From Stappia sp. BW2 (GTDB taxonomy: Bacteria; Pseudomonadota; Alphaproteobacteria; Rhizobiales; Stappiaceae): DNA of 64,000 nucleotides. The position numbers and the translations under genes were made by a program. A model generated the notes under the pieces. It was not told the DNA's origin, did no database searches, and worked only from the letters and a program-made list of their open reading frames with translations. Of the stretch, positions 1-64,000 are shown in pieces (the stretch's first letter is position 1; each line of letters begins with the position of its first letter). The stretch covers positions 124,001 through 188,000 of the forward strand of contig NZ_VIRG01000058.1 of NCBI RefSeq assembly GCF_008107695.1, written 5' to 3'.

Positions 1-869
1 TTGGCAGTTTCAAGGCTCTTGGCGCAGCCTATGCCATTGCCAAACTGGCGGACCAGCGCGTGCAGGACGGACTGGCGCCTTCACACGCCTCAGCGCTAAA
101 CGGCATGACCTTCGTCTGCGCGAGCGCTGGAAACCACGGCATGTCCCTTGCTGCAGGCGCGCCGCTTTTTGGCGCCAGGGCCGCCGTCTTCGTCGCCGAG
201 ACCGTACCCGAAGCCTTTGAGGCCCGCCTGAAGGCTCGGGGTGCCGACGTTGTCCGGGCCGGGGCCACCTATGAAGACAGCATGGCGGAAGCCCAGAGAC
301 GCGCCGACGCCGAAGGCTGGACCTTACTGCCGGACAGCACCTGGCCGGGTATGACCGGCCCCGGACACGACGTGATGGAAGGCTATCTGGTGATGGCCGC
401 GGAAATCGCACGGCAGATCGAAACACCGCCCACGCATGTCTTCCTGCAAGCTGGCGTTGGCGGCCTTGCCGCCGCCTGTGCCGTCGGCGCCCGCCTGACC
501 TGGGGCAAGGATGTGACCATTGTTGTCGTGGAACCGGAAAATGCCCCCGCCCTTCTTGCCAGCATTGAAGCCGGCGAACCTGTTACGGCGCCCGGCCCGG
601 TGTCGAACATGGGCCGGCTCGACTGCAAGGAACCGTCTCATCTGGCGTTGAAATACCTGGCCCGGGAAGCCGATGTCTTCGTGATCGTTTCTGACGACGA
701 GGCCTCGGAAACAGTTAAATGGCTGGGGGAAAACGACATTGCGACAACGCCGTCCGGTTCGGCCGGCATCACTGCCGTGCGCCACGCGGCCGGTCAGGCC
801 TCAACTCTTGGCCTTGGTCCGGAGGCTCGGGTGCTCTGTTATCTCTCCGAAGGACCGGAGGATGTCTGA
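1..869 (+). CDS. Diaminopropionate ammonia-lyase-like PLP enzyme (5' end missing)
   Basis: The reading frame is already open at the window edge, so the start lies outside; 288 residues are visible of a family usually near 400. The first visible codons read GSFKALG, where the lysine codon at 12-14 would be the Schiff-base lysine for pyridoxal phosphate. Further on are a substrate-binding SAGNHGMSLAAGA loop, a glycine-rich GVGGLAAA phosphate cup, the family-type segment DSTWPGMTGPGHDVMEGY, and a SEGPEDV C-terminus. Known family members convert 2,3-diaminopropionate to pyruvate and ammonia in the cytoplasm; a related threonine dehydratase-like role is possible. The stop overlaps the start of the next gene, so the three genes up to 2766 are probably one operon. 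Confidence 0.8.
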   Translation, partial: GSFKALGAAYAIAKLADQRVQDGLAPSHASALNGMTFVCASAGNHGMSLAAGAPLFGARAAVFVAETVPEAFEARLKARGADVVRAGATYEDSMAEAQRRADAEGWTLLPDSTWPGMTGPGHDVMEGYLVMAAEIARQIETPPTHVFLQAGVGGLAAACAVGARLTWGKDVTIVVVEPENAPALLASIEAGEPVTAPGPVSNMGRLDCKEPSHLALKYLAREADVFVIVSDDEASETVKWLGENDIATTPSGSAGITAVRHAAGQASTLGLGPEARVLCYLSEGPEDV

Positions 870-2004
870 GCAGGATTTCCCTGAAGACGAATTTGCCACC
901 CGCAACCAAGCCGCCCAGACGGCCATGCGCGCGCAAGGCATCGACGCGCTGTTCTTCACGACGGAAGCCGAAATGCGCTATTTCACCGGCTTCCGGACTC
1001 TTTTCTGGCAGAGCCCGACCCGGCCCTGGTTCCTTGTCGTGCCGGGGAACGGCAAGCCGATTGCAGTCATTCCGCAGATCGGGGCGCATCTGATGGCCGC
1101 CACCTGGATTGATGACATCCGGACGTTTTCCGCCCCGCACCCGGTCGATGATGGCATCAACCTGCTGGCCGATACCCTCAAAGACTTCCCGAAAATCGCC
1201 ATGCCGATGGGCCGGGAAAGCGCGCTGCGCATGCCGCTTCGTGATTTTCAGCGCCTGCAGGATGTCACCAGCGGCTCCGAATATGTCGATGGAACGAACT
1301 TGATCCAGAGCCTCAGGATGGTGAAATCGGAACGCGAGATTGCTTTGCTGCGCGAAATCTGCGGCATCGGTTCGGCTGCCTTCGCCAGAGGACCGGAGCT
1401 TTTCCACGCCGGCCAACCGCTCAACGACGTTTTCCGGTCCTTCCGGATCGAACTTTTAAGGCAAGGCGCTGACGACGTCCCCTATCTGGTCGGCGGCGCC
1501 GGACAGGAGGGCTACGGCGATGTCATTTCACCGCCCTCCGCCCGGCCGCTTCAGGAAGGGGACGTCCTGATGCTCGATACCGGCGCGACCAAAGACGGCT
1601 ACTTCTGCGATTTCGACCGCAATTTCGCGATCGGCCGGGCAAGCGACGCTGTCAGGTCTGCTTACGAAACACTTGTGCAGGCAGTTGAAGCGGCTGCCGC
1701 CATCGCCCGCCCGGGAAGAACCTGTGCCGATCTCTTCCAGGCCATGGCCGGGGTTCTGGGCGAGAGCGAAGGCGATGTCGGCCGGCTCGGCCACGGCCTT
1801 GGCATGCAGCTCACCGAGGCACCGAGCCTGACCAGCTTCGACCAGACCTTGCTGCGTGAAAACATGGTGCTGACACTGGAACCCAGCCTGACGCTTGGCC
1901 CCGGCAGGATGATGGTTCACGAGGAAAACATCGTCATTCGGGACGGAGCACCCGAGTTTCTGACCATTCGGGCAGCGCCGGACATTCCTGTTATCGCCGC
2001 ATGA
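862..2004 (+). CDS. M24 family metallopeptidase (Xaa-Pro peptidase/creatinase fold)
   Basis: Cytoplasmic protein of 380 residues. The ATG at 862 is preceded by the ribosome-binding sequence GGACCGGAGG and overlaps the upstream stop codon; a longer frame upstream is shadow. The N-terminal half looks like a creatinase_N domain. The C-terminal pita-bread domain shows all expected metal ligands: Asp in MLDTGAT, Asp in CDFDRNF, His in GHGLGMQL, Glu in LTLEPSL and Glu in VHEENIVIRD. Members cleave X-Pro peptides, creatine, or ectoine-type cyclic amides (DoeA/EutD). The company of a PLP lyase and an EutA-like protein suggests a small-molecule amidohydrolase role rather than a peptidase, but the substrate cannot be read from the sequence. 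Confidence 0.85.
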   Translation: MSEQDFPEDEFATRNQAAQTAMRAQGIDALFFTTEAEMRYFTGFRTLFWQSPTRPWFLVVPGNGKPIAVIPQIGAHLMAATWIDDIRTFSAPHPVDDGINLLADTLKDFPKIAMPMGRESALRMPLRDFQRLQDVTSGSEYVDGTNLIQSLRMVKSEREIALLREICGIGSAAFARGPELFHAGQPLNDVFRSFRIELLRQGADDVPYLVGGAGQEGYGDVISPPSARPLQEGDVLMLDTGATKDGYFCDFDRNFAIGRASDAVRSAYETLVQAVEAAAAIARPGRTCADLFQAMAGVLGESEGDVGRLGHGLGMQLTEAPSLTSFDQTLLRENMVLTLEPSLTLGPGRMMVHEENIVIRDGAPEFLTIRAAPDIPVIAA

Positions 2005-2022
2005 AACACCGGGAACAGCGCC

Positions 2023-2766
2023 ATGAAACTGCCCTTCGACTGCGACACGGGCTCTGCCACAAAAGCCGCTTTCGGCCTTATCTTGCTGTCGGTTGACGAA
2101 ACCATCGAGAGCGAATTCCGGCCCCTGTTTCATCAGGAGGGCGTCTCGCTGCTTCACGCCCGGATCGAGAGCGCTACTGAAGTCACTTCCGAAAAGCTCA
2201 TGCAGATGAAGGCCCGGCTGACGGACACGGCCGCTCTTCTTCCAGGCACACGCCCGCTTGATGTCATTGCCTATGCCTGCACCTCCGGTGCAACGGTGAT
2301 CGGCTCGGACCAGGTAGCTGGCGCGATCCAGCTGCCTCATCCGGGCGCTCTCGTCACAGACCCGGCCCGCGCGGTGATTGCCGCACTTGGACACCTTGGC
2401 GTCTCACGGGTCGCCATCGTCTCCCCCTATGTGGCGGAAGTCTCCGACGCGCTCTGCCGTCTCCTGGAAAAGAACGGCGTGACACCCGCCAGTGTCGGCT
2501 CTTTCGGGCAGGCGGAAGAAGCTGTTGTCGCAAGGATCAGCCTTCAATCCGTGGAAGACGCTATTTGCGAAGTCGGCAAGGATCCGGAGATAGAAGCCGT
2601 CTTTGCCTCCTGCACCAACTTACGTACGCTGCCCGTCATAGAGACTTGCGAAAAGCGTCTGGGCAAACCCGTCATCAGCTCCAATCTGGCACTTGCCTGG
2701 CACATGATGCATCTGGCCGGCTTGTCCACGGCGGGACGCGGACCGGGACGGCTGTTCACCGCGTGA
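2023..2766 (+). CDS. Maleate isomerase/Asp-Glu racemase superfamily protein (EutA-like)
   Basis: Protein of 247 residues following the M24 gene after 18 bases, in the same direction. Two cysteines lie in the expected places: Cys86 in YACTSGATVIG and Cys197 in FASCTNLRTLPVIE. Pairs like this serve as the two catalytic thiols in maleate cis-trans isomerases and Asp/Glu/hydantoin racemases. The fold should be two Rossmann-like lobes (residues 1-125 and 126-247). EutA in ectoine degradation gene sets belongs to this group. The natural substrate is unknown; the context points to a racemisation or isomerisation step in catabolism of a diamino acid-like compound. Confidence 0.75.
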   Translation: MKLPFDCDTGSATKAAFGLILLSVDETIESEFRPLFHQEGVSLLHARIESATEVTSEKLMQMKARLTDTAALLPGTRPLDVIAYACTSGATVIGSDQVAGAIQLPHPGALVTDPARAVIAALGHLGVSRVAIVSPYVAEVSDALCRLLEKNGVTPASVGSFGQAEEAVVARISLQSVEDAICEVGKDPEIEAVFASCTNLRTLPVIETCEKRLGKPVISSNLALAWHMMHLAGLSTAGRGPGRLFTA

Positions 2767-2837
2767 TCTGCTTGGGGGCGGTTGAAACGGGCCGGATCGC
2801 CCTGTTACCAAAGCGCCTCATCTCACGGAAATGCGAA

Positions 2838-2854
2838 GGCAGGGGCCGCCTGCC
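2838..2854. other. Small GC-rich hairpin after the EutA-like gene
   Basis: GGCAGG and CCTGCC form a 6-bp stem around a 5-base loop, about 70 bases after the stop codon. No T-run follows, so it is a weak terminator candidate at best. Confidence 0.25.
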
Positions 2855-2974
2855 GGGCCCGGCAAAGCATCAATTCGTTCACTTAGCTGGCAACACCGGC
2901 CTATTCCTTGTTGACTCGCGGGAATTTCCGGGCAAAAACACCGCCGTCTCAAGTTTTGACGATTGCGAGCCCCG

Positions 2975-3112
2975 ATGACCCGGCTGAAAGCCGACATTCT
3001 GGATATGATGTCCCAGGCCCTTGCCAGCGCTACGTTCATGCGCGGCGAGCCGCGGACGGCTGCAGCAACCGCTCTCAAACGCACTACCAAGACCACCAAG
3101 ACCACCGCTTGA
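2975..3112 (+). CDS. Possible 45-residue leader peptide rich in Thr and Lys, upstream of asd
   Basis: A short frame starts with ATG at 2975 and ends with TGA at 3110-3112. Its C-terminus reads KRTTKTTKTTA: six threonine and three lysine codons within eleven residues, encoded by a near-perfect 9-base repeat (ACC ACC AAG). Threonine and lysine are the end products of the pathway in which the next gene, asd, works. The stop codon sits inside a small hairpin and a strong hairpin follows, as in ribosome-mediated attenuators such as E. coli thrL. Against it: the ribosome-binding site before ATG 2975 is weak, internal ATGs at 3005 and 3008 are alternatives, and no U-tract is seen after the hairpin. 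It may also be plain low-complexity sequence. Confidence 0.4.
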   Translation: MTRLKADILDMMSQALASATFMRGEPRTAAATALKRTTKTTKTTA

Positions 3113-3150
3113 CGGTGCCGCTCATCCCGCCTCCCCGGGGATGGGAGGCG
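3103..3150 (+). promoter_or_regulatory. Tandem hairpins in the asd leader (attenuator candidate)
   Basis: Two inverted repeats follow each other. CACCG/CGGTG (3103-3107 with 3113-3117) encloses the stop codon of the putative leader peptide. CGCCTCCC/GGGAGGCG (3128-3135 with 3143-3150) is a perfect 8-bp stem; within it CATCCC (3123-3128) could instead pair with GGGATG (3138-3143), so two folds exclude each other. The asd ribosome-binding site AAGGA (3208-3212) lies 58 bases further on. Mutually exclusive folds fit attenuation, but the lack of a U-run means control would be translational or Rho-dependent. Confidence 0.4.
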
Positions 3151-3222
3151 CCGGGAGCCGGCCACGCCCATCCAGAACCGGGCGGCTGGCGAAGCGGGGA
3201 GACGGACAAGGACTAGTCAAAG

Positions 3223-4257
3223 ATGGGTTTCAAGATCGCAATTGCAGGCGCTACCGGCAATGTCGGACGCGAGATGCTGGACATTCTCGCTGAGCGCGGT
3301 TTTCCGGCAGACGAAGTCGTCGCTCTCGCCTCCCGCAGGTCTCAGGGCACCGAAGTTTCCTTCAGCGACAAGACGCTGAAGGTTCAGGCCATGGAGAACT
3401 ATGACTTCTCCGATACCGACATCTGCCTGATGTCCGCCGGCGGCACTGTCTCCAAGGAATGGTCTCCGAAGATCGCTGCCAAGGGCTGCATCGTCATCGA
3501 CAACTCTTCCGCATGGCGCTACGACGCCGACGTGCCGCTGATCGTTCCGGAAGTGAATGCCGATGCCGTCGCCGGTTTTGCCAAGAAGAACATCATTGCC
3601 AATCCGAACTGCTCCACCGCTCAGCTGGTGGTGGCGCTGAAGCCGCTGCATGATCACGCCAAGATCAAGCGCATCGTCGTGTCCACCTACCAGTCGGTTT
3701 CCGGTGGTGGCAAGGATGCGATGGAAGAGCTGTTCAACCAGACCCGTGCTGTCTTCGTGAACGACCCGATCGAGCCGAGCAAGTTCACCAAGCGCATCGC
3801 TTTCAACGTGATCCCGCACATCGATACTTTCATGGAAGATGGCTACACCAAGGAAGAATGGAAGGTGCTGGCGGAAACCAAGAAGATGCTCGACCCGGCC
3901 ATCAAGGTGACCTGCACGGCCGTGCGCGTGCCGGTCTTCATCGGCCACTCGGAAAGCGTCAACATCGAGTTCGAAAACGAGATCACCGCAGAAGAAGCGC
4001 GCAACATCCTGCGCGAAGCTCCGGGCTGCCTCGTCATCGACAAGCAGGAAGACGGCGGCTACATCACGCCTTATGAAAGCGCCGGCGAAGATGCGACCTA
4101 TATTTCCCGCATCCGCGAGGACGCAACGGTCGAAAATGGCCTCAACATCTGGGTCGTTTCCGACAACCTGCGCAAGGGCGCGGCGCTCAATGCCGTTCAG
4201 ATCGCCGAAGTTCTCGTCAACCGCGGCCTGATCACTCCGAAAAAGGCAGCAGCCTGA
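3223..4257 (+). CDS. asd: Aspartate-semialdehyde dehydrogenase
   Basis: Complete protein of 344 residues, the usual length. It reduces aspartyl-4-phosphate to aspartate semialdehyde with NADPH, the branch-point step to lysine/diaminopimelate, threonine, methionine and isoleucine. Visible features are the N-terminal dinucleotide-binding GATGNVGREML (residues 9-19), the SAGG loop near 71, the NPNCST motif with catalytic Cys130, and the dimerisation domain ending in a Rossmann helix. The ATG at 3223 follows AAGGA by 10 bases. The gene stands alone, with an unusual structured leader upstream and a rho-independent terminator directly downstream. Confidence 0.97.
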   Translation: MGFKIAIAGATGNVGREMLDILAERGFPADEVVALASRRSQGTEVSFSDKTLKVQAMENYDFSDTDICLMSAGGTVSKEWSPKIAAKGCIVIDNSSAWRYDADVPLIVPEVNADAVAGFAKKNIIANPNCSTAQLVVALKPLHDHAKIKRIVVSTYQSVSGGGKDAMEELFNQTRAVFVNDPIEPSKFTKRIAFNVIPHIDTFMEDGYTKEEWKVLAETKKMLDPAIKVTCTAVRVPVFIGHSESVNIEFENEITAEEARNILREAPGCLVIDKQEDGGYITPYESAGEDATYISRIREDATVENGLNIWVVSDNLRKGAALNAVQIAEVLVNRGLITPKKAAA

Positions 4258-4269
4258 TCAACAATTCAG

Positions 4270-4296
4270 ACGGGCGCCTCTGGCGCCCGTTTTTTT
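4270..4296 (+). terminator. Rho-independent terminator of asd
   Basis: ACGGGCGCC and GGCGCCCGT form a 9-bp perfect stem with a TCT triloop, followed by seven T residues, 12 bases after the asd stop codon. Confidence 0.93.
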
Positions 4297-4410
4297 GGGC
4301 CTACCGGCCGCTCGGGTGAAACCAGACACTGATCCCGGGCAGCCCCCCCCCCCTGAAAACGTCCAGACCACCCTCTCTACCCGGTCCGTCAAGCCAGGTG
4401 CTCCCTTCTT

Positions 4411-4436
4411 CCTCGTTCTGAGGAAGCGCAAAGGCC
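4411..4436 (+). repeat. Degenerate half-copy of the CCTCATCCTGAGGA palindromic repeat
   Basis: The segment matches the AGCGC-type module of the repeats at 32432-32474 and 51379-51421 (22 of 26 positions in a by-eye comparison), then diverges. It sits in the gap between the asd terminator and the tenA-like gene. It is best read as a decayed copy of the same element family. Confidence 0.6.
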
Positions 4437-4455
4437 GCCAAAGAGTTCCGTTTCC

Positions 4456-5187
4456 ATGCCATCTGAATTCAACGGGTCGTTCGCCGACTTCCTTGATCGC
4501 TTTCCCGGCAAATGTTTCACCGACTGGCTGGCAGCCCGGGCCGAGCCCTATTGGAGCGAGGCGACCGGCCACCCCTTCACAGTTGCGATCGGTGACGGCA
4601 CCATGCCCGAGGCTGCCTATGCGCGGTATCTGATCGAGGATTACACCTTCGTCACCGATCTCGCCTCCACCCTGGGGTATCTCGTCGCAAAAGCCCCCGG
4701 CATGCCTGCCAAGTCCCGGCTTTCCGGTTTCCTGGCCCTGCTGACGTCGGAGGAAAACGATTACTTCCTGCGCTCTTTCGAGGCGCTGGGTGTGGAACCG
4801 CAGGTCTATGAAACCGCGGCTCAAGGTCCGGTAACCCGCGCCTTCTGGCAGCTCATGCTGAGGTCCTCCGGACAAGGCAGTTACGCCGAAGGGCTTGCCT
4901 GCCTGCTCTGCGCCGAATGGTGTTATCTGATCTGGGGCCTGCGCGAAGCCCGAAAGCCGCGCCCGGATGCGTTTTATCTAGCCGAATGGATCGACCTTCA
5001 TGCCGTGCCCGGCTTCGAGGCCTTCGTAAACTGGATCCGCGCTGAAATGGACCGGATCGGCCCCGCCCTGCCAGAAGCAGACCAACTCCGTGTTGCGGAT
5101 CTCTTCCGCCGGATGAGCAAACTGGAAGCCGCTTTCTTCGAAACCGCCTGGACCGGCGAACTGCCCGGCCCGCTGGAAGACCTTTAA
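4456..5187 (+). CDS. TenA family protein (thiaminase II/aminopyrimidine salvage fold)
   Basis: All-helical protein of 243 residues, close to the family length. TenA enzymes hydrolyse aminopyrimidine degradation products of thiamine in the cytoplasm. The signature region reads LLCAEWCYLIWG (residues 151-161). When Trp155 and Tyr157 are aligned with the classical PCYWLY motif, the nucleophilic cysteine position falls on Ala153, with cysteines at 152 and 156 instead. A C-terminal glutamate in KLEAAFFETAW matches the other conserved acid. It may therefore be a TenA_E-type or divergent member. No strong ribosome-binding site precedes ATG 4456. The EamA permease gene follows after 13 bases, so the two may be co-transcribed. 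Confidence 0.8.
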   Translation: MPSEFNGSFADFLDRFPGKCFTDWLAARAEPYWSEATGHPFTVAIGDGTMPEAAYARYLIEDYTFVTDLASTLGYLVAKAPGMPAKSRLSGFLALLTSEENDYFLRSFEALGVEPQVYETAAQGPVTRAFWQLMLRSSGQGSYAEGLACLLCAEWCYLIWGLREARKPRPDAFYLAEWIDLHAVPGFEAFVNWIRAEMDRIGPALPEADQLRVADLFRRMSKLEAAFFETAWTGELPGPLEDL

Positions 5188-5200
5188 CGGATCTGAACCG

Positions 5201-6094
5201 ATGTTTTCCTATGAAGCCGCAGCCCTCGGCGCGGCGGCCCTTTGGGCACTTACCGGACTGCTATCGACCGGCCCCGCCCAGCATCTCGGCGCCATTACCT
5301 TCAACTGCACACGCATGGTGCTGGTGACAATGATGCTGAACATCTGGGTGTTCCTGACCACGGGTTGGGGCTCCATCGGCCAGGAGCAGATGCTGCCTCT
5401 GATCCTGTCCGGTTTCCTCGGCATCTTTCTCGGCGATACGGCTCTTTTCCTGACGCTGAACCGCATGGGGCCGCGCCGGACCGCGATGCTGTTTTCGCTG
5501 AACGCACCCATGTCTGCGATCCTCGGCTGGCTGCTCCTGAACGAGGATCTGACCTCCACACAAGTGGTCGGCATTGGTCTGACGTTTCTGGGCGTTCTGC
5601 TGGCCATTCGGTTCGGCAAGCGCAAGTCCCAGCTTCACAAATGGGAAAACATCAAGGGTCCTGTCTGGATTGGTGTGCTTCTCGGCCTTGCCGCGGCGCT
5701 GTCCCAGTCGGCCGGGTCGCTGATTGCCCGTCCGATCATGGAAACTGGCGCCGACCCGGTTGCCGCCTCCAGCATTCGCGTCGGCGTAGCGGCGCTCGGG
5801 CTGCTGCTCCTGACACGCTTGCCGGTTCGTTGGGTCAAGCCGGCGGGAAACTTTACGCTTCCGGTTGTCGGTCTGGTCGCCATTTCCGGCCTGCTCGGCA
5901 TGGGGCTGGGCATGACGCTGATCCTGTTCGCACTTTCGGGCGGAGAGGTCGGCATCATCGCAACCCTGTCGGCAACGACACCGGTGCTCATACTGCCGAT
6001 GATGTGGTGGAGAACGAAGGAAGCGCCGGCACCTGGCGCGTGGGTGGGCGCCGCAGGCGTCGTCGCGGGCAGCGCACTTCTCTTTGTCAGCTAG
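5201..6094 (+). CDS. EamA/DMT family membrane transporter
   Basis: Protein of 297 residues, almost wholly hydrophobic, with about ten predicted membrane helices arranged as two EamA repeats (roughly 1-135 and 150-295). The short charged link after the first repeat (GKRKSQLHKWEN) is typical. Members of the drug/metabolite superfamily export or import small metabolites across the inner membrane; the substrate is not predictable. Placement directly after a TenA-like gene raises the possibility of a pyrimidine or thiamine-related substrate, but that is inference from context only. Confidence 0.88.
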   Translation: MFSYEAAALGAAALWALTGLLSTGPAQHLGAITFNCTRMVLVTMMLNIWVFLTTGWGSIGQEQMLPLILSGFLGIFLGDTALFLTLNRMGPRRTAMLFSLNAPMSAILGWLLLNEDLTSTQVVGIGLTFLGVLLAIRFGKRKSQLHKWENIKGPVWIGVLLGLAAALSQSAGSLIARPIMETGADPVAASSIRVGVAALGLLLLTRLPVRWVKPAGNFTLPVVGLVAISGLLGMGLGMTLILFALSGGEVGIIATLSATTPVLILPMMWWRTKEAPAPGAWVGAAGVVAGSALLFVS

Positions 6095-6390
6095 ACTGGC
6101 AGAAAAGGCCTATGGCGATCAGCAACTCATCAAGGATGAGGAAATATGGGAGCCGGCTTCTAACCAGTACGTTGCAGCAAGCTACAAGCGGGTTGTGCCG
6201 ATCTCAACCGGCTCCCTAACGCCAGTATCAATATCTTATAAAAACACTCGAAACGAAGTTCGAGGACCGCCAACCCCCCCAAGAGGCAACCGGCAAAAAG
6301 TTAACTGACACCCGGCGCTACGTTGAAGCTTAAAAAAATCTCCTCCGCCGAGGCAGCAAGGTCATCTTATGCCCTTGCGTCATATCTACT

Positions 6391-6408
6391 ATTCCCCAAA
6401 TGGGGAAT
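6391..6408. promoter_or_regulatory. Perfect inverted repeat ATTCCCC-AAAT-GGGGAAT
   Basis: Seven-base arms around a 4-base spacer, located mid-intergenic about 390 bases before the chemoreceptor start. It could be a protein-binding site or a cruciform-forming remnant; no T-run makes it a terminator. Confidence 0.35.
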
Positions 6409-6757
6409 GTATCCTCACTTTCTCGCGAAAAGTGCGTAGGACGCCTTTTAAAAGACCAGAAACGGTGCGGAGTGGGCTGGCCTCCTGAAGGGCCAATGGG
6501 CACGACGCAGTGGCCAATCTCGCCCCATGCGCAATGCTGTTTTAAGCCCTCAGACGCCCTTCTGGGCAGCCCCTGACGCCAACGCCTCCTCCGTCTGCGG
6601 CATCGTTGATGGTTTGGTGCAGTCAGGGCAGAGCTCGCCGGAAAAAACATACAGAAAAGACAAGAAATGCACTCAAAACGAGTGAAAAGATTACAGTAAA
6701 TCCGTGAAAACTGTCTCCCAATTAGGTGAACCTGCCTTCACTGATAATTTACGAAAA

Positions 6758-6773
6758 TCATTAAGAATAATGA
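6758..6773. promoter_or_regulatory. Palindrome TCATTA-AGAA-TAATGA before the chemoreceptor gene
   Basis: A perfect 6-bp inverted repeat with a 4-base spacer, 24 bases upstream of ATG 6797 in AT-rich DNA. Its position, between any promoter and the start codon, suits an operator; no local regulator gene is paired with it. Confidence 0.4.
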
Positions 6774-6796
6774 CAATGTTTACCTTGGGGGTGGCT

Positions 6797-8512
6797 ATGA
6801 AGAATTTACTGTCTAAGTTGAGTGTGACTTCAACGCTTGCAATTATTTCTGCGAGCGTTCTTGGAATTTCGATGATCGTTGTGGGCTTTATCCTCTACCA
6901 GGTAGCCCTTGGCCAGGCGCAGGATCGCGCCCAGATCAAGCAGAATATCAACCTGCGTGTTGCTGCCACGCTGCTGGAGGACCGCATCGACGGGGCAAAG
7001 GTCACCTGGGACGCAAAAAGCAACGTCCAGCGGATCGAAATCGCCGAAATGCCGGAATTCGAAAACCATGACATGATCGACGCCGTCGGGCGCATGACAG
7101 GCGAAACCGCGACTGTTTTTGCCTGGGATCCTGAAACGAAGGATTTCTGGCGCAAGACCACCAACATCATCAAGGGTGACGGCAAGCGTGCCGTCGGAAC
7201 CCAGCTTGGCCAGAACGGCGCGGTTTATCCTGTCGTGACAAACGGCAAGACCTTCCACGGTCAGGCCACCATTCTCGGCAAGGACTATTTCACCGTCTAT
7301 CAGCCGATCTTCTCCACCAACGGCGATATTCTCGGCATCCTTTACGCCGGCGTGGAAAAGGCTGCGGTCGAGGCACACGCATGGGAACTGACCAGCCGCT
7401 ACGCAATGCTGGCACTGCCGGTCGTTGCCGTTTCCGTGATCCTCCTCATCCTTGCCATCCGCCGCCAGTTGCGCCCGATTACGAGACTTGCGGAAATCAC
7501 CGATCAGATTGCGCAGGACAACCTTGCTGACGAAGTTCCCTTCAAGGAGCGTTCCGACCAGATCGGTACATTGGCCCAGGCCGTCAGCACACTGCGTCAG
7601 CGCGCCGTCGAGCGGATTGAACTGACCGAGAACCAGCGCACGTCCGAGGCTGAGGCCGTTGACCGGCAAAGCCGGGTTCAGCAGCTGATTGAATCCTTCC
7701 GGACCAATGTGTCCAACGTGCTCAACTCGGTCAACGAAACCGTGCATGGCCTGGAAGGCACCGCAGGACGCCTCTCCGACCTCTCCGGCCAGAGCGCATC
7801 AAGTGCAACAGAAACGCTGAATTCTGCCGATGAAGCAACCTCGAGCGTCCAGACCGTGGCCAGTGCCGCCGAAGAACTCTCCGCTTCCATCAGCGAAATC
7901 TCCCGCCAGGTGGCGCAGACAACGGAGGTTGTTGGCCGTGCAACCGAAGGCACGCGCGTGACCAACGAGAAGGTGGAAGGCCTTGCGGCTTCCGCTTCCA
8001 AGATCGGTGAAGTGGTAACCCTCATTCAGGCAATTGCCGAGCAGACCAACCTGCTGGCCCTCAACGCCACCATCGAGGCGGCACGCGCTGGGGAAGCCGG
8101 CAAGGGCTTCGCGGTCGTCGCGGCTGAAGTGAAGGAACTGGCCACCCAGACCTCCAAGGCAACCGAGGAGATCAGTGCGCAGATCACCGCCATTCAGGAC
8201 GCCACGAAGGATTCCGTCGGTGCGATTGCGGAAATCACCAAGATCATGGAAGAGGTGAATTCCTACACCAGCACCATCGCCGCAGCCGTGAGCCAGCAAG
8301 GCTCGGCAACCGGTGAGATATCGCAGAACGCCCAGAACGCTGCCGAAGGCACCACGTTCGTCTCGTCCTGCATGTCCGACCTCTCAAGCGCCGTCAATCA
8401 GACGTCAGAGGCCTCTCACTCGGTTCTCGACGCGTCGGAATTGCTGTCGGCGCGCACGGAAGAGCTGAAACAGGAAGTGGAAACCTTCCTGAACGGTGTC
8501 GCTGCTGCCTGA
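6797..8512 (+). CDS. Methyl-accepting chemotaxis protein with Cache sensor
   Basis: Inner-membrane chemoreceptor of 571 residues. ATG 6797 is chosen over an upstream GTG because TTGGGGGTGG precedes it and the first membrane helix (13-36) then begins normally. The periplasmic part (37-202) has the Cache_3-Cache_2 pattern: [42 protein letters not shown] and [12 protein letters not shown] second helix (203-221) leads into a HAMP domain (222-275) and the signalling hairpin tip [20 protein letters not shown]. It would sense a small organic ligand and control CheA/CheW. No che genes are nearby. A strong terminator follows. Confidence 0.95.
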
Positions 8513-8541
8513 CACCTTCGGAAAAGACTTTTCCTTTCGGA

Positions 8542-8570
8542 AGGCGCGGTTCCCCAACCGCGCCTTTTTT
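8542..8570 (+). terminator. Rho-independent terminator of the Cache chemoreceptor gene
   Basis: AGGCGCGGTT and AACCGCGCCT form a perfect 10-bp stem with a CCCC loop, followed by TTTTTT, 29 bases after the stop codon. Confidence 0.93.
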
Positions 8571-8690
8571 GTCTTTGGCAGCTGCTGTCTCGTCATTATC
8601 GCGCGCTGATGCCGGATCACTTCAGGCGTGGGCCGCCCAACACCCGTTTCCTCCAGGACGTCAGAACCACGCATCGTCGAGCCGGACATT

Positions 8691-8708
8691 GGGGTGTGGG
8701 CTCATAAA
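8691..8708 (+). repeat. Recurrent 18-base motif, copy A (GGGGTGTGGGCTCATAAA)
   Basis: Resembles copies at 19392-19410 and 27502-27520, differing at two or three positions. All three lie between genes and in the same orientation. The motif looks like a conserved end of a decayed mobile element, but no transposase fragment is adjacent. Confidence 0.55.
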
Positions 8709-8936
8709 GGGCGACGGCAAGAAAACTCGCCGATGCATGGTTGCAAAGACATTTCTGCCGGCACAGCCGCAATTTGCGCTTCTCACCGCCAGCAAATCGT
8801 TCTTCCATTGCATATAGCAATAACGAAACAGCCCAAAGCTTCACAGGAAATCTGCCGCAGAGAGCGCTTAATCGATTAGATCAGAAATGTAGTCACCGTG
8901 ATATCTGGGTAATACTACTGGTAAGTTATACTAAGG

Positions 8937-8962
8937 TTTTTTAGGGCTTTTTTAGGTTTTTT
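8937..8962. promoter_or_regulatory. Three phased T6 tracts (probable curved DNA)
   Basis: Runs of exactly six T begin at 8937, 8948 and 8957, separated by GGG/AGG-containing spacers, so they recur about once per helical turn. Such phasing gives intrinsic bending. The site ends 47 bases before the HD-GYP start and may assist its promoter. Confidence 0.45.
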
Positions 8963-9009
8963 CTACAATTCTTGTCCTGACCCAAAATTGTTTCAGATGC
9001 CGATTGATC

Positions 9010-10104
9010 ATGATTCAAATCTTAATTGCGGCAGAGGATTTCGGAGCGTTTCCATCGCGATTTGCGAAGATCGCGACCCTCTATCCGACGAAAAGAATTG
9101 GCTTTTCTGAAACCAGTTTTCGGAAGATCAAGCCGCGTTCGCTCCTGCTTCTCGATTTTCTTGATCTTGGGTCTGCCCAAATCGATATCTTGCGGGCTTT
9201 TTCGAAAAGCGGCCAATCCGTCCCGACAATCGGTATTGTCGACATGAACAGCCGGCAAAATTTGCTGCAGGCACGCGAACTCGGATTTTACAATTTACTC
9301 GACCGCGAGGAAAAATTCGCGGCCCTGTTCGAAAAGATACGCGAAGTCGTGGGCGACTACTCCAAACCCACACTCCCCAGCCGGTTTTCGGAAACGATCG
9401 TCAAATCGGTCGAAACAACCAGCATGGGCTTGAACCTTATGTCGGCGGCCGCCCTTTCCGGAGCGCCGTTGCCCACGCGGTTTCTGGCAACCAACGCCCA
9501 GGACATAAGTTCCGCAATCATGACGGACGGTATCGACAATTGGCTCAGTGCGGTCCAGTGCCATCACAGCCATACGTTCTGCCACACGATGATGGTCGCC
9601 GGTCACACCGCTTCGTTTACGCGTTCACTTGGTTATTCCGAGGCAGACCAGGCACTGCTTGGCCTCGGCGCACTGGTCCATGACCTCGGCAAGGTCAAGA
9701 TTCCGCTCTCCATCCTGGACAAGCCGGGCAGGCTGACCAGCGAAGAACGCATACTGGTCAACAAGCACCCGCAATACAGCGAAGAAATTCTTGCAACCCG
9801 GCAGGAACTCCCGAAACAGGTCGTGGAGATGGCCCTGTGGCACCATGAATTTCTGGATGGAAGCGGTTATCCGAACGGCTTGAAGGGAAATCAGATCCCG
9901 CAACCTGTCAGACTGCTGACAATCGCCGACATCTATTCCGCCCTCACCGAAAAACGGGCTTACAAGGAAAGCCTCAGCCCGCGTCAGGCCTTCGCGATCA
10001 TGTTTGAGATGAGTGGCAAACTCGATATGTATCTCCTGCGTAAATTCCGTTCCCTCGTGCTGAGTTCTGACTTCGGCCATGTCCGCCGCAAGGTGCGCGC
10101 CTGA
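9010..10104 (+). CDS. HD-GYP domain protein with receiver-like N-terminus (cyclic-di-GMP phosphodiesterase)
   Basis: Protein of 364 residues; ATG 9010 is preferred to the in-frame TTG at 9004. Residues 1-115 have a receiver-like pattern with a possible acceptor Asp in LLLLDFLDLG, but the usual lysine near the end of the domain is replaced by LLDREE, suggesting a pseudo-receiver. Residues about 170-350 form an HD-GYP domain with full catalytic motifs: HTFCHTMMVAGH, LVHDLGKVKIP, NKHPQYSEEIL, WHHEFLDGSGYPNGL and LLTIADIYSALTEKRAY. Such enzymes linearise cyclic-di-GMP, lowering its level and favouring motility. It sits next to a chemoreceptor gene but behind a terminator, so it is its own unit. 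Confidence 0.9.
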   Translation: MIQILIAAEDFGAFPSRFAKIATLYPTKRIGFSETSFRKIKPRSLLLLDFLDLGSAQIDILRAFSKSGQSVPTIGIVDMNSRQNLLQARELGFYNLLDREEKFAALFEKIREVVGDYSKPTLPSRFSETIVKSVETTSMGLNLMSAAALSGAPLPTRFLATNAQDISSAIMTDGIDNWLSAVQCHHSHTFCHTMMVAGHTASFTRSLGYSEADQALLGLGALVHDLGKVKIPLSILDKPGRLTSEERILVNKHPQYSEEILATRQELPKQVVEMALWHHEFLDGSGYPNGLKGNQIPQPVRLLTIADIYSALTEKRAYKESLSPRQAFAIMFEMSGKLDMYLLRKFRSLVLSSDFGHVRRKVRA

Positions 10105-10154
10105 GAACGGCAGGCGAACGTTTGCAGCCCTGACAACAAAAATCCGGCAACAAA

Positions 10155-10182
10155 AAACCCGGCGCGCGAGCACCGGGTTTTC
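10155..10182. terminator. Bidirectional terminator between HD-GYP and ABC transporter genes
   Basis: AAACCCGG and CCGGGTTT pair around a 10-base loop; T residues follow on the plus strand, and a run of A on the other side gives a T-run for the minus strand. It lies between converging genes ending at 10104 and 10204. Confidence 0.75.
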
Positions 10183-10203
10183 GAGTGCGCTGTGAGATTG
10201 GTC

Positions 10204-11244
10204 TCAGCGTGCCGGAAGCGGAATCCACTCGGCAACAGACACGTCGGCATGCTGGAACTGCGGCATCTTCTGGCCCAGTTCCTCCATGTTCTTGACGTCC
10301 TGTTCGTTGAGGAACTCCTGGGTGATCAGGGTCGGCGGCACAACAACCTGCTTACCCGGATCTTCCCCGGCCAGCATCAAGGCCAGCGTACGCACGCTGA
10401 CTTCGCCAACCACTGCCGGGTTGGTTGCAACCGTTGCCGCCCAGGCGGAGTCCGGTTCGCGCATGGCGGAGATATCGGCCGTGGAAACATCGGCGGAATA
10501 GATATCGATGTCCTGGTTGAGACCGGCTTCGTCAACCGCGATCTTCACGCCCTTTGCGAACTCATCGTAAGGGGCGAAGATGACGCTGATGGTCGGGTTG
10601 GCCTGCAGAACCGAGCGGGCCTGGTTGGCAACCGAATTGGCAATCGGGTTGTCGAGCGTGCCGAACATGGCCGCTTCCGTGATGCCCGGGTTGGAATCCT
10701 TGACTTCCTTCCAAGCGACATCGCGGCGATCCAGCGGCGCAATACCCGGCACATAGACGTAACCGGCGGTAAAGGTATCGCCGTTGTCCTTGATCGCCTG
10801 ATCCAGAGCCAGTTTGCCAAGCAGATAGTCGGACTGCTCGATCTGCGGGATCGCGTCGTTTTCAACGTTGACGTCGAAGGCGACAACCTTGATGCCCGCC
10901 TCGACGGCGCGTTGTGCGGCAGCCTTCATAGATTCGGTCAGGCCGTGCTGAATGATGATGCCGTCGACACCAAGCGCAATGGCCTGGTCGACCATGTCGG
11001 CCTGAAGGGCTGCATCCTGGCGGCTGTCGAGAACGCGCAGATCGACGCCAAGAGCGTCTGCCTGTTTTTCAACGCCCGACAGATAGGACTGGAAGAAGTC
11101 GCCGGTGGATAGGTAACGCACCAGGGCGATCTTGACGTCTTCCGGCTTGTCGAAGGGGGCCGGCATGTCGGCTGCGAAAGCCGCTCCGCCGGAAAGCCCG
11201 ATCCCGGCGGCAACCGCCAACTTCATGAATTCACGTCTCAGCAT
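10204..11244 (-). CDS. Sugar ABC transporter substrate-binding protein (RbsB-like, Tat-type signal)
   Basis: Periplasmic binding protein of 346 residues. The ATG at 11244 follows GGGAGG by seven bases; a longer frame is not needed. The N-terminus LRREFMKLAVAAG has a twin-arginine-like pattern followed by a hydrophobic stretch and cleavage near AFA-AD, so Tat export of the folded protein is likely. The body is a two-lobed peripla_BP_4 fold with motifs such as VDGIIIQHG and VVAFDVNVEN. It is the last gene of a minus-strand operon (ATPase, permease, binding protein) divergent from mtnK. By context it should bind a 5-modified ribose such as methylthioribose or 5-deoxyribose. Confidence 0.9.
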   Translation of the reverse strand: MLRREFMKLAVAAGIGLSGGAAFAADMPAPFDKPEDVKIALVRYLSTGDFFQSYLSGVEKQADALGVDLRVLDSRQDAALQADMVDQAIALGVDGIIIQHGLTESMKAAAQRAVEAGIKVVAFDVNVENDAIPQIEQSDYLLGKLALDQAIKDNGDTFTAGYVYVPGIAPLDRRDVAWKEVKDSNPGITEAAMFGTLDNPIANSVANQARSVLQANPTISVIFAPYDEFAKGVKIAVDEAGLNQDIDIYSADVSTADISAMREPDSAWAATVATNPAVVGEVSVRTLALMLAGEDPGKQVVVPPTLITQEFLNEQDVKNMEELGQKMPQFQHADVSVAEWIPLPAR

Positions 11245-11282
11245 TTGTTTTCCTCCCAATGGAAACGGCGCCATTCAGGGCG

Positions 11283-12311
11283 TCACGCTGTTCTCCGGCC
11301 CCCGCGTCGCGAGGACAGGTAGAATGTGAAGACAAGGGCGGCGACCAGTACGGCGCCCTTGACGAAATCCTGCATGTAGTAAGGGGCGTTCATCATGGTC
11401 AGCCCCTGAAGAAGAATACCCACGAACAGCGCACCTGCGGCCGTGCCGAATGCGTTCGGCCGGGCGGCGCCAAGCACCGCGAACCCGATGAGGGCGGCAG
11501 CCACGCTGTCGAGCAGAAGATTGTTGCCCGAGGCAATGTCCCCACGGCCCAAGCGCGCGGCCAGCAGAATGCCACCGACCGATGCCAGCATGCCGGAAAT
11601 CATGTAGGCAACGATCTTGTAGCGCTGCACGTTGGTGCCCACCAGTTCGGCGGCCCGTTCATTGGATCCGATGGCATACATCAGGCGGCCATGGCGCGTA
11701 TACCCCAGGAACAACCAGATCAGCAGCGCGATCAAAAGGAACACCACCACCGGCACCGGAAGCAGGCGGTCCAGGAACAGATCGAAGCGGTGCCGGCCAA
11801 GCCACAGGAATGCCGCGGAGAAGGTTCCTTCCGCAACGCCGCCGTCGCCCAGGCTCATCCCGGTCGCAATCGAATTGCCCTGGGTCGGAATGCGCTGCAA
11901 TCCGATCAGCAGGAACATCATGCCAAGCGTTGCCAGAAGATCCGGGACGCGCATCTTCACGATCAGGAAGCCGTTGATCAGGCCGACAACCGCACCCATA
12001 ACCAGGCAAAGAACGACAGCCACAAAGGCGGATTGCTCCAGCACCACCATGGAATAGGCCGACAGCATCAAGGCCGATGTTGCGACCGAACCGATGGACA
12101 GGTCGAACCCGCCCACTACCAGCGTACAGGTGACCCCGAGCGCCAGGATGCCGGTAATGGCAACCGACTGCAGAATGAAGACCGCCGAGCGCGGGCTGGC
12201 AAAGCCGCTGGCATAGAGACTGAAGAAAAGGGCCAGTCCGCCGAGCAGGACGAGGAAGCCGTAGCGGATGGCAAGTTCGAGCGGGGTCTTGTTCATTGTT
12301 CCGGTATTCAT
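11283..12311 (-). CDS. Sugar ABC transporter permease (RbsC-like)
   Basis: Inner-membrane protein of 342 residues with about nine or ten hydrophobic helices and the BPD_transp_2 pattern, for example TCTLVVGGFDLSIGSVA and the cytoplasmic loop YAIGSNERAAELVGTNV that contacts the ATPase. Its start ATGA overlaps the stop of the ATPase gene by four bases, showing translational coupling. The binding-protein gene starts 38 bases after its stop. Together the three genes make a complete ribose-type importer. Confidence 0.93.
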   Translation of the reverse strand: MNTGTMNKTPLELAIRYGFLVLLGGLALFFSLYASGFASPRSAVFILQSVAITGILALGVTCTLVVGGFDLSIGSVATSALMLSAYSMVVLEQSAFVAVVLCLVMGAVVGLINGFLIVKMRVPDLLATLGMMFLLIGLQRIPTQGNSIATGMSLGDGGVAEGTFSAAFLWLGRHRFDLFLDRLLPVPVVVFLLIALLIWLFLGYTRHGRLMYAIGSNERAAELVGTNVQRYKIVAYMISGMLASVGGILLAARLGRGDIASGNNLLLDSVAAALIGFAVLGAARPNAFGTAAGALFVGILLQGLTMMNAPYYMQDFVKGAVLVAALVFTFYLSSRRGGRRTA

Positions 12312-13846
12312 ACTGCCATTGCCTGCGTTGCCGCCTCGCGCTGTCCCTGCCCGTTTGCCGGTCCGGAGACATCCGCGACCAGACGGTTAAGGTCGACGTT
12401 CTTGTTGATGTATTCGCCGACAATCGCAGCCTCGTGCATGACGACGATGCGGTCGGCGATTTCCAGGGCCTCATCGATTTCCGCCACGAAGACGAGCGTC
12501 GTTCGCCCCTTTGCGGTTTGCCGGATGTAATGACCGATGTCCCGCCGGGCGCCGATATCGACACCCTGGAAAGGTTCGTCCAGCAGCAGGACGCGGCTCG
12601 CCTGCAGCAGCCAGCGGCCGATCATGACCTTCTGCTGGTTGCCGCCCGACAGGGTGTTGATGCCGTCGCTGTTGCCCTGACAGACGATGCCGATCTTGCC
12701 GATCATCTCATCCGCGGCCCGGCGCTGACCGCGTTCGCTCAGGAAAGAAAACCGGCTGAACGCCCCCAGGAAAGGCAACGTCATGTTGTTGGCAATGTCG
12801 AAGTCCGGCACCACCGCATTCACGCTGCGGTCCTTGGGTGACATGAAGACACCCTTGGAGACGGCGTCTTCCGCGCTTTTGGGTGTGTAGGCCTTGCCGT
12901 CCAGCCGCAAGCTGCCGCCGGCCGGTTTTGCCAGACCAAAAAGCACTTCCGCGAGTTCCGTGGTGCCACTGCCGAGCAGACCCGTCAGGGCAACCACTTC
13001 GCCTTCGCGGGCGGTCAGCTCGATCTGCGGGCCGTTTTCGAAAAGACGAACGCGGTCGACTTCCAGGATCGGATCCCCGCCCGTGACCGGGTCGATGTCC
13101 ACCTCGGTCATCTGATGGCCAAGCATGGCGTTGACCGCACCGACATAGTCCAGCGGCTCTGTCTCAAACAGGCCGGAGATCGCCCCATCGCGCATGGAAA
13201 CGATCCGATCCGCCACGCGGCGAATGTCCGACATGCGGTGGGAAATATAGAGAACGGCAACCCCTTCAGCACGCAGCCGGTCGATCAGCGCAAAAAGTCG
13301 ATCGGCTTCGGAAGCCGACAGGGAAGAGGTCGGTTCGTCCAGAATGAGCAACTTCGGCGACCGGGCCATGGCACGGGCGATTGCGATCATCTGACGGTCG
13401 GCGACCTCCAGGTCCGCAACACGGGTGCGCACATCCATCGACAGGCCCATGCTTTCGGCGACCTTGCGAGCCTGCCGACGCAGTTTCCTGTCGTTGACGA
13501 AAAAATCAGCGCCCGGTTCGGTGAGCAGATCAAGCGTCAGGTTGGTGGCGACATCGAGATCCGGAATGACACCGTCATCAATGGACTGGTGCACGGTCAC
13601 GACGCCCTTGGAGATGGCATCGGCCGCATCGAGAGGCTTGAAGGGCGCACCGGCCAGCTCGATCTCGCCAGCATCGGCAAAATGATAGCCGCACAGGACT
13701 TTCACAAGCGTCGACTTGCCGGCGCCGTTGGCTCCCATCAGCGCCGTGACTTTGCCGGCACGCAGCTCCAGATCGATCCCCCGAAGCACGTGGTTACGCC
13801 CGAAGGACTTTTCCAAGCCGCTCAATTTACAGGTGACGTTTGACAC
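12308..13846 (-). CDS. Sugar ABC transporter ATP-binding protein (RbsA-like, two ATPase domains)
   Basis: Protein of 512 residues with two nucleotide-binding domains. The first has Walker A GANGAGKST, a degenerate signature LEVADRQM and Walker B LLILDEPTSSL; the second has the usual degenerate Walker A GLLGSGTTE, the signature LSGGNQQK and Walker B VLLLDEPFQGVD. This asymmetry is normal in the RbsA/MglA group. The start is taken as GTG 13846, five bases after GGGAGG; the frame extends further upstream without a better site. It heads the importer operon, and its promoter region is shared with divergent mtnK. Confidence 0.93.
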   Translation of the reverse strand: MSNVTCKLSGLEKSFGRNHVLRGIDLELRAGKVTALMGANGAGKSTLVKVLCGYHFADAGEIELAGAPFKPLDAADAISKGVVTVHQSIDDGVIPDLDVATNLTLDLLTEPGADFFVNDRKLRRQARKVAESMGLSMDVRTRVADLEVADRQMIAIARAMARSPKLLILDEPTSSLSASEADRLFALIDRLRAEGVAVLYISHRMSDIRRVADRIVSMRDGAISGLFETEPLDYVGAVNAMLGHQMTEVDIDPVTGGDPILEVDRVRLFENGPQIELTAREGEVVALTGLLGSGTTELAEVLFGLAKPAGGSLRLDGKAYTPKSAEDAVSKGVFMSPKDRSVNAVVPDFDIANNMTLPFLGAFSRFSFLSERGQRRAADEMIGKIGIVCQGNSDGINTLSGGNQQKVMIGRWLLQASRVLLLDEPFQGVDIGARRDIGHYIRQTAKGRTTLVFVAEIDEALEIADRIVVMHEAAIVGEYINKNVDLNRLVADVSGPANGQGQREAATQAMAV

Positions 13847-13909
13847 CTTTCCTCCCGATGTTTGGCGAGTTCCTCCCCCGCTTCTCATCGTTACAGCACG
13901 CTAAATAGG

Positions 13910-13922
13910 CAGTTGTCAACTG
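13910..13922. promoter_or_regulatory. Perfect palindrome CAGTTG-T-CAACTG (operator candidate)
   Basis: A 6-bp perfect inverted repeat with one central base lies in the 137-base gap between the divergent ABC importer and mtnK operons, directly upstream of the mtnK -35 box. It is a good candidate site for the SorC-family regulator encoded in the mtnK operon, controlling both directions. Confidence 0.6.
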
Positions 13923-13924
13923 TA

Positions 13925-13952
13925 TTGACTTTTGAATAATCTTGATCATTAT
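13925..13952 (+). promoter_or_regulatory. Sigma-70-type promoter for the mtnK operon
   Basis: TTGACT (13925-13930) and CATTAT (13947-13952) are spaced by 16 bases, about 30 bases before the mtnK start. GGGAGGAA ahead of ATG 13984 is its ribosome-binding site. An imperfect repeat ATAAT-7-ATTAT overlaps the -10 region and could also be a regulator contact. Confidence 0.55.
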
Positions 13953-13983
13953 CGGGGCCAAATAGGGAGGAACAAGACCCAAG

Positions 13984-15246
13984 ATGAGTACCCCAGACCT
14001 CTATCGGCCCCTGACGCCGGAAACCCTCGGCGAGAGACTTTCCGGGATTTCCGCAGTCGCGGACAGGATCGGAGCAGACCCGTCTGACTGGACCGTTCGC
14101 GAAGTGGGCGACGGCAACCTGAACCTCGTCTTTATCGTCGATGGGCCGAAGGGCACCGTCATCGTCAAGCAGGCCCTGCCCTACGTTCGTCTGGTCGGCG
14201 ACAGTTGGCCGCTGCCGCTTTACCGCGCGCTTTACGAGAACCACGCCCTGGTGCGCCAGGCTGCCCGCGATCCAGGCGCGGTGCCGGAGGTCTATTACTT
14301 CGACGAAGACCAGGCGCTGATCGTCATGGAATACCTCTCGCCTCACAAGATCCTGCGACGCAAGCTGATCGACGGCGAAAAAGTCGCCGGGCTCGGCACC
14401 TTCCTGGGCACCTTCTGTGCCCGCACGGCGTTTCGCGGCTCGGAGCTCTCCATGAAGAGCGCCGACAAGAAGGCTGATGTCAGCCTGTTCGCCGGCAACG
14501 TGGAAATCCCTGCGATCACGGAGGCGCTTGTCTTCACCGACCCTTATTACGCGGCAAAGATGAACCACCACACGGAAGGCCTCGACCCCGTGGTGGCAGA
14601 TCTGCGCGCCAACACGGACCTGAAGGCCAGGGTGCAGCGCCTTTTGATGAAATTCGCCTCCAACTCTGAAACCATGGTGCATGGCGACCTGCACAGCGGC
14701 TCCATCATGTCCACGGACAGCGACAGCCGCGTTATTGATCCGGAATTCGTGCAATACGGCCCGCTGGGTTTCGACATCGGCATGCTGACGGCCAACTTCC
14801 TGATGGCCTATTTCAGCCAGCCTGCTCACCGCAGCGCGCAGAGCGTTGACGACTTCCAGGACTGGATCCTGTCGGTCATCACCGAAACCTTCTCCACCTT
14901 CGAGACCGAGTTCACGCACCTGTGGAACACCGAACGCACCGGCATGCTTTATCCGGCCGCGCTGTTCGAGGATCAGGGGCAGGCGTCCGATTTTGCCTGT
15001 GCCGGTCTCCTTGAGGAAATCCGGACCGAAGCCATGGGTTACTGCGGCATCGAGATGCACCGCCGCACCCTGTCGCTCGCCCATAATGCCGATTTCGAGG
15101 ACATAAAGGACGAGCAACTGAAGCGCCGCCTTGAAACGCGTAACCTGCTCATGGGCGCCGACCTCATCCTGTCGCCTGAGAGTTACGCCTCGGCTGATGC
15201 GCTTGTGAAGCTTGCGCGCCAATTCAACAAGAAGGACATCCCATGA
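13984..15246 (+). CDS. mtnK: S-methyl-5-thioribose kinase (MtnK type)
   Basis: Cytoplasmic kinase of 420 residues with an aminoglycoside-phosphotransferase fold, the usual MtnK length. Visible motifs are [13 protein letters not shown] (ATP-binding loop), [11 protein letters not shown] (ATP-binding lysine), [11 protein letters not shown] (catalytic Asp) and [17 protein letters not shown] (metal-binding Asp and the substrate side). It phosphorylates methylthioribose at C1; related enzymes accept 5-deoxyribose. The stop overlaps mtnA by four bases. No mtnB/C/D genes are present; a class II aldolase is, pointing to the DHAP-forming route instead of the classical methionine salvage cycle. Confidence 0.93.
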
Positions 15247-16352
15247 AGGTCAACGGCACTCATTACCGCTCGCTCTGGTGGGATGACGACAAGGCTGCCC
15301 TGCAGATCATCGATCAGCGCTGGCTGCCGCATGAATTCCGCGTTCAGCAGGTCGACACGCTCCAGGACTTTGCCGAAGCCATCGTGGAAATGCGCGTGCG
15401 CGGCGCACCGCTGATCGGCGCTACCGCCGCCTACGGCATGGCGCTCGCCGCGAAGATCGATCCATCCAACGCCCATCTGGACAAGGCCTGGGAATATCTC
15501 GACAAGACACGGCCGACAGCCATCAACCTGCGTTGGGCGCTCAACCGTTGCCGCGCGCATCTGCTGCCCCTGCCCGAGGCGGACCGGTCGGAAGCCGCTC
15601 TGAAACTGGCGCACGAGATCTCCGACGAAGACGTCGGCATCAACCACAACATCGGCCAGAACGGCCTGGAAATCATCCGCAAGATTGCAGCGGGCAAGAA
15701 GGATGGCGAGCCCGTCCGCATTCTGACCCATTGCAACGCCGGCTGGATCGCCACAGTCGACTGGGGCACGGCCACAAGCCCGATGTACCAGGCTTATGAT
15801 GCCGGCATTCCGATCCATGTCTGGGTGGACGAGACCCGCCCACGCAACCAGGGCGCCCTCACTTCCTGGGAGTTGGGCAGCCACGGCATCCCGCACACTT
15901 ACATCACCGACAACGCCGGCGGCCATCTGATGCAGCACGGCCTTGTCGACCTTGTCATCGTCGGCACGGACCGCACCACCCGCCGGGGCGACGTCTGCAA
16001 CAAGATCGGCACCTATCTGAAGGCACTGGCCGCCAAGGCCAACAACGTGCCTTTCTACGTTGCCCTGCCATCCCCCACAATCGACTGGACGGTGGATGAC
16101 GGCGTTGCCGAAATTCCGATCGAGGAACGCCAGGAGCGTGAAGTCACGCATATCCAGGGCTTGACCGACGACGGCAAGATCGGCGTCGTGCAGGTGACAC
16201 CGACCGGTACACCGGGCGGCAACCCCGCCTTCGACGTTACGCCGAACCACCTCATCACCGGCCTGATCACCGAACGCGGCGTTTGCGAGGCCAGCACCGA
16301 AGGCCTGGCCGCCCTGTTCCCGGATCTCAGCGGGATTGCCAAAAGCGCATGA
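15243..16352 (+). CDS. mtnA: S-methyl-5-thioribose-1-phosphate isomerase (MtnA type)
   Basis: Protein of 369 residues that isomerises (methylthio/deoxy)ribose-1-phosphate to the ribulose-1-phosphate. The catalytic cysteine is in [10 protein letters not shown] and the catalytic aspartate in [20 protein letters not shown]; the [16 protein letters not shown] segment is also typical. It belongs to the eIF2B-like fold. The gene overlaps both neighbours by four bases (ATGA), so mtnK, mtnA and the SorC gene are translationally coupled. Confidence 0.95.
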
Positions 16353-17368
16353 GCCCGGGCCCGAGCAGCTCCCGACCTTCCGGCACCAAGGCCGCGACAC
16401 CAGCCGCGGCCAGCAAGGCACGCAGTCAGGACGATGGCATCATTGAGGTGACCTGGTGCTACTATCAGGAAGGCATGAACCAGAACGAGATTGCCGAACG
16501 TCTCGGCATCTCGCGGGCAACGGTCGTCAACTATCTGTCCGAAGCGCGAAAGCGCGACTATGTCCGCATCACGCTGGATACGGACATCTTCCGCAATCAT
16601 GATCTGGCCCGTCGTCTGGTCGACCGCTTCGGTTTGCAGGACGCCATTGTCGTTCCATCCTCTTCCGCCGGCGCCGACCAGTCGCTCGACCGGGTAACCC
16701 GCGTGGTGGCCGACTGGCTGCCCGGTCTTCTGCAACCGGGCGACCGGCTTGGCGTTGCCTGGGGCGAAACAGTCTACCGGGTGGCAGAAGCCGCCCCACG
16801 GGTGACGGTTCCGGACCTGACCGTGGTTCAGCTTGTCGGCTCGCGCCCCGCAGCCCTCGGCTTTGCCGCGGAAACCTGTTCGGCGACACTTGCCCGCCGT
16901 TATGGCGCACACTGCGTCAACCTTCATGTGCCGCTGCTGCTCTCCAACCGGGCGCTGGTCGAAGAATTGAAACAGGAACCGGTCATCCGCATGCAGCTGG
17001 ATGCGGTAGCCGACTGCAACAAGACCATTTTCGCCTGCGGTACCTGCACGGCGGACAGCCACGTCGTCCATACCGGCCTGCTCGATACCTCCGACATCGA
17101 CCCTTGCGCGGAACGCGGTGCCATCGGCGTCATCTGCGGTCGCCTGATCGACCAGGACGGCAACGGCCTCAACCGGGAAATCGAGGACCGGATGATCGCC
17201 GTGACGCTGGACCAGATGCGCGGCAAGGACATGGGGCTGCTGGTCGGCTCCGGCCCGGACCGTGCCAGACCCATGCTGGCAGCTTTGCGCGGCGGATACG
17301 CCACCCACATCGCCACCTGCTCGGAAACGGCGATCGAAATGCTCAATCTGACGGAAAACAATGCTTAA
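16349..17368 (+). CDS. SorC/DeoR-type sugar-responsive transcriptional regulator
   Basis: Protein of 339 residues. ATG 16349 overlaps the mtnA stop; the frame extends upstream but only as shadow. Residues about 30-75 are a helix-turn-helix ([26 protein letters not shown]) and about 85-335 the sugar-phosphate-sensing SorC domain, with [14 protein letters not shown] and [13 protein letters not shown]. Members are usually relieved or activated by a phosphosugar intermediate of the pathway they control. Here that would be a methylthio- or deoxyribulose phosphate, and the likely target is the palindrome at 13910-13922. Confidence 0.9.
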
Positions 17369-18029
17369 GACGCCTTATCAGGACACACCCGACCTTCGCC
17401 AGGCCATCATCGATTCCTGCAAGGAGATGAACAGCCGGGGCATCAACCAGGGCACATCGGGCAATATTTCCGCGCGCGCCGGCGACCGGATGATCATCAC
17501 ACCCTCCGGCGTACCCTACGACCGCATGACGCCGGATATGCTGGCCTCCATTCCGCTGGACAGCGACGGCGCCTTCGAGGGGCCACTGCCGCCTTCAACC
17601 GAATGGCAGTTCCACCTCGCCCTGCTCAGGGCAAAGCCGGACATGCACGCGGTCGTCCATGCGCACCCGGTCCACTGCACGGCACTGGCGATCAACCGGA
17701 TGGAAATTCCCTCGTGCCACTACATGATCGCCCTCTTCGGCGGCGACACGGTTCCGCTGGCAGGTTACGCGCTGTTCGGCAGCGACGAACTTGCACGGGA
17801 AGTGACCGGCGCCATGAAAGCCCGGCACGGCTGCCTGATGGCCAATCACGGTGCTGTGGTGGTCGGGGAAACTCTTGAAAAGGGTCTGTGGCGGCTGGAG
17901 GAACTGGAAATCCTGGCCAAGGCCTATATCCTCAGCCGCACCATCGGCTCGCCGCACATTCTTTCCAGCTCCGAAATCGATGCGGTGCTGGGTGCAGTGA
18001 AGAACTACGGGATGAAGACGGAAGTCTGA
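17361..18029 (+). CDS. Class II aldolase/adducin family protein (Ald2/DrdA-like)
   Basis: Zinc-dependent aldolase of 222 residues related to L-fuculose-phosphate aldolase. It shows GTSGNISAR (phosphate site), TPSGVPYDRM, an acidic residue in STEWQFH, zinc ligands in HAHPVHCTAL and a third histidine in MANHGAVVVG. It overlaps the SorC gene by eight bases. In the DHAP shunt and the 5-deoxyribose disposal pathway, such aldolases split 5-(methylthio/deoxy)ribulose-1-phosphate to dihydroxyacetone phosphate and methylthioacetaldehyde or acetaldehyde; the gene order strongly suggests that role here. Confidence 0.9.
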   Translation: MLKTPYQDTPDLRQAIIDSCKEMNSRGINQGTSGNISARAGDRMIITPSGVPYDRMTPDMLASIPLDSDGAFEGPLPPSTEWQFHLALLRAKPDMHAVVHAHPVHCTALAINRMEIPSCHYMIALFGGDTVPLAGYALFGSDELAREVTGAMKARHGCLMANHGAVVVGETLEKGLWRLEELEILAKAYILSRTIGSPHILSSSEIDAVLGAVKNYGMKTEV

Positions 18030-18042
18030 ACCGGCTTGCCGA

Positions 18043-18546
18043 TCACACCAGATCGGGCATGAACGGCAGATCTGTAACGCCGATGTCGTGCCCGGCCTGC
18101 GTGAGCAGCGTCGACACCTGACCGCGATGATGGGTCTGGTGATTGAACATGTGAGTGACGAGCAACCAGCGCGGCCGGGACCGGGTGATACGATCCTGGC
18201 CGCTTGTCCATTCCTGATCCTCGGCCAGCCAGTCGATGGTCAGCCAATCGGCAAAATCGGAAATCTGCAGGCACATGTCGAAATGAGCGGCTTTCAGCTC
18301 GTCAAAACTCTCGTAGAGATCGACGCCCATGCCCTTGATTTCGTATCTGCGGCCGGTAAACCGGCCCATCCAGGCTCTGTCGGCAAAAAGAATGTGATTG
18401 AGCGTCGAATGCACGGACCGGAAAAAGGCTCCCCGGTCTGCCTTGCGGTCTTCATCGCTCATCAGGTCGGCCGCTGCATAGACCTTTTCGGTCATCCAGC
18501 CGTTGTATTTCGCCATACGGCGATAAAGCGTCGGATCGACAAGCAT
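18043..18546 (-). CDS. DinB family protein
   Basis: Four-helix-bundle protein of 167 residues, converging with the aldolase gene 13 bases away. Histidines likely to bind a divalent metal are in SVHSTLNHILFADR and in HMFNHQTHHRGQ near the C-terminus, the hallmark of the DinB/YfiT group. Members are thiol transferases or stress-induced proteins of mostly unknown role. The substrate is not predictable. Confidence 0.88.
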   Translation of the reverse strand: MLVDPTLYRRMAKYNGWMTEKVYAAADLMSDEDRKADRGAFFRSVHSTLNHILFADRAWMGRFTGRRYEIKGMGVDLYESFDELKAAHFDMCLQISDFADWLTIDWLAEDQEWTSGQDRITRSRPRWLLVTHMFNHQTHHRGQVSTLLTQAGHDIGVTDLPFMPDLV

Positions 18547-18573
18547 GATGTCCCTTTCCTTGCCTTGCCGCGC

Positions 18574-19239
18574 TTATCCAGCCGCTTCGAGAACACTCGG
18601 CGCAGTGGTGGTAAACCTCTGGGTTTCGGGATCCATCACCCGCAGCTCCCCGGAGCCGATGTCGAACCAGGAGCCGTGCAGGTTGAGCGTGCCTTCCTGA
18701 ACCGCCGCCTCGATGAAGGGGAAGGTCAACAGGTTCTTCAACGACTGCCGGATACCGGCATACTCCATCGCAAGCTGCGGATCGTCTGACTTGTCCACCG
18801 GCATGCAGGCCATCGCGATGGCCGCCGGTTCCAGAAGCTTGATCCAGCGGCCGATGAACTTGCCCGTCGCCATCGGTGCATTGGCGTTTTCCCGGAAGGC
18901 CATCACACCACCGCAGTGACCATGCCCCATGATGACGATGTGCTTGACCTGAAGTCCGTTGACCGCGAATTCGATTGCCGCGCTGGTGCCGTGCTGCCCT
19001 TCCGTGTCCTCGTAGGGAGGCACCAGGTTGGCAACGTTGCGCACCACGAACAGCTCTCCCGGCCCAACGTTGAATATGCCTTCAGGCGTCACCCGGCTAT
19101 CGCAGCAGGAAATCACCATCACGTCCGGTGTCTGACCATAGATCGCCAGACGTTCATGGGTTTCCCTGTGCCTGACGAACCCCTTGTTGAGGTATCGGCT
19201 ATAGCCTTCAAGAAGATGTGCGGGAAAAGTCAAACTCAA
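18574..19239 (-). CDS. Beta-carbonic anhydrase
   Basis: Zinc enzyme of about 221 residues interconverting CO2 and bicarbonate. Zinc ligands and the catalytic dyad are visible in ISCCDSRVTPEGIF and MGHGHCGGVMAF, with ELFVVRNVANLVPPYE between them. The start is taken as TTG 19239 after GGAG, because the protein then opens LSLTFPAHLLEGYSRYLNKG as family members do. An ATG at 19326 in the same frame is an alternative but gives an unusual extension. It lies near ecm/ccr, whose pathway fixes CO2 or bicarbonate, a plausible functional link. Confidence 0.88.
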   Translation of the reverse strand: MSLTFPAHLLEGYSRYLNKGFVRHRETHERLAIYGQTPDVMVISCCDSRVTPEGIFNVGPGELFVVRNVANLVPPYEDTEGQHGTSAAIEFAVNGLQVKHIVIMGHGHCGGVMAFRENANAPMATGKFIGRWIKLLEPAAIAMACMPVDKSDDPQLAMEYAGIRQSLKNLLTFPFIEAAVQEGTLNLHGSWFDIGSGELRVMDPETQRFTTTAPSVLEAAG

Positions 19240-19391
19240 GTCTCCAGCTCTTGTCACCCGGAACCGGCTGCCTGCGCCAGACAAGGGCAGGTTGTCCAGC
19301 CGGAACGGCGGCACCTGACGCAGCATCTGCAACAACGTGCACCGGCGGGCAAACGATAGGATATCTTCCCCGCCAGCGATAGATACGGCTT

Positions 19392-19410
19392 AGGGTGTGG
19401 ACCCATAAAT
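19392..19410 (+). repeat. Recurrent motif, copy B (AGGGTGTGGACCCATAAAT)
   Basis: Second copy of the intergenic motif also seen at 8691-8708 and 27502-27520. It lies between the carbonic anhydrase and the small acidic protein gene, followed by AACTTCAACCG, which is partly repeated after copy C. Confidence 0.6.
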
Positions 19411-19451
19411 AACAAGCCAGGAAACTTCAACCGAAAGGGCGTCCCCGCCCC

Positions 19452-19829
19452 TCAGGTCGCGACATTCACTTCATGTGGAGGTTCACCGTCATCGTGATCC
19501 TCATAAGCATGGCGGATATTGTCTGCCGGCATCCTGTCGACCGGCCCCTGCAACGGATGCACAGGCCCGTGGTCGATGCCCGGCTCCATGACCTGCAGGG
19601 CAGCGGCCCTGTAGGCGGCAACGCCATCCAGCACATGATTTACGGTATGATGATCGTCAATAAGAACAGCCGGAGTGTCTTCGGACAGTCCGGTTTCATT
19701 TTCGTGGCGCTCTGCGGTGTCACGCTGTTTTCTGCGGTCGTAACCTGTGCCGTCACCGTCACGGTCCGCTGGGTACTCTGTCGCATGCGCCACGACCTGG
19801 GCCGCTTGCGGCCTTTCGATCGTCGCCAT
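19452..19829 (-). CDS. Small acidic, histidine-rich hypothetical protein
   Basis: Frame of 125 codons with ATG 19829 preceded by AGGAGG at ideal spacing, which decides for this strand over the overlapping plus-strand frame at 19473-19916. The product is very hydrophilic, rich in Asp, Glu, His and Arg (for example YPADRDGDGTGYDRRKQRD), has no signal peptide or membrane segment and no family I recognise. It stands between the carbonic anhydrase gene and ecm on the same strand. Confidence 0.5.
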   Translation of the reverse strand: MATIERPQAAQVVAHATEYPADRDGDGTGYDRRKQRDTAERHENETGLSEDTPAVLIDDHHTVNHVLDGVAAYRAAALQVMEPGIDHGPVHPLQGPVDRMPADNIRHAYEDHDDGEPPHEVNVAT

Positions 19830-19984
19830 TCCGGCCTCCTGGCCCTCAGAGAATTACCGCCTTCTGGCGGAACCCCTAGATTGTTTCAACAAAGAGTTAA
19901 CAAAACTTTACGCTAGGTTAACCTTCTCCACAATCGAGCGCAACGGCGTCTGGTGAGCACAGACGCCTTTGAAACCACGCCTGC

Positions 19985-21991
19985 TCAAGCTGCCTTTTCC
20001 GCCCGATTGCCGACAATCCGTACAACATCGGCCATGATGTCGGTGAGCTGGAAGTCCTTGGGTGTATAGACCGCGGCAACGCCTTGTGCCTTGAGCTGAG
20101 CTGCGTCTTCGTCCGGAATGATGCCGCCGACAACCACCGGGATGTCGTCCGCCCCGGCGGCCCGCAGCCGGTCCATCACATCGCGCACCAGCGCCAGATG
20201 CGAGCCGGAGAGGATCGAAAGTCCGATCACATGAACGTCTTCTTCCACAGCCGCGTTGACGATCTGCGCCGGGGTCAGACGGATCCCTTCATAGACCACC
20301 TCCATGCCGCAGTCGCGCGCCCTGACGGCAATCTGCTCCGCCCCGTTCGAATGCCCGTCGAGACCGGGCTTGCCGACCAGAAACTTCAGCCTGCGGCCAA
20401 GTTTCTTGGAAACCGCTTCCACGTTTGAGCGTATGTCGGCCAATGTACCGGCGTTGTCCCGCACAGCCTGACCGACACCGGTTGGCGCGCGGTATTCGCC
20501 AAAGACTTCGCGCAGGGTCCGGCCCCACTCGCCCGTCGTCGCACCGGCCTTGGCCGCCGCAATGGAGGGCTCCATGATATTCCGGCCTTCCTGGGCCGAC
20601 GTCTTCAACTCCGCCAGCGCGGCTTCCACCGCAGCGTGATCGCGCGCGTCGCGCCAGGCCTTGACCTTTTCGACCGCTTCTTCCTCGACATGCTCGGAAA
20701 CGGTCAGAATGCCGCCGTCTTCACCGGAGGCCAGCGGCGAAGGTTCGCTGTCCGTCCAGCGATTGACGCCAACCACCACCTGCTCGCCGCCCTCGATGCC
20801 GGCAAGACGTGCGGAGTTGGATTCCACAAGCTGGCGCTTCATGTAGCTGCTATCGACCGCCGCAACCGCCCCGCCCATGTCATCGATCCGGGCGAGCTCT
20901 TCACGGGCTTGCGCCTTCAGCTCCTCCACCTTGCGGGTGATTTCAGCAGACCCGTCGAAGATGTCCGCATATTCCAGAAGGTCGGTCTCATAGGCGACGA
21001 TCTGCTGCATCCTCAGCGACCATTGCTGGTCGAACGGCCGCGGCAGACCCAGCGCCTCATTCCAGGCGGGAAGCTGCACGGCGCGGGCACGCGCGTTCTT
21101 GGACAACACCACCGCCAGCATCTCGATCAGGATACGGTAGACGTTGTTTTCCGGCTGCGGCTCGGTCAGACCGAGGCTGTTCACCTGAACCCCGTAGCGG
21201 AACCGCCGGTAGCGCTCGTCTTCGACGCCATAGCGCTCCAGGCAGATCTCGTCCCACAGTTCGGTGAAGGCGCGCATCTTGCACATCTCGGTGATGAACC
21301 GCATGCCCGCGTTGACGAAAAAGGAAATACGGCCAACCGCCTTCGGAAAATCCGCCTCGGGAATGGCGCCGCTCGCCTTGATGGAATCCAGAATGGCCAC
21401 CGCCGTCGCCAGCGCGAACGACAGTTCCTGCACCGGCGTCGCGCCCGCTTCCTGCAAATGGTAGGAGCAGACGTTCATCGGGTTCCACTTGGGCATGTTG
21501 GAATAGGTCCAGGCGATGACGTCGGTCGTCAGCTTGAGCGACGGCGCCGGCGGGAACACATAGGTGCCCCGGGACAGATATTCCTTGATGATATCGTTCT
21601 GGGTCGTGCCGGACAGAAGGCTGCGGTCAGCGCCCTGCTCGTCGGCAGCGGCAATGTAGAGCGACAGCAGCCAGGGCGCGGTCGCGTTGATCGTCATGGA
21701 GGTGTTCATACGTTCCAGCGGAATATCCTGAAACAGGGTGCGCATGTCGCCCAGGTGGGTCACCGGAACCCCGACCTTGCCCACTTCACCGCGTGCCAGG
21801 GCATCGTCCGGATCATATCCGGTCTGAGTCGGCAGATCGAAGGCGACGGACAAGCCGGTCTGACCCTTGGCAAGATTACCACGGTAGAGCTTGTTCGATT
21901 CAGCCGCCGTCGAGTGGCCCGCATAGGTCCGGAATATCCACGGACGATCTTTCTCCGGACGGCTCTCACCCGATGCACTCATGCCACTCAT
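19985..21991 (-). CDS. ecm: Ethylmalonyl-CoA mutase
   Basis: Coenzyme B12-dependent mutase of 668 residues converting (2R)-ethylmalonyl-CoA to methylsuccinyl-CoA. The N-terminal barrel shows RTYAGHSTAAESN, GLSVAFDLPTQTGYDPDD and SGTTQNDIIKEYLSRGTYVFP; the C-terminal cobalamin domain has GKPGLDGHSNGAEQIA (the DxHxxG histidine that binds cobalt), GLSILSGSH and VVVGGIIPDED. The ecm group is told from methylmalonyl-CoA mutase by length and by its place next to divergent ccr. Its expression is expected to follow growth on acetate or other C2/C1 substrates. Confidence 0.95.
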   Translation of the reverse strand: MSGMSASGESRPEKDRPWIFRTYAGHSTAAESNKLYRGNLAKGQTGLSVAFDLPTQTGYDPDDALARGEVGKVGVPVTHLGDMRTLFQDIPLERMNTSMTINATAPWLLSLYIAAADEQGADRSLLSGTTQNDIIKEYLSRGTYVFPPAPSLKLTTDVIAWTYSNMPKWNPMNVCSYHLQEAGATPVQELSFALATAVAILDSIKASGAIPEADFPKAVGRISFFVNAGMRFITEMCKMRAFTELWDEICLERYGVEDERYRRFRYGVQVNSLGLTEPQPENNVYRILIEMLAVVLSKNARARAVQLPAWNEALGLPRPFDQQWSLRMQQIVAYETDLLEYADIFDGSAEITRKVEELKAQAREELARIDDMGGAVAAVDSSYMKRQLVESNSARLAGIEGGEQVVVGVNRWTDSEPSPLASGEDGGILTVSEHVEEEAVEKVKAWRDARDHAAVEAALAELKTSAQEGRNIMEPSIAAAKAGATTGEWGRTLREVFGEYRAPTGVGQAVRDNAGTLADIRSNVEAVSKKLGRRLKFLVGKPGLDGHSNGAEQIAVRARDCGMEVVYEGIRLTPAQIVNAAVEEDVHVIGLSILSGSHLALVRDVMDRLRAAGADDIPVVVGGIIPDEDAAQLKAQGVAAVYTPKDFQLTDIMADVVRIVGNRAEKAA

Positions 21992-22103
21992 CCTCCTAAG
22001 GCGTTCTGATGCCTGTTTTTTCTTGATTTGGCAGCACCGCGTCCGCCTGTTTCTCCCTAACAGTCAGCAGTGTGCCGGAGTTTACGCGACTGCGAAACCC
22101 CAA

Positions 22104-22118
22104 TGTGCAATGCAAAAT
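22104..22118. promoter_or_regulatory. TGTGCAATGCAAAAT motif, ecm side of the ecm/ccr promoter region
   Basis: Closely matches TGTGCAAATGCGAAAT at 22219-22234 on the ccr side; both are in the same orientation in the 277-base divergent region. A TTGCGCAA palindrome lies between them at 22185-22192. Known ethylmalonyl-CoA/propionyl-CoA regulators (ScfR/PccR/RamB group) bind TTTGC/GCAAA-rich sites, so these are operator candidates. Confidence 0.45.
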
Positions 22119-22218
22119 ATGGTTGGCATCAAAACGCAAGTTAAGCAATAGTCGTATAGAACGGTGTTCGTTTTTGAACAATAGTTGCGCAAAATTGGGT
22201 ATTTGCCCGATTAAGCCT

Positions 22219-22234
22219 TGTGCAAATGCGAAAT
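22219..22234. promoter_or_regulatory. TGTGCAAATGCGAAAT motif, ccr side
   Basis: Second copy of the repeated motif, 35 bases before the ccr start codon. Together with the copy at 22104 and TTGCGCAA at 22185 it suggests coordinated control of the divergent ecm and ccr genes. Confidence 0.45.
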
Positions 22235-22268
22235 TCTGAGGCCAAACAAAAGCCCTGGGAGGGGGAGA

Positions 22269-23564
22269 ATGACAGCAAGCGCGGAAGCCAATGACAACGA
22301 AACGCGAGAGGGCGCGCCGGTGAAAGATCTTTATGAAGTCGGAGAGATCCCGCCGCTCGGACACGTTCCCAAGAACATGTATGCCTGGACAATCCGCCGC
22401 GAACGCCACGGTCCGCCGGAAGAGGCCATGAAACTGGAAGTCGTGCCGACCTGGGAACTCGACAGCTACGAGGTTCTGGTCCTGGTGATGGCCGCCGGCG
22501 TCAACTACAACGGCATCTGGGCAGGTCTCGGCCAGCCGATCAGCCCGTTCGACGGGCATGGCGCCGCCTACCACATTGCCGGATCCGATGCGTCCGGCAT
22601 CGTCTGGGCTGTCGGCGACAAGGTCAAACGCTGGAAAGTTGGCGACGAAGTCGTGGTCCATTGTAACCAGGACGACGGAGACGACGAGGAATGCAACGGC
22701 GGCGACCCGATGTTCTCGACCTCCCAGAGAATCTGGGGCTACGAGACACCCGACGGATCCTTCTCGCAGTTCACCCGCGTTCAGGCCCAGCAGTTGATGC
22801 CCCGGCCGAAGCATCTGACCTGGGAAGAAAGCGCCTGCTACACGCTGACGCTCGCGACCGCCTACCGCATGCTTTTCGGCCATCATCCGCATGAACTGAA
22901 GCCGGGCCAGAACGTGCTGGTCTGGGGGGCGTCCGGCGGTCTCGGCTCCTACGCCATCCAGTTGATCACCGCAGCGGGCGCCAACGCCATTGGAGTCATC
23001 TCCGAGGAAGACAAGCGCCAGTTCGTCATGGAGCTCGGTGCCAAGGGCGTGATCAACCGCAAGGACTTCAACTGCTGGGGCCAGTTGCCCAAGGTCGGCT
23101 CGCCGGAATATGCGGAGTGGTTCACAGAAGCCCGCAAATTCGGCAAGGCGATCTGGGACATTACCGGCAAGGGCAACAACGTCGACATCGTCTTCGAACA
23201 CCCGGGTGAGGCAACCTTCCCGGTCTCCACCCTGGTGTGCAAGAAGGGCGGCATGGTCGTCATTTGCGCCGGCACCTCAGGCTTCAACTGCACGTTCGAT
23301 GTCCGTTACATGTGGATGCACCAGAAGCGTCTGCAGGGCTCGCACTTCGCCCATCTGAAGCAGGCGTCTGCCGCCAACAAGCTGATGATCGAGCGGCGCA
23401 TCGACCCCTATATGTCCGAGGTTTTCCCCTGGGACCAGATTCCGAAGGCCCATACCAAGATGTGGAAGAACCAGCACGCTCCGGGCAACATGTCCGTGCT
23501 GGTCTGCGCACCGACCACCGGCCTTCGCACCTATGAGGACGTTCTGGAAGCGTCCACCCGCTGA
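22269..23564 (+). CDS. ccr: Crotonyl-CoA carboxylase/reductase
   Basis: Protein of 431 residues of the medium-chain dehydrogenase superfamily that reductively carboxylates crotonyl-CoA to ethylmalonyl-CoA with NADPH and CO2. The ATG at 22269 follows GGGAGGGGG; the frame runs further upstream without a site. Visible are VMAAGVNYNGIWAGLG, the NADPH fold VWGASGGLGSYAIQL, NQDDGDDEECNGGDPMF (typical of Ccr) and YMWMHQKRLQGSHFA. It is divergent from ecm, the classic ethylmalonyl-CoA pathway arrangement. A strong terminator follows. Confidence 0.96.
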   Translation: MTASAEANDNETREGAPVKDLYEVGEIPPLGHVPKNMYAWTIRRERHGPPEEAMKLEVVPTWELDSYEVLVLVMAAGVNYNGIWAGLGQPISPFDGHGAAYHIAGSDASGIVWAVGDKVKRWKVGDEVVVHCNQDDGDDEECNGGDPMFSTSQRIWGYETPDGSFSQFTRVQAQQLMPRPKHLTWEESACYTLTLATAYRMLFGHHPHELKPGQNVLVWGASGGLGSYAIQLITAAGANAIGVISEEDKRQFVMELGAKGVINRKDFNCWGQLPKVGSPEYAEWFTEARKFGKAIWDITGKGNNVDIVFEHPGEATFPVSTLVCKKGGMVVICAGTSGFNCTFDVRYMWMHQKRLQGSHFAHLKQASAANKLMIERRIDPYMSEVFPWDQIPKAHTKMWKNQHAPGNMSVLVCAPTTGLRTYEDVLEASTR

Positions 23565-23660
23565 TCCGGCTCCGCCGCCTTCAGGTCTCCCCTCCTGGTG
23601 GCGGGCTCATCGAGCTCCCTGAAAGGCTGGGGGCAACTGCTCCCTGGCCTCGTACAGCCT

Positions 23661-23692
23661 GACCAGCCCGTGTCTCACGGGCTGGTCTTTTC
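23661..23692 (+). terminator. Rho-independent terminator after ccr
   Basis: GACCAGCCCGTG and CACGGGCTGGTC make a 12-bp perfect stem with a TCT triloop, followed by a T-rich tract, about 97 bases after the ccr stop. Confidence 0.85.
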
Positions 23693-23772
23693 CTTTTCGA
23701 CATCCGGGCGGTGGCAACCCGCCCCGTGAAGGCGTGCCGGCTTCAAGGCCACGTTGTGGCTCGTGACGTGAC

Positions 23773-25914
23773 TTAAGCTGCACGCACCGATTCAAGAAAC
23801 TTGCTGATATTCTGATTTATCTCATCAGCAGTGGTCGAAACCTCGAGTGAAGCGGACTTCACAAGTTCCGAGGATTGTTTCGTTTCTTCGGCCGACATCG
23901 ACACATCTTGAATATTTGTGGCAACGATCGACGTACCTTGAGCAGCTTCCTGAACATTCCGCGAAATTTCGTTTGTCGCGGAACTTTGCTGTTCAGCAGA
24001 GGAGGCGATTGCAGCAGAATAGTCACGCACCGAATTCATGGTCGCAGAAATCTTCTCGATTGCAGCGACAGCGTTGCTGGTAGAGCCCTGAATCGCGGAT
24101 ATTTGTTCAGCAATTTCACTTGTCGCCTTTGAAGTCTGGTCGGCCAACGCCTTGACTTCCGTGGCAACAACGGCAAATCCCTTGCCAGCTTCGCCTGCAC
24201 GTGCGGCCTCGATTGTCGCGTTAAGCGCAAGGAGGTTTGTTTGTGCTGCGATGTCGGTAATGATATTTACAACGTCACCGATACGTTCAACGGTGTTGGC
24301 CAGCCCGACAATTTCATCACTAGCCGTGCTGACGTCTTGATCGGCCTGCAAGACCACATCACCTGTCGTCTTGATTTGCTGTTGTATTTCATTGATTGAC
24401 TGCGACAATTCTTCGGCCGCGGCTGCGACTGCCTGAACATTCCGAGCGGCTTCTTCAGACGATCCGAATGCCCCGTTTGATTTTTCCGTCGTCATTTCGG
24501 CAACATTTCCAAGCCCATCGGCAGTCTCGCGCAAACTGGTCGCGGTATTTTGCGCTTGCTCCATCAAGTTTGCGACGTTGCTTTCAAAGTCGGAGATGAG
24601 ATTGGAGATGACATTTTGACGTTGCTGTTCAACCGAGTTCGCTTCCGCCTGCTGATGGCGCAGGTTCTCGGCTTCGATCGCATTGTCTTTGAATACCTGC
24701 AAGGCAGAGGCCATCTGGCCGATTTCATCACGACTGACCTTGGGAACAACGGCTTCCAGATCACCTTGCGACAAGGCAAGGGTTGTATGGTTCAGCGCCA
24801 CCAGCCGCCGAACGACACGTCTTTCAACGTAGAATAAGCCGATCAACGCGGAAAGGACCACCGACGCGATTGACAGCACGATCATCAACATGAAAGCGAA
24901 CGAAGTCAGTCGTTTCATATCGGATTTGGCTGAGGCGATGTTGTCCTTGGATATCCTGACAGTGTCTAGAACGGATGCTTCAAGTTCCTTGGTGCTTTGT
25001 TGCAAATCCGCCTGAAGAGCAGCCATCTCGTCTTTCGTTTCAATACGATTGACATTGATGGAGTGAAAGCTCTCTTCAGTTCCTGTGTCTACCAAGGATT
25101 GGATCTCAGACAAGACTGCCAGAGCTTGTTTTTTGCGGTCGGGATCATCAATTTTTTCTGCATTCCGACCCAGAGAGACAAGCAACGCTTCAACTTGTGC
25201 TTCAGCCTGCTCTATCTCTTCAAGTGTCTGCGCGTTCTTCACCAGACCAATACTGTGTTCGACGGCGAGGGCGTTCGCCTTGAAGCTTGTCATGGCGTCC
25301 GAGTAAAACAGCTGGATATCCAGCAAATCGTCGAGAGTGGCAAAAACAGCGTCAACGTTATCGCTGTCTTCAACGATATCGTACAATGTGGACACTGAAT
25401 TCGTTACACTGGATTTCGAATTCGCGACAAGCGTCTCAGAAAGATCTATCAGGTCTTTCGCGTGCGCTTTAATTTCTTCTTCGACCAAATCACCATTATT
25501 ACTAAGCTCTATGCGTGCATTGGTGAGTTCGGTGTACGTTTTCAGCTTTCCGGTCAGAGATTCAATTTCTGACGCCAGCTTGGAATTTGCTTCTTGCTGA
25601 CCGCCAAGCTCCCCCAACTTGTTCACGGCATCGTTCGCTTTCATCATCGCGCTTTGAAGAGAAGCTTCGATGCCGGAAATTTCTTCAAGGTTTTGCGCCT
25701 GATCCAACATGCCGGTCATGTTGGTGAGCAAGATGCCGTTCACGTAGAGGTCTTTTGCCGCCTCCGACGAAGGCATATCGACGTCGAGAACGGATGCCTG
25801 TTCCTTGTTCATGGAACTCAATGCAAACATCCCTGTCGCCGATGAAACAAGCACCATTGCGGTGACGACGCCAAATGCTCCCAGCAGGCCGGTTTTTACG
25901 GTAAGACCCTTCAT
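23773..25914 (-). CDS. Methyl-accepting chemotaxis protein with TorS-sized helical ectodomain
   Basis: Chemoreceptor of 713 residues; ATG 25914 follows TGGGGGT, while the frame extends to a TTG four codons earlier. Membrane helix 1 is at 7-31. The periplasmic region (33-337, about 305 residues) is predicted all-helical with long heptad-like stretches and no Cache pattern. Helix 2 is at 338-362, HAMP at 363-415, and the signalling tip [20 protein letters not shown] is intact. The ectodomain matches the TorS sensor in size and character, and the upstream co-directional gene encodes a TorT-like protein that would dock on it. Base composition is visibly less GC-rich than neighbouring genes, hinting at transfer. 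Confidence 0.9.
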
Positions 25915-25937
25915 GTTAACCCCCAAAGTGTATGGAA

Positions 25938-25962
25938 AAAGGAGCGTGCGTCACGCTCCTTT
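25938..25962 (-). terminator. Intercistronic hairpin between torT-like and chemoreceptor genes
   Basis: AAAGGAGCGTG and CACGCTCCTTT form an 11-bp perfect stem with a 3-base loop. On the minus strand it is followed by more T residues. It lies in the 62-base gap between two otherwise operonic genes, so it probably acts as a partial terminator or an mRNA end protector, giving more periplasmic protein than receptor. Confidence 0.7.
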
Positions 25963-25976
25963 GTTTTCGTGTCCGC

Positions 25977-27029
25977 TCAGTCGACTTTGAAAGTCGGCTT
26001 GAAGTCGGAGGGGGCGAGCGATTCTTCGAGCGTGAAAGATTTCACATTCTCTTTGTTGACGTTGAAAATCGCGGGACCAACGTGGTCAGCTTCTACAGAA
26101 CCTTCAAGAAACCGAACGGCCTGGTCGACCGAAATCATCCCCTGCAGCGCCGCGCTGTCAGTCGGAGCGCTTGAGATCAAGCCCCGGCGAATTCCGCGAT
26201 AAATGGCTGGGGTGAAGTAATCCGAGACCAGTTTTACTTTGTCTTTCAGGCCCTTTTGCCGCACCACGCTCATCGCAACTTCAATCGCAACCGCGTTTCC
26301 GGCGATATAGTCCACATCAGGATGTTCTTCGAGAACGTCTTCAACAAGCTTTTGTTGAATTTCCTTGCCGGTATCGCCGTACTTGACGGCAACCAGGTCA
26401 ATGGAAGAGTCCTTGACGACTTCCCGGAAGCCCTCATCTGTGAACTTTACCCAGCCTGCGCTTTCCGGCCCAGGCAACCAAGCGACTTTGGGGGAATCCG
26501 ATCCCTTGGGATAGGTTTCGGAAAAATACCGGCCGGCCGAGCGGCCCATGTCGCGCCAATCGACGGCGGCCATTCCTGAAATTCCATCGGGCAAAATCGC
26601 ATTTACCGTAGCAAAGACAGGCTTCTTCTTGGAAGCTTCGACGACTGTTGGTGTCATCTGATCGTGCGATACAGTACCCAAGAGTATTGCGTCGTAGTTT
26701 CCATCAGCGCAGTCCGCCACTTGCTGCTTTTGCTTTTCGAGATTGGGATATCCCCCTGCCTCGAAAAGATCGACAGCCACGCCAATTTTCTGCGCATGCG
26801 CAACAACACCGTAGTTTGTCGCGACCCAATAGGGGTCTTTCAGATGCGGAAAAATGACGCAAAGGTTCCACTTCTTGGAAGCCTTCTCGACAGCTGTATA
26901 ACTGGCATCTTCTGGCGAGTTCGAGAAATCATACGCGGGTGTCCACTTGTCGACCTCCCAGGTCTGCCCGAATGCGGCGGAGATTGAAAATGCGGCAATT
27001 CCAACCGCTAATGAAGTCCCTTTGAGCAT
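25977..27029 (-). CDS. torT: TorT-like periplasmic TMAO-binding protein
   Basis: Protein of 350 residues with a signal peptide (1-21, cleavage after AAFG). It matches TorT along its length: KKWNLCVIFPHLKDPYWVAT, FEAGGYPNLEKQKQQVADC, YDAILLGTVSHD and VDWRDMGRSAGRYF. TorT binds trimethylamine N-oxide in the periplasm and presents it to the TorS sensor kinase. Here no torS, torR, torC or torA is seen; instead a chemoreceptor gene follows 62 bases downstream. AAGGAC precedes ATG 27029. The role as a TMAO (or related N-oxide) chemotaxis binding protein is inferred. Confidence 0.85.
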   Translation of the reverse strand: MLKGTSLAVGIAAFSISAAFGQTWEVDKWTPAYDFSNSPEDASYTAVEKASKKWNLCVIFPHLKDPYWVATNYGVVAHAQKIGVAVDLFEAGGYPNLEKQKQQVADCADGNYDAILLGTVSHDQMTPTVVEASKKKPVFATVNAILPDGISGMAAVDWRDMGRSAGRYFSETYPKGSDSPKVAWLPGPESAGWVKFTDEGFREVVKDSSIDLVAVKYGDTGKEIQQKLVEDVLEEHPDVDYIAGNAVAIEVAMSVVRQKGLKDKVKLVSDYFTPAIYRGIRRGLISSAPTDSAALQGMISVDQAVRFLEGSVEADHVGPAIFNVNKENVKSFTLEESLAPSDFKPTFKVD

Positions 27030-27058
27030 GTCCTTTTATCCCTCAGCTGTTCTGAAAT

Positions 27059-27123
27059 CGATTTCTACTTTAAGTAGCTTTAGTATAGGCATAGTCATTT
27101 CTGACAATGCGGCGATTTCTACT
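27059..27123. promoter_or_regulatory. Direct repeat CGATTTCTACT upstream of the torT-like gene
   Basis: Two identical 11-base copies, 54 bases apart start to start, the nearer one 30 bases upstream of the torT-like start. Direct repeats at this position suit binding by a response regulator, but they do not match the known TorR box. Confidence 0.4.
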
Positions 27124-27188
27124 AGAATATTTCAACATTTTCCTGAAGATGGAGTTAATGACTTTTCCTGAGCGAGTAATGTAAGTTC

Positions 27189-27208
27189 TATGTATGAAGT
27201 AATACATA
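27189..27208. promoter_or_regulatory. Inverted repeat TATGTAT-GAAGTA-ATACATA
   Basis: Perfect 7-bp arms in very AT-rich DNA, 160 bases upstream of the torT-like start. It is a possible protein-binding site. Confidence 0.35.
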
Positions 27209-27501
27209 TAGATTCATTTTTTAACGCTTAGGCAGTTTAAGAGCTGCGATTTCGACCAACTCGAAGTCCGGCTAGGGAAAACAGGTTCAGATGGCTAGTG
27301 ATTTGGCCGCCTGAACCGAACAATGTCGGATGTCGCAAACGCACTGAAACAACTTGGCGATGTCTTCCGGAGAGTTTCCCGTCCCGTCCTCATCGGCTCC
27401 CGCTGACCGGCTTGTGCACCGGTTTCAAAGGACACACGCCGCAATTCTGCTCAAGTGTCGTCCCATCACCTTCCCAAGCGGGGCGAATCATGTGCCTCAA
27501 T

Positions 27502-27520
27502 GGGGTGTAGACCCATAAAT
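27502..27520 (+). repeat. Recurrent motif, copy C (GGGGTGTAGACCCATAAAT)
   Basis: Third copy of the intergenic motif, ending 31 bases before the CAP-domain lipoprotein start. The following GAGCTTCAACAGCG resembles sequence after copy B, suggesting that the shared element is longer than the 18-19 base core. Confidence 0.6.
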
Positions 27521-27551
27521 CTCTTTGATTCTGAGCGGGAGCTTCAACAGC

Positions 27552-28088
27552 GTGGCTGACAATCCGATGGTTCATCGATCCCTGAAACTCGGCCTCGCCG
27601 GTGCGCTGCTGCTCTCGGTCGCCGCCTGCATGGGCGACCGCATGCAGACGCCTCCCTTCTACGAGGATCTGGCGCGTGTCGATGGTGTGGTGGATGCGGC
27701 AACGGCCGCTCAGATGATCTCGCAGTACCGGATCAACAATGGGCTATCGCCCGTGACTGCCGATCCGCAGCTTACCTCGATAGCCAAATCACAGGCTGAC
27801 GCCATGGCAGCTGCTGGAAACGTGCAGGCCTCGCTTGCTCCCAATCAGCAACTGGCAACGCGCATGGCGTCCATTGGCGAGCCGAAAACGGCTGCTGCCG
27901 AAAACGTCAGCGCCGGCTACAGAACCTTCGCCGAAGCCTTTTCCGGCTGGCGGGAAAGCCCGAAGCACAATCAGGTTCTGCTGACAAAGGACGCCACACG
28001 GCTCGGCATAGCGACGGCTTATGCGCCGAATGCCAAGCACAAGGTGTTCTGGTCACTGGTCATGGCCGCGCCGAAACCGGCGCAATAA
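27552..28088 (+). CDS. CAP/SCP-domain lipoprotein
   Basis: Protein of about 178 residues. GTG 27552 is preferred because GGGAG precedes it; ATG 27567 gives a cleaner signal peptide and is the alternative. The N-terminus is a lipoprotein signal with lipobox SVAAC. The mature part has the bacterial CAP (SCP/PR1) pattern: MISQYRINNGLSPVTADPQL, AKSQADAMAA, AAENVSAGYRTFAEAFSGWRESPKHNQVLL and a C-terminal strand. CAP proteins are envelope or secreted proteins of varied role. It opens a group of four exported proteins. Confidence 0.85.
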   Translation: MADNPMVHRSLKLGLAGALLLSVAACMGDRMQTPPFYEDLARVDGVVDAATAAQMISQYRINNGLSPVTADPQLTSIAKSQADAMAAAGNVQASLAPNQQLATRMASIGEPKTAAAENVSAGYRTFAEAFSGWRESPKHNQVLLTKDATRLGIATAYAPNAKHKVFWSLVMAAPKPAQ

Positions 28089-28146
28089 CGCCGACCTCGA
28101 TAAACGCGGTGTTCGAAACACCGTTGCGGATGACCCGGTATGACTC

Positions 28147-28632
28147 TCAATATGGCTGTATGATAACCGGCCGCGGCGGCGCCTGATAAATCGGGCCCGG
28201 AGCGGGAGCGTAGACGGGCCCTGGTGGCGCGTATGGAGGGGCGCGGTTGTAGACCGGCCCGCCCCGATAGGGCGGCGCTCCGCCATAGATCGGGTAATCG
28301 CGGTAGTAGCGCTGCACACCCAGGTTGATACCCGCGCTCGGGATCGGCCGGCCGTAATAGATGCCTTCACCGCCATAGCTGAGATACTTGCCCGAAACCC
28401 ATCCCTTGACGTTGGTAAAGGCGGCATCGCACCAGCGGAAGTCGGCTGTACATCCGAAAACGGTAACGCCGCCTCCGCGCGGCACGGTGGCAAGAACCGG
28501 ATAGTTGGTTCCCGGTCCGGCACGCATGTTGAGATTGGCCGTCGTATAGGCAATCGCCGGCCGTGATTGCGCGCCCGCCGGCAGCGCCATCATCACGGTC
28601 GCGGCAAGTGCCAGCGAAAAACGGATCAACAT
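28147..28632 (-). CDS. Exported SH3b-domain protein with Pro/Tyr/Gly-rich tail
   Basis: Protein of 161 residues with a signal peptide (1-21, ending PAGAQ). Residues about 27-88 are a bacterial SH3 domain: ANLNMRAGPGTNYPVLATVP, TVFGCTADFRWCDAAF and KGWVSGKYLSY. The remaining 70 residues are low-complexity with repeated APPY/GPVY units. Such domains bind peptidoglycan or peptides in the periplasm. It converges with the CAP-domain gene. Confidence 0.85.
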   Translation of the reverse strand: MLIRFSLALAATVMMALPAGAQSRPAIAYTTANLNMRAGPGTNYPVLATVPRGGGVTVFGCTADFRWCDAAFTNVKGWVSGKYLSYGGEGIYYGRPIPSAGINLGVQRYYRDYPIYGGAPPYRGGPVYNRAPPYAPPGPVYAPAPGPIYQAPPRPVIIQPY

Positions 28633-28827
28633 GGTCGAAACTCCAAAGTTCTACACCCCGATTCACTCAACAAGTGGCTAGCATCGTGGCGAAAGTATAG
28701 CGCGACAGGCATCTCGCATCTTTCACACGACAAATGGTGCCCGCTCCACGTTGTATCCGGCTTGCGTCCGATTTGCGTTGGGCAGGCCTTTCAGGCTTGA
28801 TGGGCGCACAAACAGCCGGGGGGCTTT

Positions 28828-29316
28828 ATGAAAATGAAACGCGTTCAAACTGTTGTGCCTGCCATGGCGCTGTGGCTGGTTGTTACCACGCTTGCGGCAG
28901 CCGCCTTTGACGCGCATGCCGGCTATTACTACCCGGAAGCCCAGACCCAGGAGGTTTACATCTCGGATCTTGCGCTGGCTGAAGACACTGGCAAACGCTC
29001 GCGCGCCGCATTCGTCAGCGGCCTTGCATCCCAGAATTCCAAGCTGGGTTATCCGCCCGGATATCACTTGTTCGCCAAGGGCACCGAACTGGAAAAACTG
29101 ATTGTCGTGGCAACGGGAGACGGGCGCTATGACACGTTGTTCAGGCTGCGGGCCCTGCTCGCTTCCCTCACCTCGATGGCCCGCACGACCGACCTGTTCG
29201 CACAGTCAAACCAGCCGCAGGACCTGAATTTTCTCGACCTGTGCAAACTGATCGGCTTCACCCAGGTTACGGTCAGCAACGGCAAGGACGTGACGCACCA
29301 GATCAAGGTGCGCTGA
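28828..29316 (+). CDS. Exported protein of unknown function
   Basis: Protein of 162 residues; GGGGGGCT precedes the start ATG. The signal peptide ends near DAHAG (about residue 31). The mature part begins YYYPEAQTQEVY and holds one or two helices (LFRLRALLASLTSMARTTDLF) but no family I recognise. It lies between the SH3b and lysozyme genes in a group of envelope proteins. Confidence 0.75.
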   Translation: MKMKRVQTVVPAMALWLVVTTLAAAAFDAHAGYYYPEAQTQEVYISDLALAEDTGKRSRAAFVSGLASQNSKLGYPPGYHLFAKGTELEKLIVVATGDGRYDTLFRLRALLASLTSMARTTDLFAQSNQPQDLNFLDLCKLIGFTQVTVSNGKDVTHQIKVR

Positions 29317-29338
29317 CGCGACCGCGTCCTGCAAGCCG

Positions 29339-30070
29339 TCAGCGTTTCAGTTTGCCGTTCAGCCAGTCGCGGTATTGCGATTTCGTCCCGAAAAACGCGT
29401 TCCGGTCGACGTCGCCCTGCACGCCCGGCACACGGCCCTCAGCCGTATACTGCCAGAACACCCAATCGTTGCGCTGCTCATAGATGTTGTTCGGGAAGCT
29501 GGCGACCGAGCGCAGCCAGAACTGCTCGTTCTTGAGCGCGCCGACCAGCCGGTCGCGGTGGAAGTCGACAGAGGAATAGATCACCGGACGCTTGCCGTAA
29601 TGCCGTTCCATTTCGTCCAGGAAGATCTTCATATCCCGCAGGATTTGAGACCGTCCCGGCCGTTCCCGGCAGGTCTTGGAGTGAGCGTTCCATTCCATGT
29701 CCAGCACAAGCGGCAGGGCTTGCGGGTCGACGGGAACGATTTCCTTCACCCAGGAAATCTGTTCTTCGACAGGACGGCAGAAATAATAGAAGTGGTAAGC
29801 GCCGCGCGGCATGCCAGCCTGGCGTGCCGCGACCCAGTTGTCGACAAAGCGCGGGTCGACGTGGTCGCCCCCTTCCGTCGCCTTGATCCAGGCAAAGGCG
29901 ACACCGCCCCGCCTTGCCGCCGCCCAGTCGATATCACCCTGCCAGCGCGACACGTCAATGCCATGCACAGCGTAGTCTTCTGGCGTTGGATCCGGAAAGT
30001 CATAAGCTGCACAGGAGCTTAAAAAGATGAACCCGAAAATGGAACAAAACGATTTCGCGATTGCCAGCAC
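29339..30070 (-). CDS. Glycoside hydrolase family 25 lysozyme, lipoprotein
   Basis: Protein of 243 residues starting with GTG 30070 after GAGGA. The signal ends in the lipobox LSSC (Cys20). The GH25 barrel is clear: HGIDVSRWQGDIDWAAAR with the first catalytic-side Asp, FAWIKATEG, YHFYYFC and LVLDMEWN with the catalytic Asp-x-Glu, and PVIYSSVDF. GH25 enzymes cleave the MurNAc-GlcNAc bond of peptidoglycan. A chromosomal, lipid-anchored copy outside a prophage suggests wall remodelling. Confidence 0.93.
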   Translation of the reverse strand: MLAIAKSFCSIFGFIFLSSCAAYDFPDPTPEDYAVHGIDVSRWQGDIDWAAARRGGVAFAWIKATEGGDHVDPRFVDNWVAARQAGMPRGAYHFYYFCRPVEEQISWVKEIVPVDPQALPLVLDMEWNAHSKTCRERPGRSQILRDMKIFLDEMERHYGKRPVIYSSVDFHRDRLVGALKNEQFWLRSVASFPNNIYEQRNDWVFWQYTAEGRVPGVQGDVDRNAFFGTKSQYRDWLNGKLKR

Positions 30071-30256
30071 AGCGTCCTCGGCAGGGTTAAGAAAGGCTTT
30101 AAGTCACCGCACAAAATGACTGGGATTTCCTAACGGAGCGTAGACAAATTCACGATTTCTCCGCGTAAACACGTATCTGTTATCGTGCAGGCAATCGCAT
30201 AGGGCGGGATTGCGGCGGATCAAAGACATCTGACCCGCTTCAGCCAATGTAGGACC

Positions 30257-31450
30257 ATGGAAATAGCGACCACACTGATCGCCATTGGCGCTCTTCTGCT
30301 GCTCGGCATGCTGGCCGACGAAATCGGTCACAGGACGCAATTGCCCCGTGTCACCCTGCTGATCCTGTGCGGACTGGCCGCCGGTCCGGCCTTTCTGGAT
30401 CTTCTTCCTGAAAATCTGACGCAGCTTTACGAGACCCTGACCGTTCTGGCCCTGTCGATGGTCGCCTTTGTGCTCGGCGGCAAGCTCTCCAGGGTGCATC
30501 TGAAGAACAGCGGCAGAGCCGTCACGATCGTCTCGGCCGCCGCCGTGGTATCCACAGCGGTCATCGTCTTTGCAGGCCTTGTCCTGCTCGGTTTTCCGCT
30601 GGAACTGGCGCTGATCCTGGCCGCACTGGCCACGGCGACGGACCCGGCCGCCACAAGTGACGTCATCCGCCAGTATCGCGCCAAGGGGCCCTTCACGACC
30701 ATTTTGTCCGGCATTGTCGCTCTCGACGACATCTGGGGCATTCTGGTGTTCGCCTTCTGCCTCATGGGCGCCCAGGCCCTCATGGGCGGCGACGGCTCGG
30801 GCGCGTTGCTGCACGCCGTGTGGGAAATCGTTGGATCGCTGCTGCTTGGTGCGGTCGTTGGACTTCCCGCAGGCTATCTGTCGGGCCGTTTGCAGCCAGG
30901 CGACCCGACACTTGCCGAAGCGCTCGGCATTGTTTTCCTGACCGCAGGTCTGGCGCTCTGGCTCGACCTGTCGTTCCTGCTGGCAGGCATTGCCTGCGGT
31001 GCCATGGTGGTCAACACGGGACGCCACCATTCCCGGCCATTCTATGAAATCGAACACATCGAATGGCCTTTCATGATCTTCTTTTTCGTGCTTGCCGGAG
31101 CGGCGCTGCAACCGGATCTTCTTCTAAAGCTCGGACTTCTGGGGGCTGCCTACGTTCTGCTGCGGCTTGCCGGGCGCCTTGCGGGGGGCTGGCTGGGCGG
31201 CAAATTCACCGGCGCTGCCGGAACCGGACAAAGTTATCTCTTCGGCCTGTCGCTGCTGCCTCAGGCGGGGGTCGCGCTCGGCATGGCGCTGGTCGCCGCC
31301 GAGGTGCTGCCTCACTTCCGGGACGAAATCCTGACCGTCGCCATCGGATCGACAATCGTGTTCGAGCTGCTCGGACCCGCTGCCACCCAGCTCGCGCTGA
31401 AATGGGCCGGCGAAACCGGCAAGGCCGGGACGGACGATCCGGAGCCCTGA
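30257..31450 (+). CDS. Cation:proton antiporter (CPA family)
   Basis: Inner-membrane protein of 397 residues with about twelve helices and the Na_H_Exchanger pattern. The ion-binding core is seen in ATATDPAATSDVIR (TDP) and GIVALDDIWGILVF (paired Asp). There is no C-terminal TrkA-N/KefC regulatory domain. It would exchange Na+ or K+ for protons in pH or salt homeostasis. The gene stands alone; ATG 30257 has no strong ribosome-binding site. Confidence 0.9.
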   Translation: MEIATTLIAIGALLLLGMLADEIGHRTQLPRVTLLILCGLAAGPAFLDLLPENLTQLYETLTVLALSMVAFVLGGKLSRVHLKNSGRAVTIVSAAAVVSTAVIVFAGLVLLGFPLELALILAALATATDPAATSDVIRQYRAKGPFTTILSGIVALDDIWGILVFAFCLMGAQALMGGDGSGALLHAVWEIVGSLLLGAVVGLPAGYLSGRLQPGDPTLAEALGIVFLTAGLALWLDLSFLLAGIACGAMVVNTGRHHSRPFYEIEHIEWPFMIFFFVLAGAALQPDLLLKLGLLGAAYVLLRLAGRLAGGWLGGKFTGAAGTGQSYLFGLSLLPQAGVALGMALVAAEVLPHFRDEILTVAIGSTIVFELLGPAATQLALKWAGETGKAGTDDPEP

Positions 31451-31520
31451 AATCGTTTGCACTCGGCGGCCAAATCCGTATGACTTGGCAAATCCCTCAA
31501 CAAGCCTTGGCAAATTTCCC

Positions 31521-32330
31521 ATGACAGACCGGATCAAACTCGTCACCTGGAACATCAATTCCGTGCGCCTGCGCATGCCGATTGTGGAACAGCTGATCGA
31601 CGAAGTGTCACCGGACGTGATCTGCCTGCAGGAAACCAAGTGCCCGGACGCCAATTTCCCGGAAAACGCCTTCCGCAAGGCCGGTTACGAACACATGGCC
31701 ATTCATGGTCAGAAGGGCTACCACGGTGTGGCGACGCTCTCCAGGCTGCCCTTGAGCAACATCGAGAAGCGCGATTTCTGCCAGGTTGGCGACAGCCGCC
31801 ATGTGGCTGCGGATGTTCCCTTCAACGGCTCCAGCGTCCGCGTGCATAATTTCTATGTTCCGGCAGGCGGCGACGAGCCGGACCGCACGATCAACCCGAA
31901 ATTCGGCCACAAGCTTGATTTCATGAACGAGATGCTGGGATGGCTGAAAGGCGAGGAAACCGCGAAACCGGCCATTCTGGTCGGCGATCTCAACGTCGCC
32001 CCCTACGAGCACGACGTCTGGTCGCACAAGAAGCTTTTGAAGGTCGTCTCGCACACACCGGTCGAAACGGAGCTGTTCGAACAGGTGCGCGAAGCTGGCG
32101 GCTGGCTGGACGCCATGCGCCAGTTCACGCCGATGGACGAAAAGCTCTACACTTGGTGGAGCTACCGCGCCAAGGACTGGGCCGCCGCCGACAAGGGCCG
32201 CCGCCTCGACCACGTCTGGGTCTCGCAGCCGCTCGCTCCGCACGTGAAGGGCACCACGGTGCTGCGCGACGCACGCGGCTGGGAAAAGCCGTCCGACCAC
32301 GCCCCGGTGATCGCGGAATTTGCGGTCTGA
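31521..32330 (+). CDS. xth: Exodeoxyribonuclease III family AP endonuclease
   Basis: Protein of 269 residues (ATG 31521; the frame reaches 31485). It has the EEP-fold catalytic motifs in order: TWNINSVRLR, CLQETKC, GYHGVATLSR, LVGDLNVAPYEHDVW, RRLDHVWVS and SDHAPVIAEF. It cleaves DNA at abasic sites and trims 3' ends in base-excision repair. A palindromic repeat element follows its stop codon. Confidence 0.95.
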   Translation: MTDRIKLVTWNINSVRLRMPIVEQLIDEVSPDVICLQETKCPDANFPENAFRKAGYEHMAIHGQKGYHGVATLSRLPLSNIEKRDFCQVGDSRHVAADVPFNGSSVRVHNFYVPAGGDEPDRTINPKFGHKLDFMNEMLGWLKGEETAKPAILVGDLNVAPYEHDVWSHKKLLKVVSHTPVETELFEQVREAGGWLDAMRQFTPMDEKLYTWWSYRAKDWAAADKGRRLDHVWVSQPLAPHVKGTTVLRDARGWEKPSDHAPVIAEFAV

Positions 32331-32348
32331 AGTCAGCCCAAGCAAGCG

Positions 32349-32474
32349 GCCCATCCTTCGAGACGGACCTTACGGTCCTCCTCAGGATGAGGCTGTGATG
32401 ATGGCTGTTTTCTAGACCGCCCAAACCACTCCCTCATCCTGAGGAAGCGCAAAGCGCTGTCTCGAAGGATGGGC
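32349..32474. repeat. Palindromic repeat pair, element 1 (CCTCATCCTGAGGA family)
   Basis: Two modules of 43-44 bases face each other. Module X at 32349-32392 runs from GCCCATCCTTCGAGACGGACC to CAGGATGAGG with an internal GGACC/GGTCC hairpin. Module Y at 32432-32474 is inverted, from CCTCATCCTGAGGAAGCGC to GAAGGATGGGC with AGCGC/GCGCT inside. A 39-base spacer separates them. The same modules recur at 51316-51421 with both orientations flipped. Such intergenic palindromes are common in this bacterial order; in mRNA they would form strong hairpins between xth and the converging oxidoreductase gene. Confidence 0.85.
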
Positions 32475-32524
32475 CACAACAAAAGTCCGCCCCGGACTGA
32501 CCAAACCTGGCAAGTCCGCGCACC

Positions 32525-33499
32525 TCAAGGCGTGACGATCACCTTGCCCTGCACCCGGCGCGCAGCGATTTCCTCCAGCGCCTGAGGGGTCTCTTCCAGC
32601 TGGTAGACCCCGTGGATATGCGGTTTCAGCTTGCCCTCGCCGACCCAGGTCAGAAGCTCTTTCATGTTGCGGCGGTGGCCATCCGGATCCTTGTCGAGAG
32701 CAGCGCCCCAGAAGACGCCACGAATGTCGCAGCCTTTCAGCATGACGATATTGAGCGGGATCTTCGGGATGTCACCCGCGGCAAAGCCGATCACCAGAAA
32801 CCGCCCCTCCCAGGCCGTTGCCCGTATCGCCTGCTCCGAAAGATCCCCGCCAACCGGGTCGTAGACGACGTCGACACCCTTGCCGCCGGTCAGCTCCTTC
32901 AGGGTTTCCTTGAGAGGTTGAGCCGAATAGTTGACCGTCATATGCGCACCGAGCGAGCGGGCGAAGGCGAGTTTTTCCTCCGATGAAGCGCAGGCAATCA
33001 CCTTAGCCCCCATGATCGCGGCAATTTCCACCGCCGCCTGACCGACGCCGCCCGATGCACCCAGAACGGCAACGGTTTCGCCCGGCTTCAGTCCGGCGCG
33101 GTCACGGTAGGCATGCAGCGTGGTGCCGTAGGTCACCGTCAGACCCGCTGCGACTTCAAAGGAAATATCATCCGGCAACGGAACAAGATCAGCCGCGGCA
33201 ACCACCACTTTTTCCCGCGCCGCGCCCCAGCGCATGTAGCCCATGACCCTGTCACCGGCAGAAACCCCCATGACACCGTCGCCAACCGTTTCGACCACAC
33301 CGGCAAACTCGGCACTTGGCGAAAACGGCATCTCCGGCTTGTACTGGTACTTGCCCCTGATGATCAGCGTATCGAAGAAATTGAGCGCGCAGGCCTTCAC
33401 CCGCACCACGACCTCACCCGGTGCGGCAACCGGATCGGCAATCTCTTCGACAACCAGAGCCGAAGGCGGACCGAAGGTTTTGCAAAGACAGGCTTTCAC
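32525..33499 (-). CDS. NADPH:quinone oxidoreductase family protein
   Basis: Protein of 324 residues of the zinc-free medium-chain dehydrogenase type, starting with GTG 33499 after GAGGA. It has the GroES-like N-terminal domain (ACALNFFDTLIIRGKYQ, FAGVVETVGDGV) and the NADPH fold VAVLGASGGVGQAAVEIA, with SSEEKLAFARSLGA contacting the cofactor phosphate. The C-terminus VYQLEETPQALEEI is typical. It reduces quinones or enones, possibly detoxifying reactive carbonyls. Confidence 0.92.
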   Translation of the reverse strand: MKACLCKTFGPPSALVVEEIADPVAAPGEVVVRVKACALNFFDTLIIRGKYQYKPEMPFSPSAEFAGVVETVGDGVMGVSAGDRVMGYMRWGAAREKVVVAAADLVPLPDDISFEVAAGLTVTYGTTLHAYRDRAGLKPGETVAVLGASGGVGQAAVEIAAIMGAKVIACASSEEKLAFARSLGAHMTVNYSAQPLKETLKELTGGKGVDVVYDPVGGDLSEQAIRATAWEGRFLVIGFAAGDIPKIPLNIVMLKGCDIRGVFWGAALDKDPDGHRRNMKELLTWVGEGKLKPHIHGVYQLEETPQALEEIAARRVQGKVIVTP

Positions 33500-33664
33500 G
33501 GCATCCTCATGAGGTTGAACGGGGCAAAGCGCCGGTCGCGCTGCGTTGACGGAGACGTTAGCAAGCCATGCTCAAGTCGGGAATTGGCTTTCCGGATAAG
33601 CTCGGAACTTTCAGCTCTGGCGAAAGTCGGCTATGAGGCAGCCAGATCGAAAACGGACGAACTG

Positions 33665-34210
33665 ATGCGCGGATACTTTGCAATCGGGGCCGAGGGCCTC
33701 TCCAAACGGATGAACCTGGGCACCTTGATGCGTTCCGCCCATGCGTTCGGCGCCAATTTCTTCTTCACGGTGGATGCCGACCACAAGCTGCGCAAGGCGC
33801 CGCCCTCCGACACCTCCAAAAGCCCCGGCCACCTGCCGGTTTTCACCTGGGACAGCGTCGATACCATGGACCTGCCCAGGGGCTGCCAGCTTGTCGGCAT
33901 CGAGTTGACAGACGAATCGATCGAACTGCCAAGCTTCGGCCACCCGTTACAGGCAGCCTATGTGCTGGGACCCGAGCGCGGGTCCCTGTCGCCGCAGATG
34001 CTGGAACGCTGCGACCATGTGGTAAAGATCCCGACCAAATTCTGCATCAACGTTGCCATGGCCGGCGCAATCGTGATGTACGACCGCCACCGGGCCCTCG
34101 GCCGCTACGCGGATCGCTCCATCACGGCGGGTGCCCCGAAAATCGAACGGCCGAAGCATGTCAGCGGCGGCCCGGTGATGCGCACGGGCCGCAAGGTTCC
34201 GGGAACCTGA
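33665..34210 (+). CDS. TrmH/SpoU family RNA methyltransferase
   Basis: Protein of 181 residues with an alpha/beta-knot fold. ATG 33665 is chosen because relatives begin MRGYF; the frame is open far upstream but with shadow sequence. The three SpoU motifs are NLGTLMRSAHAFG, AYVLGPERGSLS and KFCINVAMAGAIVMYD, the last with the usual Ser-Leu replaced by Cys-Ile. It would 2'-O-methylate a tRNA or rRNA ribose with SAM; the target is not predictable. Confidence 0.88.
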   Translation: MRGYFAIGAEGLSKRMNLGTLMRSAHAFGANFFFTVDADHKLRKAPPSDTSKSPGHLPVFTWDSVDTMDLPRGCQLVGIELTDESIELPSFGHPLQAAYVLGPERGSLSPQMLERCDHVVKIPTKFCINVAMAGAIVMYDRHRALGRYADRSITAGAPKIERPKHVSGGPVMRTGRKVPGT

Positions 34211-34221
34211 GCCGGACGGTA

Positions 34222-34794
34222 TCAGTCCACATCCACGGATGAGTCGGTTTCCAGAAGCTGGCGCAAGCGTCCGAAGGCAAGCCTGATGCGCGATTTGACC
34301 GTTCCGAGCGGCAAGCCGGTTTCTTCGGCAATTTCGCTATGCGACTGACCTGAAAAAAATGCCAGGCGAATGACATTCCGCTGTTCGTCAGGGAGCTGCG
34401 ACAAAGCGGCACGCACGCGGTCTTCCCGCAGCCGGGCATCCATTTCTTCGGCAATATCCGGCAAGGGCGTCGGTTGCAGGGACGGGTCTTCCTGATCCAG
34501 CGCGGCGGACTTCTGGCGGCGAATCCTGTCGATCCGCCGGTTGCGGGCGACACGAAACAGCCAGGTGCTGGCATTGGATTTTCTTGGATCGAACAAATCC
34601 GCCTTGCGCCACAACGTCATCATCACGTCCTGGGCGACTTCCTCCGCAAGAGCCTCGTCGGCCCCCTGCTTCATGAGATAGCCTTTCAGGCGCGGCGCAA
34701 AGTGATCGAACAGCTCAATAAAAGCCGCCCTGTCCCGGTCTTTCGCCACTTTGACAATGAGATCGGAAAAATACTGCACCTGCGCCAAAGACAA
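34222..34794 (-). CDS. ECF-type RNA polymerase sigma factor
   Basis: Protein of 190 residues with region 2 (EEVAQDVMMTLWRKADLFDP, TWLFRVARNRRIDRIRR) and region 4 (LPDEQRNVIRLAFFSGQSHS, GLPLGTVKSRIRLAFGRLRQ). The start is TTG 34794, four bases after AGGGGGA. It resembles the RpoE/ChrR-partner group, but no anti-sigma gene is beside it, so it may be controlled from elsewhere or by its own expression. The neighbouring IalB-like gene is divergent and could be a target. Confidence 0.92.
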   Translation of the reverse strand: MSLAQVQYFSDLIVKVAKDRDRAAFIELFDHFAPRLKGYLMKQGADEALAEEVAQDVMMTLWRKADLFDPRKSNASTWLFRVARNRRIDRIRRQKSAALDQEDPSLQPTPLPDIAEEMDARLREDRVRAALSQLPDEQRNVIRLAFFSGQSHSEIAEETGLPLGTVKSRIRLAFGRLRQLLETDSSVDVD

Positions 34795-35045
34795 TCAATC
34801 CCCCCTGCCGATACATCTTCTTTAGCAGGTTCGGCATAATTCGAAAGGGGGTCAAGCAGGCCTGCCACACTGTTGCCGCGATTAAACGCAAAGCGGTTAG
34901 GTTGGTGCACGCACCGAAAACAGAAAAACAATTGCCGGGCTTCAACCCTTTCGTAACCCGCTTTAAGTTATCATTAAAGCAAGGTTTATATGTCAGACGG
35001 CAATTGAACTAAATTTGACGGAAACTCAAATCCAACGGTGTGGAG

Positions 35046-35555
35046 ATGATGAAAGCAAAATCGCTGGTTCTGGCCATCGCAGGTCTTGCCGTTTCGAGTG
35101 CAGCGGCTTTCGCACAAACCCCGACACTTCTGAAGCAGCACAAGGACTGGGCGGCCTATGCGCTGACCAGCGGTGGCGGCAAGGTGTGCTACGCGCTCAC
35201 CAAACCGACCACGTTGCTTCCCGGGGATCGAAATCACGGCGACGTGTTCTTTTTCGTGACCACACGCCCGGCGGAAGGCGTTTCGTCCGAGCCGAGCCTG
35301 CTGGTCGGTTATCCTTTCAAGGATAAATCCTCGGTCAGCGTCGATATTGATGGCAAGGGCTTCACGCTCTTCACCAACAATGATGGGGCCTGGGTCGAGA
35401 ACGCTGCAACCGAAGCGCAACTGGTCGCTGCCATGAAGGCAGGCCGGGAAATGACGGTATCGGGCGAATCCAGCCGCGGTACCAAGACCACCTACAAGTT
35501 CTCTCTGTCCGGCGTCACAGCCGCGATCGACGATTCCAACGCTGCCTGCCGCTAA
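35046..35555 (+). CDS. Invasion-associated locus B (IalB) family exported protein
   Basis: Protein of about 169 residues. The signal peptide (MMKAKSLVLAIAGLAVSS, cleavage after AFAQ) is clear; the exact start (GTG 35040, ATG 35046 or ATG 35049) is uncertain because GGAG sits at 35042-35045. The mature part has the IalB pattern: HKDWAAYALTSGGGKVCYAL, VFFFVTTRPAEG, VGYPFKDKSSVSVDIDG and a C-terminal FSLSGVTAAI. The two cysteines could form a disulfide. IalB proteins are periplasmic or surface proteins of unclear biochemical role. Confidence 0.85.
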   Translation: MMKAKSLVLAIAGLAVSSAAAFAQTPTLLKQHKDWAAYALTSGGGKVCYALTKPTTLLPGDRNHGDVFFFVTTRPAEGVSSEPSLLVGYPFKDKSSVSVDIDGKGFTLFTNNDGAWVENAATEAQLVAAMKAGREMTVSGESSRGTKTTYKFSLSGVTAAIDDSNAACR

Positions 35556-35859
35556 CGCGTTCAGGCAGCGGCTTCTCCGGCTTTCCCCTGCATTTGCAGG
35601 GCGAAAGGCCGAAGCCGGCAGGTGGTTTCCTCTCAAATTCGACTTTACCCCGGACGAGCTCAACAGCCTTTCCGGGCCATTTTCGTTTGGCCAAAACACC
35701 TCTGCATAGCTCCCCTGCACGTCGAGAAACTTGATTTTCGGCGCTTTTTGTGGTGTTAGGTGCGCTTGAATTCAGTCCTGCGAGGCAGGTGCCCGGCGAC
35801 CGCGTCGTCTTGTTACAAGACGCTCAGACACCTTGCCGGACGAGATTACGGATCACGAC
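35556..35859. other. Intergenic region between the IalB-like gene and rlmN
   Basis: About 300 bases. It starts with a long imperfect hairpin (35578-35610) whose core is CCCTGCA-TT-TGCAGGG, without a T-run. The middle has no clear signal. TTGATT at 35731 followed 17 bases later by TGTTAG is a weak promoter candidate for rlmN. Confidence 0.5.
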
Positions 35860-37083
35860 ATGGCAATTACGCTCGACATCGCGCGGGACAATCCCAACGC
35901 GCAAACAGTTTCAGCCGCAGCCGGCGCCGTTCTGCCCGGCGAAGACAAGCCGACGCTGATCGGCCTGTCGCGCGAAGAACTGGGCGAAGCGCTCGGAACC
36001 ATCGGCGTGCCGCAGAAACAGTGGCGCATGCGTGCGTCCCAGCTCTGGCACTGGCTTTATGTGCGCGGCGTTTCCGACTTTTCGCTGATGACGAATATCG
36101 CCAAGGACCTGCGCCAGAAGCTGGCCGAGGCCTTCTCGATTGCCCGCCCGGAAATCGTGTCCGAGCAGATCTCCGTTGACGGCACCCGCAAATGGCTGTT
36201 CCGCTTTCCCGCACGCGGCGCCGGCCGCCCTGTGGAGGTTGAAACCGTCTATATTCCCGAAGAAGGTCGCGGCACGCTCTGCGTTTCTTCCCAGGTCGGC
36301 TGTACGTTGACCTGCACCTTCTGCCACACGGGCACGCAAAAGATGGTCCGCAATCTGACGGCTGAAGAAATTCTGTCGCAGATCCTGATTGCCCGTGACC
36401 GGCTAGGCGATTTTCCGCATGCGGATACCCCTCAGGGCGCCATCGTGCCGTCCGAAGGCCGGCTCGTGACCAACATCGTCATGATGGGCATGGGCGAGCC
36501 GCTCTACAATTTCGACAACGTCAAGAAGGCGCTGCTGATCGCGTCCGACGGCGACGGCCTGTCGCTTTCCAAGCGCCGCATCACCCTGTCGACCTCCGGC
36601 GTCGTGCCGGACATCTTCCGCACCGGTGAAGAGATCGGCTGCATGCTGGCCATCTCGCTGCATGCGGTCCGTGACGAATTGCGCGACGTGCTGGTGCCAA
36701 TCAACAAGAAATGGAACATCAAGGAACTGCTTGACGCCTGCCGGCAGTATCCGGGACTGTCCAACGCCAAACGCATCACCTTCGAATATGTGATGCTGAA
36801 GGACGTCAACGACAGCAACAAGGACGCGCTGGAGCTTGTGCGCCTGCTCAAGGGCATTCCGGCCAAGATCAACCTGATCCCGTTCAACCCGTGGCCGGGT
36901 ACCGATTACGAATGCTCCGACTGGGAGCGGATCGAGGAATTCGCCGACATCGTCAACCGCGCCGGGTATGCCTCACCAATCAGAACGCCGCGCGGCCGTG
37001 ATATCTTCGCCGCCTGCGGCCAGCTGAAATCGGCATCCGAGCGCATGCGCAAGAAGGACCGCGAGGCTCTGGCGGCCTCCTGA
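35860..37083 (+). CDS. rlmN: 23S rRNA/tRNA adenine-C2 methyltransferase
   Basis: Radical-SAM enzyme of 407 residues that methylates A2503 of 23S rRNA and A37 of some tRNAs. The iron-sulfur motif is [17 protein letters not shown] (CxxxCxxC). Also visible are [50 protein letters not shown] and the catalytic cysteine in [11 protein letters not shown] 35860 is chosen; a TTG at 35833 is in frame. A terminator follows, facing the converging oxidoreductase genes. Confidence 0.96.
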
Positions 37084-37104
37084 GGCCCCTTTCCTCCTGA
37101 ACGA

Positions 37105-37135
37105 AAAAACGGCGGCCCCTGGAGCCGCCGTTTTT
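37105..37135 (+). terminator. Rho-independent terminator after rlmN
   Basis: AAAAACGGCGGC pairs with GCCGCCGTTTTT around a 7-base loop, 21 bases after the stop. The A-run on the left also gives a T-run for the opposite strand. Confidence 0.92.
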
Positions 37136-37164
37136 GGTTGATCAAATAAAATCAAGGCAATCCG

Positions 37165-37192
37165 AAAAAAGACCGCCCACAGGCGGCCTTTC
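37165..37192 (-). terminator. Terminator of the molybdenum hydroxylase genes
   Basis: Read on the minus strand, GGCCGCC and GGGCGGTC pair (one wobble) around a short loop and are followed by six T residues, about 20 bases after the stop of the large subunit gene. Confidence 0.8.
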
Positions 37193-37212
37193 TCGTTGGC
37201 TTTCTCAAAGGC

Positions 37213-39399
37213 TCAGACCAGACCGGCCTTTGCCAGCGGCAGGCTGGTTGCCCATTCGCCCTTGGCGGCGGCAATCGCGTTGGCGACGGCCGGACCGATC
37301 GGCGGGGTGCCAGGTTCCCCGATACCGGTTGGCGCTTCGTTCGAGGAAACGATATGAACCTCGATCTCCGGCATGTCGGACATCCGGAGCGGCTCGTAGG
37401 TGTCGAAGTTGGTTTCTTCGACAACCCCGTCCGCAAGCGTCACCTGATTGCGCAGGATAGCACCAAGACCGTAGCCGATGCCGCCTTCGACCTGCGCCCG
37501 GATATTGTCCGGGTTGATCGGCGTGCCGCAGTCGACCGCCGCCGTCACCTTTTCCACCTTCACTGTGCCGTCGTCGCGGAACGAGACTTCCGCAACTTCC
37601 GCCACGTAGGAGCCGAAGGACTTGTGCACGGCGACGCCGCGATGACGCCCCTCGGGCAGCGGGGTGTCCCACCCGGCCTTTTCGGCAGCCAGCTTCAAAA
37701 CGCCCACCTTGCGCGGATCGTCCTTGATCATCTCAAGACGATAGGCAACCGGGTCCTTGCCGGCTTCCTTGGCCAGGCGGTCGACCATGGTTTCCATGAC
37801 ATAGGCCGTGTGGGTATGCCCTACCGAGCGCCACCACAGCACCGGCACCTGCGTTTCCTGGAAGGACTGGTCCATGTTCATGAGCGGAAACGCATAGGTG
37901 GTGTCATGCGCGCCTTCTGTCATGTTGTGGTCGACACCATCCTTCATCAGCATGGCTTCGAAAGGCGTTCCCTTGACGATGGACTTGGCCGCGATGTTGT
38001 ACTTGAACGCCGTCACGTTGCCTTGCTCGTCAAGCCCGACCCGCAGCCGGTGAGCCGACATCGGACGGTAGTAACCGCCCGCCATGTCGTCCTCACGCGT
38101 CCAGACGATCTTCACCGGAGCCGGCGCCATGCCAGCAGCCTGCATGGCCTTGGCCAGCGTGGTGATTTCCACGACGGGATGCGCATCGGCCTGGGCCCGG
38201 CGCCCGAAAGACCCGCCTGCCCACAGGGTGTTGATCTTGACCTTCTCGAACGGAATGCCGAGCACGGTGGCCGCCACGTTATGGTCGATGGTCGGGATCT
38301 GGGAAGCGAACCAGAATTCCGCTGTTTCACCGTCGAACATCATGGCGATATCCAGCGGCTCCATGGCACCATGGGCCAGGAACGGGAAGTCGTATTCCGC
38401 TTCGATGACCCTGGCAGAGGCTTCCAGCGCCGCATCGAAGTCGCCGTCCTCGCGAACCTTCACACCCGGTTTGGTGGTCATGTCCTTGAGGTCTGCGATC
38501 ATCGCATCGCTGGACCGGGTCTCGGCCTCGGCGTCGTCCCACTCGATCTCAAGCAGGGACCGGCCCTTGATCGCCGGCCAGGTCGACTTTGCTATCACCG
38601 CGACCCCGTTCGGGATCTGCAGCACATTGACGACACCCGGCACCTTCTTGGCTTCGGCGGCGTCGAACGACTTCACCTTGCCGCCAAAGCGGGGCGAGCG
38701 GGCAACGACGGCAACCAGCAGATCGTCGCGCTGGAAATCCATCGTATAGGTCTTCGGCGCCCCCACGGTCTTGTTCTTGACGTCAAGACGCGGGAAGGAC
38801 TTGCCGATATAGACCCACTGGTCCGGTGTCTTAAGCACAGGTTCTGCCGGAACGTCCTCGTTGGCGGCAAGACCCGCCAGCTCACCCAGGGTCGCGGACT
38901 TGTCCGAACCATGGGAAACGACGCCACCCGACACGGTGATCTCACCAGCCGGCACACCCCATTCCTTTGCTGCAGCAGCAACGATCATCGCCTTTGCTGC
39001 GGCACCTGCCTGACGGTACTGCATGAAGGAGTTCGCCATGGCCGTAGAGCCGCCGGTGCCCTGAACGCCGAACAGCGTGTTGGCATAGACCTGCGGATTG
39101 GACGGAGCGAATTCAACGCGAACCTGCTCCCAGGAGGCGTCGAGCTCATCGGCGACCAGGGTGCTCAGACCGCTGGCCGTCCCCTGCCCCATGTCGAAGT
39201 GCTTGGAAATCACCACGACCGTGTTGTCCGGACGGATATGAACGAACGGCTGGATGAACTCGCCCTCAGCGGCCAATGCGGCCGAGCGCGGCAGGTTCAT
39301 GGCAAGCACGAGACCGCCGACGGCACCGGCAGATATCTTCAGGAAGCTGCGCCGGGTCGGCGTCACGGCTGCCAGCGGTTGTTGCAAGAGATGCAGCAT
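37213..39399 (-). CDS. Tat-exported xanthine dehydrogenase family molybdopterin-binding subunit (IorB-like)
   Basis: Large subunit of 728 residues. The N-terminus has the twin-arginine motif TRRSFLKIS followed by a hydrophobic segment, so the enzyme acts in the periplasm. The CoxL-type body shows HFDMGQGTASGLSTL, FGVQGTGGSTAMANS, LWAGGSFGRRAQAD, VLWWRSVGHTHTAYVMETM and the C-terminal GEPGTPPIGPAVANAI with the glutamate expected at the molybdenum site. It most resembles isoquinoline 1-oxidoreductase/aldehyde dehydrogenase beta subunits. The [2Fe-2S] subunit gene lies just upstream. No cytochrome c or XdhC-like gene is adjacent. Confidence 0.93.
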   Translation of the reverse strand: MLHLLQQPLAAVTPTRRSFLKISAGAVGGLVLAMNLPRSAALAAEGEFIQPFVHIRPDNTVVVISKHFDMGQGTASGLSTLVADELDASWEQVRVEFAPSNPQVYANTLFGVQGTGGSTAMANSFMQYRQAGAAAKAMIVAAAAKEWGVPAGEITVSGGVVSHGSDKSATLGELAGLAANEDVPAEPVLKTPDQWVYIGKSFPRLDVKNKTVGAPKTYTMDFQRDDLLVAVVARSPRFGGKVKSFDAAEAKKVPGVVNVLQIPNGVAVIAKSTWPAIKGRSLLEIEWDDAEAETRSSDAMIADLKDMTTKPGVKVREDGDFDAALEASARVIEAEYDFPFLAHGAMEPLDIAMMFDGETAEFWFASQIPTIDHNVAATVLGIPFEKVKINTLWAGGSFGRRAQADAHPVVEITTLAKAMQAAGMAPAPVKIVWTREDDMAGGYYRPMSAHRLRVGLDEQGNVTAFKYNIAAKSIVKGTPFEAMLMKDGVDHNMTEGAHDTTYAFPLMNMDQSFQETQVPVLWWRSVGHTHTAYVMETMVDRLAKEAGKDPVAYRLEMIKDDPRKVGVLKLAAEKAGWDTPLPEGRHRGVAVHKSFGSYVAEVAEVSFRDDGTVKVEKVTAAVDCGTPINPDNIRAQVEGGIGYGLGAILRNQVTLADGVVEETNFDTYEPLRMSDMPEIEVHIVSSNEAPTGIGEPGTPPIGPAVANAIAAAKGEWATSLPLAKAGLV

Positions 39400-39402
39400 G
39401 GC

Positions 39403-39864
39403 TCAGGCCTCCATCTTGTCTGAGGCAAGGTGGATGGCCTTGCGGATCCGGGCATAGGTGGCACAACGGCACACGTTACCGTCCATGGCGGCGTCGATGT
39501 CCTCGTCGGTCGGCTTGGGTGTTTCGGCAAGCAGGGCCGTCGCGGCCATGATCTGGCCGGACTGGCAATAACCACATTGCGGCACGTCCAGCTCGTTCCA
39601 GGCGGCCTGCACGGCGGTTGCCGCCTTGCTGTCGATGCCTTCGATTGTCGTGATTTCGGCACCTTCAAGGTCACCGACGAACGTCTGGCAGGAGCGGATC
39701 GGGACCCCGTCCCAGTGAACCGTGCAGGCACCGCAAGAGGCGATGCCGCAACCGAACTTCGTCCCCGTCATTCCCAGTTCGTCTCGCAAAGCCCACAACA
39801 GGGGACTCTCGGGATCTGCGTCGAGCGTGCGCGTTTCCCCGTTGATTTTTAATGTCACTGACAT
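39403..39864 (-). CDS. [2Fe-2S]-binding subunit of molybdenum hydroxylase (IorA-like)
   Basis: Protein of 153 residues; ATG 39864 is used, with GGAG 11 bases upstream. It has the plant-type cluster motif [16 protein letters not shown] and the second cluster motif CGYCQSGQI with [17 protein letters not shown]. It passes electrons from the molybdenum subunit encoded three bases downstream. It has no signal of its own, so it probably travels folded with the Tat-tagged large subunit. Confidence 0.95.
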
Positions 39865-39907
39865 GAGGAGGCGTCTCCTTTGGCTGGCCAAATCTGGCTA
39901 AAGGAAG

Positions 39908-39928
39908 TAAACTACACCGTGCAGTTTA
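39908..39928. promoter_or_regulatory. TetR-type operator TAAACTACAC-C-GTGCAGTTTA
   Basis: A 21-base palindrome with 10-base arms and one mismatch, in the 180-base gap between the IorA-like gene and the divergent TetR gene, 44 bases before the IorA-like start. Size and placement fit the site for the neighbouring TetR regulator, controlling the oxidoreductase and perhaps itself. Confidence 0.8.
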
Positions 39929-40044
39929 GTTCGTAACCGCACATCTGTAAACGCCAGAGTTTACATAGGGCGCGAATTTTGGGATTAAAGAGGCGGGGGC
40001 CTGTCAACCGGCAGATAATGCAACGGGGTCTATATGAGTAGATA

Positions 40045-40665
40045 ATGTCCGTATCGGATCAGAAGAAGAAGCAGATCGTTCAGGCTGCAATCGCAGAGTT
40101 TCAGGAAAAGGGTTACGCCGGAGCCAGCATGGACCGGATTTCCGAGCGAGCCCACGTTTCCAAGCGCACGGTCTACAATCACTTTGAAAGCAAGGACGTG
40201 CTTTTCAAGGAGATCAACCAGTGCCTTGCCGACCAGATCAACTCGGCACTTGAAGTCTCCTACGACCCGGCAGCCCCCATTCGCGACGCCCTGGTGCGCC
40301 TGGGCTGGGCGGAAGGCGAGCTCATGATCAACCCTTGCTTCATGAGCCTGGCCCGTATGGTCATGAGCGAAACGATCCGCGATCCGGCCCTTGCCGCCGA
40401 TATGGACAGCCGCATGACCAAGATCTCCGTCTTTACAGAGTTCATGGAACGCGCCACCCGCGAAGGCAAGCTCACCGCCACCGATCCGGCCCTGGCCGCA
40501 AGCCAGTTTCTTGGGCTGATCAAGGCCCATTCCTTCTATCCCAACATCCACAGCGGCCGGGTGACCACCCGCCTCGAGATGGAACGGATCATTGAGGAAA
40601 GCGTCGACATGTTCCTGGCCCGATACGGCGCCAAGCCAACCGCGCAAACGGTCGCAGCACGGTAA
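40045..40665 (+). CDS. TetR family transcriptional regulator
   Basis: Protein of 206 residues. The helix-turn-helix domain (1-60) reads QIVQAAIAEFQEKGYAGASM then ERAHVSKRTVYNHFESKDVLF. The ligand-binding C-terminal domain resembles the AcrR-type TetR_C_7 group (LARMVMSETIRDPALA). Divergent from the molybdenum hydroxylase genes and next to a 21-base palindrome, it is probably a repressor released by the aldehyde or heterocycle the enzyme oxidises. Confidence 0.93.
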   Translation: MSVSDQKKKQIVQAAIAEFQEKGYAGASMDRISERAHVSKRTVYNHFESKDVLFKEINQCLADQINSALEVSYDPAAPIRDALVRLGWAEGELMINPCFMSLARMVMSETIRDPALAADMDSRMTKISVFTEFMERATREGKLTATDPALAASQFLGLIKAHSFYPNIHSGRVTTRLEMERIIEESVDMFLARYGAKPTAQTVAAR

Positions 40666-40745
40666 CGGACGTCCGCCGGAAATCTCCGATATGACAGATC
40701 GACACGCGTAGACCCAAACGCGACGAAATGAGTGCATTCCAGGGC

Positions 40746-40773
40746 TTGCGCCGTCCAGAGAACCGGCTAAATT
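40746..40773 (+). promoter_or_regulatory. Putative argG promoter
   Basis: TTGCGC (40746-40751) and TAAATT (40768-40773) are spaced by 16 bases, about 60 bases before the argG start. Confidence 0.4.
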
Positions 40774-40831
40774 GCCGCAAATTTTCATCGGCGGGCAACC
40801 GCCAGGAACAGCGAACTGGATTTTTCCCAAA

Positions 40832-42052
40832 ATGGCGCATGGTGACATCAAAAAAGTCGTGCTGGCCTATTCCGGCGGCCTCGACACCTCCATCATCCTG
40901 AAATGGCTGCAGACCGAACTGGGCTGCGAAGTGGTGACATTCACTGCCGATCTCGGCCAGGGCGAGGAACTGGAGCCGGCGCGCAAGAAAGCCGAAATGC
41001 TCGGCATCAAGGAAATCTACATCGACGACCTGCGCGAGGAATTCATCCGCGACTTCGTCTTCCCGATGTTCCGCGCCAATGCCGTCTATGAAGGCGTTTA
41101 CCTGCTCGGCACCTCCATCGCCCGGCCGCTGATCTCCAAACGCCTGATCGAGATTGCCGAGGAAACCGGCGCCGACGCCATCGCACACGGCGCAACCGGC
41201 AAGGGCAACGACCAGGTTCGTTTCGAACTCTCCGCCTACGCCCTGAACCCGGATATCAAGGTGATCGCCCCCTGGCGCGACTGGAGCTTCAAATCCCGGA
41301 CGGACCTTCTGGAATTCGCCGAACAGAACCAGATCCCGGTTCCAAAAGACAAGCTCGGCGAAGCTCCGTTCTCTGTCGACGCCAACATGCTGCACTCCTC
41401 TTCGGAAGGCAAAGTGCTGGAAGACCCGGCCGAGGAAGCACCGAACTACGTGTTCCAGCGCACGGTTGACCCAACTGAGGCTCCCGACGAAGTCACCTAC
41501 ATCGAAATCGGCTTCGAAAAGGGCGACGCCGTCTCCCTCAACGGCGAGAAAATGTCTCCGGCAACCCTCTTTGCCAAACTCAACGACTATGGCCGCGACA
41601 ACGGCATCGGCCGCCTCGATTTGGTCGAGAACCGCTTCGTCGGCATGAAGAGCCGCGGTATCTATGAGACGCCGGGTGGCACCATCCTTCTGACGGCGCA
41701 CCGCGCCATGGAATCCATCACGCTTGACCGCGGTGCATCGCACCTGAAGGACGAGCTGATGCCGCGCTACGCCGAGCTGATCTACAACGGCTTCTGGTTC
41801 TCTCCGGAACGCGAGATGCTGCAGGCCCTGATCGACAAGAGCCAGGAACATGTCACCGGCTCCGTCAAGCTGAAGCTCTACAAGGGCAACGTCATCCTCG
41901 TCGGCCGGTCCTCGCCCTATTCGCTCTATTCCGAAGAGCTGGTCACCTTCGAGGACGACCAGGGCGCTTACGATCAGAAGGACGCTGCCGGCTTCATCAA
42001 GTTGAACGCCCTGCGCCTGCGCACCCTCGCCAAGCGCAACCGGATCGGCTGA
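40832..42052 (+). CDS. argG: Argininosuccinate synthase
   Basis: Protein of 406 residues, the family length, that joins citrulline and aspartate with ATP in arginine biosynthesis. ATG 40832 opens [20 protein letters not shown] with the PP-loop SGGLDTS. Further motifs are [14 protein letters not shown] and IAPWRDWSF. The frame runs 20 codons further upstream, but that part is not conserved in kind. No strong ribosome-binding site is seen. The gene stands alone. Confidence 0.97.
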
Positions 42053-42062
42053 GATCTCTGAC

Positions 42063-42749
42063 ATGAACAGACCGGTGGCAGCAAACCTCGAACAGGACAT
42101 TGCTGCCGCCGGTTTTTTGTTGCTCGGCGGCTTTGCCCCGGACGGCTCCGTTGCCGTCCCGCCTCTTGCCGGCGGCAAGCAGGCTCGAATCCTTCTGCTC
42201 ATCGGAAGCACCGGACCATCAATCTGGCCGCACCTGACGGCAAGTCCGGAATACAGGAGCGGCCAAGCGGACCCGCTTGACCGCTACACGCGGCGCGCAC
42301 TTCTGGAGATTGCCGAGGCATCCGGCTACGAACCGGTGTTTCCGTTCGAAGGCCCGCCCTATTACCCCTTCCAGCAATGGGCGATGAAATGCGGCGGCTT
42401 CTCCCAAAGCCCCCTCGGCGTTCTGGCGCATCACGACTACGGGCCCTGGAGTGGTTTCCGCGCAGCGTTTCTGAGCAGTGAACCACTATGGACGGGAACA
42501 TCTGACGGTCTGCCCGGCCCCTGCGAGACCTGCGAGGACAAACCCTGTATCGCCACCTGCCCGGCAGAGGCCCTGTCGCTGGAAACCGGCTACGACGTTC
42601 CTGCCTGCCGGACGCACCTTTCTGAAGACAGGATGCAGGCCTGCTGGACCGGCTGCCTTGCCCGCCGAGCCTGTCCTGTCGGCCGTGACCATAGCCAGGC
42701 CCCGGACAATGCCCGATTCCACATGGAGAGCTTTATCGGACTTTGTTAG
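42063..42749 (+). CDS. Ferredoxin-type Fe-S protein (QueG/CblC-like)
   Basis: Protein of 228 residues starting 10 bases after argG. The N-terminal part (30-140) carries LLLIGSTGPSIWPHL, PYYPFQQWA and PLGVLAHHDYGPWSGFRAAFL, which recall the CblC (MMACHC) and QueG flavin/corrinoid-binding region. The C-terminal part has two cysteine sets, CETCEDKPCIATCP and CWTGCLARRACPVG, suitable for one or two [4Fe-4S] clusters. It is shorter than QueG and lacks its HEAT-like tail. A redox role is likely; corrinoid binding is speculative. Confidence 0.7.
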   Translation: MNRPVAANLEQDIAAAGFLLLGGFAPDGSVAVPPLAGGKQARILLLIGSTGPSIWPHLTASPEYRSGQADPLDRYTRRALLEIAEASGYEPVFPFEGPPYYPFQQWAMKCGGFSQSPLGVLAHHDYGPWSGFRAAFLSSEPLWTGTSDGLPGPCETCEDKPCIATCPAEALSLETGYDVPACRTHLSEDRMQACWTGCLARRACPVGRDHSQAPDNARFHMESFIGLC

Positions 42750-42788
42750 AGCCAGCCGACGGAGTAGCCCGGATTTGGAGCTCTGGCC

Positions 42789-44090
42789 CTATGGTGCGTG
42801 CACCATTGGCTTCTGACATCCAGCGACTCTGCCTGCTGATGGGGCGGTCCTGAAGCAGGAACAGGCGAGCGCCAGAACCAGAACAGCCAGGAACAAAATC
42901 GAACCTGAGAAGTAGAACGCCGCGGTGGCGTCATACTTTTCGGCAATGTCGTGCAGGACAGGCGCGGACCAGAGCAGCCCGGCGGCGGCCTGAAGGGCCA
43001 CCGGCCAATGAGGTCTGACCTTGACCAGCAGAAGCAGGGCCATCGCGTAGATCAACCAGTCGTAGAACAGGAAAGACGGTGCCGCCAGGCACATTGCCAG
43101 CAGGCAGAAGGCCACCGCCTCTTCCCTCGGGCGACGGCGGGCAAAGAACCAGACAGCCACCGCAAAAGCCGGCATGACGAGCAGTTGCAATGCCTTCCTG
43201 AGGTCGGGTTGCACGCCGAATTTTCCGACAGAATTCCCGACCGTTATCATCATGTTGTGCAGCGCCTCGAACTGGACCGCATGCACACCACTTGACAGGG
43301 ACGTAAAGAATGCCTGCCAGACCTCGAGGCCGTAGACAGCGACGGACAGCGCCGCCAGCCCACAGGTTCCGAGCGCGGCGACAGCGAAGGCACGCCAATC
43401 CCGATTGGCTGCAAGGAAGACGGGCACCAGAACGCCGTACTGCGGCTTTATCGTGAGCACAGCCAGAGCGAGCCCCGTCAGCACTGGCCGCGTCCGGCTA
43501 AACAGCAGGGCGAACAGAAGCAGGAAAGTCGTGATTGGAGCAAGTTGCAAAAGCTGAAACGAATAGAAAGCCCCGCTCGACAGAAGCACGAAGACATAGG
43601 GCCACAGACCGAGCTTGAGCCGGATCATGTGAACGGACATCAGCAGGCAAAAAACACTCAGCACCATAAAGGCGGCTTTCGCCCCCGGATAACCTAGGTA
43701 CGTGAGCGGTTCGAAGAACAGAAAGGCATGAGGAGGGTTCAGGAAGAACAGGAATTTGTTGCTCTCTGAAAATGCCTCCGTGAACCTGTAGTAATCGTAG
43801 GCATCGGACGCAATGCCAAGCCGCGCCATCTCGCCAGCATGGTAGAAGGCGGCGAAATCCTCGTTTTCCGCAACACCGACACTTTGCGCGAAGGTAAATG
43901 CGCCGCCGTCGTCGTAAAGCCAGGATGCAAGGAGAAGCAGTGAAGTGGAAAGCAGAATGAATACGAAAAGTGGCCCGGCAAAGCGGGTACTCAGATCCTC
44001 CGACCTGAGCATTCCCAGATAGAACTGTCTGACCTTGCCAATCACAACCTTGCCCCCTGCAACGACATGCCGACTGTAAATGGAGGACAT
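42789..44090 (-). CDS. GT87-like (DUF2029) membrane glycosyltransferase family protein
   Basis: Protein of 433 residues with about ten membrane helices. After the first helix comes VGVAENEDFAAFYHAGEMAR, whose DF-containing loop fits the catalytic acidic site of GT-C enzymes. LFFLNPPHAFLFFEPLTYLG, LALAVLTIKPQYG and FLFYDWLIYAMALLLL agree with the GT87 (polyprenol-phosphate-mannose-dependent) family. It would add sugars to envelope lipids or polysaccharides on the periplasmic side. The substrate is unknown. Confidence 0.85.
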   Translation of the reverse strand: MSSIYSRHVVAGGKVVIGKVRQFYLGMLRSEDLSTRFAGPLFVFILLSTSLLLLASWLYDDGGAFTFAQSVGVAENEDFAAFYHAGEMARLGIASDAYDYYRFTEAFSESNKFLFFLNPPHAFLFFEPLTYLGYPGAKAAFMVLSVFCLLMSVHMIRLKLGLWPYVFVLLSSGAFYSFQLLQLAPITTFLLLFALLFSRTRPVLTGLALAVLTIKPQYGVLVPVFLAANRDWRAFAVAALGTCGLAALSVAVYGLEVWQAFFTSLSSGVHAVQFEALHNMMITVGNSVGKFGVQPDLRKALQLLVMPAFAVAVWFFARRRPREEAVAFCLLAMCLAAPSFLFYDWLIYAMALLLLVKVRPHWPVALQAAAGLLWSAPVLHDIAEKYDATAAFYFSGSILFLAVLVLALACSCFRTAPSAGRVAGCQKPMVHAP

Positions 44091-44182
44091 GAAGTGCGCC
44101 CCGCTTGCGACAGTTTAGGACGTGTTTGGTTGAAATTTTCCAAAGGAAGCGGGATTAGGACCGCCGCATACGCATCAACAAA

Positions 44183-44698
44183 TCACCCGTCCAGCCTCAC
44201 AACCCCCTCCTGATCCGGACAGCTTTCCAGTGCCTCCATCGCGGTGCGGCCGTCGCCGAGGGGGGCGTCGGGCCAGATTTCGGCGAGCGGGATCAGAACG
44301 AAGGCGCGGTCGCCCATGCGCGGGTGCGGGATTTCGAGGTTGTTTTCGGCAACCCTTTGCAGGCCATAGATCAGAACATCGATATCCAGTGTCCGCGGTC
44401 CCCAGCGCACATCGCGCACCCGACCCAGTTCGGCCTCGATCTCCAGGCATCGCTGCAACAAGGCCTGCGGGCTCAGGCTGGTATCGATCACCGCGCAGCA
44501 ATTGCGGAAATCGTCCTGCGGCACCGGGCCCCAGGGCGGCGTCCTGTAGTCGGAGGAGCGGGACACCAGCATGATGCCGGATGTCGCCTCCAGGCGGCGG
44601 ATGGCTTCGTCCAGATTGGCCTTCGGATCTCCAAGGTTGGATCCAAGCCCGAGCGCACAGCGGGTCGGGGCATCGGCCATCGCACTTTCAGCATTCAT
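44183..44698 (-). CDS. folK: 2-amino-4-hydroxy-6-hydroxymethyldihydropteridine pyrophosphokinase
   Basis: Protein of 171 residues that transfers pyrophosphate from ATP to the folate pterin precursor. Motifs are ALGLGSNLGDP, SSDYRTPPWGPVPQ, RWGPRTLDIDVLIYG and IPHPRMGDRAFVLIPLAEI. ATG 44698 overlaps the folP stop by four bases, so the two steps are coupled; FolP uses the product of FolK. Confidence 0.95.
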   Translation of the reverse strand: MNAESAMADAPTRCALGLGSNLGDPKANLDEAIRRLEATSGIMLVSRSSDYRTPPWGPVPQDDFRNCCAVIDTSLSPQALLQRCLEIEAELGRVRDVRWGPRTLDIDVLIYGLQRVAENNLEIPHPRMGDRAFVLIPLAEIWPDAPLGDGRTAMEALESCPDQEGVVRLDG

Positions 44699-45534
44699 TC
44701 GACAGGGTTCCGTTCCAGGCGGGTTGCCTCGATCATACGCGCGCAATCGGCATGTGGACTTACGTCATGCGTCCGCACGATGGCAGCGCCCTTCAACATG
44801 GCCGTCATGTGGACGGCAACGGATCCGAACAGCCGGTCCTCCGTCTCCGCTTCCAGCACGGCCCCGATCATGCGCTTGCGCGACGCGCCAGCCAAAAGCG
44901 GCAGACCGTGTTTCCTAAGCGTTTCGAAGCGGTTCAGGACAATGAAATTCTGATCGATGGTCTTGCCGAAACCAAAGCCAGGATCAAGAATCTGTTTTTC
45001 CCGCGCAATCCCGGCCTTTTCCGCCAGGTCCATCGAGGTTTCGAAGAACCGGTCGATGTCCGAAAGAATGTCCAGTCCGGCATCGGCGGCAAGACGGTTA
45101 TGCATCATGACCACATGCACGCCTGCCTCGGCAACGACGTCCGCCATCGCCGGATCTTTTTGCAGACCCCACACATCATTGACGATGAGTGCCCCTGCCG
45201 CGCAAGCCCGGCGCGCGATCTCCGCCTTGTAGGTGTCGATAGAGACCGGCGTGCCCATTGCGATCACCTGATCCAGGATCGGATCGAGCCGCGACCACTC
45301 CAGATCCAGCGGCACCGGCTCCGAACCCGGCCGCGTGCTTTCGCCGCCGACATCCAGTATATCGGCGCCTTCCAGAATCATTTCCTGCGCGCGCTTCAAG
45401 GCGGCATCCGCATTGGCGTGGCGCCCACCATCGGAAAAGGAATCCGGGGTCACATTCAGGATCCCCATCACGTGGGGACGTTGGCTTCCAGCGTCGAAAC
45501 GCGGCGGTTCATAGGCTGTCGGGCTCGGCATCAT
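44695..45534 (-). CDS. folP: Dihydropteroate synthase
   Basis: TIM-barrel enzyme of 279 residues that joins the pterin pyrophosphate with p-aminobenzoate. Motifs are MGILNVTPDSFSDGG, ILDVGGESTRPGSEP, DTYKAEIARRA, VNDVWGL and ILDPGFGFGKT, with SRKRMIG near the C-terminus. ATG 45534 follows AAGGA; an ATG one codon later is also possible. The longer frame to 45645 is not needed. It leads the folP-folK operon. Confidence 0.95.
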   Translation of the reverse strand: MMPSPTAYEPPRFDAGSQRPHVMGILNVTPDSFSDGGRHANADAALKRAQEMILEGADILDVGGESTRPGSEPVPLDLEWSRLDPILDQVIAMGTPVSIDTYKAEIARRACAAGALIVNDVWGLQKDPAMADVVAEAGVHVVMMHNRLAADAGLDILSDIDRFFETSMDLAEKAGIAREKQILDPGFGFGKTIDQNFIVLNRFETLRKHGLPLLAGASRKRMIGAVLEAETEDRLFGSVAVHMTAMLKGAAIVRTHDVSPHADCARMIEATRLERNPVE

Positions 45535-45823
45535 GGCGTCCTTTTGACGGTCAGGCACGTGTTTGGCCCGTCTGACACCGACGGTCAAGCGGCACCAATG
45601 CGACCTCGCCCTGCCTTGCCCCATCGCAGGGCTGTGGACGATCACGATTTGGAAGCAATTTGGAGGTTCAATCGTTCCGTAGCGGTTTTCGGCAATCCGG
45701 ACACACCGTCATCAAAAATTCGGGAAACGGTCTTGGAACGGACATGCGTCTGTCACGGAGCTTCAGCACCAGATGTTTCGCCAAGGGACTCGCCCTCGCG
45801 GTCCCCAGCCACGGAGCTTGAAA

Positions 45824-47398
45824 ATGTCTTCAAAAGTTTCTCGACGCAATTTCCTGAAATCGTCTGCTGCCACCGGTCTGGTGCTGGCTTCACCCCTGGC
45901 CATGCCTGGCCTGTCCCGCGCCGCCTCGCGCCCGCAGATCACCCATGGCCTGCAATCCGGCGACGTTGACGGCAATTCCGGCATGATCTGGGCCCGCTCG
46001 GACCGCCCCGCCAGAATGCTTGTGGAAGTCGACACCACCGGCGCTTTCGAGTCCCCGCGCCGGCTCGCCCCGATCAATGCGCTTCCCGATTCGGATTTCG
46101 CCGTCAAACGGCTCATTGAAAATCTTCCGTCCGATCAGGACATCTTCTACCGCGTCGCCTTTGCCGACCTGAACGACGTCAATGCGGTGTCCGAGCCGAT
46201 GACCGGCCGATTCCGCACGGCGCCCGCCTCCCGCCGAAACATCCGCTTCGCCTGGTCTGGCGACACTGTCGGCCAGGGCTGGGGCATCGATACCGACCGC
46301 GGCGGTCTGAAGACCTACGCCACCATGGCAAAGCATCAGCCGGACTTCTTCATCCACTCCGGCGACACGATTTATGCCGATGGCCCGGTGAAGGAAACCG
46401 TCGAGCTGAAGGACGGGACCGTCTGGAAGAACATCGTCACGGAAGAAAAATCCAAGGTTGCCGAAACGCTGGACGAATATCGCGGCCAGTGGAAATACAA
46501 CCTTCTGGACGAGAACCTCAAGGCGTTCAACGCGGAAGTTCCGACGTTCTTCCAGTGGGACGACCATGAAGTCGTCAACAACTGGTCTTCCTCCAAGGAT
46601 CTCCTGTCCGACGACCGTTACAGCGAAAAGAACATCCACCTGCTGGCCGCCCGTGCAGGTCGGGCTTTCCACGAACTGACCCCGATCCGCTACACACCGG
46701 CTGAACCGGGCCGCGTCTACCGCAAGATCGCCTATGGTCCGCTGCTGGACGTGTTCTTCCTGGATCTGCGCTCCTATCGCGGTCCAAACGGCGCTTCGAT
46801 GGAAGACAGCATGACGCCGGCTTCTCGCATCCTTGGCGCCGAGCAACTTGCCTGGCTGAAGCGTGAACTGCTGAATTCCAAAGCCACCTGGAAGGTCATC
46901 GCCTGCGACATGCCCATCGGCCTGATCGTCTGGGACAACTGGAAAGAGCAGGAAGGTGCCGAAGCAGTTGCCAACGGCGATCACGGCGCTCCGAAAGGCC
47001 GCGAACTGGAATTCGCCGATCTGCTGCGCTTCATCAAGACGGCCGACATCGACAACATCGTCTGGCTGACGGCCGATGTGCACTATACGGCGGCGCATTA
47101 CTACAATCCGGACAAGGCCCAGTTCCAGGACTTCAAGCCCTTCTGGGAATTCGTCTCCGGCCCGATCCACGCCGGCACTTTCGGCCCGAACGAACTCGAC
47201 ATGACCTTCGGCCCGGAACTGAAATACATCAAGGCTCCGACTGCCGAACAGGGCGCCAACCTGCCCCCGTCCATGGGACTGCAGTTCTTCGGCCTGGTCG
47301 ACATTAACGGCCAGAGCGAACAGCTCACCGTCCGCCTGATGGATCGTGACGACGTCGAACTGCACACCGTCACGCTGGATCCGGTTCGCAAGGCCTGA
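45824..47398 (+). CDS. phoD: Alkaline phosphatase D family protein (Tat-exported PhoD)
   Basis: Protein of 524 residues starting at ATG 45824 after GGAG. The N-terminus has the twin-arginine motif VSRRNFLK and a hydrophobic region (to about 35). The PhoD fold shows THGLQSGDVDGNSGMIWAR, FIHSGDTIYADG, FFQWDDHEVVNNW, LRSYRGPNG, WKVIACDMPIG and WLTADVHYTAAHYYN, which supply the metal ligands. It acts in the periplasm as a phosphodiesterase/monoesterase, releasing phosphate. A full pho box was not found upstream; only a single CTGTCA half-site is present near 45753. Confidence 0.93.
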   Translation: MSSKVSRRNFLKSSAATGLVLASPLAMPGLSRAASRPQITHGLQSGDVDGNSGMIWARSDRPARMLVEVDTTGAFESPRRLAPINALPDSDFAVKRLIENLPSDQDIFYRVAFADLNDVNAVSEPMTGRFRTAPASRRNIRFAWSGDTVGQGWGIDTDRGGLKTYATMAKHQPDFFIHSGDTIYADGPVKETVELKDGTVWKNIVTEEKSKVAETLDEYRGQWKYNLLDENLKAFNAEVPTFFQWDDHEVVNNWSSSKDLLSDDRYSEKNIHLLAARAGRAFHELTPIRYTPAEPGRVYRKIAYGPLLDVFFLDLRSYRGPNGASMEDSMTPASRILGAEQLAWLKRELLNSKATWKVIACDMPIGLIVWDNWKEQEGAEAVANGDHGAPKGRELEFADLLRFIKTADIDNIVWLTADVHYTAAHYYNPDKAQFQDFKPFWEFVSGPIHAGTFGPNELDMTFGPELKYIKAPTAEQGANLPPSMGLQFFGLVDINGQSEQLTVRLMDRDDVELHTVTLDPVRKA

Positions 47399-47421
47399 TC
47401 TGAGTTTTTCAGACAAAAGAG

Positions 47422-47452
47422 CGGGCCGGGAAACCGGCCCGTTTGATTTTTC
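47422..47452 (+). terminator. Rho-independent terminator after phoD
   Basis: CGGGCCGG and CCGGCCCG form a perfect stem closed by a GAAA tetraloop, followed by TTTGATTTTT, 24 bases after the stop. Confidence 0.92.
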
Positions 47453-47543
47453 CACTCTCCCAGCCAGCCGCGCCGTTTCCGCAGCCTCCGGCAAGGACGG
47501 AAAGGGATCGGAAGATAAGGGCGACGGGAAGCGACCCGCGCGT

Positions 47544-48755
47544 CTACTCCGCTGCCGCCGGCTGGCGGATCTGGCTGCGCAGGAACAGATGAAAAATGAT
47601 GCCGACGATGGGCATGCCCGGCAGAATGAAGGCGAGGCCAAGGATCGGTTCGCCAAGCGCGGCAATTGCCAGGCTGGCGACGATGCCGCCGCCGAACTGA
47701 AGGAAGCCGAGCATGGAAGACGCCGAGCCGGCAATATGCGGGAAAGGCGCCATGGAGTCGGTAAAGCTGGCCGGCAGAACCAGGGCCAGCGAGAATGTGA
47801 ACAGCGCCACCGGCCCCATCACCGTCAGGATTGTCGGCTCATGGGTCAGCGTGACGTAACACATCAGTGCCGATGCCACGACCCACAGAGAGAGACCCCA
47901 GGGCACCAGCTTGCGCGCTTCGAAGTAGCGCAGCAGACGGCCGGTCAAAATGGTGCCTGCGATGAATGAACCCGACTGGATGATCATGGTCAGCCCGAAG
48001 GCGGACGGTGTCAGGCCGACTTCATAGATCAGGATGAAGGGCAGAACGGTCGCGAGCGCATAAAGATTGCCGAGCCCAAAACCGATGAGAAGACTTGGCG
48101 CGAGGAACCTCGGGTCCTTCAGCAAGGTCATATAATTGACCGCAAGTTGCCGCGGATTGAGGTGATGCTTGCCCGGCTTTGGATTGGTTTCGACCTGGAA
48201 CACAAGCACGGCAACCATGAGCAGGGCGCCGTAGATCACCATGCACCAGAACACTTCCTGCCAGCCGAACAGCTCCAGCACGATGCCGCCGATGGTGGGC
48301 GAGATCGCCGGACCGAGCGCCAGCATCATCGCAATCGTATTCATGATCTTGGCGGAAGCCTGACCGGTAAACTGGTCGCGAACGATGGCGCGCGACACCG
48401 CGATACCAACCGCAGCGCCGACACCCTGAAGCGCCCGGGCGAACACCATAAATTCGACAGTTGGCGAGAAAGTCGCCAGCACGCTGGAGACGAGATACAG
48501 GACCAGGAAGGCAATCGTGACCGGTTTGCGTCCGAAAGCGTCGGTCAGCGGCCCGCAGACGAGCTGCGTGACGGCAAAACCGGCAAAATAGGCCGTGAGG
48601 GTAAGCTTGACCGCTGAATCGGTGGTGCCGAAAGCTTCGACGAGGGCCGGCATGGCCGGTGTGTAAAGCGCCATTGAAATGGGGCCGATGGCAACGAGCC
48701 CGGCCCCAAGCAGTGAAGTGCGTCTTGCGCTCATGATAGAGCTATCGGCAGTCAT
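47544..48755 (-). CDS. Bcr/CflA-type MFS multidrug exporter
   Basis: Inner-membrane protein of 403 residues with twelve helices. It opens with YTPAMPALVEAFGTTDSAVK, the Bcr/CflA hallmark, and has LVCGPLTDAFGRKPV (MFS motif A) and RALQGVGAAVGIAVSRAIVRD. It would expel drugs, sulfonamides or small metabolites with proton influx. Its start overlaps the stop of the MarR gene by four bases, and MarR operator control applies to both. Confidence 0.92.
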   Translation of the reverse strand: MTADSSIMSARRTSLLGAGLVAIGPISMALYTPAMPALVEAFGTTDSAVKLTLTAYFAGFAVTQLVCGPLTDAFGRKPVTIAFLVLYLVSSVLATFSPTVEFMVFARALQGVGAAVGIAVSRAIVRDQFTGQASAKIMNTIAMMLALGPAISPTIGGIVLELFGWQEVFWCMVIYGALLMVAVLVFQVETNPKPGKHHLNPRQLAVNYMTLLKDPRFLAPSLLIGFGLGNLYALATVLPFILIYEVGLTPSAFGLTMIIQSGSFIAGTILTGRLLRYFEARKLVPWGLSLWVVASALMCYVTLTHEPTILTVMGPVALFTFSLALVLPASFTDSMAPFPHIAGSASSMLGFLQFGGGIVASLAIAALGEPILGLAFILPGMPIVGIIFHLFLRSQIRQPAAAE

Positions 48756-49213
48756 TTCTGTTTCCCTTTGGAAACCTCCTGCAGCAGGCTGTCCTTCATC
48801 GTCTGCAGAAGTGCTTCCAGTATCGGTCCTTGATCCGCGGGAATGCCCTCAAGCGCCTTTGAGCGCACTTGCTGAAGGGCAGCCCCAATTCTGTCAAGCA
48901 ACGGATCGGCCAACGGCGTCAGCTCGATTATCTTGGCCCGGCGGTCTTTCGGGTCCTGGCAACGTTTGATCAATCCGGCTTTTTCGAGCGTGTCGAGATA
49001 ACCGACAAGGGTCATCGGCTCGACGTACATTGCATCTGCCAGAACGGCTTGCCGTTGACCTGGAAGACGCCAAACATAAAACAGCGTACGCGCTTCTCCG
49101 GCAGTCAGACCAGTGTCAACCTTGGATAATTCCGCTTCGAAGTTCCGCCGCAACAACCGCGCCAGATCAACAACCAGCATGGTAACACCGACATTCGGAG
49201 TTGGAAGTGCCAT
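48752..49213 (-). CDS. MarR family transcriptional regulator
   Basis: Protein of 153 residues with a winged helix: QAVLADAMYVEPMTLVGYLD then LEKAGLIKRCQDPKDRRAK with the wing DRR triplet, then IIELT. It is the first gene of a two-gene operon with the exporter. A 15-base palindrome lies 15 bases upstream of its start, so it very likely represses its own operon and is relieved by exporter substrates. Confidence 0.94.
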   Translation of the reverse strand: MALPTPNVGVTMLVVDLARLLRRNFEAELSKVDTGLTAGEARTLFYVWRLPGQRQAVLADAMYVEPMTLVGYLDTLEKAGLIKRCQDPKDRRAKIIELTPLADPLLDRIGAALQQVRSKALEGIPADQGPILEALLQTMKDSLLQEVSKGKQK

Positions 49214-49228
49214 CGCCGCCCCATTTTA

Positions 49229-49243
49229 GTAAGGTTACCTTAC
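49229..49243. promoter_or_regulatory. MarR operator GTAAGGT-T-ACCTTAC
   Basis: A perfect 7-bp inverted repeat with one central base, 15 bases upstream of the marR start. Sites of this size directly before the gene are typical of autoregulated MarR repressors. It would cover the promoter of the marR-exporter operon. Confidence 0.8.
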
Positions 49244-49292
49244 GAATACGGCTCTTCTGGAAGCTCTGTCAATGCGTAGATGTGACATTGCA

Positions 49293-49321
49293 TTGCACAA
49301 TTCCCTCGCGCCACGTATAAA
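49293..49321 (+). promoter_or_regulatory. Promoter of typA
   Basis: TTGCAC (49293-49298) and TATAAA (49316-49321) are spaced by 17 bases, about 95 bases before the typA start. This is one of the best sigma-70 matches in the window. Confidence 0.65.
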
Positions 49322-49416
49322 GGCGCCAAATTCGGCATGGATGCCGATCCATAGCAATTCAACTTCCAGACAAGCTGCGGGTCCCCAAGGGCCCGTTCTG
49401 TCTTTTGGAGCCACTC

Positions 49417-51240
49417 ATGAAACTTCGCAATATTGCCATCATAGCGCACGTTGACCATGGCAAAACCACCCTTATCGACGTTCTGCTGAAGCAATCCGGC
49501 GCGTTCCGCGACAACCAGCGCACCGAAGAACGGATGATGGACTCCAACGACATCGAGCGTGAGCGCGGTATCACCATTCTGGCCAAGGTCACCTCCCTGG
49601 TCTGGAAAGACACCCGCATCAACATCGTCGACACTCCGGGCCACGCCGACTTCGGCGGCGAGGTCGAGCGTATCCTGCACATGGTCGACGGCGTTATCCT
49701 TCTGGTGGACGCCGCCGAAGGCCCGATGCCGCAGACCAAGTTCGTGCTCGGCAAGGCACTGAAGCTCGGCCTGAAGCCGATCGTCGCGATCAACAAGATC
49801 GACAAGCCGGAACAGCGCGCTGATGAAGTGCTGGACGAGGTGTTCGACCTGTTCGCAGCCCTCGACGCCAATGAAGACCAGCTCGACTTCCCGGTTCTCT
49901 ACGGCTCTGCCAAGCAGGAATGGATGGCGCTGGAGCCGACCGGCCCGCAGGACAGCATGGATCCGCTCTTCGACATGGTTCTGGACAAGGTATCGCCGCC
50001 GGAAGCCGAGCCGGGCGATTTCCGCATTCTGGCGACTACCATCGAATCCGACCCGTTCCTGGGCCGCATCCTGACCGGCCGCATCGTATCCGGCACTGCC
50101 GTGCCGAACATGCCGATCAAGGCGCTTGCCCGTGACGGCAGCCTGGTGGAAAACGGTCGCATCTCCAAGATCCTCGCTTTCCGGGGCCTGGAACGCCAGC
50201 CGATCGAAAAAGGTGAAGCGGGCGACATCGTCGCCATCGCAGGTCTGACCAAGGCAACCGTCGCTGACACCCTGTGTGCACCGTCGGTCACCGAGTCCCT
50301 GCAGGCACAGCCAATCGATCCGCCGACACTGTCCATGACCTTCCGGGTCAACGACAGCCCGCTGGCCGGCACCGAAGGCTCCAAGGTTCAGTCCCGCGTT
50401 ATCCGCGACCGCCTGAAAAAGGAAGCAGAAGGCAACGTCGCGCTGAAGATTGAAGATACCGCTGAGCCGGACGCTTTCGTTGTATCCGGACGCGGCGAAC
50501 TTCTGCTGGCGATCCTGATCGAGAACATGCGTCGCGAAGGTTTTGAACTCGGCGTCGGCCGTCCGCGCGTTGTCTATCAGTATGACGATGCCGGCAACCG
50601 CCTGGAGCCGATCGAGGAAGTCATCATCGACGTTGATGAAGAACATTCCGGCGTCGTTGTTCAGAAGCTGCAGGAACGCAAGGCCGACCTTCTGGAAATG
50701 AAGCCGTCCGGCGGTGGCCGCACCCGTCTGGTGTTCCATGCTCCGACGCGTGGCCTCATCGGCTATCAGTCCGAACTTATGTCGGACACCCGCGGCACCG
50801 CGATCTTCAACCGCCTGTTCCATGGCTACGAGCCGCACAAGGGTCCGATCCAAGGCCGCCATACCGGCGTGCTGCTGTCCAACGGCACCGGTGAAGCCGT
50901 CGCCTATGCGCTGTTCAACCTGGAAGACCGCGGCCCGATGATGATCGATCCGGGCACAAAGGTGTATCCGGGCATGATCATCGGCGAGCACACCCGTGGC
51001 AACGACCTGGAAGTGAACGTCCTGAAGGGCAAGCAGCTCACCAACATCCGCTCTGCCGGCAAGGACGACGCGGTCAAGCTGACCACGCCGAAGAAGCTGA
51101 CCCTGGAAGCGGCACTCTCCTACATCGCAGACGACGAGTTGGTGGAAGTCACACCGGACTCCATCCGCCTGCGCAAGGCCATCCTCGACCCGCATGAGCG
51201 CAAGCGCGCCGACCGCGCGGCGAACAAGGAATCGGCATAA
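49417..51240 (+). CDS. typA: Ribosome-associated GTPase TypA/BipA
   Basis: Translational GTPase of 607 residues. ATG 49417 follows GGAG by eight bases; a TTG at 49405 is in frame. The G domain shows IAHVDHGKTTL (P-loop), ERERGITI (switch I), DTPGHADFGGEVER (G3), NKIDKP (G4) and YGSAKQEW (G5 region), then EF-G-like domains II, III and V and the BipA-specific C-terminal domain. It assists 50S ribosome assembly and stress or cold adaptation. A terminator follows directly. Confidence 0.97.
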   Translation: MKLRNIAIIAHVDHGKTTLIDVLLKQSGAFRDNQRTEERMMDSNDIERERGITILAKVTSLVWKDTRINIVDTPGHADFGGEVERILHMVDGVILLVDAAEGPMPQTKFVLGKALKLGLKPIVAINKIDKPEQRADEVLDEVFDLFAALDANEDQLDFPVLYGSAKQEWMALEPTGPQDSMDPLFDMVLDKVSPPEAEPGDFRILATTIESDPFLGRILTGRIVSGTAVPNMPIKALARDGSLVENGRISKILAFRGLERQPIEKGEAGDIVAIAGLTKATVADTLCAPSVTESLQAQPIDPPTLSMTFRVNDSPLAGTEGSKVQSRVIRDRLKKEAEGNVALKIEDTAEPDAFVVSGRGELLLAILIENMRREGFELGVGRPRVVYQYDDAGNRLEPIEEVIIDVDEEHSGVVVQKLQERKADLLEMKPSGGGRTRLVFHAPTRGLIGYQSELMSDTRGTAIFNRLFHGYEPHKGPIQGRHTGVLLSNGTGEAVAYALFNLEDRGPMMIDPGTKVYPGMIIGEHTRGNDLEVNVLKGKQLTNIRSAGKDDAVKLTTPKKLTLEAALSYIADDELVEVTPDSIRLRKAILDPHERKRADRAANKESA

Positions 51241-51259
51241 GCCCGATTTGAGAAACCAG

Positions 51260-51288
51260 AAAAGCCCGGGCAGCGTCCCGGGCTTTTT
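51260..51288 (+). terminator. Rho-independent terminator after typA
   Basis: AAGCCCGGG and CCCGGGCTT form a 9-bp perfect stem with a 6-base loop and a run of five T, 22 bases after the stop. Confidence 0.92.
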
Positions 51289-51315
51289 GCTTTTTCAAGG
51301 CCAGTTTCCTTTACG

Positions 51316-51421
51316 CCTCATCCTGAGGAGGACCGCAGGTCCGTCTCGAAGGATGGGCTGCTTGCTCCGAACTCTGCCGCCCATCCTTCGCGACAGCGCT
51401 TTGCGCTTCCTCAGGATGAGG
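51316..51421. repeat. Palindromic repeat pair, element 2 (CCTCATCCTGAGGA family)
   Basis: The same two modules as at 32349-32474, but each turned round in place. The GGACC/GGTCC module at 51316-51358 runs CCTCATCCTGAGGA to GAAGGATGGGC, and the AGCGC module at 51379-51421 runs GCCCATCCTTCG to CAGGATGAGG. The spacer between modules is 20 bases here against 39 in element 1. This suggests the modules act as separate units. Confidence 0.85.
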
Positions 51422-51670
51422 TTTTGGTTTCCCTTCTCCGGTTTTCAGGGCTCCACTTATTTCGCCGGCAAACCAGAAGACTTGCGGCAATCCGCAAGCC
51501 TGCCCCGCAACCAATTGCCAAGCCACTTCTGCGCCTTGGTTTAATATGTCAATCCGCCCACCAAGTTTGAAATGCCATCCCACGCTCCGTGACGGAGAAC
51601 TTCCTAAAATTCGGCAATTGAATTGAAGCGTCTGGCTGCAAGGCCATCGCGCACCAGGAAGGCCAAACCG

Positions 51671-52594
51671 ATGAAACATCTCGCTCTCGCATTGGCGATG
51701 ACTGCAAGCCTCGCCACATCCGCCGCTGCCGCAACCTTCGGCCCTCTGGTGGAGCCCGCCGAGCTGTCCGCGTCGCTGGACACCGTGGAGCCGGTGCTTC
51801 TGGACATTCGCAATGCCGGATACGAGAAGGGCCATGCCGACGGCGCCCTGTTTGCCCCCTACCGCATGTTCCGCGGACCGTCTGAAAATCCAGGCGGTCT
51901 TGTGGATGTCGAAAAGCTGGAAGCCGAACTGGAAGAGCTCGGGCTGGAACAGGACACCCCCATCGTCATCCTGTCCGAAGGCAAGACCGATACGGACTTC
52001 GGCTCGGCAGCGCGTGTCTACTGGACCCTGAAGTCCACCGGTTTTACTGATCTGTCGATCCTGAACGGCGGTCTGGAGTCCTGGAAAGCTGCGGGCCTGC
52101 CGGTCAACTCCACGGCAGAATCCGCCTTTCCGAGCGAGCTGGACCTGACGTTTGACGACACCTGGCTTGCCACCACGGCAGACGTTGCCGCTGTGGCAGC
52201 GGGCGAGTCGGACGCGCTTCTGGTTGATGCCCGCCCGGCTGACTTCTTCAACGGCAAGAAAGCGCATGACGCGGCAGCGCGTCCAGGAACCCTGCCGACC
52301 GCCATCAACCATACCTATACGGCTTTCTTCAAGGATGGCTCGCCAGCCATGTCGACCGCCATCGATCCTGCCGCGCTGAAGGCCTCGCTTGGTGTGAAAG
52401 ACGGCAAGGATACGGTTTCCTTCTGCAACACCGGCCATTGGGCTGCGGCTCACTGGTTTGCGGTGTCCGAAGTGGCCGGAGTGGAAAACGCGAAGCTTTA
52501 CGCGGGCTCCATGGTCGAATATTCCCAGTCCGGAAACGAGATGGCGAACACCCCGGGTCTCGTACAGAACCTGCTCAACCAGATATTGAACTGA
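51671..52594 (+). CDS. Periplasmic sulfurtransferase with two rhodanese domains
   Basis: Protein of 307 residues; ATG 51671 follows AGGAAGG. The signal peptide ends at SAAAA (about residue 21). The N-terminal rhodanese domain (about 25-150) has LLDIRNAGYEKGHADGA but LSEGKTD where the active-site cysteine would be, so it is inactive. The C-terminal domain has LLVDARPADFFNGKKAH and the active loop FCNTGHWAA with its cysteine. It would move sulfane sulfur in the periplasm. The YeeE/YedE transporter gene begins after one base, implying a joint thiosulfate or sulfane-sulfur role. Confidence 0.9.
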   Translation: MKHLALALAMTASLATSAAAATFGPLVEPAELSASLDTVEPVLLDIRNAGYEKGHADGALFAPYRMFRGPSENPGGLVDVEKLEAELEELGLEQDTPIVILSEGKTDTDFGSAARVYWTLKSTGFTDLSILNGGLESWKAAGLPVNSTAESAFPSELDLTFDDTWLATTADVAAVAAGESDALLVDARPADFFNGKKAHDAAARPGTLPTAINHTYTAFFKDGSPAMSTAIDPAALKASLGVKDGKDTVSFCNTGHWAAAHWFAVSEVAGVENAKLYAGSMVEYSQSGNEMANTPGLVQNLLNQILN

Positions 52595-52595
52595 C

Positions 52596-53726
52596 GTGAC
52601 CACCACCGCAGATATTCACGCAGCCGCTGCGACGCCGGTCTGGCGCCGCGGCGGTCTTGTTTTGGCCGCCTTGGCGGCTGTTCTGGCCACCGCTCTCCTC
52701 GTGGGCGGCCGCTATGGCTTGCTGCTTGCCGTCGGCCTTGGCTTCGGCATCGTGCTGGAAGGCCTGCGCTTCGGCTTTGCCGGCCCATGGCGTGCGATGA
52801 TCCTGCGCCGCGACCCCGGCGGCCTGTGGGCACAGCTTCTGTCGATTGCCCTTGTTTCCCTGGTAGCCTTTCCCCTGCTTGCCGCCAACCAGGGTGAATT
52901 GAGCGGCGCTCAGGGGCCAATCGGCTTTGCGATGATCGCAGGGGCCTTCGTCTTTGGCGCCGCCATGCAGGTGGTGCTGGGCTGCGGGTCCGGCACCTTG
53001 GTCAATGCCGGCTCCGGCAATGCGGTCTCTCTCGTCGCCCTGCCCTTCTTTGCCATCGGCAGCTTCGCCGGGGCTTATCACCTCATCTGGTGGACAGACC
53101 TTGGCGCACTGCCGGTTCTGACCCTGTCCGGCTGGCAGGGCGCGGCGATCACGCTGCTGGGACTTTCGGCAGTTGCGGCACTGCTTTGGAAATTGTCAGC
53201 CCCCGAACACCGGCGCCTGCCACGCCGGCTGATCGTTGCGGCCGTCCTGCTGGCCGCCCTTGCGGTTCTGAACCTGATTGTCGCCGGTCAGCCGTGGGGC
53301 GTCGTTTACGGCCTTGGCCTGTGGGCCGCGAAAGCGGCGTCTGCCGCGGGCGCGGATCTGTCCGGCTCGGCTTTCTGGAGCGCGCCGGGTTCCGTCGAGC
53401 GCCTGACGCATAGCCTGCTGACGGACTACACCTCGCTGACGAATATCGGCATCATCCTGGGGGCGTTTCTGGTCGCCGGTTGGCGGACGGGCGGCCTGTC
53501 CCAGAACATCCCGTACCTGCCCGCACAGGCCTGGGTGGCTGCAATCGTCGCGGGCTTTCTGCTGGGTTATTCCTCCCGCCTCGCCTTCGGCTGCAACGTC
53601 GGGGCGTTCTTTTCCGGCATCTCGACCGGCAGCCTGCACGGCTGGGTCTGGTTTGCAGCCGCCTTTGCCGGATCGATCTATGGCGTGAAACTGCGCCCCC
53701 TCCTGAAGCTGGAGGCAAGATCATGA
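52596..53726 (+). CDS. YeeE/YedE (TsuA-like) thiosulfate/sulfur transporter family protein
   Basis: Inner-membrane protein of 376 residues with about nine or ten helices, starting with GTG 52596 one base after the rhodanese stop. Conserved cysteine-containing motifs are QVVLGCGSGTLVNAGSGNAV and RLAFGCNVGAFFSGISTGSL, as in the thiosulfate transporter TsuA, where cysteines line the transfer path. It would import thiosulfate or related sulfur handed over by the periplasmic rhodanese. It overlaps the next small gene by four bases. Confidence 0.92.
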   Translation: MTTTADIHAAAATPVWRRGGLVLAALAAVLATALLVGGRYGLLLAVGLGFGIVLEGLRFGFAGPWRAMILRRDPGGLWAQLLSIALVSLVAFPLLAANQGELSGAQGPIGFAMIAGAFVFGAAMQVVLGCGSGTLVNAGSGNAVSLVALPFFAIGSFAGAYHLIWWTDLGALPVLTLSGWQGAAITLLGLSAVAALLWKLSAPEHRRLPRRLIVAAVLLAALAVLNLIVAGQPWGVVYGLGLWAAKAASAAGADLSGSAFWSAPGSVERLTHSLLTDYTSLTNIGIILGAFLVAGWRTGGLSQNIPYLPAQAWVAAIVAGFLLGYSSRLAFGCNVGAFFSGISTGSLHGWVWFAAAFAGSIYGVKLRPLLKLEARS

Positions 53727-53899
53727 CCCGTCTGGTGACTGCCCTCATCGCTCTTGCAGGCCTGGCCGCCGTGATCGCTCTCGACGCGTCTGCGACACCG
53801 CCCAATCCCTACAAGGCCCCGAAGCTTCTGGCCCTGGGGTCTGGCACCGCCCCCAGCGGCGGGTTTTGCGGCGCGCTGCCTGATCCGGCGGGCAAATGA
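53723..53899 (+). CDS. Small exported peptide of the rhodanese-YeeE operon
   Basis: A 58-residue frame whose ATG 53723 overlaps the YeeE stop (ATGA), with GGAGG seven bases upstream. It has an N-terminal hydrophobic signal or anchor (ALIALAGLAAVIALDASA) and a mature part of about 35 residues with a single cysteine in SGGFCGALPDPAGK. Translational coupling and the strong ribosome-binding site support it as a real gene. The lone cysteine next to sulfur-transfer proteins suggests a sulfur carrier or accessory, which is inference only. Confidence 0.7.
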   Translation: MTRLVTALIALAGLAAVIALDASATPPNPYKAPKLLALGSGTAPSGGFCGALPDPAGK

Positions 53900-54047
53900 C
53901 CGCTGTTTACCTGTCCTTTTTCGGGCCGGATAGACAGCTTCAAATGCCGAGACCTGTTACAAAGCGTCATCGGCAAAACGTCTGACTTGCTTGTGTGCAC
54001 CGCAGCGGGCTTAATCCTCTCCAGCAAATCAGAACCGGGAGGCACAG

Positions 54048-55100
54048 GTGAGCAAGACCAATCGCGGCAATTTCTTCGAAGACTTCAAGGTGGGTCAGGT
54101 AATCCGCCACGCAACGCCGCGCACCATCACCGGCGGTGACCAGGCGCTCTATAACGCGCTTTACGGCTCCCGCTTTGCGGTTCAATCGTCGGACGCTTTC
54201 GCAAAATCCCTGGGTTACGCCCATGCCCCGGTCGATGACCTGCTGACCTTTCACGTCGTATTCGGCAAGACCGTGCCGGACATCTCGCTGAATGCCGTTG
54301 CCAATCTCGGCTACGCCGGTGGCCGGTTTCTGGCGCCGGTGTTCCCGGGAGACACGATCTCCACCGTTTCCGAGGTGATCGGCAAGAAAGAAAACTCCAA
54401 CGGCAAGACCGGCGTCGTTTATGTGCGTTCAACAGGCTACACCGCCAACGGCACCGAGGTGCTGGACTATGTCCGCTGGGTGATGGTCAACAAGCGTGTG
54501 GCGGCAAATCCGGCACCGGAACCCGTCGTGCCTGAACTTCCCGCGGCGCTCGACCCGCAGTCTCTCGGCACCGCCGTGCCACTGTTGGACACCGCCAATT
54601 GGGACAACGACCTGGCCGGTTCCGAATACCGTTTTGCCGACTACGAGGTTGGCGAGCAGATCGACCATGTTGACGGCATGACGGTGGAAGAAGCCGAGCA
54701 CCAGCTTGCGACCCGGCTTTACCAGAACACCGCCAAGGTGCATTTCAACCAGCATACGGAAGCGCATAATCGCTTCGGACACCGACTGGTCTACGGCGGC
54801 CACGTGATCTCCATTGCCCGTGCCCTGTCGTTCAACGGGCTGGCCAACGCGTTCCACATAGCCGGTATCAACGGCGGCCGCCACGTCGGCCCGCTGGCCG
54901 CGGGGGATACGGTCTATGCCTGGTCGGAAGTGCTGGACAAGGCGGACATCGACGGACGCTCGGACGTTGGCGCGCTGCGCCTTCGCCTTGTCGCGACCAA
55001 AAACCGGACCTGCCATGATTTTCCGGGCCAGGACCATGAAGGCAACTACCTGCCGGAAGTGGTGCTCGATTTCGACTACTGGGCCTTGATGCCGAAATAA
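54048..55100 (+). CDS. mcd: Mesaconyl-CoA hydratase (MaoC family, ethylmalonyl-CoA pathway)
   Basis: Protein of 350 residues with two MaoC/hotdog halves, starting with GTG 54048 after GGGAGG. It closely follows the mesaconyl-CoA hydratase pattern: NRGNFFEDFKVGQVIRHATP, TGGDQALYNALYGSR, FHVVFGKTVPDISLNAVANL and YAGGRFLAPVFPGDTI, with the second half showing NRFGHRLVYGGHVISIARAL. It hydrates mesaconyl-CoA to beta-methylmalyl-CoA, after Ccr and Ecm in the same pathway. It stands apart from ecm/ccr by 30 kb and appears to be its own unit. Confidence 0.92.
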   Translation: MSKTNRGNFFEDFKVGQVIRHATPRTITGGDQALYNALYGSRFAVQSSDAFAKSLGYAHAPVDDLLTFHVVFGKTVPDISLNAVANLGYAGGRFLAPVFPGDTISTVSEVIGKKENSNGKTGVVYVRSTGYTANGTEVLDYVRWVMVNKRVAANPAPEPVVPELPAALDPQSLGTAVPLLDTANWDNDLAGSEYRFADYEVGEQIDHVDGMTVEEAEHQLATRLYQNTAKVHFNQHTEAHNRFGHRLVYGGHVISIARALSFNGLANAFHIAGINGGRHVGPLAAGDTVYAWSEVLDKADIDGRSDVGALRLRLVATKNRTCHDFPGQDHEGNYLPEVVLDFDYWALMPK

Positions 55101-55175
55101 GCTGAAAACCGGCCCGATCCTTTTGGATGACGGATCTCCTCTTCCCGGCTACCATGACGCAAGAGGAGGTCTGGC

Positions 55176-55949
55176 ATGCTGACAACGCTTTCGGGCCGGG
55201 AAACAAAGCTGATATTCGCGATCATGCAGGACATGACCGCCATCCAGGACGCGCGGCAACTCAGGCTGCAGCTTGGTGCACGCTTGCTTGACCTTCTGGA
55301 GGCCGATTATTTCGCGTCCTACGTCTGGACACGGACGGACGGCGACACCGACGGTGTGTTCCTGAACATGGACGAAAGCAATCTCGCCGCCTATCAGCAT
55401 CATTTTCAGCACTGCGACCCGATCACGCCCCGGTTCCGCATGTGCCGGCGCGCCACCCATCTGGACCAGATCATTTCCCGGGAAGACTTCCTGCGCACCG
55501 AATTCTACAACGACTTTCTGGCGCGCGACGGCCTGCACCAGGGAATGAACTTCCATGCCTATGCGGCCAACGGCCATCTGGGCGACCTGCGCATCTGGCG
55601 CGGCGCCGGCAAGGAAACCTTCCAACAGCGCGATCTGGAGATGCTGAACGCAATCGGCACGGCCTTCGGGCAGGCGCTGGCCAACATGCGCTCCAATGAA
55701 CAGAAACAGCGGGAAGCAGACCCCCGGTTACGCTTGGCTGCCTGGGCGACCCGCCATCATCTGACGGGCCGCGAACAGGACGTTCTGTGCCTGGTTAGCG
55801 AAGGCAAGCGCGACCGCGAGATCGCGTCAGACCTGAACATCTCCGTGACCACTGTGCGTTCCCACCTCAAGGCCGTGTTTCAAAAGTCCGGGCTCACCAG
55901 CAGGGCCGAACTGCTCGCCAGCATCAACGCACGGCATTCCCTTCAGTAA
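55176..55949 (+). CDS. LuxR-type transcriptional regulator
   Basis: Protein of 257 residues. The N-terminal part (about 20-170) looks like a GAF/PAS-like sensor and lacks the tryptophan/tyrosine/aspartate set of autoinducer-binding domains. The C-terminal HTH (about 190-250) reads LTGREQDVLCLVSEGKRDRE and TVRSHLKAVFQKSGLTSRAE. No luxI gene is in the window. It might regulate the amidase gene downstream, 85 bases on. Confidence 0.9.
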   Translation: MLTTLSGRETKLIFAIMQDMTAIQDARQLRLQLGARLLDLLEADYFASYVWTRTDGDTDGVFLNMDESNLAAYQHHFQHCDPITPRFRMCRRATHLDQIISREDFLRTEFYNDFLARDGLHQGMNFHAYAANGHLGDLRIWRGAGKETFQQRDLEMLNAIGTAFGQALANMRSNEQKQREADPRLRLAAWATRHHLTGREQDVLCLVSEGKRDREIASDLNISVTTVRSHLKAVFQKSGLTSRAELLASINARHSLQ

Positions 55950-56034
55950 ACACCCTTGCCTCCTCATTTTGGAGGATGTGCAGCACAGGCTCCCGGCGTT
56001 TGCTGTTTCCCCCAAGCACAAGAAGGGGAACAAA

Positions 56035-57516
56035 ATGAAAGTGCATCTTACAGCCGGACTGACCGCGCTCGCGGCTGCCCTGGCCTGCCCGGCCCAGGCC
56101 GCGGAAGATATCACCACCCTGAGCGCGGCGGAAATGGCGAGCGCCATAGCTGAACAAACGCTCAGCGCCACGGACCTCGTCAACGCTCTGATTGCCAAGA
56201 CCGGGGATGACCCTGGCAACGTCTACATATCCTTCGACACCGAAGGCGTCCTGGCGGCAGCAGCCGCGGCGGATGAAAGCGTGAAGGCGGGTGAAGCCCT
56301 CGGCCCGCTGCACGGTGTGCCGATTGTCGTCAAGGACAACATTGCCGCCGAAGGCCTGCCGACAACCGGTGGAACGCCGGCGCTGAAGGGCTGGGTGCCA
56401 CGGGAGGACGCACCTGTCTTGAAGAAGCTGCGGGAGGCCGGTGCCATCCTGCTCGGCAAGACCAATCTTCATGAACTTGCCTTCGGCATCACGTCCAACA
56501 ATGCCGCGTTCGGCGCGGTTGCCAACGCTTACGATCCGGACCGTATTGCCGGTGGCTCAAGTGGCGGCACAGGTGCTGCCGTTGGCGCCCGTCTTGCGCC
56601 TGCCGGACTTGGAACAGATACAGGCGGATCGGTGCGCATTCCCTCGGCGCTCAACGGCGTTGCCGGTCTGCGTCCAACCGTCGGCCGCTATCCGACAGAA
56701 GGTATCGTGCCGATTTCCGCCACGCGCGACACCCCCGGCCCGATTGCAAGAACAGTTGCCGATCTGGTTCTCCTCGATTCGGTCATCACCGGCAGTACGC
56801 CAGGGCTTGAGCCGGTCGACCTCACCACTGTCCGCCTCGGGGTTCCAGCTGGCCTGACGGACAACCTTTCACCGGAAACGGGCCGTCTGTTCAAGGAAGC
56901 GCTGGACAAGCTGGAGGCTGCGGGCGTGACGCTGGTTCCCGTTGATATCAGCACGGAGTTGGAGCTTGCCGGAAAAGCCGGGTTCCCGATCGCGCTTTGG
57001 GAAGTGAAGCGGGATCTCGCCGCCTTTCTGGAGACCCATGACACCGGGCTCGGATTGCAGGACATAGCCAATGAGGTCGCCAGCCCTGATGTCAAATTCA
57101 TCTTTGACAATCTGATCCTGGGCAATCAGGCGATCCCCGATGCTGTTTACCGCGACGCCATGGACGACATGCGGCCCCTGATCCAGTCCGGATATGCGGA
57201 GGTCTTTGCGGCCAACAAGCTGGATGCGCTGGTCTTCCCGACAACCCCGCTGCCGGCCCAACCCATCGCGGAGTCCGACGAGACAGTGTCACTGAACGGA
57301 GAAGACGTACCCACCTTCCCCACCTTCATCCGCAACACCGATCCGGGATCGGTCGCCGGAATTCCGGGCCTCTCGCTGCCCGCGGGACTGACAGCGGATG
57401 GCCTGCCCGTCGGTCTTGAACTTGACGGCCCAGCCTTTTCCGACAGGCACCTGCTGGCGCTCGGTCTTGCGGTCGAAACGGTGCTGCCGGACATGCCGGC
57501 CCCGGCATCCAACTAA
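56035..57516 (+). CDS. Exported amidase (amidase-signature family)
   Basis: Protein of 493 residues; ATG 56035 follows GAAGGGG. It has a signal peptide ending CPAQAAE (about 23), unusual but known for the family. The Ser-cisSer-Lys triad is visible: Lys in PIVVKDNIAAEG, the first Ser in GGSSGGTGAAVGARL and the nucleophile in GLGTDTGGSVRIPSALNG. It resembles indoleacetamide hydrolase-type amidases and would hydrolyse an amide in the periplasm. A terminator follows. Confidence 0.93.
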   Translation: MKVHLTAGLTALAAALACPAQAAEDITTLSAAEMASAIAEQTLSATDLVNALIAKTGDDPGNVYISFDTEGVLAAAAAADESVKAGEALGPLHGVPIVVKDNIAAEGLPTTGGTPALKGWVPREDAPVLKKLREAGAILLGKTNLHELAFGITSNNAAFGAVANAYDPDRIAGGSSGGTGAAVGARLAPAGLGTDTGGSVRIPSALNGVAGLRPTVGRYPTEGIVPISATRDTPGPIARTVADLVLLDSVITGSTPGLEPVDLTTVRLGVPAGLTDNLSPETGRLFKEALDKLEAAGVTLVPVDISTELELAGKAGFPIALWEVKRDLAAFLETHDTGLGLQDIANEVASPDVKFIFDNLILGNQAIPDAVYRDAMDDMRPLIQSGYAEVFAANKLDALVFPTTPLPAQPIAESDETVSLNGEDVPTFPTFIRNTDPGSVAGIPGLSLPAGLTADGLPVGLELDGPAFSDRHLLALGLAVETVLPDMPAPASN

Positions 57517-57525
57517 GCAGAAGAC

Positions 57526-57561
57526 CCAGACAGGAAAAGGAAATTTCCTGTCTGGACTTTT
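57526..57561 (+). terminator. Rho-independent terminator after the amidase gene
   Basis: CCAGACAGGAAA and TTTCCTGTCTGG form a 12-bp perfect stem with a 6-base loop, followed by ACTTTTCC, ten bases after the stop. Confidence 0.85.
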
Positions 57562-57605
57562 CCGGATACCCTGACGCACACTCCCGCAAAACAGGAGTGT
57601 GAACC

Positions 57606-58223
57606 ATGAAAACCGTTTCCTTCACCCAGATGAAAGACGGCACCAAGGAAGAATACGACTTCCTGGCCGAGGCGGAGCATCCCCATCACGCCATGACGCC
57701 GGATCGCGTCCTGGCTGAACTGAAACGCCAGGACGAGGACACCCTGAGTGGCTACAAGATCACCCGTCTGCAGCACGGCCTGCAAGCGGCGACAAGAGCA
57801 CGCCGGGAAGGTGCGGATATCGACTGGATCGTCGGCGCGCTTCTGCATGATGTCGGCGACGGGCTGGCCCCGCAGAACCACGACCGGTTCTCAGCCGAAG
57901 TTATCCGGCCCTTCGTGCGCGACGAGGTCGCCTGGGTGGTGGAACATCACGGCATCTTCCAGATGCTCTACTATGCGCGCCATTACGGCTGGGACGAAAA
58001 CGCCCGCGACAAGTTCAAGGACCACATGCACTTTCAGGCCTGCGCCGACTTCTGCGAGCGCTGGGACCAGTCGTCCTTCGATCCCGACTATGAAATGGAC
58101 ACGCTGGAAAGCTTCGAGCCGCTGGTGCGCGAGGTCTTCTCCCGCAAGGCCTACGACCCTGAGGTGCTGCAAGAGGGCGTCTCCACGGGTTTGCCGCCGC
58201 TAAAGGAAACGATCGCCGGGTAG
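57606..58223 (+). CDS. HD-domain protein, possibly a PhnZ-like diiron oxygenase
   Basis: Protein of 205 residues. The HD region shows ITRLQHGLQAATRARREGAD, IVGALLHDVGDGL, PQNHDRFSAEVI, VVEHHGIFQM and a later Asp in CADFCERWDQSS: an H...HD...H...H...D set. This five-part set and the spacing recall the mixed-valence diiron oxygenases PhnZ/TmpB rather than simple HD phosphohydrolases. No phosphonate genes are nearby, so the assignment stays open between hydrolase and oxygenase. AGGAG precedes the start. Confidence 0.75.
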   Translation: MKTVSFTQMKDGTKEEYDFLAEAEHPHHAMTPDRVLAELKRQDEDTLSGYKITRLQHGLQAATRARREGADIDWIVGALLHDVGDGLAPQNHDRFSAEVIRPFVRDEVAWVVEHHGIFQMLYYARHYGWDENARDKFKDHMHFQACADFCERWDQSSFDPDYEMDTLESFEPLVREVFSRKAYDPEVLQEGVSTGLPPLKETIAG

Positions 58224-58448
58224 TGGAAACGCGAAGCGGGCAAATCGGCTCGGCCCGCAGGACATCGCCATTCTGAAAAAAGCCCATGGCCTGTCGCGCT
58301 GGATGGGGAACTTGCTCCCGAGAACACGTTCCCCTTGAGAAGGACGTCTCAGTCCTTCTTGCGAATGAGGCGGTCAACGGCACCGGACACTCGCGATGGA
58401 GCTGAAACCGGACCTGGGTCCGGCTACCGGATCAAATGCCGAGCCAGA

Positions 58449-59711
58449 TCAGTTCGGCTTGGTATCAGGAACCACTTCGGTTTCGATGGGGCCGACAGCG
58501 GCCCCTTCATCCGACGCTTTCGGCCCGAAGGGCACCCAGCGCTTGAAGAAGCTGCCGACAGAGCCGCCGCCAGACTGGTCCTGCGGGGCAAAGGCCGTCT
58601 CGACCGCCGAGCCCGGCTGAGCTGCCGGCGCGGCTTCCGCAGGTGCTGCTGCTGTCGCCGTTTCAGCCGGCTGCCCTTCGGGAACAGCGGTCTCGGCCGT
58701 GGTGACTTCCGGATTGGTATCGTCATCACCGCCGCCAAGCACTTCAGCAAGCCGATTGGACCGCTCTTCCCAGCGCTTCTGACGCTCTTCGCGAGCCTCG
58801 AACCGGGCCGCGAGCTGCTGGTATTTCTCGTTGTCGCGGCGCTGCTTGGAGGCCACGGCCGTCGCGATGCTCGGGCTCACCTGATAATCCGGGCACTTGG
58901 CGCTGGCCCGGAACGGCACACCCTGCACCAGCGTGGTGGCGTCGAACACGTATTTTTTCTCGCACACGGAAATCTGCGGCGGGGTCTGCGTGACTTCAAA
59001 GTGATCGTAGCCGGTCTTCAGCATCTGCCAGAATTCCATGTGCTCGCTATCGCGATGGCGCGCCATGTTTTCCGGCGTCATGCGAAACGGAAACGCCTGC
59101 ACCTGGAAGGAGCGCTGGCCACCCTTGAAGCTGTCGCGGGCAAGCGCGTAGATGTCCTGCACCTGCTCGTCTGTCATGGCGTAGCAGCCGCGGGAGGAAC
59201 AGGCACCATGCACCATCAGGTGCGAGCCTGTGCGACCGTGGGAACGGTCATAGGAATTGGGATAGCCGAGATTGAAGGCCAGATGGTAATTCGAGTTCGG
59301 GTTCATCAGGGCCGGCGTGATTTCATAGAACCCTTCCGGAGCCTGACGATCGCCTTCCTTGAACTTCGGGCCGAGTTTGCCGGACCACTTGCAGATCTCG
59401 AATTCGTCCAGAAGCTTGTACTTGCCGCTGCGTGTCTGTTTCCAGACTTCCAGCAAGCTCTCCTCCTTGAAGATCCGGATCATGATCGGTGAGGACGAAC
59501 TCATGTTGAGGTCGTTCATCTTGCGCTTGATCGACGCACTGACGGGAAGTTGCGCCTTGTTCGGGCCTGCGCTGAATTCGTCTCCCTGGCAAGCGGCCAG
59601 TACGCCGGCAAGCAAAAGCGCTGCACCGAGGCGGACTGTCTTGCGACCACTCAGGCCACTTTTACCAAAAAGAAGGCCGGCTGACGTGTTCATAAGGCGC
59701 CGAAAGACCAT
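58449..59711 (-). CDS. L,D-transpeptidase (YkuD/YafK-type) lipoprotein with long acidic tail
   Basis: Protein of 420 residues. The N-terminus has a signal with lipobox LAACQ (Cys41). The YkuD catalytic motif is SHLMVHGACSSRGCYAM with the nucleophilic Cys, preceded by FNLGYPNSYDRSHGR. It forms or remodels 3-3 peptidoglycan crosslinks, or attaches proteins to the wall. Residues about 285-330 form a charged helix (YQQLAARFEAREERQKRWEE), followed by an Ala/Pro/Glu/Thr-rich low-complexity tail to the end. It is monocistronic. Confidence 0.92.
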   Translation of the reverse strand: MVFRRLMNTSAGLLFGKSGLSGRKTVRLGAALLLAGVLAACQGDEFSAGPNKAQLPVSASIKRKMNDLNMSSSSPIMIRIFKEESLLEVWKQTRSGKYKLLDEFEICKWSGKLGPKFKEGDRQAPEGFYEITPALMNPNSNYHLAFNLGYPNSYDRSHGRTGSHLMVHGACSSRGCYAMTDEQVQDIYALARDSFKGGQRSFQVQAFPFRMTPENMARHRDSEHMEFWQMLKTGYDHFEVTQTPPQISVCEKKYVFDATTLVQGVPFRASAKCPDYQVSPSIATAVASKQRRDNEKYQQLAARFEAREERQKRWEERSNRLAEVLGGGDDDTNPEVTTAETAVPEGQPAETATAAAPAEAAPAAQPGSAVETAFAPQDQSGGGSVGSFFKRWVPFGPKASDEGAAVGPIETEVVPDTKPN

Positions 59712-60074
59712 GATACTGTCCCAAACTTAGCGGAAACCGACGAAGGCAGACGAATTGCCTTGCCGCACTTCCTGCGTCCTCGCCCCCGCGCAGAGGCTAG
59801 GCAACTATGGTTGACGATAAGTTACTGAAACCGCATTGCCCCTGCGACCAAAATTATGGTGATAGGAACAAAAACCTGCCCAAGCGTCATCCCGCACGTC
59901 TCAACGTCGCCTGAATGACGGCAAATTCTGGCCACAGAATGGCGAAAGGGCCGCTTTTACGGCGGCCCTGCAACGTTTTTCGCATATCTGCGGCGGTTTG
60001 AAGCCCTTTACGGTCGTGGAGAAGCTGTTTCACCGACCACCGCAATTGCGACGCCTTCACAGGACCGTGAAGTC
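59712..60074. other. Intergenic region between the L,D-transpeptidase start and the accA end
   Basis: About 360 bases without a gene. It holds a perfect hairpin AGGGCCGC-7-GCGGCCCT at 59947-59969, with only a short T-run on the accA strand, possibly the accA terminator 106 bases after its stop. The part near 59820-59880 is AT-richer and probably contains the transpeptidase promoter. Confidence 0.5.
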
Positions 60075-61034
60075 CTAGCTCAGCGTCCTGCCGATGGAGA
60101 GGAATTTTTCGCGCCGCTGCTTGCGCAGTTCATCCGCAGACAGACCCGCCAACCCCTTCAATGCGGTTTCGATGGCTTTGCCCGCGTTGTCGATCACAAT
60201 TTCGCTGGCACGGTGCGCGCCGCCGACCGGCTCCTTGATGATGTCGTCGATGACGCCGAGCTGCTTGAGATCCTGCGCGGTGATCTTCAGCGCGGTGGCA
60301 GCGTCCTGCGCCTTGGCACTGTCGCGCCACAGGATGGAGGCAGCCCCTTCCGGTGAAATCACCGAATAGATTGCATGCTCCATCATCAGCACCTTGTTGG
60401 CGGTTGCGATGGCAATCGCGCCACCTGAACCGCCTTCACCGATAACGACGGCGACGGATGGCGTGCCCAGACCCAAACCAACATCGGTCGAGCGCGCAAT
60501 CGCCTCGGATTGACCGCGCTCTTCAGCGCCGCGCCCCGGATAGGCACCCGAGGTGTCGACAAAGCTGATCAGCGGCAGGCCGAAGCGTTCAGCCATTTCC
60601 ATGACCCGGACAGCCTTGCGGTAGCCCTCGGGACGGACCATGCCGAAATTGTGCTTGAGGCGCGTTTCCGTGTCGTGCCCCTTTTCCTGGGCCAGAACGG
60701 CAACGGACTCTCCGCGGAAACGGCCGATCCCTGCGATCAGCGCTGCATCTTCGGCAAATTTCCTGTCGCCGGCGAGCGGCGTGAAATCCTCGATCAGCCC
60801 GGCGATATAGGCAACCGCGTGCGGACGGTCCGGATGACGCGCAACGAGCGTTTTCTGCCAGGGTGTGAGTTTGGTGTAGAGTTCCTGCAGCGTTTGCGAG
60901 GATTTCGTTTTCAGCCGGTCGATTTCTCCATCGACATTGACGGCTTCGCCATCTTCACCGGCCAGAGCCCGTAGCTCCTGAATCTTGCCTTCAATGTCTG
61001 CAACGGGCTTTTCGAATTCCAAATAGCTGTGCAT
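60075..61034 (-). CDS. accA: Acetyl-CoA carboxylase carboxyltransferase subunit alpha
   Basis: Protein of 319 residues, the usual length. It forms with AccD the carboxyltransferase that makes malonyl-CoA for fatty acid synthesis. Seen are HSYLEFEKPVADIEGKIQEL at the N-terminus, ERFGLPLISFVDTSGAYPG, GLGTPSVAVVIGEGGSGGAI (oxyanion loop) and VISPEGAASILWRDSAKAQD. It stands alone, as is common. Confidence 0.97.
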   Translation of the reverse strand: MHSYLEFEKPVADIEGKIQELRALAGEDGEAVNVDGEIDRLKTKSSQTLQELYTKLTPWQKTLVARHPDRPHAVAYIAGLIEDFTPLAGDRKFAEDAALIAGIGRFRGESVAVLAQEKGHDTETRLKHNFGMVRPEGYRKAVRVMEMAERFGLPLISFVDTSGAYPGRGAEERGQSEAIARSTDVGLGLGTPSVAVVIGEGGSGGAIAIATANKVLMMEHAIYSVISPEGAASILWRDSAKAQDAATALKITAQDLKQLGVIDDIIKEPVGGAHRASEIVIDNAGKAIETALKGLAGLSADELRKQRREKFLSIGRTLS

Positions 61035-61362
61035 TTACTCGGTTACCTGAAACATGCCGGTGCCGCCTCTCGTCCGCGGCCGTTCCGGAAATTCTGTTAC
61101 AAGATCGAAGGATATCCGGCCGTCAGCGCCCAGTCACCCAATGTCGATCATTTCAAAGACGTTCAAGCATCTTTGCCGCCTTTGAACAACGCAAGATGCT
61201 TCAGGCCGCTCACGCGCGCCTGAACGCATACGTGGGGGCTGTATCAAGAGACGCAAGTAGGTGCAAGCCTCGGCGTGCCGGTTGCGGGAAACCGGAACGC
61301 CCCTTCGTCCTTGTTTTCATGCCGAAAAAGGGCCTGCAAGGAGCGTCACGAAAGACCGGAAA
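61035..61362. other. Intergenic region upstream of accA
   Basis: About 330 bases between accA and the end of the DUF3108 gene on the same strand. Small plus-strand frames at 61029-61223 and 61196-61381 have no ribosome-binding site or family features. No clear hairpin or repeat was seen; an accA promoter must lie in its left part. Confidence 0.5.
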
Positions 61363-62196
61363 TCAGTCGGCGGACGCCTGATCGCTGCCGGCACCGTCGA
61401 TCTTGAGCTTGTCGGCTTCAACCACTAGCCGGCCGTTCTTCGTGTCGATGGAAATTCGGTACGGCACCAGCACGTTGTCGCGCCCCATGGGTGCGACCCA
61501 GACTTCCATCTTGGCTTTGGCCATGTATTTGACCGAATCCTTGGACGGACGGTGACCCGCGACCGGCACCCAGCGGGCCTTGCACACCACCACCGGGCCG
61601 TCATAACCGTGTCCGGAGACTTCCTTGGTACCGGCGTAGCTCAGCTTGATATCGAACCGTGTCCAGCCGTCGAACACCGGCAGACGGCGGGAACAGGCTT
61701 TCGGTCCGAGACTATCCTTGGCCCGGCCAACCGGCATCAGCGCCGCGCTCAGCGGATCGATCGCGTTCCGCGTATGCCGGCTCGTCACCTTGATCCGTTC
61801 CGGATTCGGCTTGAACTGGGGCGCGACCTCCATGGACCGGATGCTGCCGGACCCCTGGCTGAGATTGACGTAGAAATCGAGATTGGAGGCGTGCGAGGCC
61901 ATGCGGTATTTCGACGGCACGACGCGTGAACCCACCATCCAGCCGGATGCTTCCGCCCCACCCTTGCCGGTGGAGAACAGCGTGCCGATCCCCGCGGGCT
62001 CAAGGCTGACCTTGGCCGAATAGGCATTGCCCTGCATCACGAGCGACAGTGTTCCGCGCCCGACCTTGAAGCCGGCAATCGAGATATTGTACAGGCCACC
62101 GACGCTGTTTTTCTTGGCTTCCGCCGGTGTCGTCAGCAGTGCCGCAGCAAGCATTGGCAGGGCGACCAGCCGCCCGAAAGACATCAAACCGAACAC
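61363..62196 (-). CDS. DUF3108 domain-containing exported protein
   Basis: Protein of 277 residues with a signal peptide (cleavage after AEAKK region, about 27). The mature part is mostly beta-strand: GGLYNISIAGFKVGRGTLSL, YSAKVSLEPAGIGTLFSTG, SGWMVGSRVVPSKYRM, PLSAALMPVG and VPYRISIDTKNGRLVVEA, which fits DUF3108. Family members are periplasmic proteins of unknown role, perhaps lipid or polymer binding. Confidence 0.85.
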   Translation of the reverse strand: MFGLMSFGRLVALPMLAAALLTTPAEAKKNSVGGLYNISIAGFKVGRGTLSLVMQGNAYSAKVSLEPAGIGTLFSTGKGGAEASGWMVGSRVVPSKYRMASHASNLDFYVNLSQGSGSIRSMEVAPQFKPNPERIKVTSRHTRNAIDPLSAALMPVGRAKDSLGPKACSRRLPVFDGWTRFDIKLSYAGTKEVSGHGYDGPVVVCKARWVPVAGHRPSKDSVKYMAKAKMEVWVAPMGRDNVLVPYRISIDTKNGRLVVEADKLKIDGAGSDQASAD

Positions 62197-62536
62197 TTCA
62201 AAACCTCCGGACTGCCGCCTGGCAGCGAATTGCGCCCCCGCGCCATGAGAGTTCCGCGACGGAAAGATACCATGAATCCCGGTCGTTGAACGACCCCAAT
62301 CATTCTCAATTATGGTAACTCACTGGTTAACGGCAGGGCATCATGCAAATAAAAGCAGTGAATCTCGGCAAAGCGGCTCAGATGTCTTGACGTTGGCTTC
62401 CAGTCCCATTATAGCGGGGCAACTTTTTCCGAGAAATGCCGGAGACGATGTCGCCGGGCCTCAGGTCCGCGCCGGTTCCGGTTGGACTTGCTGGGTTCAA
62501 AGTAACGGCCCAGCCACGAAAACAAAAGGTGATATC
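62197..62536. other. Intergenic region with the rpmB promoter
   Basis: About 340 bases separating the divergent DUF3108 and rpmB genes. The main signal is the promoter at 62387-62415. The 120-base untranslated leader before rpmB has no fold I can name. Confidence 0.5.
62387..62415 (+). promoter_or_regulatory. Promoter of rpmB
   Basis: TTGACG (62387-62392) and TATAGC (62410-62415) are spaced by exactly 17 bases, about 120 bases upstream of the rpmB start. This is a good sigma-70 match, as expected for a ribosomal protein gene. Confidence 0.65.
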
Positions 62537-62833
62537 ATGGCACGCCGTTGCGAACTCTCCGGCAAAGATGTGATGACGGGCAACAACGTCTCTCACGCGA
62601 ACAACAGGTCCCGCCGCCGGTTCCTCCCGAACCTGTGCAACGTGTCTCTCATCAGCGACACGCTTGGCGAAACCTTCAAGCTGAAGGTCTGCGCACACGC
62701 TCTGCGCTCCGTCGAACACCGCGGTGGCCTGGACGCCTACCTGATGAAGGCCAGCGACGCTGAGCTTTCCGACGCTGCCCGCAAGATCAAGGTCAACATC
62801 AAGCGCAAGCAGGCTGAAGCCGCTGCTGCTTAA
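62537..62833 (+). CDS. rpmB: 50S ribosomal protein L28
   Basis: Protein of 98 residues, the longer alphaproteobacterial form. It opens [20 protein letters not shown], followed by [17 protein letters not shown] and the C-terminal [22 protein letters not shown] precedes ATG 62537. The open frame extends upstream to 62312, but that part is the leader. It is a single-gene unit with its own promoter. Confidence 0.97.
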
Positions 62834-62902
62834 GGCCTGAAGCGCCTGCCAGGCCGTTCTCGGCAGCAGGCCGCTCTGACACTTGCAAAGAACCTTTTCA
62901 GA

Positions 62903-62928
62903 ACGCCCAATCGATATCGGTTGGGCGT
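62903..62928. terminator. Near-perfect palindrome between rpmB and the VUT transporter gene
   Basis: ACGCCCAA and TTGGGCGT pair, and the inner TCGATATCGG continues the stem with one wobble, giving a 26-base palindrome 70 bases after rpmB and 22 bases before the next start. It has no strong T-run, so it may be a weak terminator or a control site for the transporter gene. Confidence 0.5.
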
Positions 62929-62949
62929 CTGTCGTTGTGAGGTGAACAC

Positions 62950-63615
62950 ATGACCGACACTCGGACATTTTCCGCAAGCCATCACGTTGTTGCCATTCTG
63001 GCGATGGCGGCTGTGGTCGTGGCCTCCAACTTTCTGGTCCAGTTCCCGGTCGAACATATCATCGGCGGCATCAACCTGGCCGATACGCTCACCTGGGGCG
63101 CCTTCACCTATCCGGTCGCCTTTCTGGTAACCGACCTTACCAACCGCCGCTTCGGCCCGGCAGCCGCCCGCAAGGTGGTGATGGCCGGCTTCCTGATTGC
63201 CGTTGCCCTGTCGGTGTGGCTGGCAACGCCCCGCATCGCCATCGCCTCCGGCACGGCCTTCCTTGTGGCGCAGTTGCTGGACGTGACCATCTTCGACCGC
63301 ATGCGCAAGCTGGCCTGGTGGAAGGCACCGGTCACCTCGTCCTTCATCGGCTCGGTCATCGACACGCTCCTGTTCTTCGGCATCGCCTTTTCCGCCAGCT
63401 TCACCTTCATCGACAGCCTGTTCGGTATGAAAAACAGCTCGCTCGCCTTCCCTGTGCCGTTTCTCGGCATCAGCGAGGATACCCAGACGCTGTTGTGGGT
63501 CTCGCTGGCCGTCGGCGACTTCCTGGTCAAGATGCTCGTCGCCGTCGTCCTGCTCGCCCCTTACCGGATCGTTCTGGGCCTCTTTCGAGCGCTGCCGGAT
63601 GAGCGCGCGGCCTAA
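62950..63615 (+). CDS. VUT family queuosine precursor transporter (YhhQ-like)
   Basis: Inner-membrane protein of 221 residues with about six helices; GAGGTG precedes ATG 62950. Typical segments are VASNFLVQFPVEHI, LTWGAFTYPVAFLVTDLTNR with the VTDLTN/R signature, FLVAQLLDVTIFDRMRK and SSFIGSVIDTLLFFGIAF. Characterised relatives import preQ0/preQ1 for queuosine synthesis. No preQ1 riboswitch was recognised upstream. A terminator follows. Confidence 0.92.
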   Translation: MTDTRTFSASHHVVAILAMAAVVVASNFLVQFPVEHIIGGINLADTLTWGAFTYPVAFLVTDLTNRRFGPAAARKVVMAGFLIAVALSVWLATPRIAIASGTAFLVAQLLDVTIFDRMRKLAWWKAPVTSSFIGSVIDTLLFFGIAFSASFTFIDSLFGMKNSSLAFPVPFLGISEDTQTLLWVSLAVGDFLVKMLVAVVLLAPYRIVLGLFRALPDERAA

Positions 63616-63655
63616 GGGTCCAGAAGGTTCAACCTATCTGCGGCATGGATGAGGG

Positions 63656-63679
63656 AAAGGCGCTTCACGGCGCCTTTTT
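63656..63679 (+). terminator. Rho-independent terminator after the VUT transporter gene
   Basis: AAAGGCGC and GCGCCTTT pair around a 6-base loop and run into five T residues, 41 bases after the stop. Confidence 0.88.
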
Positions 63680-63772
63680 GCTTTTCCGCTTCTGATGACC
63701 TGCCTGTGCAGGCGAAATTTCCGAAAAAGAAGGAAGGAAGCCAAGCCGCACAGACAGCGGGCTTGAGAACCC

Positions 63773-64000
63773 CTATTCCTCCAGCCGAAACCTCAGAAAC
63801 AGGGTTCGCTGCAGGATCGAGCGGTTGTTGTCGGAGACGAGCGTCAGGATCGTCTCACCCTTTTCATTGGTGTGAACGCCGAGCGCTTCCATGTTGTCGA
63901 TCTGGGAGTTGAAGTCGGCCTCCAGCAGCAACTCGCCTTCCAGAACCGCTCCGGGAACGATGTCCGCTCCCTTGAACCGGCGCAGACGCATGCCGATCAG
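63773..64000 (-). CDS. Esterase-like phytase-family protein (C-terminal end only)
   Basis: The frame is open to the window edge, so only the last 75 residues are visible; an internal ATG at 63991 is not the start. The sequence IGMRLRRFKGADIVPGAVLE, then FNSQIDNMEALGVH and ILTLVSDNNRSILQRTLFLR, matches the end of exported esterase-like phytase (PF13449-type) proteins. These are beta-propeller proteins of poorly known function. Confidence 0.75.
   Translation of the reverse strand: MIGMRLRRFKGADIVPGAVLEGELLLEADFNSQIDNMEALGVHTNEKGETILTLVSDNNRSILQRTLFLRFRLEE

Follow-up and report, generated by a model that had tools for sequence, protein, structure and literature searches.

A TorT-type binding protein gene paired with a chemoreceptor gene encoding a TorS-type sensor domain in Stappia sp. 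BW2

Chemoreceptors that are activated by periplasmic binding proteins have been described. The available part of PMC6321045 lists maltose-binding protein-Tar, LsrB-Tsr, and PstS-CtpL, and cites TorT-TorS as the case in which the receptor is a kinase. In the available text of PMC6381276, the entry TorS-like (IPR038188) is given for the TorS kinase. A swimming response to TMAO is known from Shewanella oneidensis, where, according to an excerpt of PMC9796306, it is energy taxis: the response requires respiration of TMAO, and the compound itself goes undetected. In this study, we analysed a 64,000-nucleotide stretch of the Stappia sp. BW2 genome (hereafter the window), in which a torT-type gene is followed by a gene for a chemoreceptor (MCP). 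We conclude, with a probability of about 0.78, that the two genes encode a chemosensory unit that is driven by a binding protein and descends from TorT-TorS, the TMAO sensor. A sequence-only reading of the window had proposed that the TorT-TorS unit was rewired to chemotaxis, and this proposal is well supported by the TorS homology and fold of the receptor, by the pairing of the genes, and by the single clade that the pair forms in two trees. Binding-protein-driven chemoreceptors are already known; a TorT-TorS sensing module on a chemoreceptor appears to be new. No TorT-MCP pair is described in the titles and abstract openings of the literature matches listed, a scope from which subscription literature is mostly absent.

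The gene pair and the receptor ectodomain

The features of the locus are listed in Table 1. The two open reading frames are on the same strand and separated by 50 bases, with the MCP gene directly downstream of torT; the sequence-only reading had placed them in one operon, and its coordinates are exact. The torT product exceeded both curated cut-offs in profile searches (NF008185, 389.3 bits, cut-off 200; TIGR02955, 327.6 bits, cut-off 310) and matched the solved TorT chain 3o1h_B in a search of PDB sequences (E 1.6e-64); it is a clear TorT homologue, as first read. A signal-peptide-like stretch was recognised by eye at its N-terminus, and the protein is presumed to be the ligand-binding subunit of the pair. 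Its AF2 model, built from three sequences, was too poor for use (pLDDT 57.3).

Table 1. Features of the torT-mcp locus, in window coordinates
Feature	Position	Strand	Description and basis
torT-type periplasmic binding protein	25977..27029	-	350-aa ORF; TIGR02955 and NF008185 over cut-off
Chemoreceptor (MCP)	23773..25926	-	717 aa from TTG; MCPsignal and HAMP over cut-off
Periplasmic TorS-type sensor domain	24916..25824	-	MCP residues 35-337; PF21689 over cut-off
TM2 and HAMP	24667..24915	-	MCP residues 338-420; blastp
Adaptation helices and signalling hairpin	23773..24627	-	tip of 27 protein letters (not shown)
torT-mcp intergenic hairpin	25938..25962	-	11-bp stem, 3-nt loop; z -2.93
Upstream region common with congener's cassette	27030..27235	-	terminal part of the block with 87.7% identity to L047
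Cassette homologous to that of congener G071	23769..27235	.	low-GC stretch between ccr and CAP-domain gene

The MCP probably starts at the ATG at 25914, which gives 713 aa. Its reading frame is intact, and the product has the conserved hairpin tip, two hydrophobic segments, and profile matches to MCPsignal (103.2 bits, cut-off 34.6) and HAMP (34.3 bits, cut-off 25). Two peaks of hydropathy, spanning residues 18-36 and 344-362, flank an ectodomain of ~305 residues, the length that the sequence-only reading had given. That reading had likened the ectodomain to the TorS sensor by size. The ectodomain matched TorS_sensor_domain PF21689 (69.9 bits, E 3.2e-19, cut-off 27), and the TorS model TIGR02956 covered MCP residues 14-438 only (141.6 bits, cut-off 676.5). 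Because both models match the ectodomain, the argument from size becomes one of homology. By the TIGR02956 score, the protein is not a full-length TorS histidine kinase with kinase and receiver domains.

The structural comparison agrees with the profiles. In a search against PDB sequences, the ectodomain matched TorS (3i9w, E 1.6e-7). The AF2 model of the ectodomain, made with two relatives, had a pLDDT of 87.5 and was all helix, as had been predicted. Foldseek returned six PDB matches at E<=0.001, all of them TorS sensor chains (TM 0.69-0.76 by query length, 0.81-0.89 by target length). The top match (E 4.2e-10, TM 0.76/0.84) was 3o1h_A, from the TMAO-bound TorS-TorT complex. Among chemoreceptor domains, McpZ (E 0.0068, TM 0.42) and PilJ (E 0.011, TM 0.43) came next, and the McpS chains followed at E 0.012-0.032 (TM 0.47-0.53 by query length). 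A chance match of a long helical bundle was rejected because the best hit in a control library of viral proteins reached E 7.2e-4 with a TM of only 0.25. An HBM ectodomain was rejected as well: PF16591 gave no profile match at E<=1, and McpS ranked far below TorS in fold. Neither Cache nor HBM families were among the MCP matches at E<=1 (HMMER, filters on), in keeping with the lack of a Cache pattern noticed earlier. The likeness to the TorS sensor, whose absence would have told against the rewiring proposal, is thus present and specific at the level of Pfam, PDB sequence, and fold.

The kinase-chemoreceptor junction and the signalling half

The position of the junction was approached by blastp. 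Of the sequences compared outside the TorT-MCP clade, a TorS (L055) came closest to TM2 plus HAMP, with 59.6 bits against 42.6 bits for the best MCP of its own genome; for HAMP alone the gap was smaller (50.7 against 42.6 bits). The stretch after HAMP matched an own-genome MCP with 40.1 bits and had no TorS match. Judged from these alignments, the TorS-like part of the MCP ends about at HAMP. The kinase half of TorS would have been replaced by an MCP half, most simply once, at about this point.

The genome has 29 further signalling domains that were aligned to the one of this MCP; 17 of them aligned without gaps or insertions, and the remaining ones differ by 1-21 positions, partly from shorter local matches. 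The genome contains 31 MCP signalling domains at E<=1e-10 and one CheA. A CheA was found in four of the five TorT-MCP genomes, and the fifth (G642) is 86% complete. MCP signalling domains in general can serve non-motility pathways, which leaves room for an output in biofilm, c-di-GMP, or gene expression rather than swimming; against this speak the gap-free alignments to resident domains and the CheA, and we regard such an output as unlikely.

Partners, phylogeny, and genomic setting

At the survey threshold of E<=1e-35, the TorT model matched in 42 of the 397 genomes from the order, in 21 of 385 in the class sample, and in 26 of 398 in the phylum sample; these sets have genomes in common. For PF21689 (E<=0.001), genomes with a match numbered 9 of 87 in the family and 56 of 385 in the class. 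Of the 98 TorT-bearing loci collected, 55 have an ABC ATPase and permease, while TorS is present at 27 and an MCP at 5; the rest were 2 partial ABC matches and 9 others, several at contig ends. The set is not an unbiased census: PF21689 searches contributed several of the TorS loci as well as the congener locus, and a related-locus search by TorT alone contributed two loci. The partial genes L217 and L218, on two contigs of one genome, may be one gene, and L155 and L219 were left out as duplicates of L045 and L053. L045 and L155 (genome G778, same order) gave identical match scores and lie on contigs of equal length.

The five TorT-MCP loci are from five genomes: the window, L047 of the same genus, L045 of a Hyphomicrobiales MAG, and L154 and L157 of two other families of the order. 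The survey of such pairs that the sequence-only reading had suggested yielded these five loci that form one clade in both trees. At all five, the MCP is directly downstream of torT on the same strand. At the TorT-TorS loci, the genes are on opposite strands (27/27, two duplicate loci removed), and torS and torT are divergent in E. coli too, as stated in the available part of PMC6814406. The ABC ATPase/permease type seen with other TorTs was absent at 5/5 TorT-MCP loci; at L154, the next gene after the MCP, in the same direction, encodes another ABC ATPase.

The MCP-paired TorTs formed one clade (100/100) inside a clade of 33 rows (100/98), the other rows of which are TorS-paired TorTs, the contig-end-cut L168, and the V. 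parahaemolyticus chain. The alignment excluded L052 (contig end) and rows with <140 bits or <200 matched residues. The ectodomains of the TorT-linked MCPs also formed one clade (100/100), in a tree without the partial L193 and L194 and with 8 of the 25 loci L014-L038, those in which the ectodomain model matched near-whole (17 dropped). This clade grouped with the TorS kinases and not with the TorT-less MCPs; the deeper split was weak (69/90), and a sister position of the TorT-less MCP L057 was compatible with the data (p-AU 0.11). One clade in both trees fits one partner switch followed by joint inheritance. Within the clade, the ectodomain has diverged widely: identity to L045 is 70% for TorT and 32% for the ectodomain, and the ectodomain is 27% identical to that of L157.

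These data bear on whether the MCP senses its ligand directly, with TorT as an unrelated passenger. Within the class to which Stappia belongs, other MCPs do carry TorS-type ectodomains and have no TorT nearby. Fourteen of the 26 PF21689 loci L013-L038 hold an MCP signalling match with no TorT within ~1.5 kb, and L057 has no TorT in 13 kb; hence, the domain alone is no proof of TorT dependence. Against direct sensing stand the fixed adjacency at 5/5 loci, the single clade in both trees, and the finding that the best matches of the ectodomain outside its clade are TorS proteins paired with TorT. We consider a passenger TorT quite improbable. The adjacency, the concordant trees, and the TorS homology instead point to a TorT that would dock on the MCP ectodomain.

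The pair appears to be foreign to its place. GC content is 50.2% in 23733-27369 and 60.5% in the rest of the window, and the cassette is 87.7% identical in DNA to the congener copy, which is on a different contig from that genome's ccr. TorT is 91% identical between the congeners, compared with 83% for CCR. In an empty-site comparison of 30 loci (the window and 29 relatives) among 86 genomes with a ccr match, the distance from ccr to the CAP-gene match was 165-1357 bases in 28 of the 29 related loci and 3961 in the window, measured by match ends, with some CAP matches partial. The flanks of L256 are homologous to the window up to 23732 and from 27370. The two nearest relatives have a different ORF at the cassette's spot, methyltransferase-like by eye. 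The 725-aa form of the MCP is present in 2 of 87 family genomes. The low GC, the shorter interval in relatives, and the other location in the congener make horizontal acquisition the simplest reading, and probably the correct one; differential loss is the alternative.

The third-position GC of the cassette is low, and its distribution is patchy. Together with the low overall GC and the 84% identity of the ectodomain to that of the congener (L047), these features might also be expected of a recently acquired, decaying relic without function. Both frames are intact in the window and the congener, and the protein identities of TorT (91%) and the signalling half (93%) exceed the DNA identity of the block, as under purifying selection. 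A relic is very improbable.

Ligand, proposed mechanism, and comparison with known systems

The sequence-only reading saw neither torS nor torA in view, and this holds: the MCP is the sole PF21689 match of the window genome, and its only bisC/TorA-family match at E<=1e-50 (588 bits, cut-off 1017.55) is located on a different contig. The classic setting of TorT, with a TorS-kinase partner and TMAO reductase genes nearby, is not found here. All five TorT-MCP genomes have a bisC/TorA-family match, and in none (0/5) is it near the pair; it is on another contig in four, mostly drafts, and >700 kb away in G565. Since only 11 of the 24 TorS genomes searched have such a match within ~5 kb of torT, the linkage is not universal. 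In other classes, the matches next to torT-torS likewise score just below the cut-off (998-1013 bits); hence, the cut-off says little on TMAO respiration.

Six positions of V. parahaemolyticus TorT, D42, Y44, W45, Y71, W140, and Y252, are taken by us to contact TMAO. The resulting string DYWYWY occurs in 5/5 MCP-paired TorTs, the window included, in 26/26 TorS-paired TorTs, and in 2/60 unpaired ones. One of these two unpaired TorTs is L168, which is cut at a contig end. The W140 position is F in at least 45 of the 60 unpaired TorTs and in two TorTs beside another kinase type. In these alignments, W140 separates receptor-paired TorTs from nearly all unpaired ones. This correlation is independent of the assignment of these positions as TMAO contacts; its reading as a TMAO box depends on that assignment.

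The conserved pocket suggests TMAO or osmolyte taxis, as the sequence-only reading had it. The unit may also exist as described and bind another methylated amine, an osmolyte, or an unrelated small molecule, and we give this version a substantial, though minor, share of the odds. The TorT-model matches include many ABC-transporter binding proteins (55/98 loci; for example, L179, beside a LamB/YcsF gene), so the TorT name leaves the ligand unfixed. Identity to Vibrio TorT is only 39-41% among the MCP-paired TorTs, and the missing bisC/TorA-family neighbour points the same way. The retention of all six box positions and the behaviour of W140 argue for TMAO or a close relative.

The region upstream of torT (Table 1) is presumed to be the promoter/regulatory region. 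With a Tor-box consensus and <=2 mismatches, no match was found upstream of torT, and the 26 matches found against 22.56 expected were no excess. Read as an 8-bp GC-rich stem, the intergenic hairpin precedes the sense-strand sequence TTTTTCC; with the 11-bp stem, a terminator scan found it terminator-like only on the antisense strand. L047 has a near-identical hairpin (z -2.26), L045 and L154 have hairpins of unrelated sequence (z -3.69 and -2.59), and L157 has none (z +1.81). The hairpin might, at most, terminate transcription in part or protect the 3' end, and so hold TorT above the level of the receptor. In E. coli, the TMAO response is set by the TorS:TorT ratio, and a large TorS excess shuts it off (PMC6814406, in the part available); given this dependence, it would be sensible for a single operon to fix the ratio.

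We propose the following mechanism. TorT would be secreted and would hold a small molecule in the aromatic box that it has in common with TorS-paired TorTs; TMAO, or a methylated amine or osmolyte close to it, is the most likely ligand. By analogy with TorT on TorS, and given the homology and fold, the docking site of TorT would be the TorS-type ectodomain in the MCP dimer. A ligand-driven rearrangement would then pass through TM2 to the HAMP domain; the homology of this segment to TorS is demonstrated, and its motion is supposed. From HAMP, the signal would reach a standard MCP signalling hairpin in the resident arrays, CheA, and swimming. An excess of TorT over the receptor may be maintained by operon order, perhaps with the help of the hairpin; this is the weakest step. 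Since the partner switch, torT and mcp would have been passed on together, probably with movement by horizontal transfer. A broader reading, that one ancient swap of the TorS kinase half for an MCP half created a mobile, self-contained cassette of ~3.5 kb that moves as a pair among alphaproteobacteria, gives hosts with compatible arrays direct, TorT-relayed taxis to TMAO-like compounds, and keeps TorT in excess through its operon layout, is tentative and falls somewhat short of even odds.

If true, a sensor of gene regulation has been re-used for steering cells, probably toward TMAO-like compounds. The locus would represent a naturally occurring exchange of domains between sensor kinase and chemoreceptor, soluble partner included; because the partner came along, the same TorT-sensor interface can be compared with two outputs. 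The two-gene unit also suits testing how TorS-type helical bundles signal via HAMP.

TorT-TorS of E. coli and V. parahaemolyticus is the closest known system, with common TorT models, TorS sensor domain and fold, TM2/HAMP, and aromatic box. It differs in that an MCP here replaces the hybrid kinase as the receptor half, that the genes are co-directional with the MCP downstream rather than on opposite strands, and that no bisC/TorA-family match is near the pair. The HBM chemoreceptor McpS, with two helical bundles, resembles the present receptor in its all-helical bimodular ectodomain of similar size, but the receptor described here has no HBM match at E<=1, and McpS ranks far below TorS in fold. 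A swimming response to TMAO is predicted here, as in S. oneidensis; unlike the energy taxis described in the available part of PMC9796306, it would rest on direct detection of TMAO-like compounds through TorT. As in maltose-binding protein-Tar, LsrB-Tsr, and PstS-CtpL, a periplasmic binding protein is presumed to present the ligand to an MCP; the ectodomains of those systems are 4HB, HBM, or Cache, so far as the accessible part of PMC6321045 describes them, whereas that of the Stappia receptor is TorS-type and belongs to a pair related to a kinase sensor.

The variable spot between ccr and the CAP-domain gene

The interval between ccr and the CAP-domain gene was compared with that of relatives and is a variable spot. 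It is short in many relatives and is occupied by torT-mcp in the window, whereas the two closest relatives (L256 and L257) have another ORF there, which on visual inspection resembles a methyltransferase gene. The window also encodes a second MCP, whose signalling domain is 46% identical to that of the torT-paired MCP.

Coordinates of the features discussed (L-numbers, homologous loci from other genomes)
Feature	Location	Remark
Second MCP	window 6704-8512	602 aa
ccr-CAP interval	window 23565-27524	
torT-paired MCP	window 23773-25926	
ABC ATPase gene	L154 1308-2180	same strand as the TorT-MCP pair, directly downstream of it
MCP with TorS-type ectodomain	L057 4861-7083	

TorT-like genes in other contexts

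Many matches to the curated TorT model are accompanied by an ABC ATPase and a permease (L179, which also has a LamB/YcsF gene, and 54 other loci). Most of these proteins carry F in place of W140 (V. parahaemolyticus TorT numbering), and the name TorT may be too broad for them. Kinases of approximately 1350 aa adjoin the TorT-like genes of L184 and L185, which likewise encode F at the W140 position. A profile search found no TorS-type ectodomain in these kinases, which are possibly a further partner type for TorT-like proteins. At L213, the TorT-like gene is apparently split into two overlapping frames.

Chemoreceptors with a TorS-type ectodomain

TorS-type ectodomains are also carried by MCPs of L057, L015, L016, L019, and L023. 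No TorT was found in the 13 kb covered for L057 or in the approximately 1.5-kb flanks of the other four. These MCPs may sense directly or have a different binding protein as partner.
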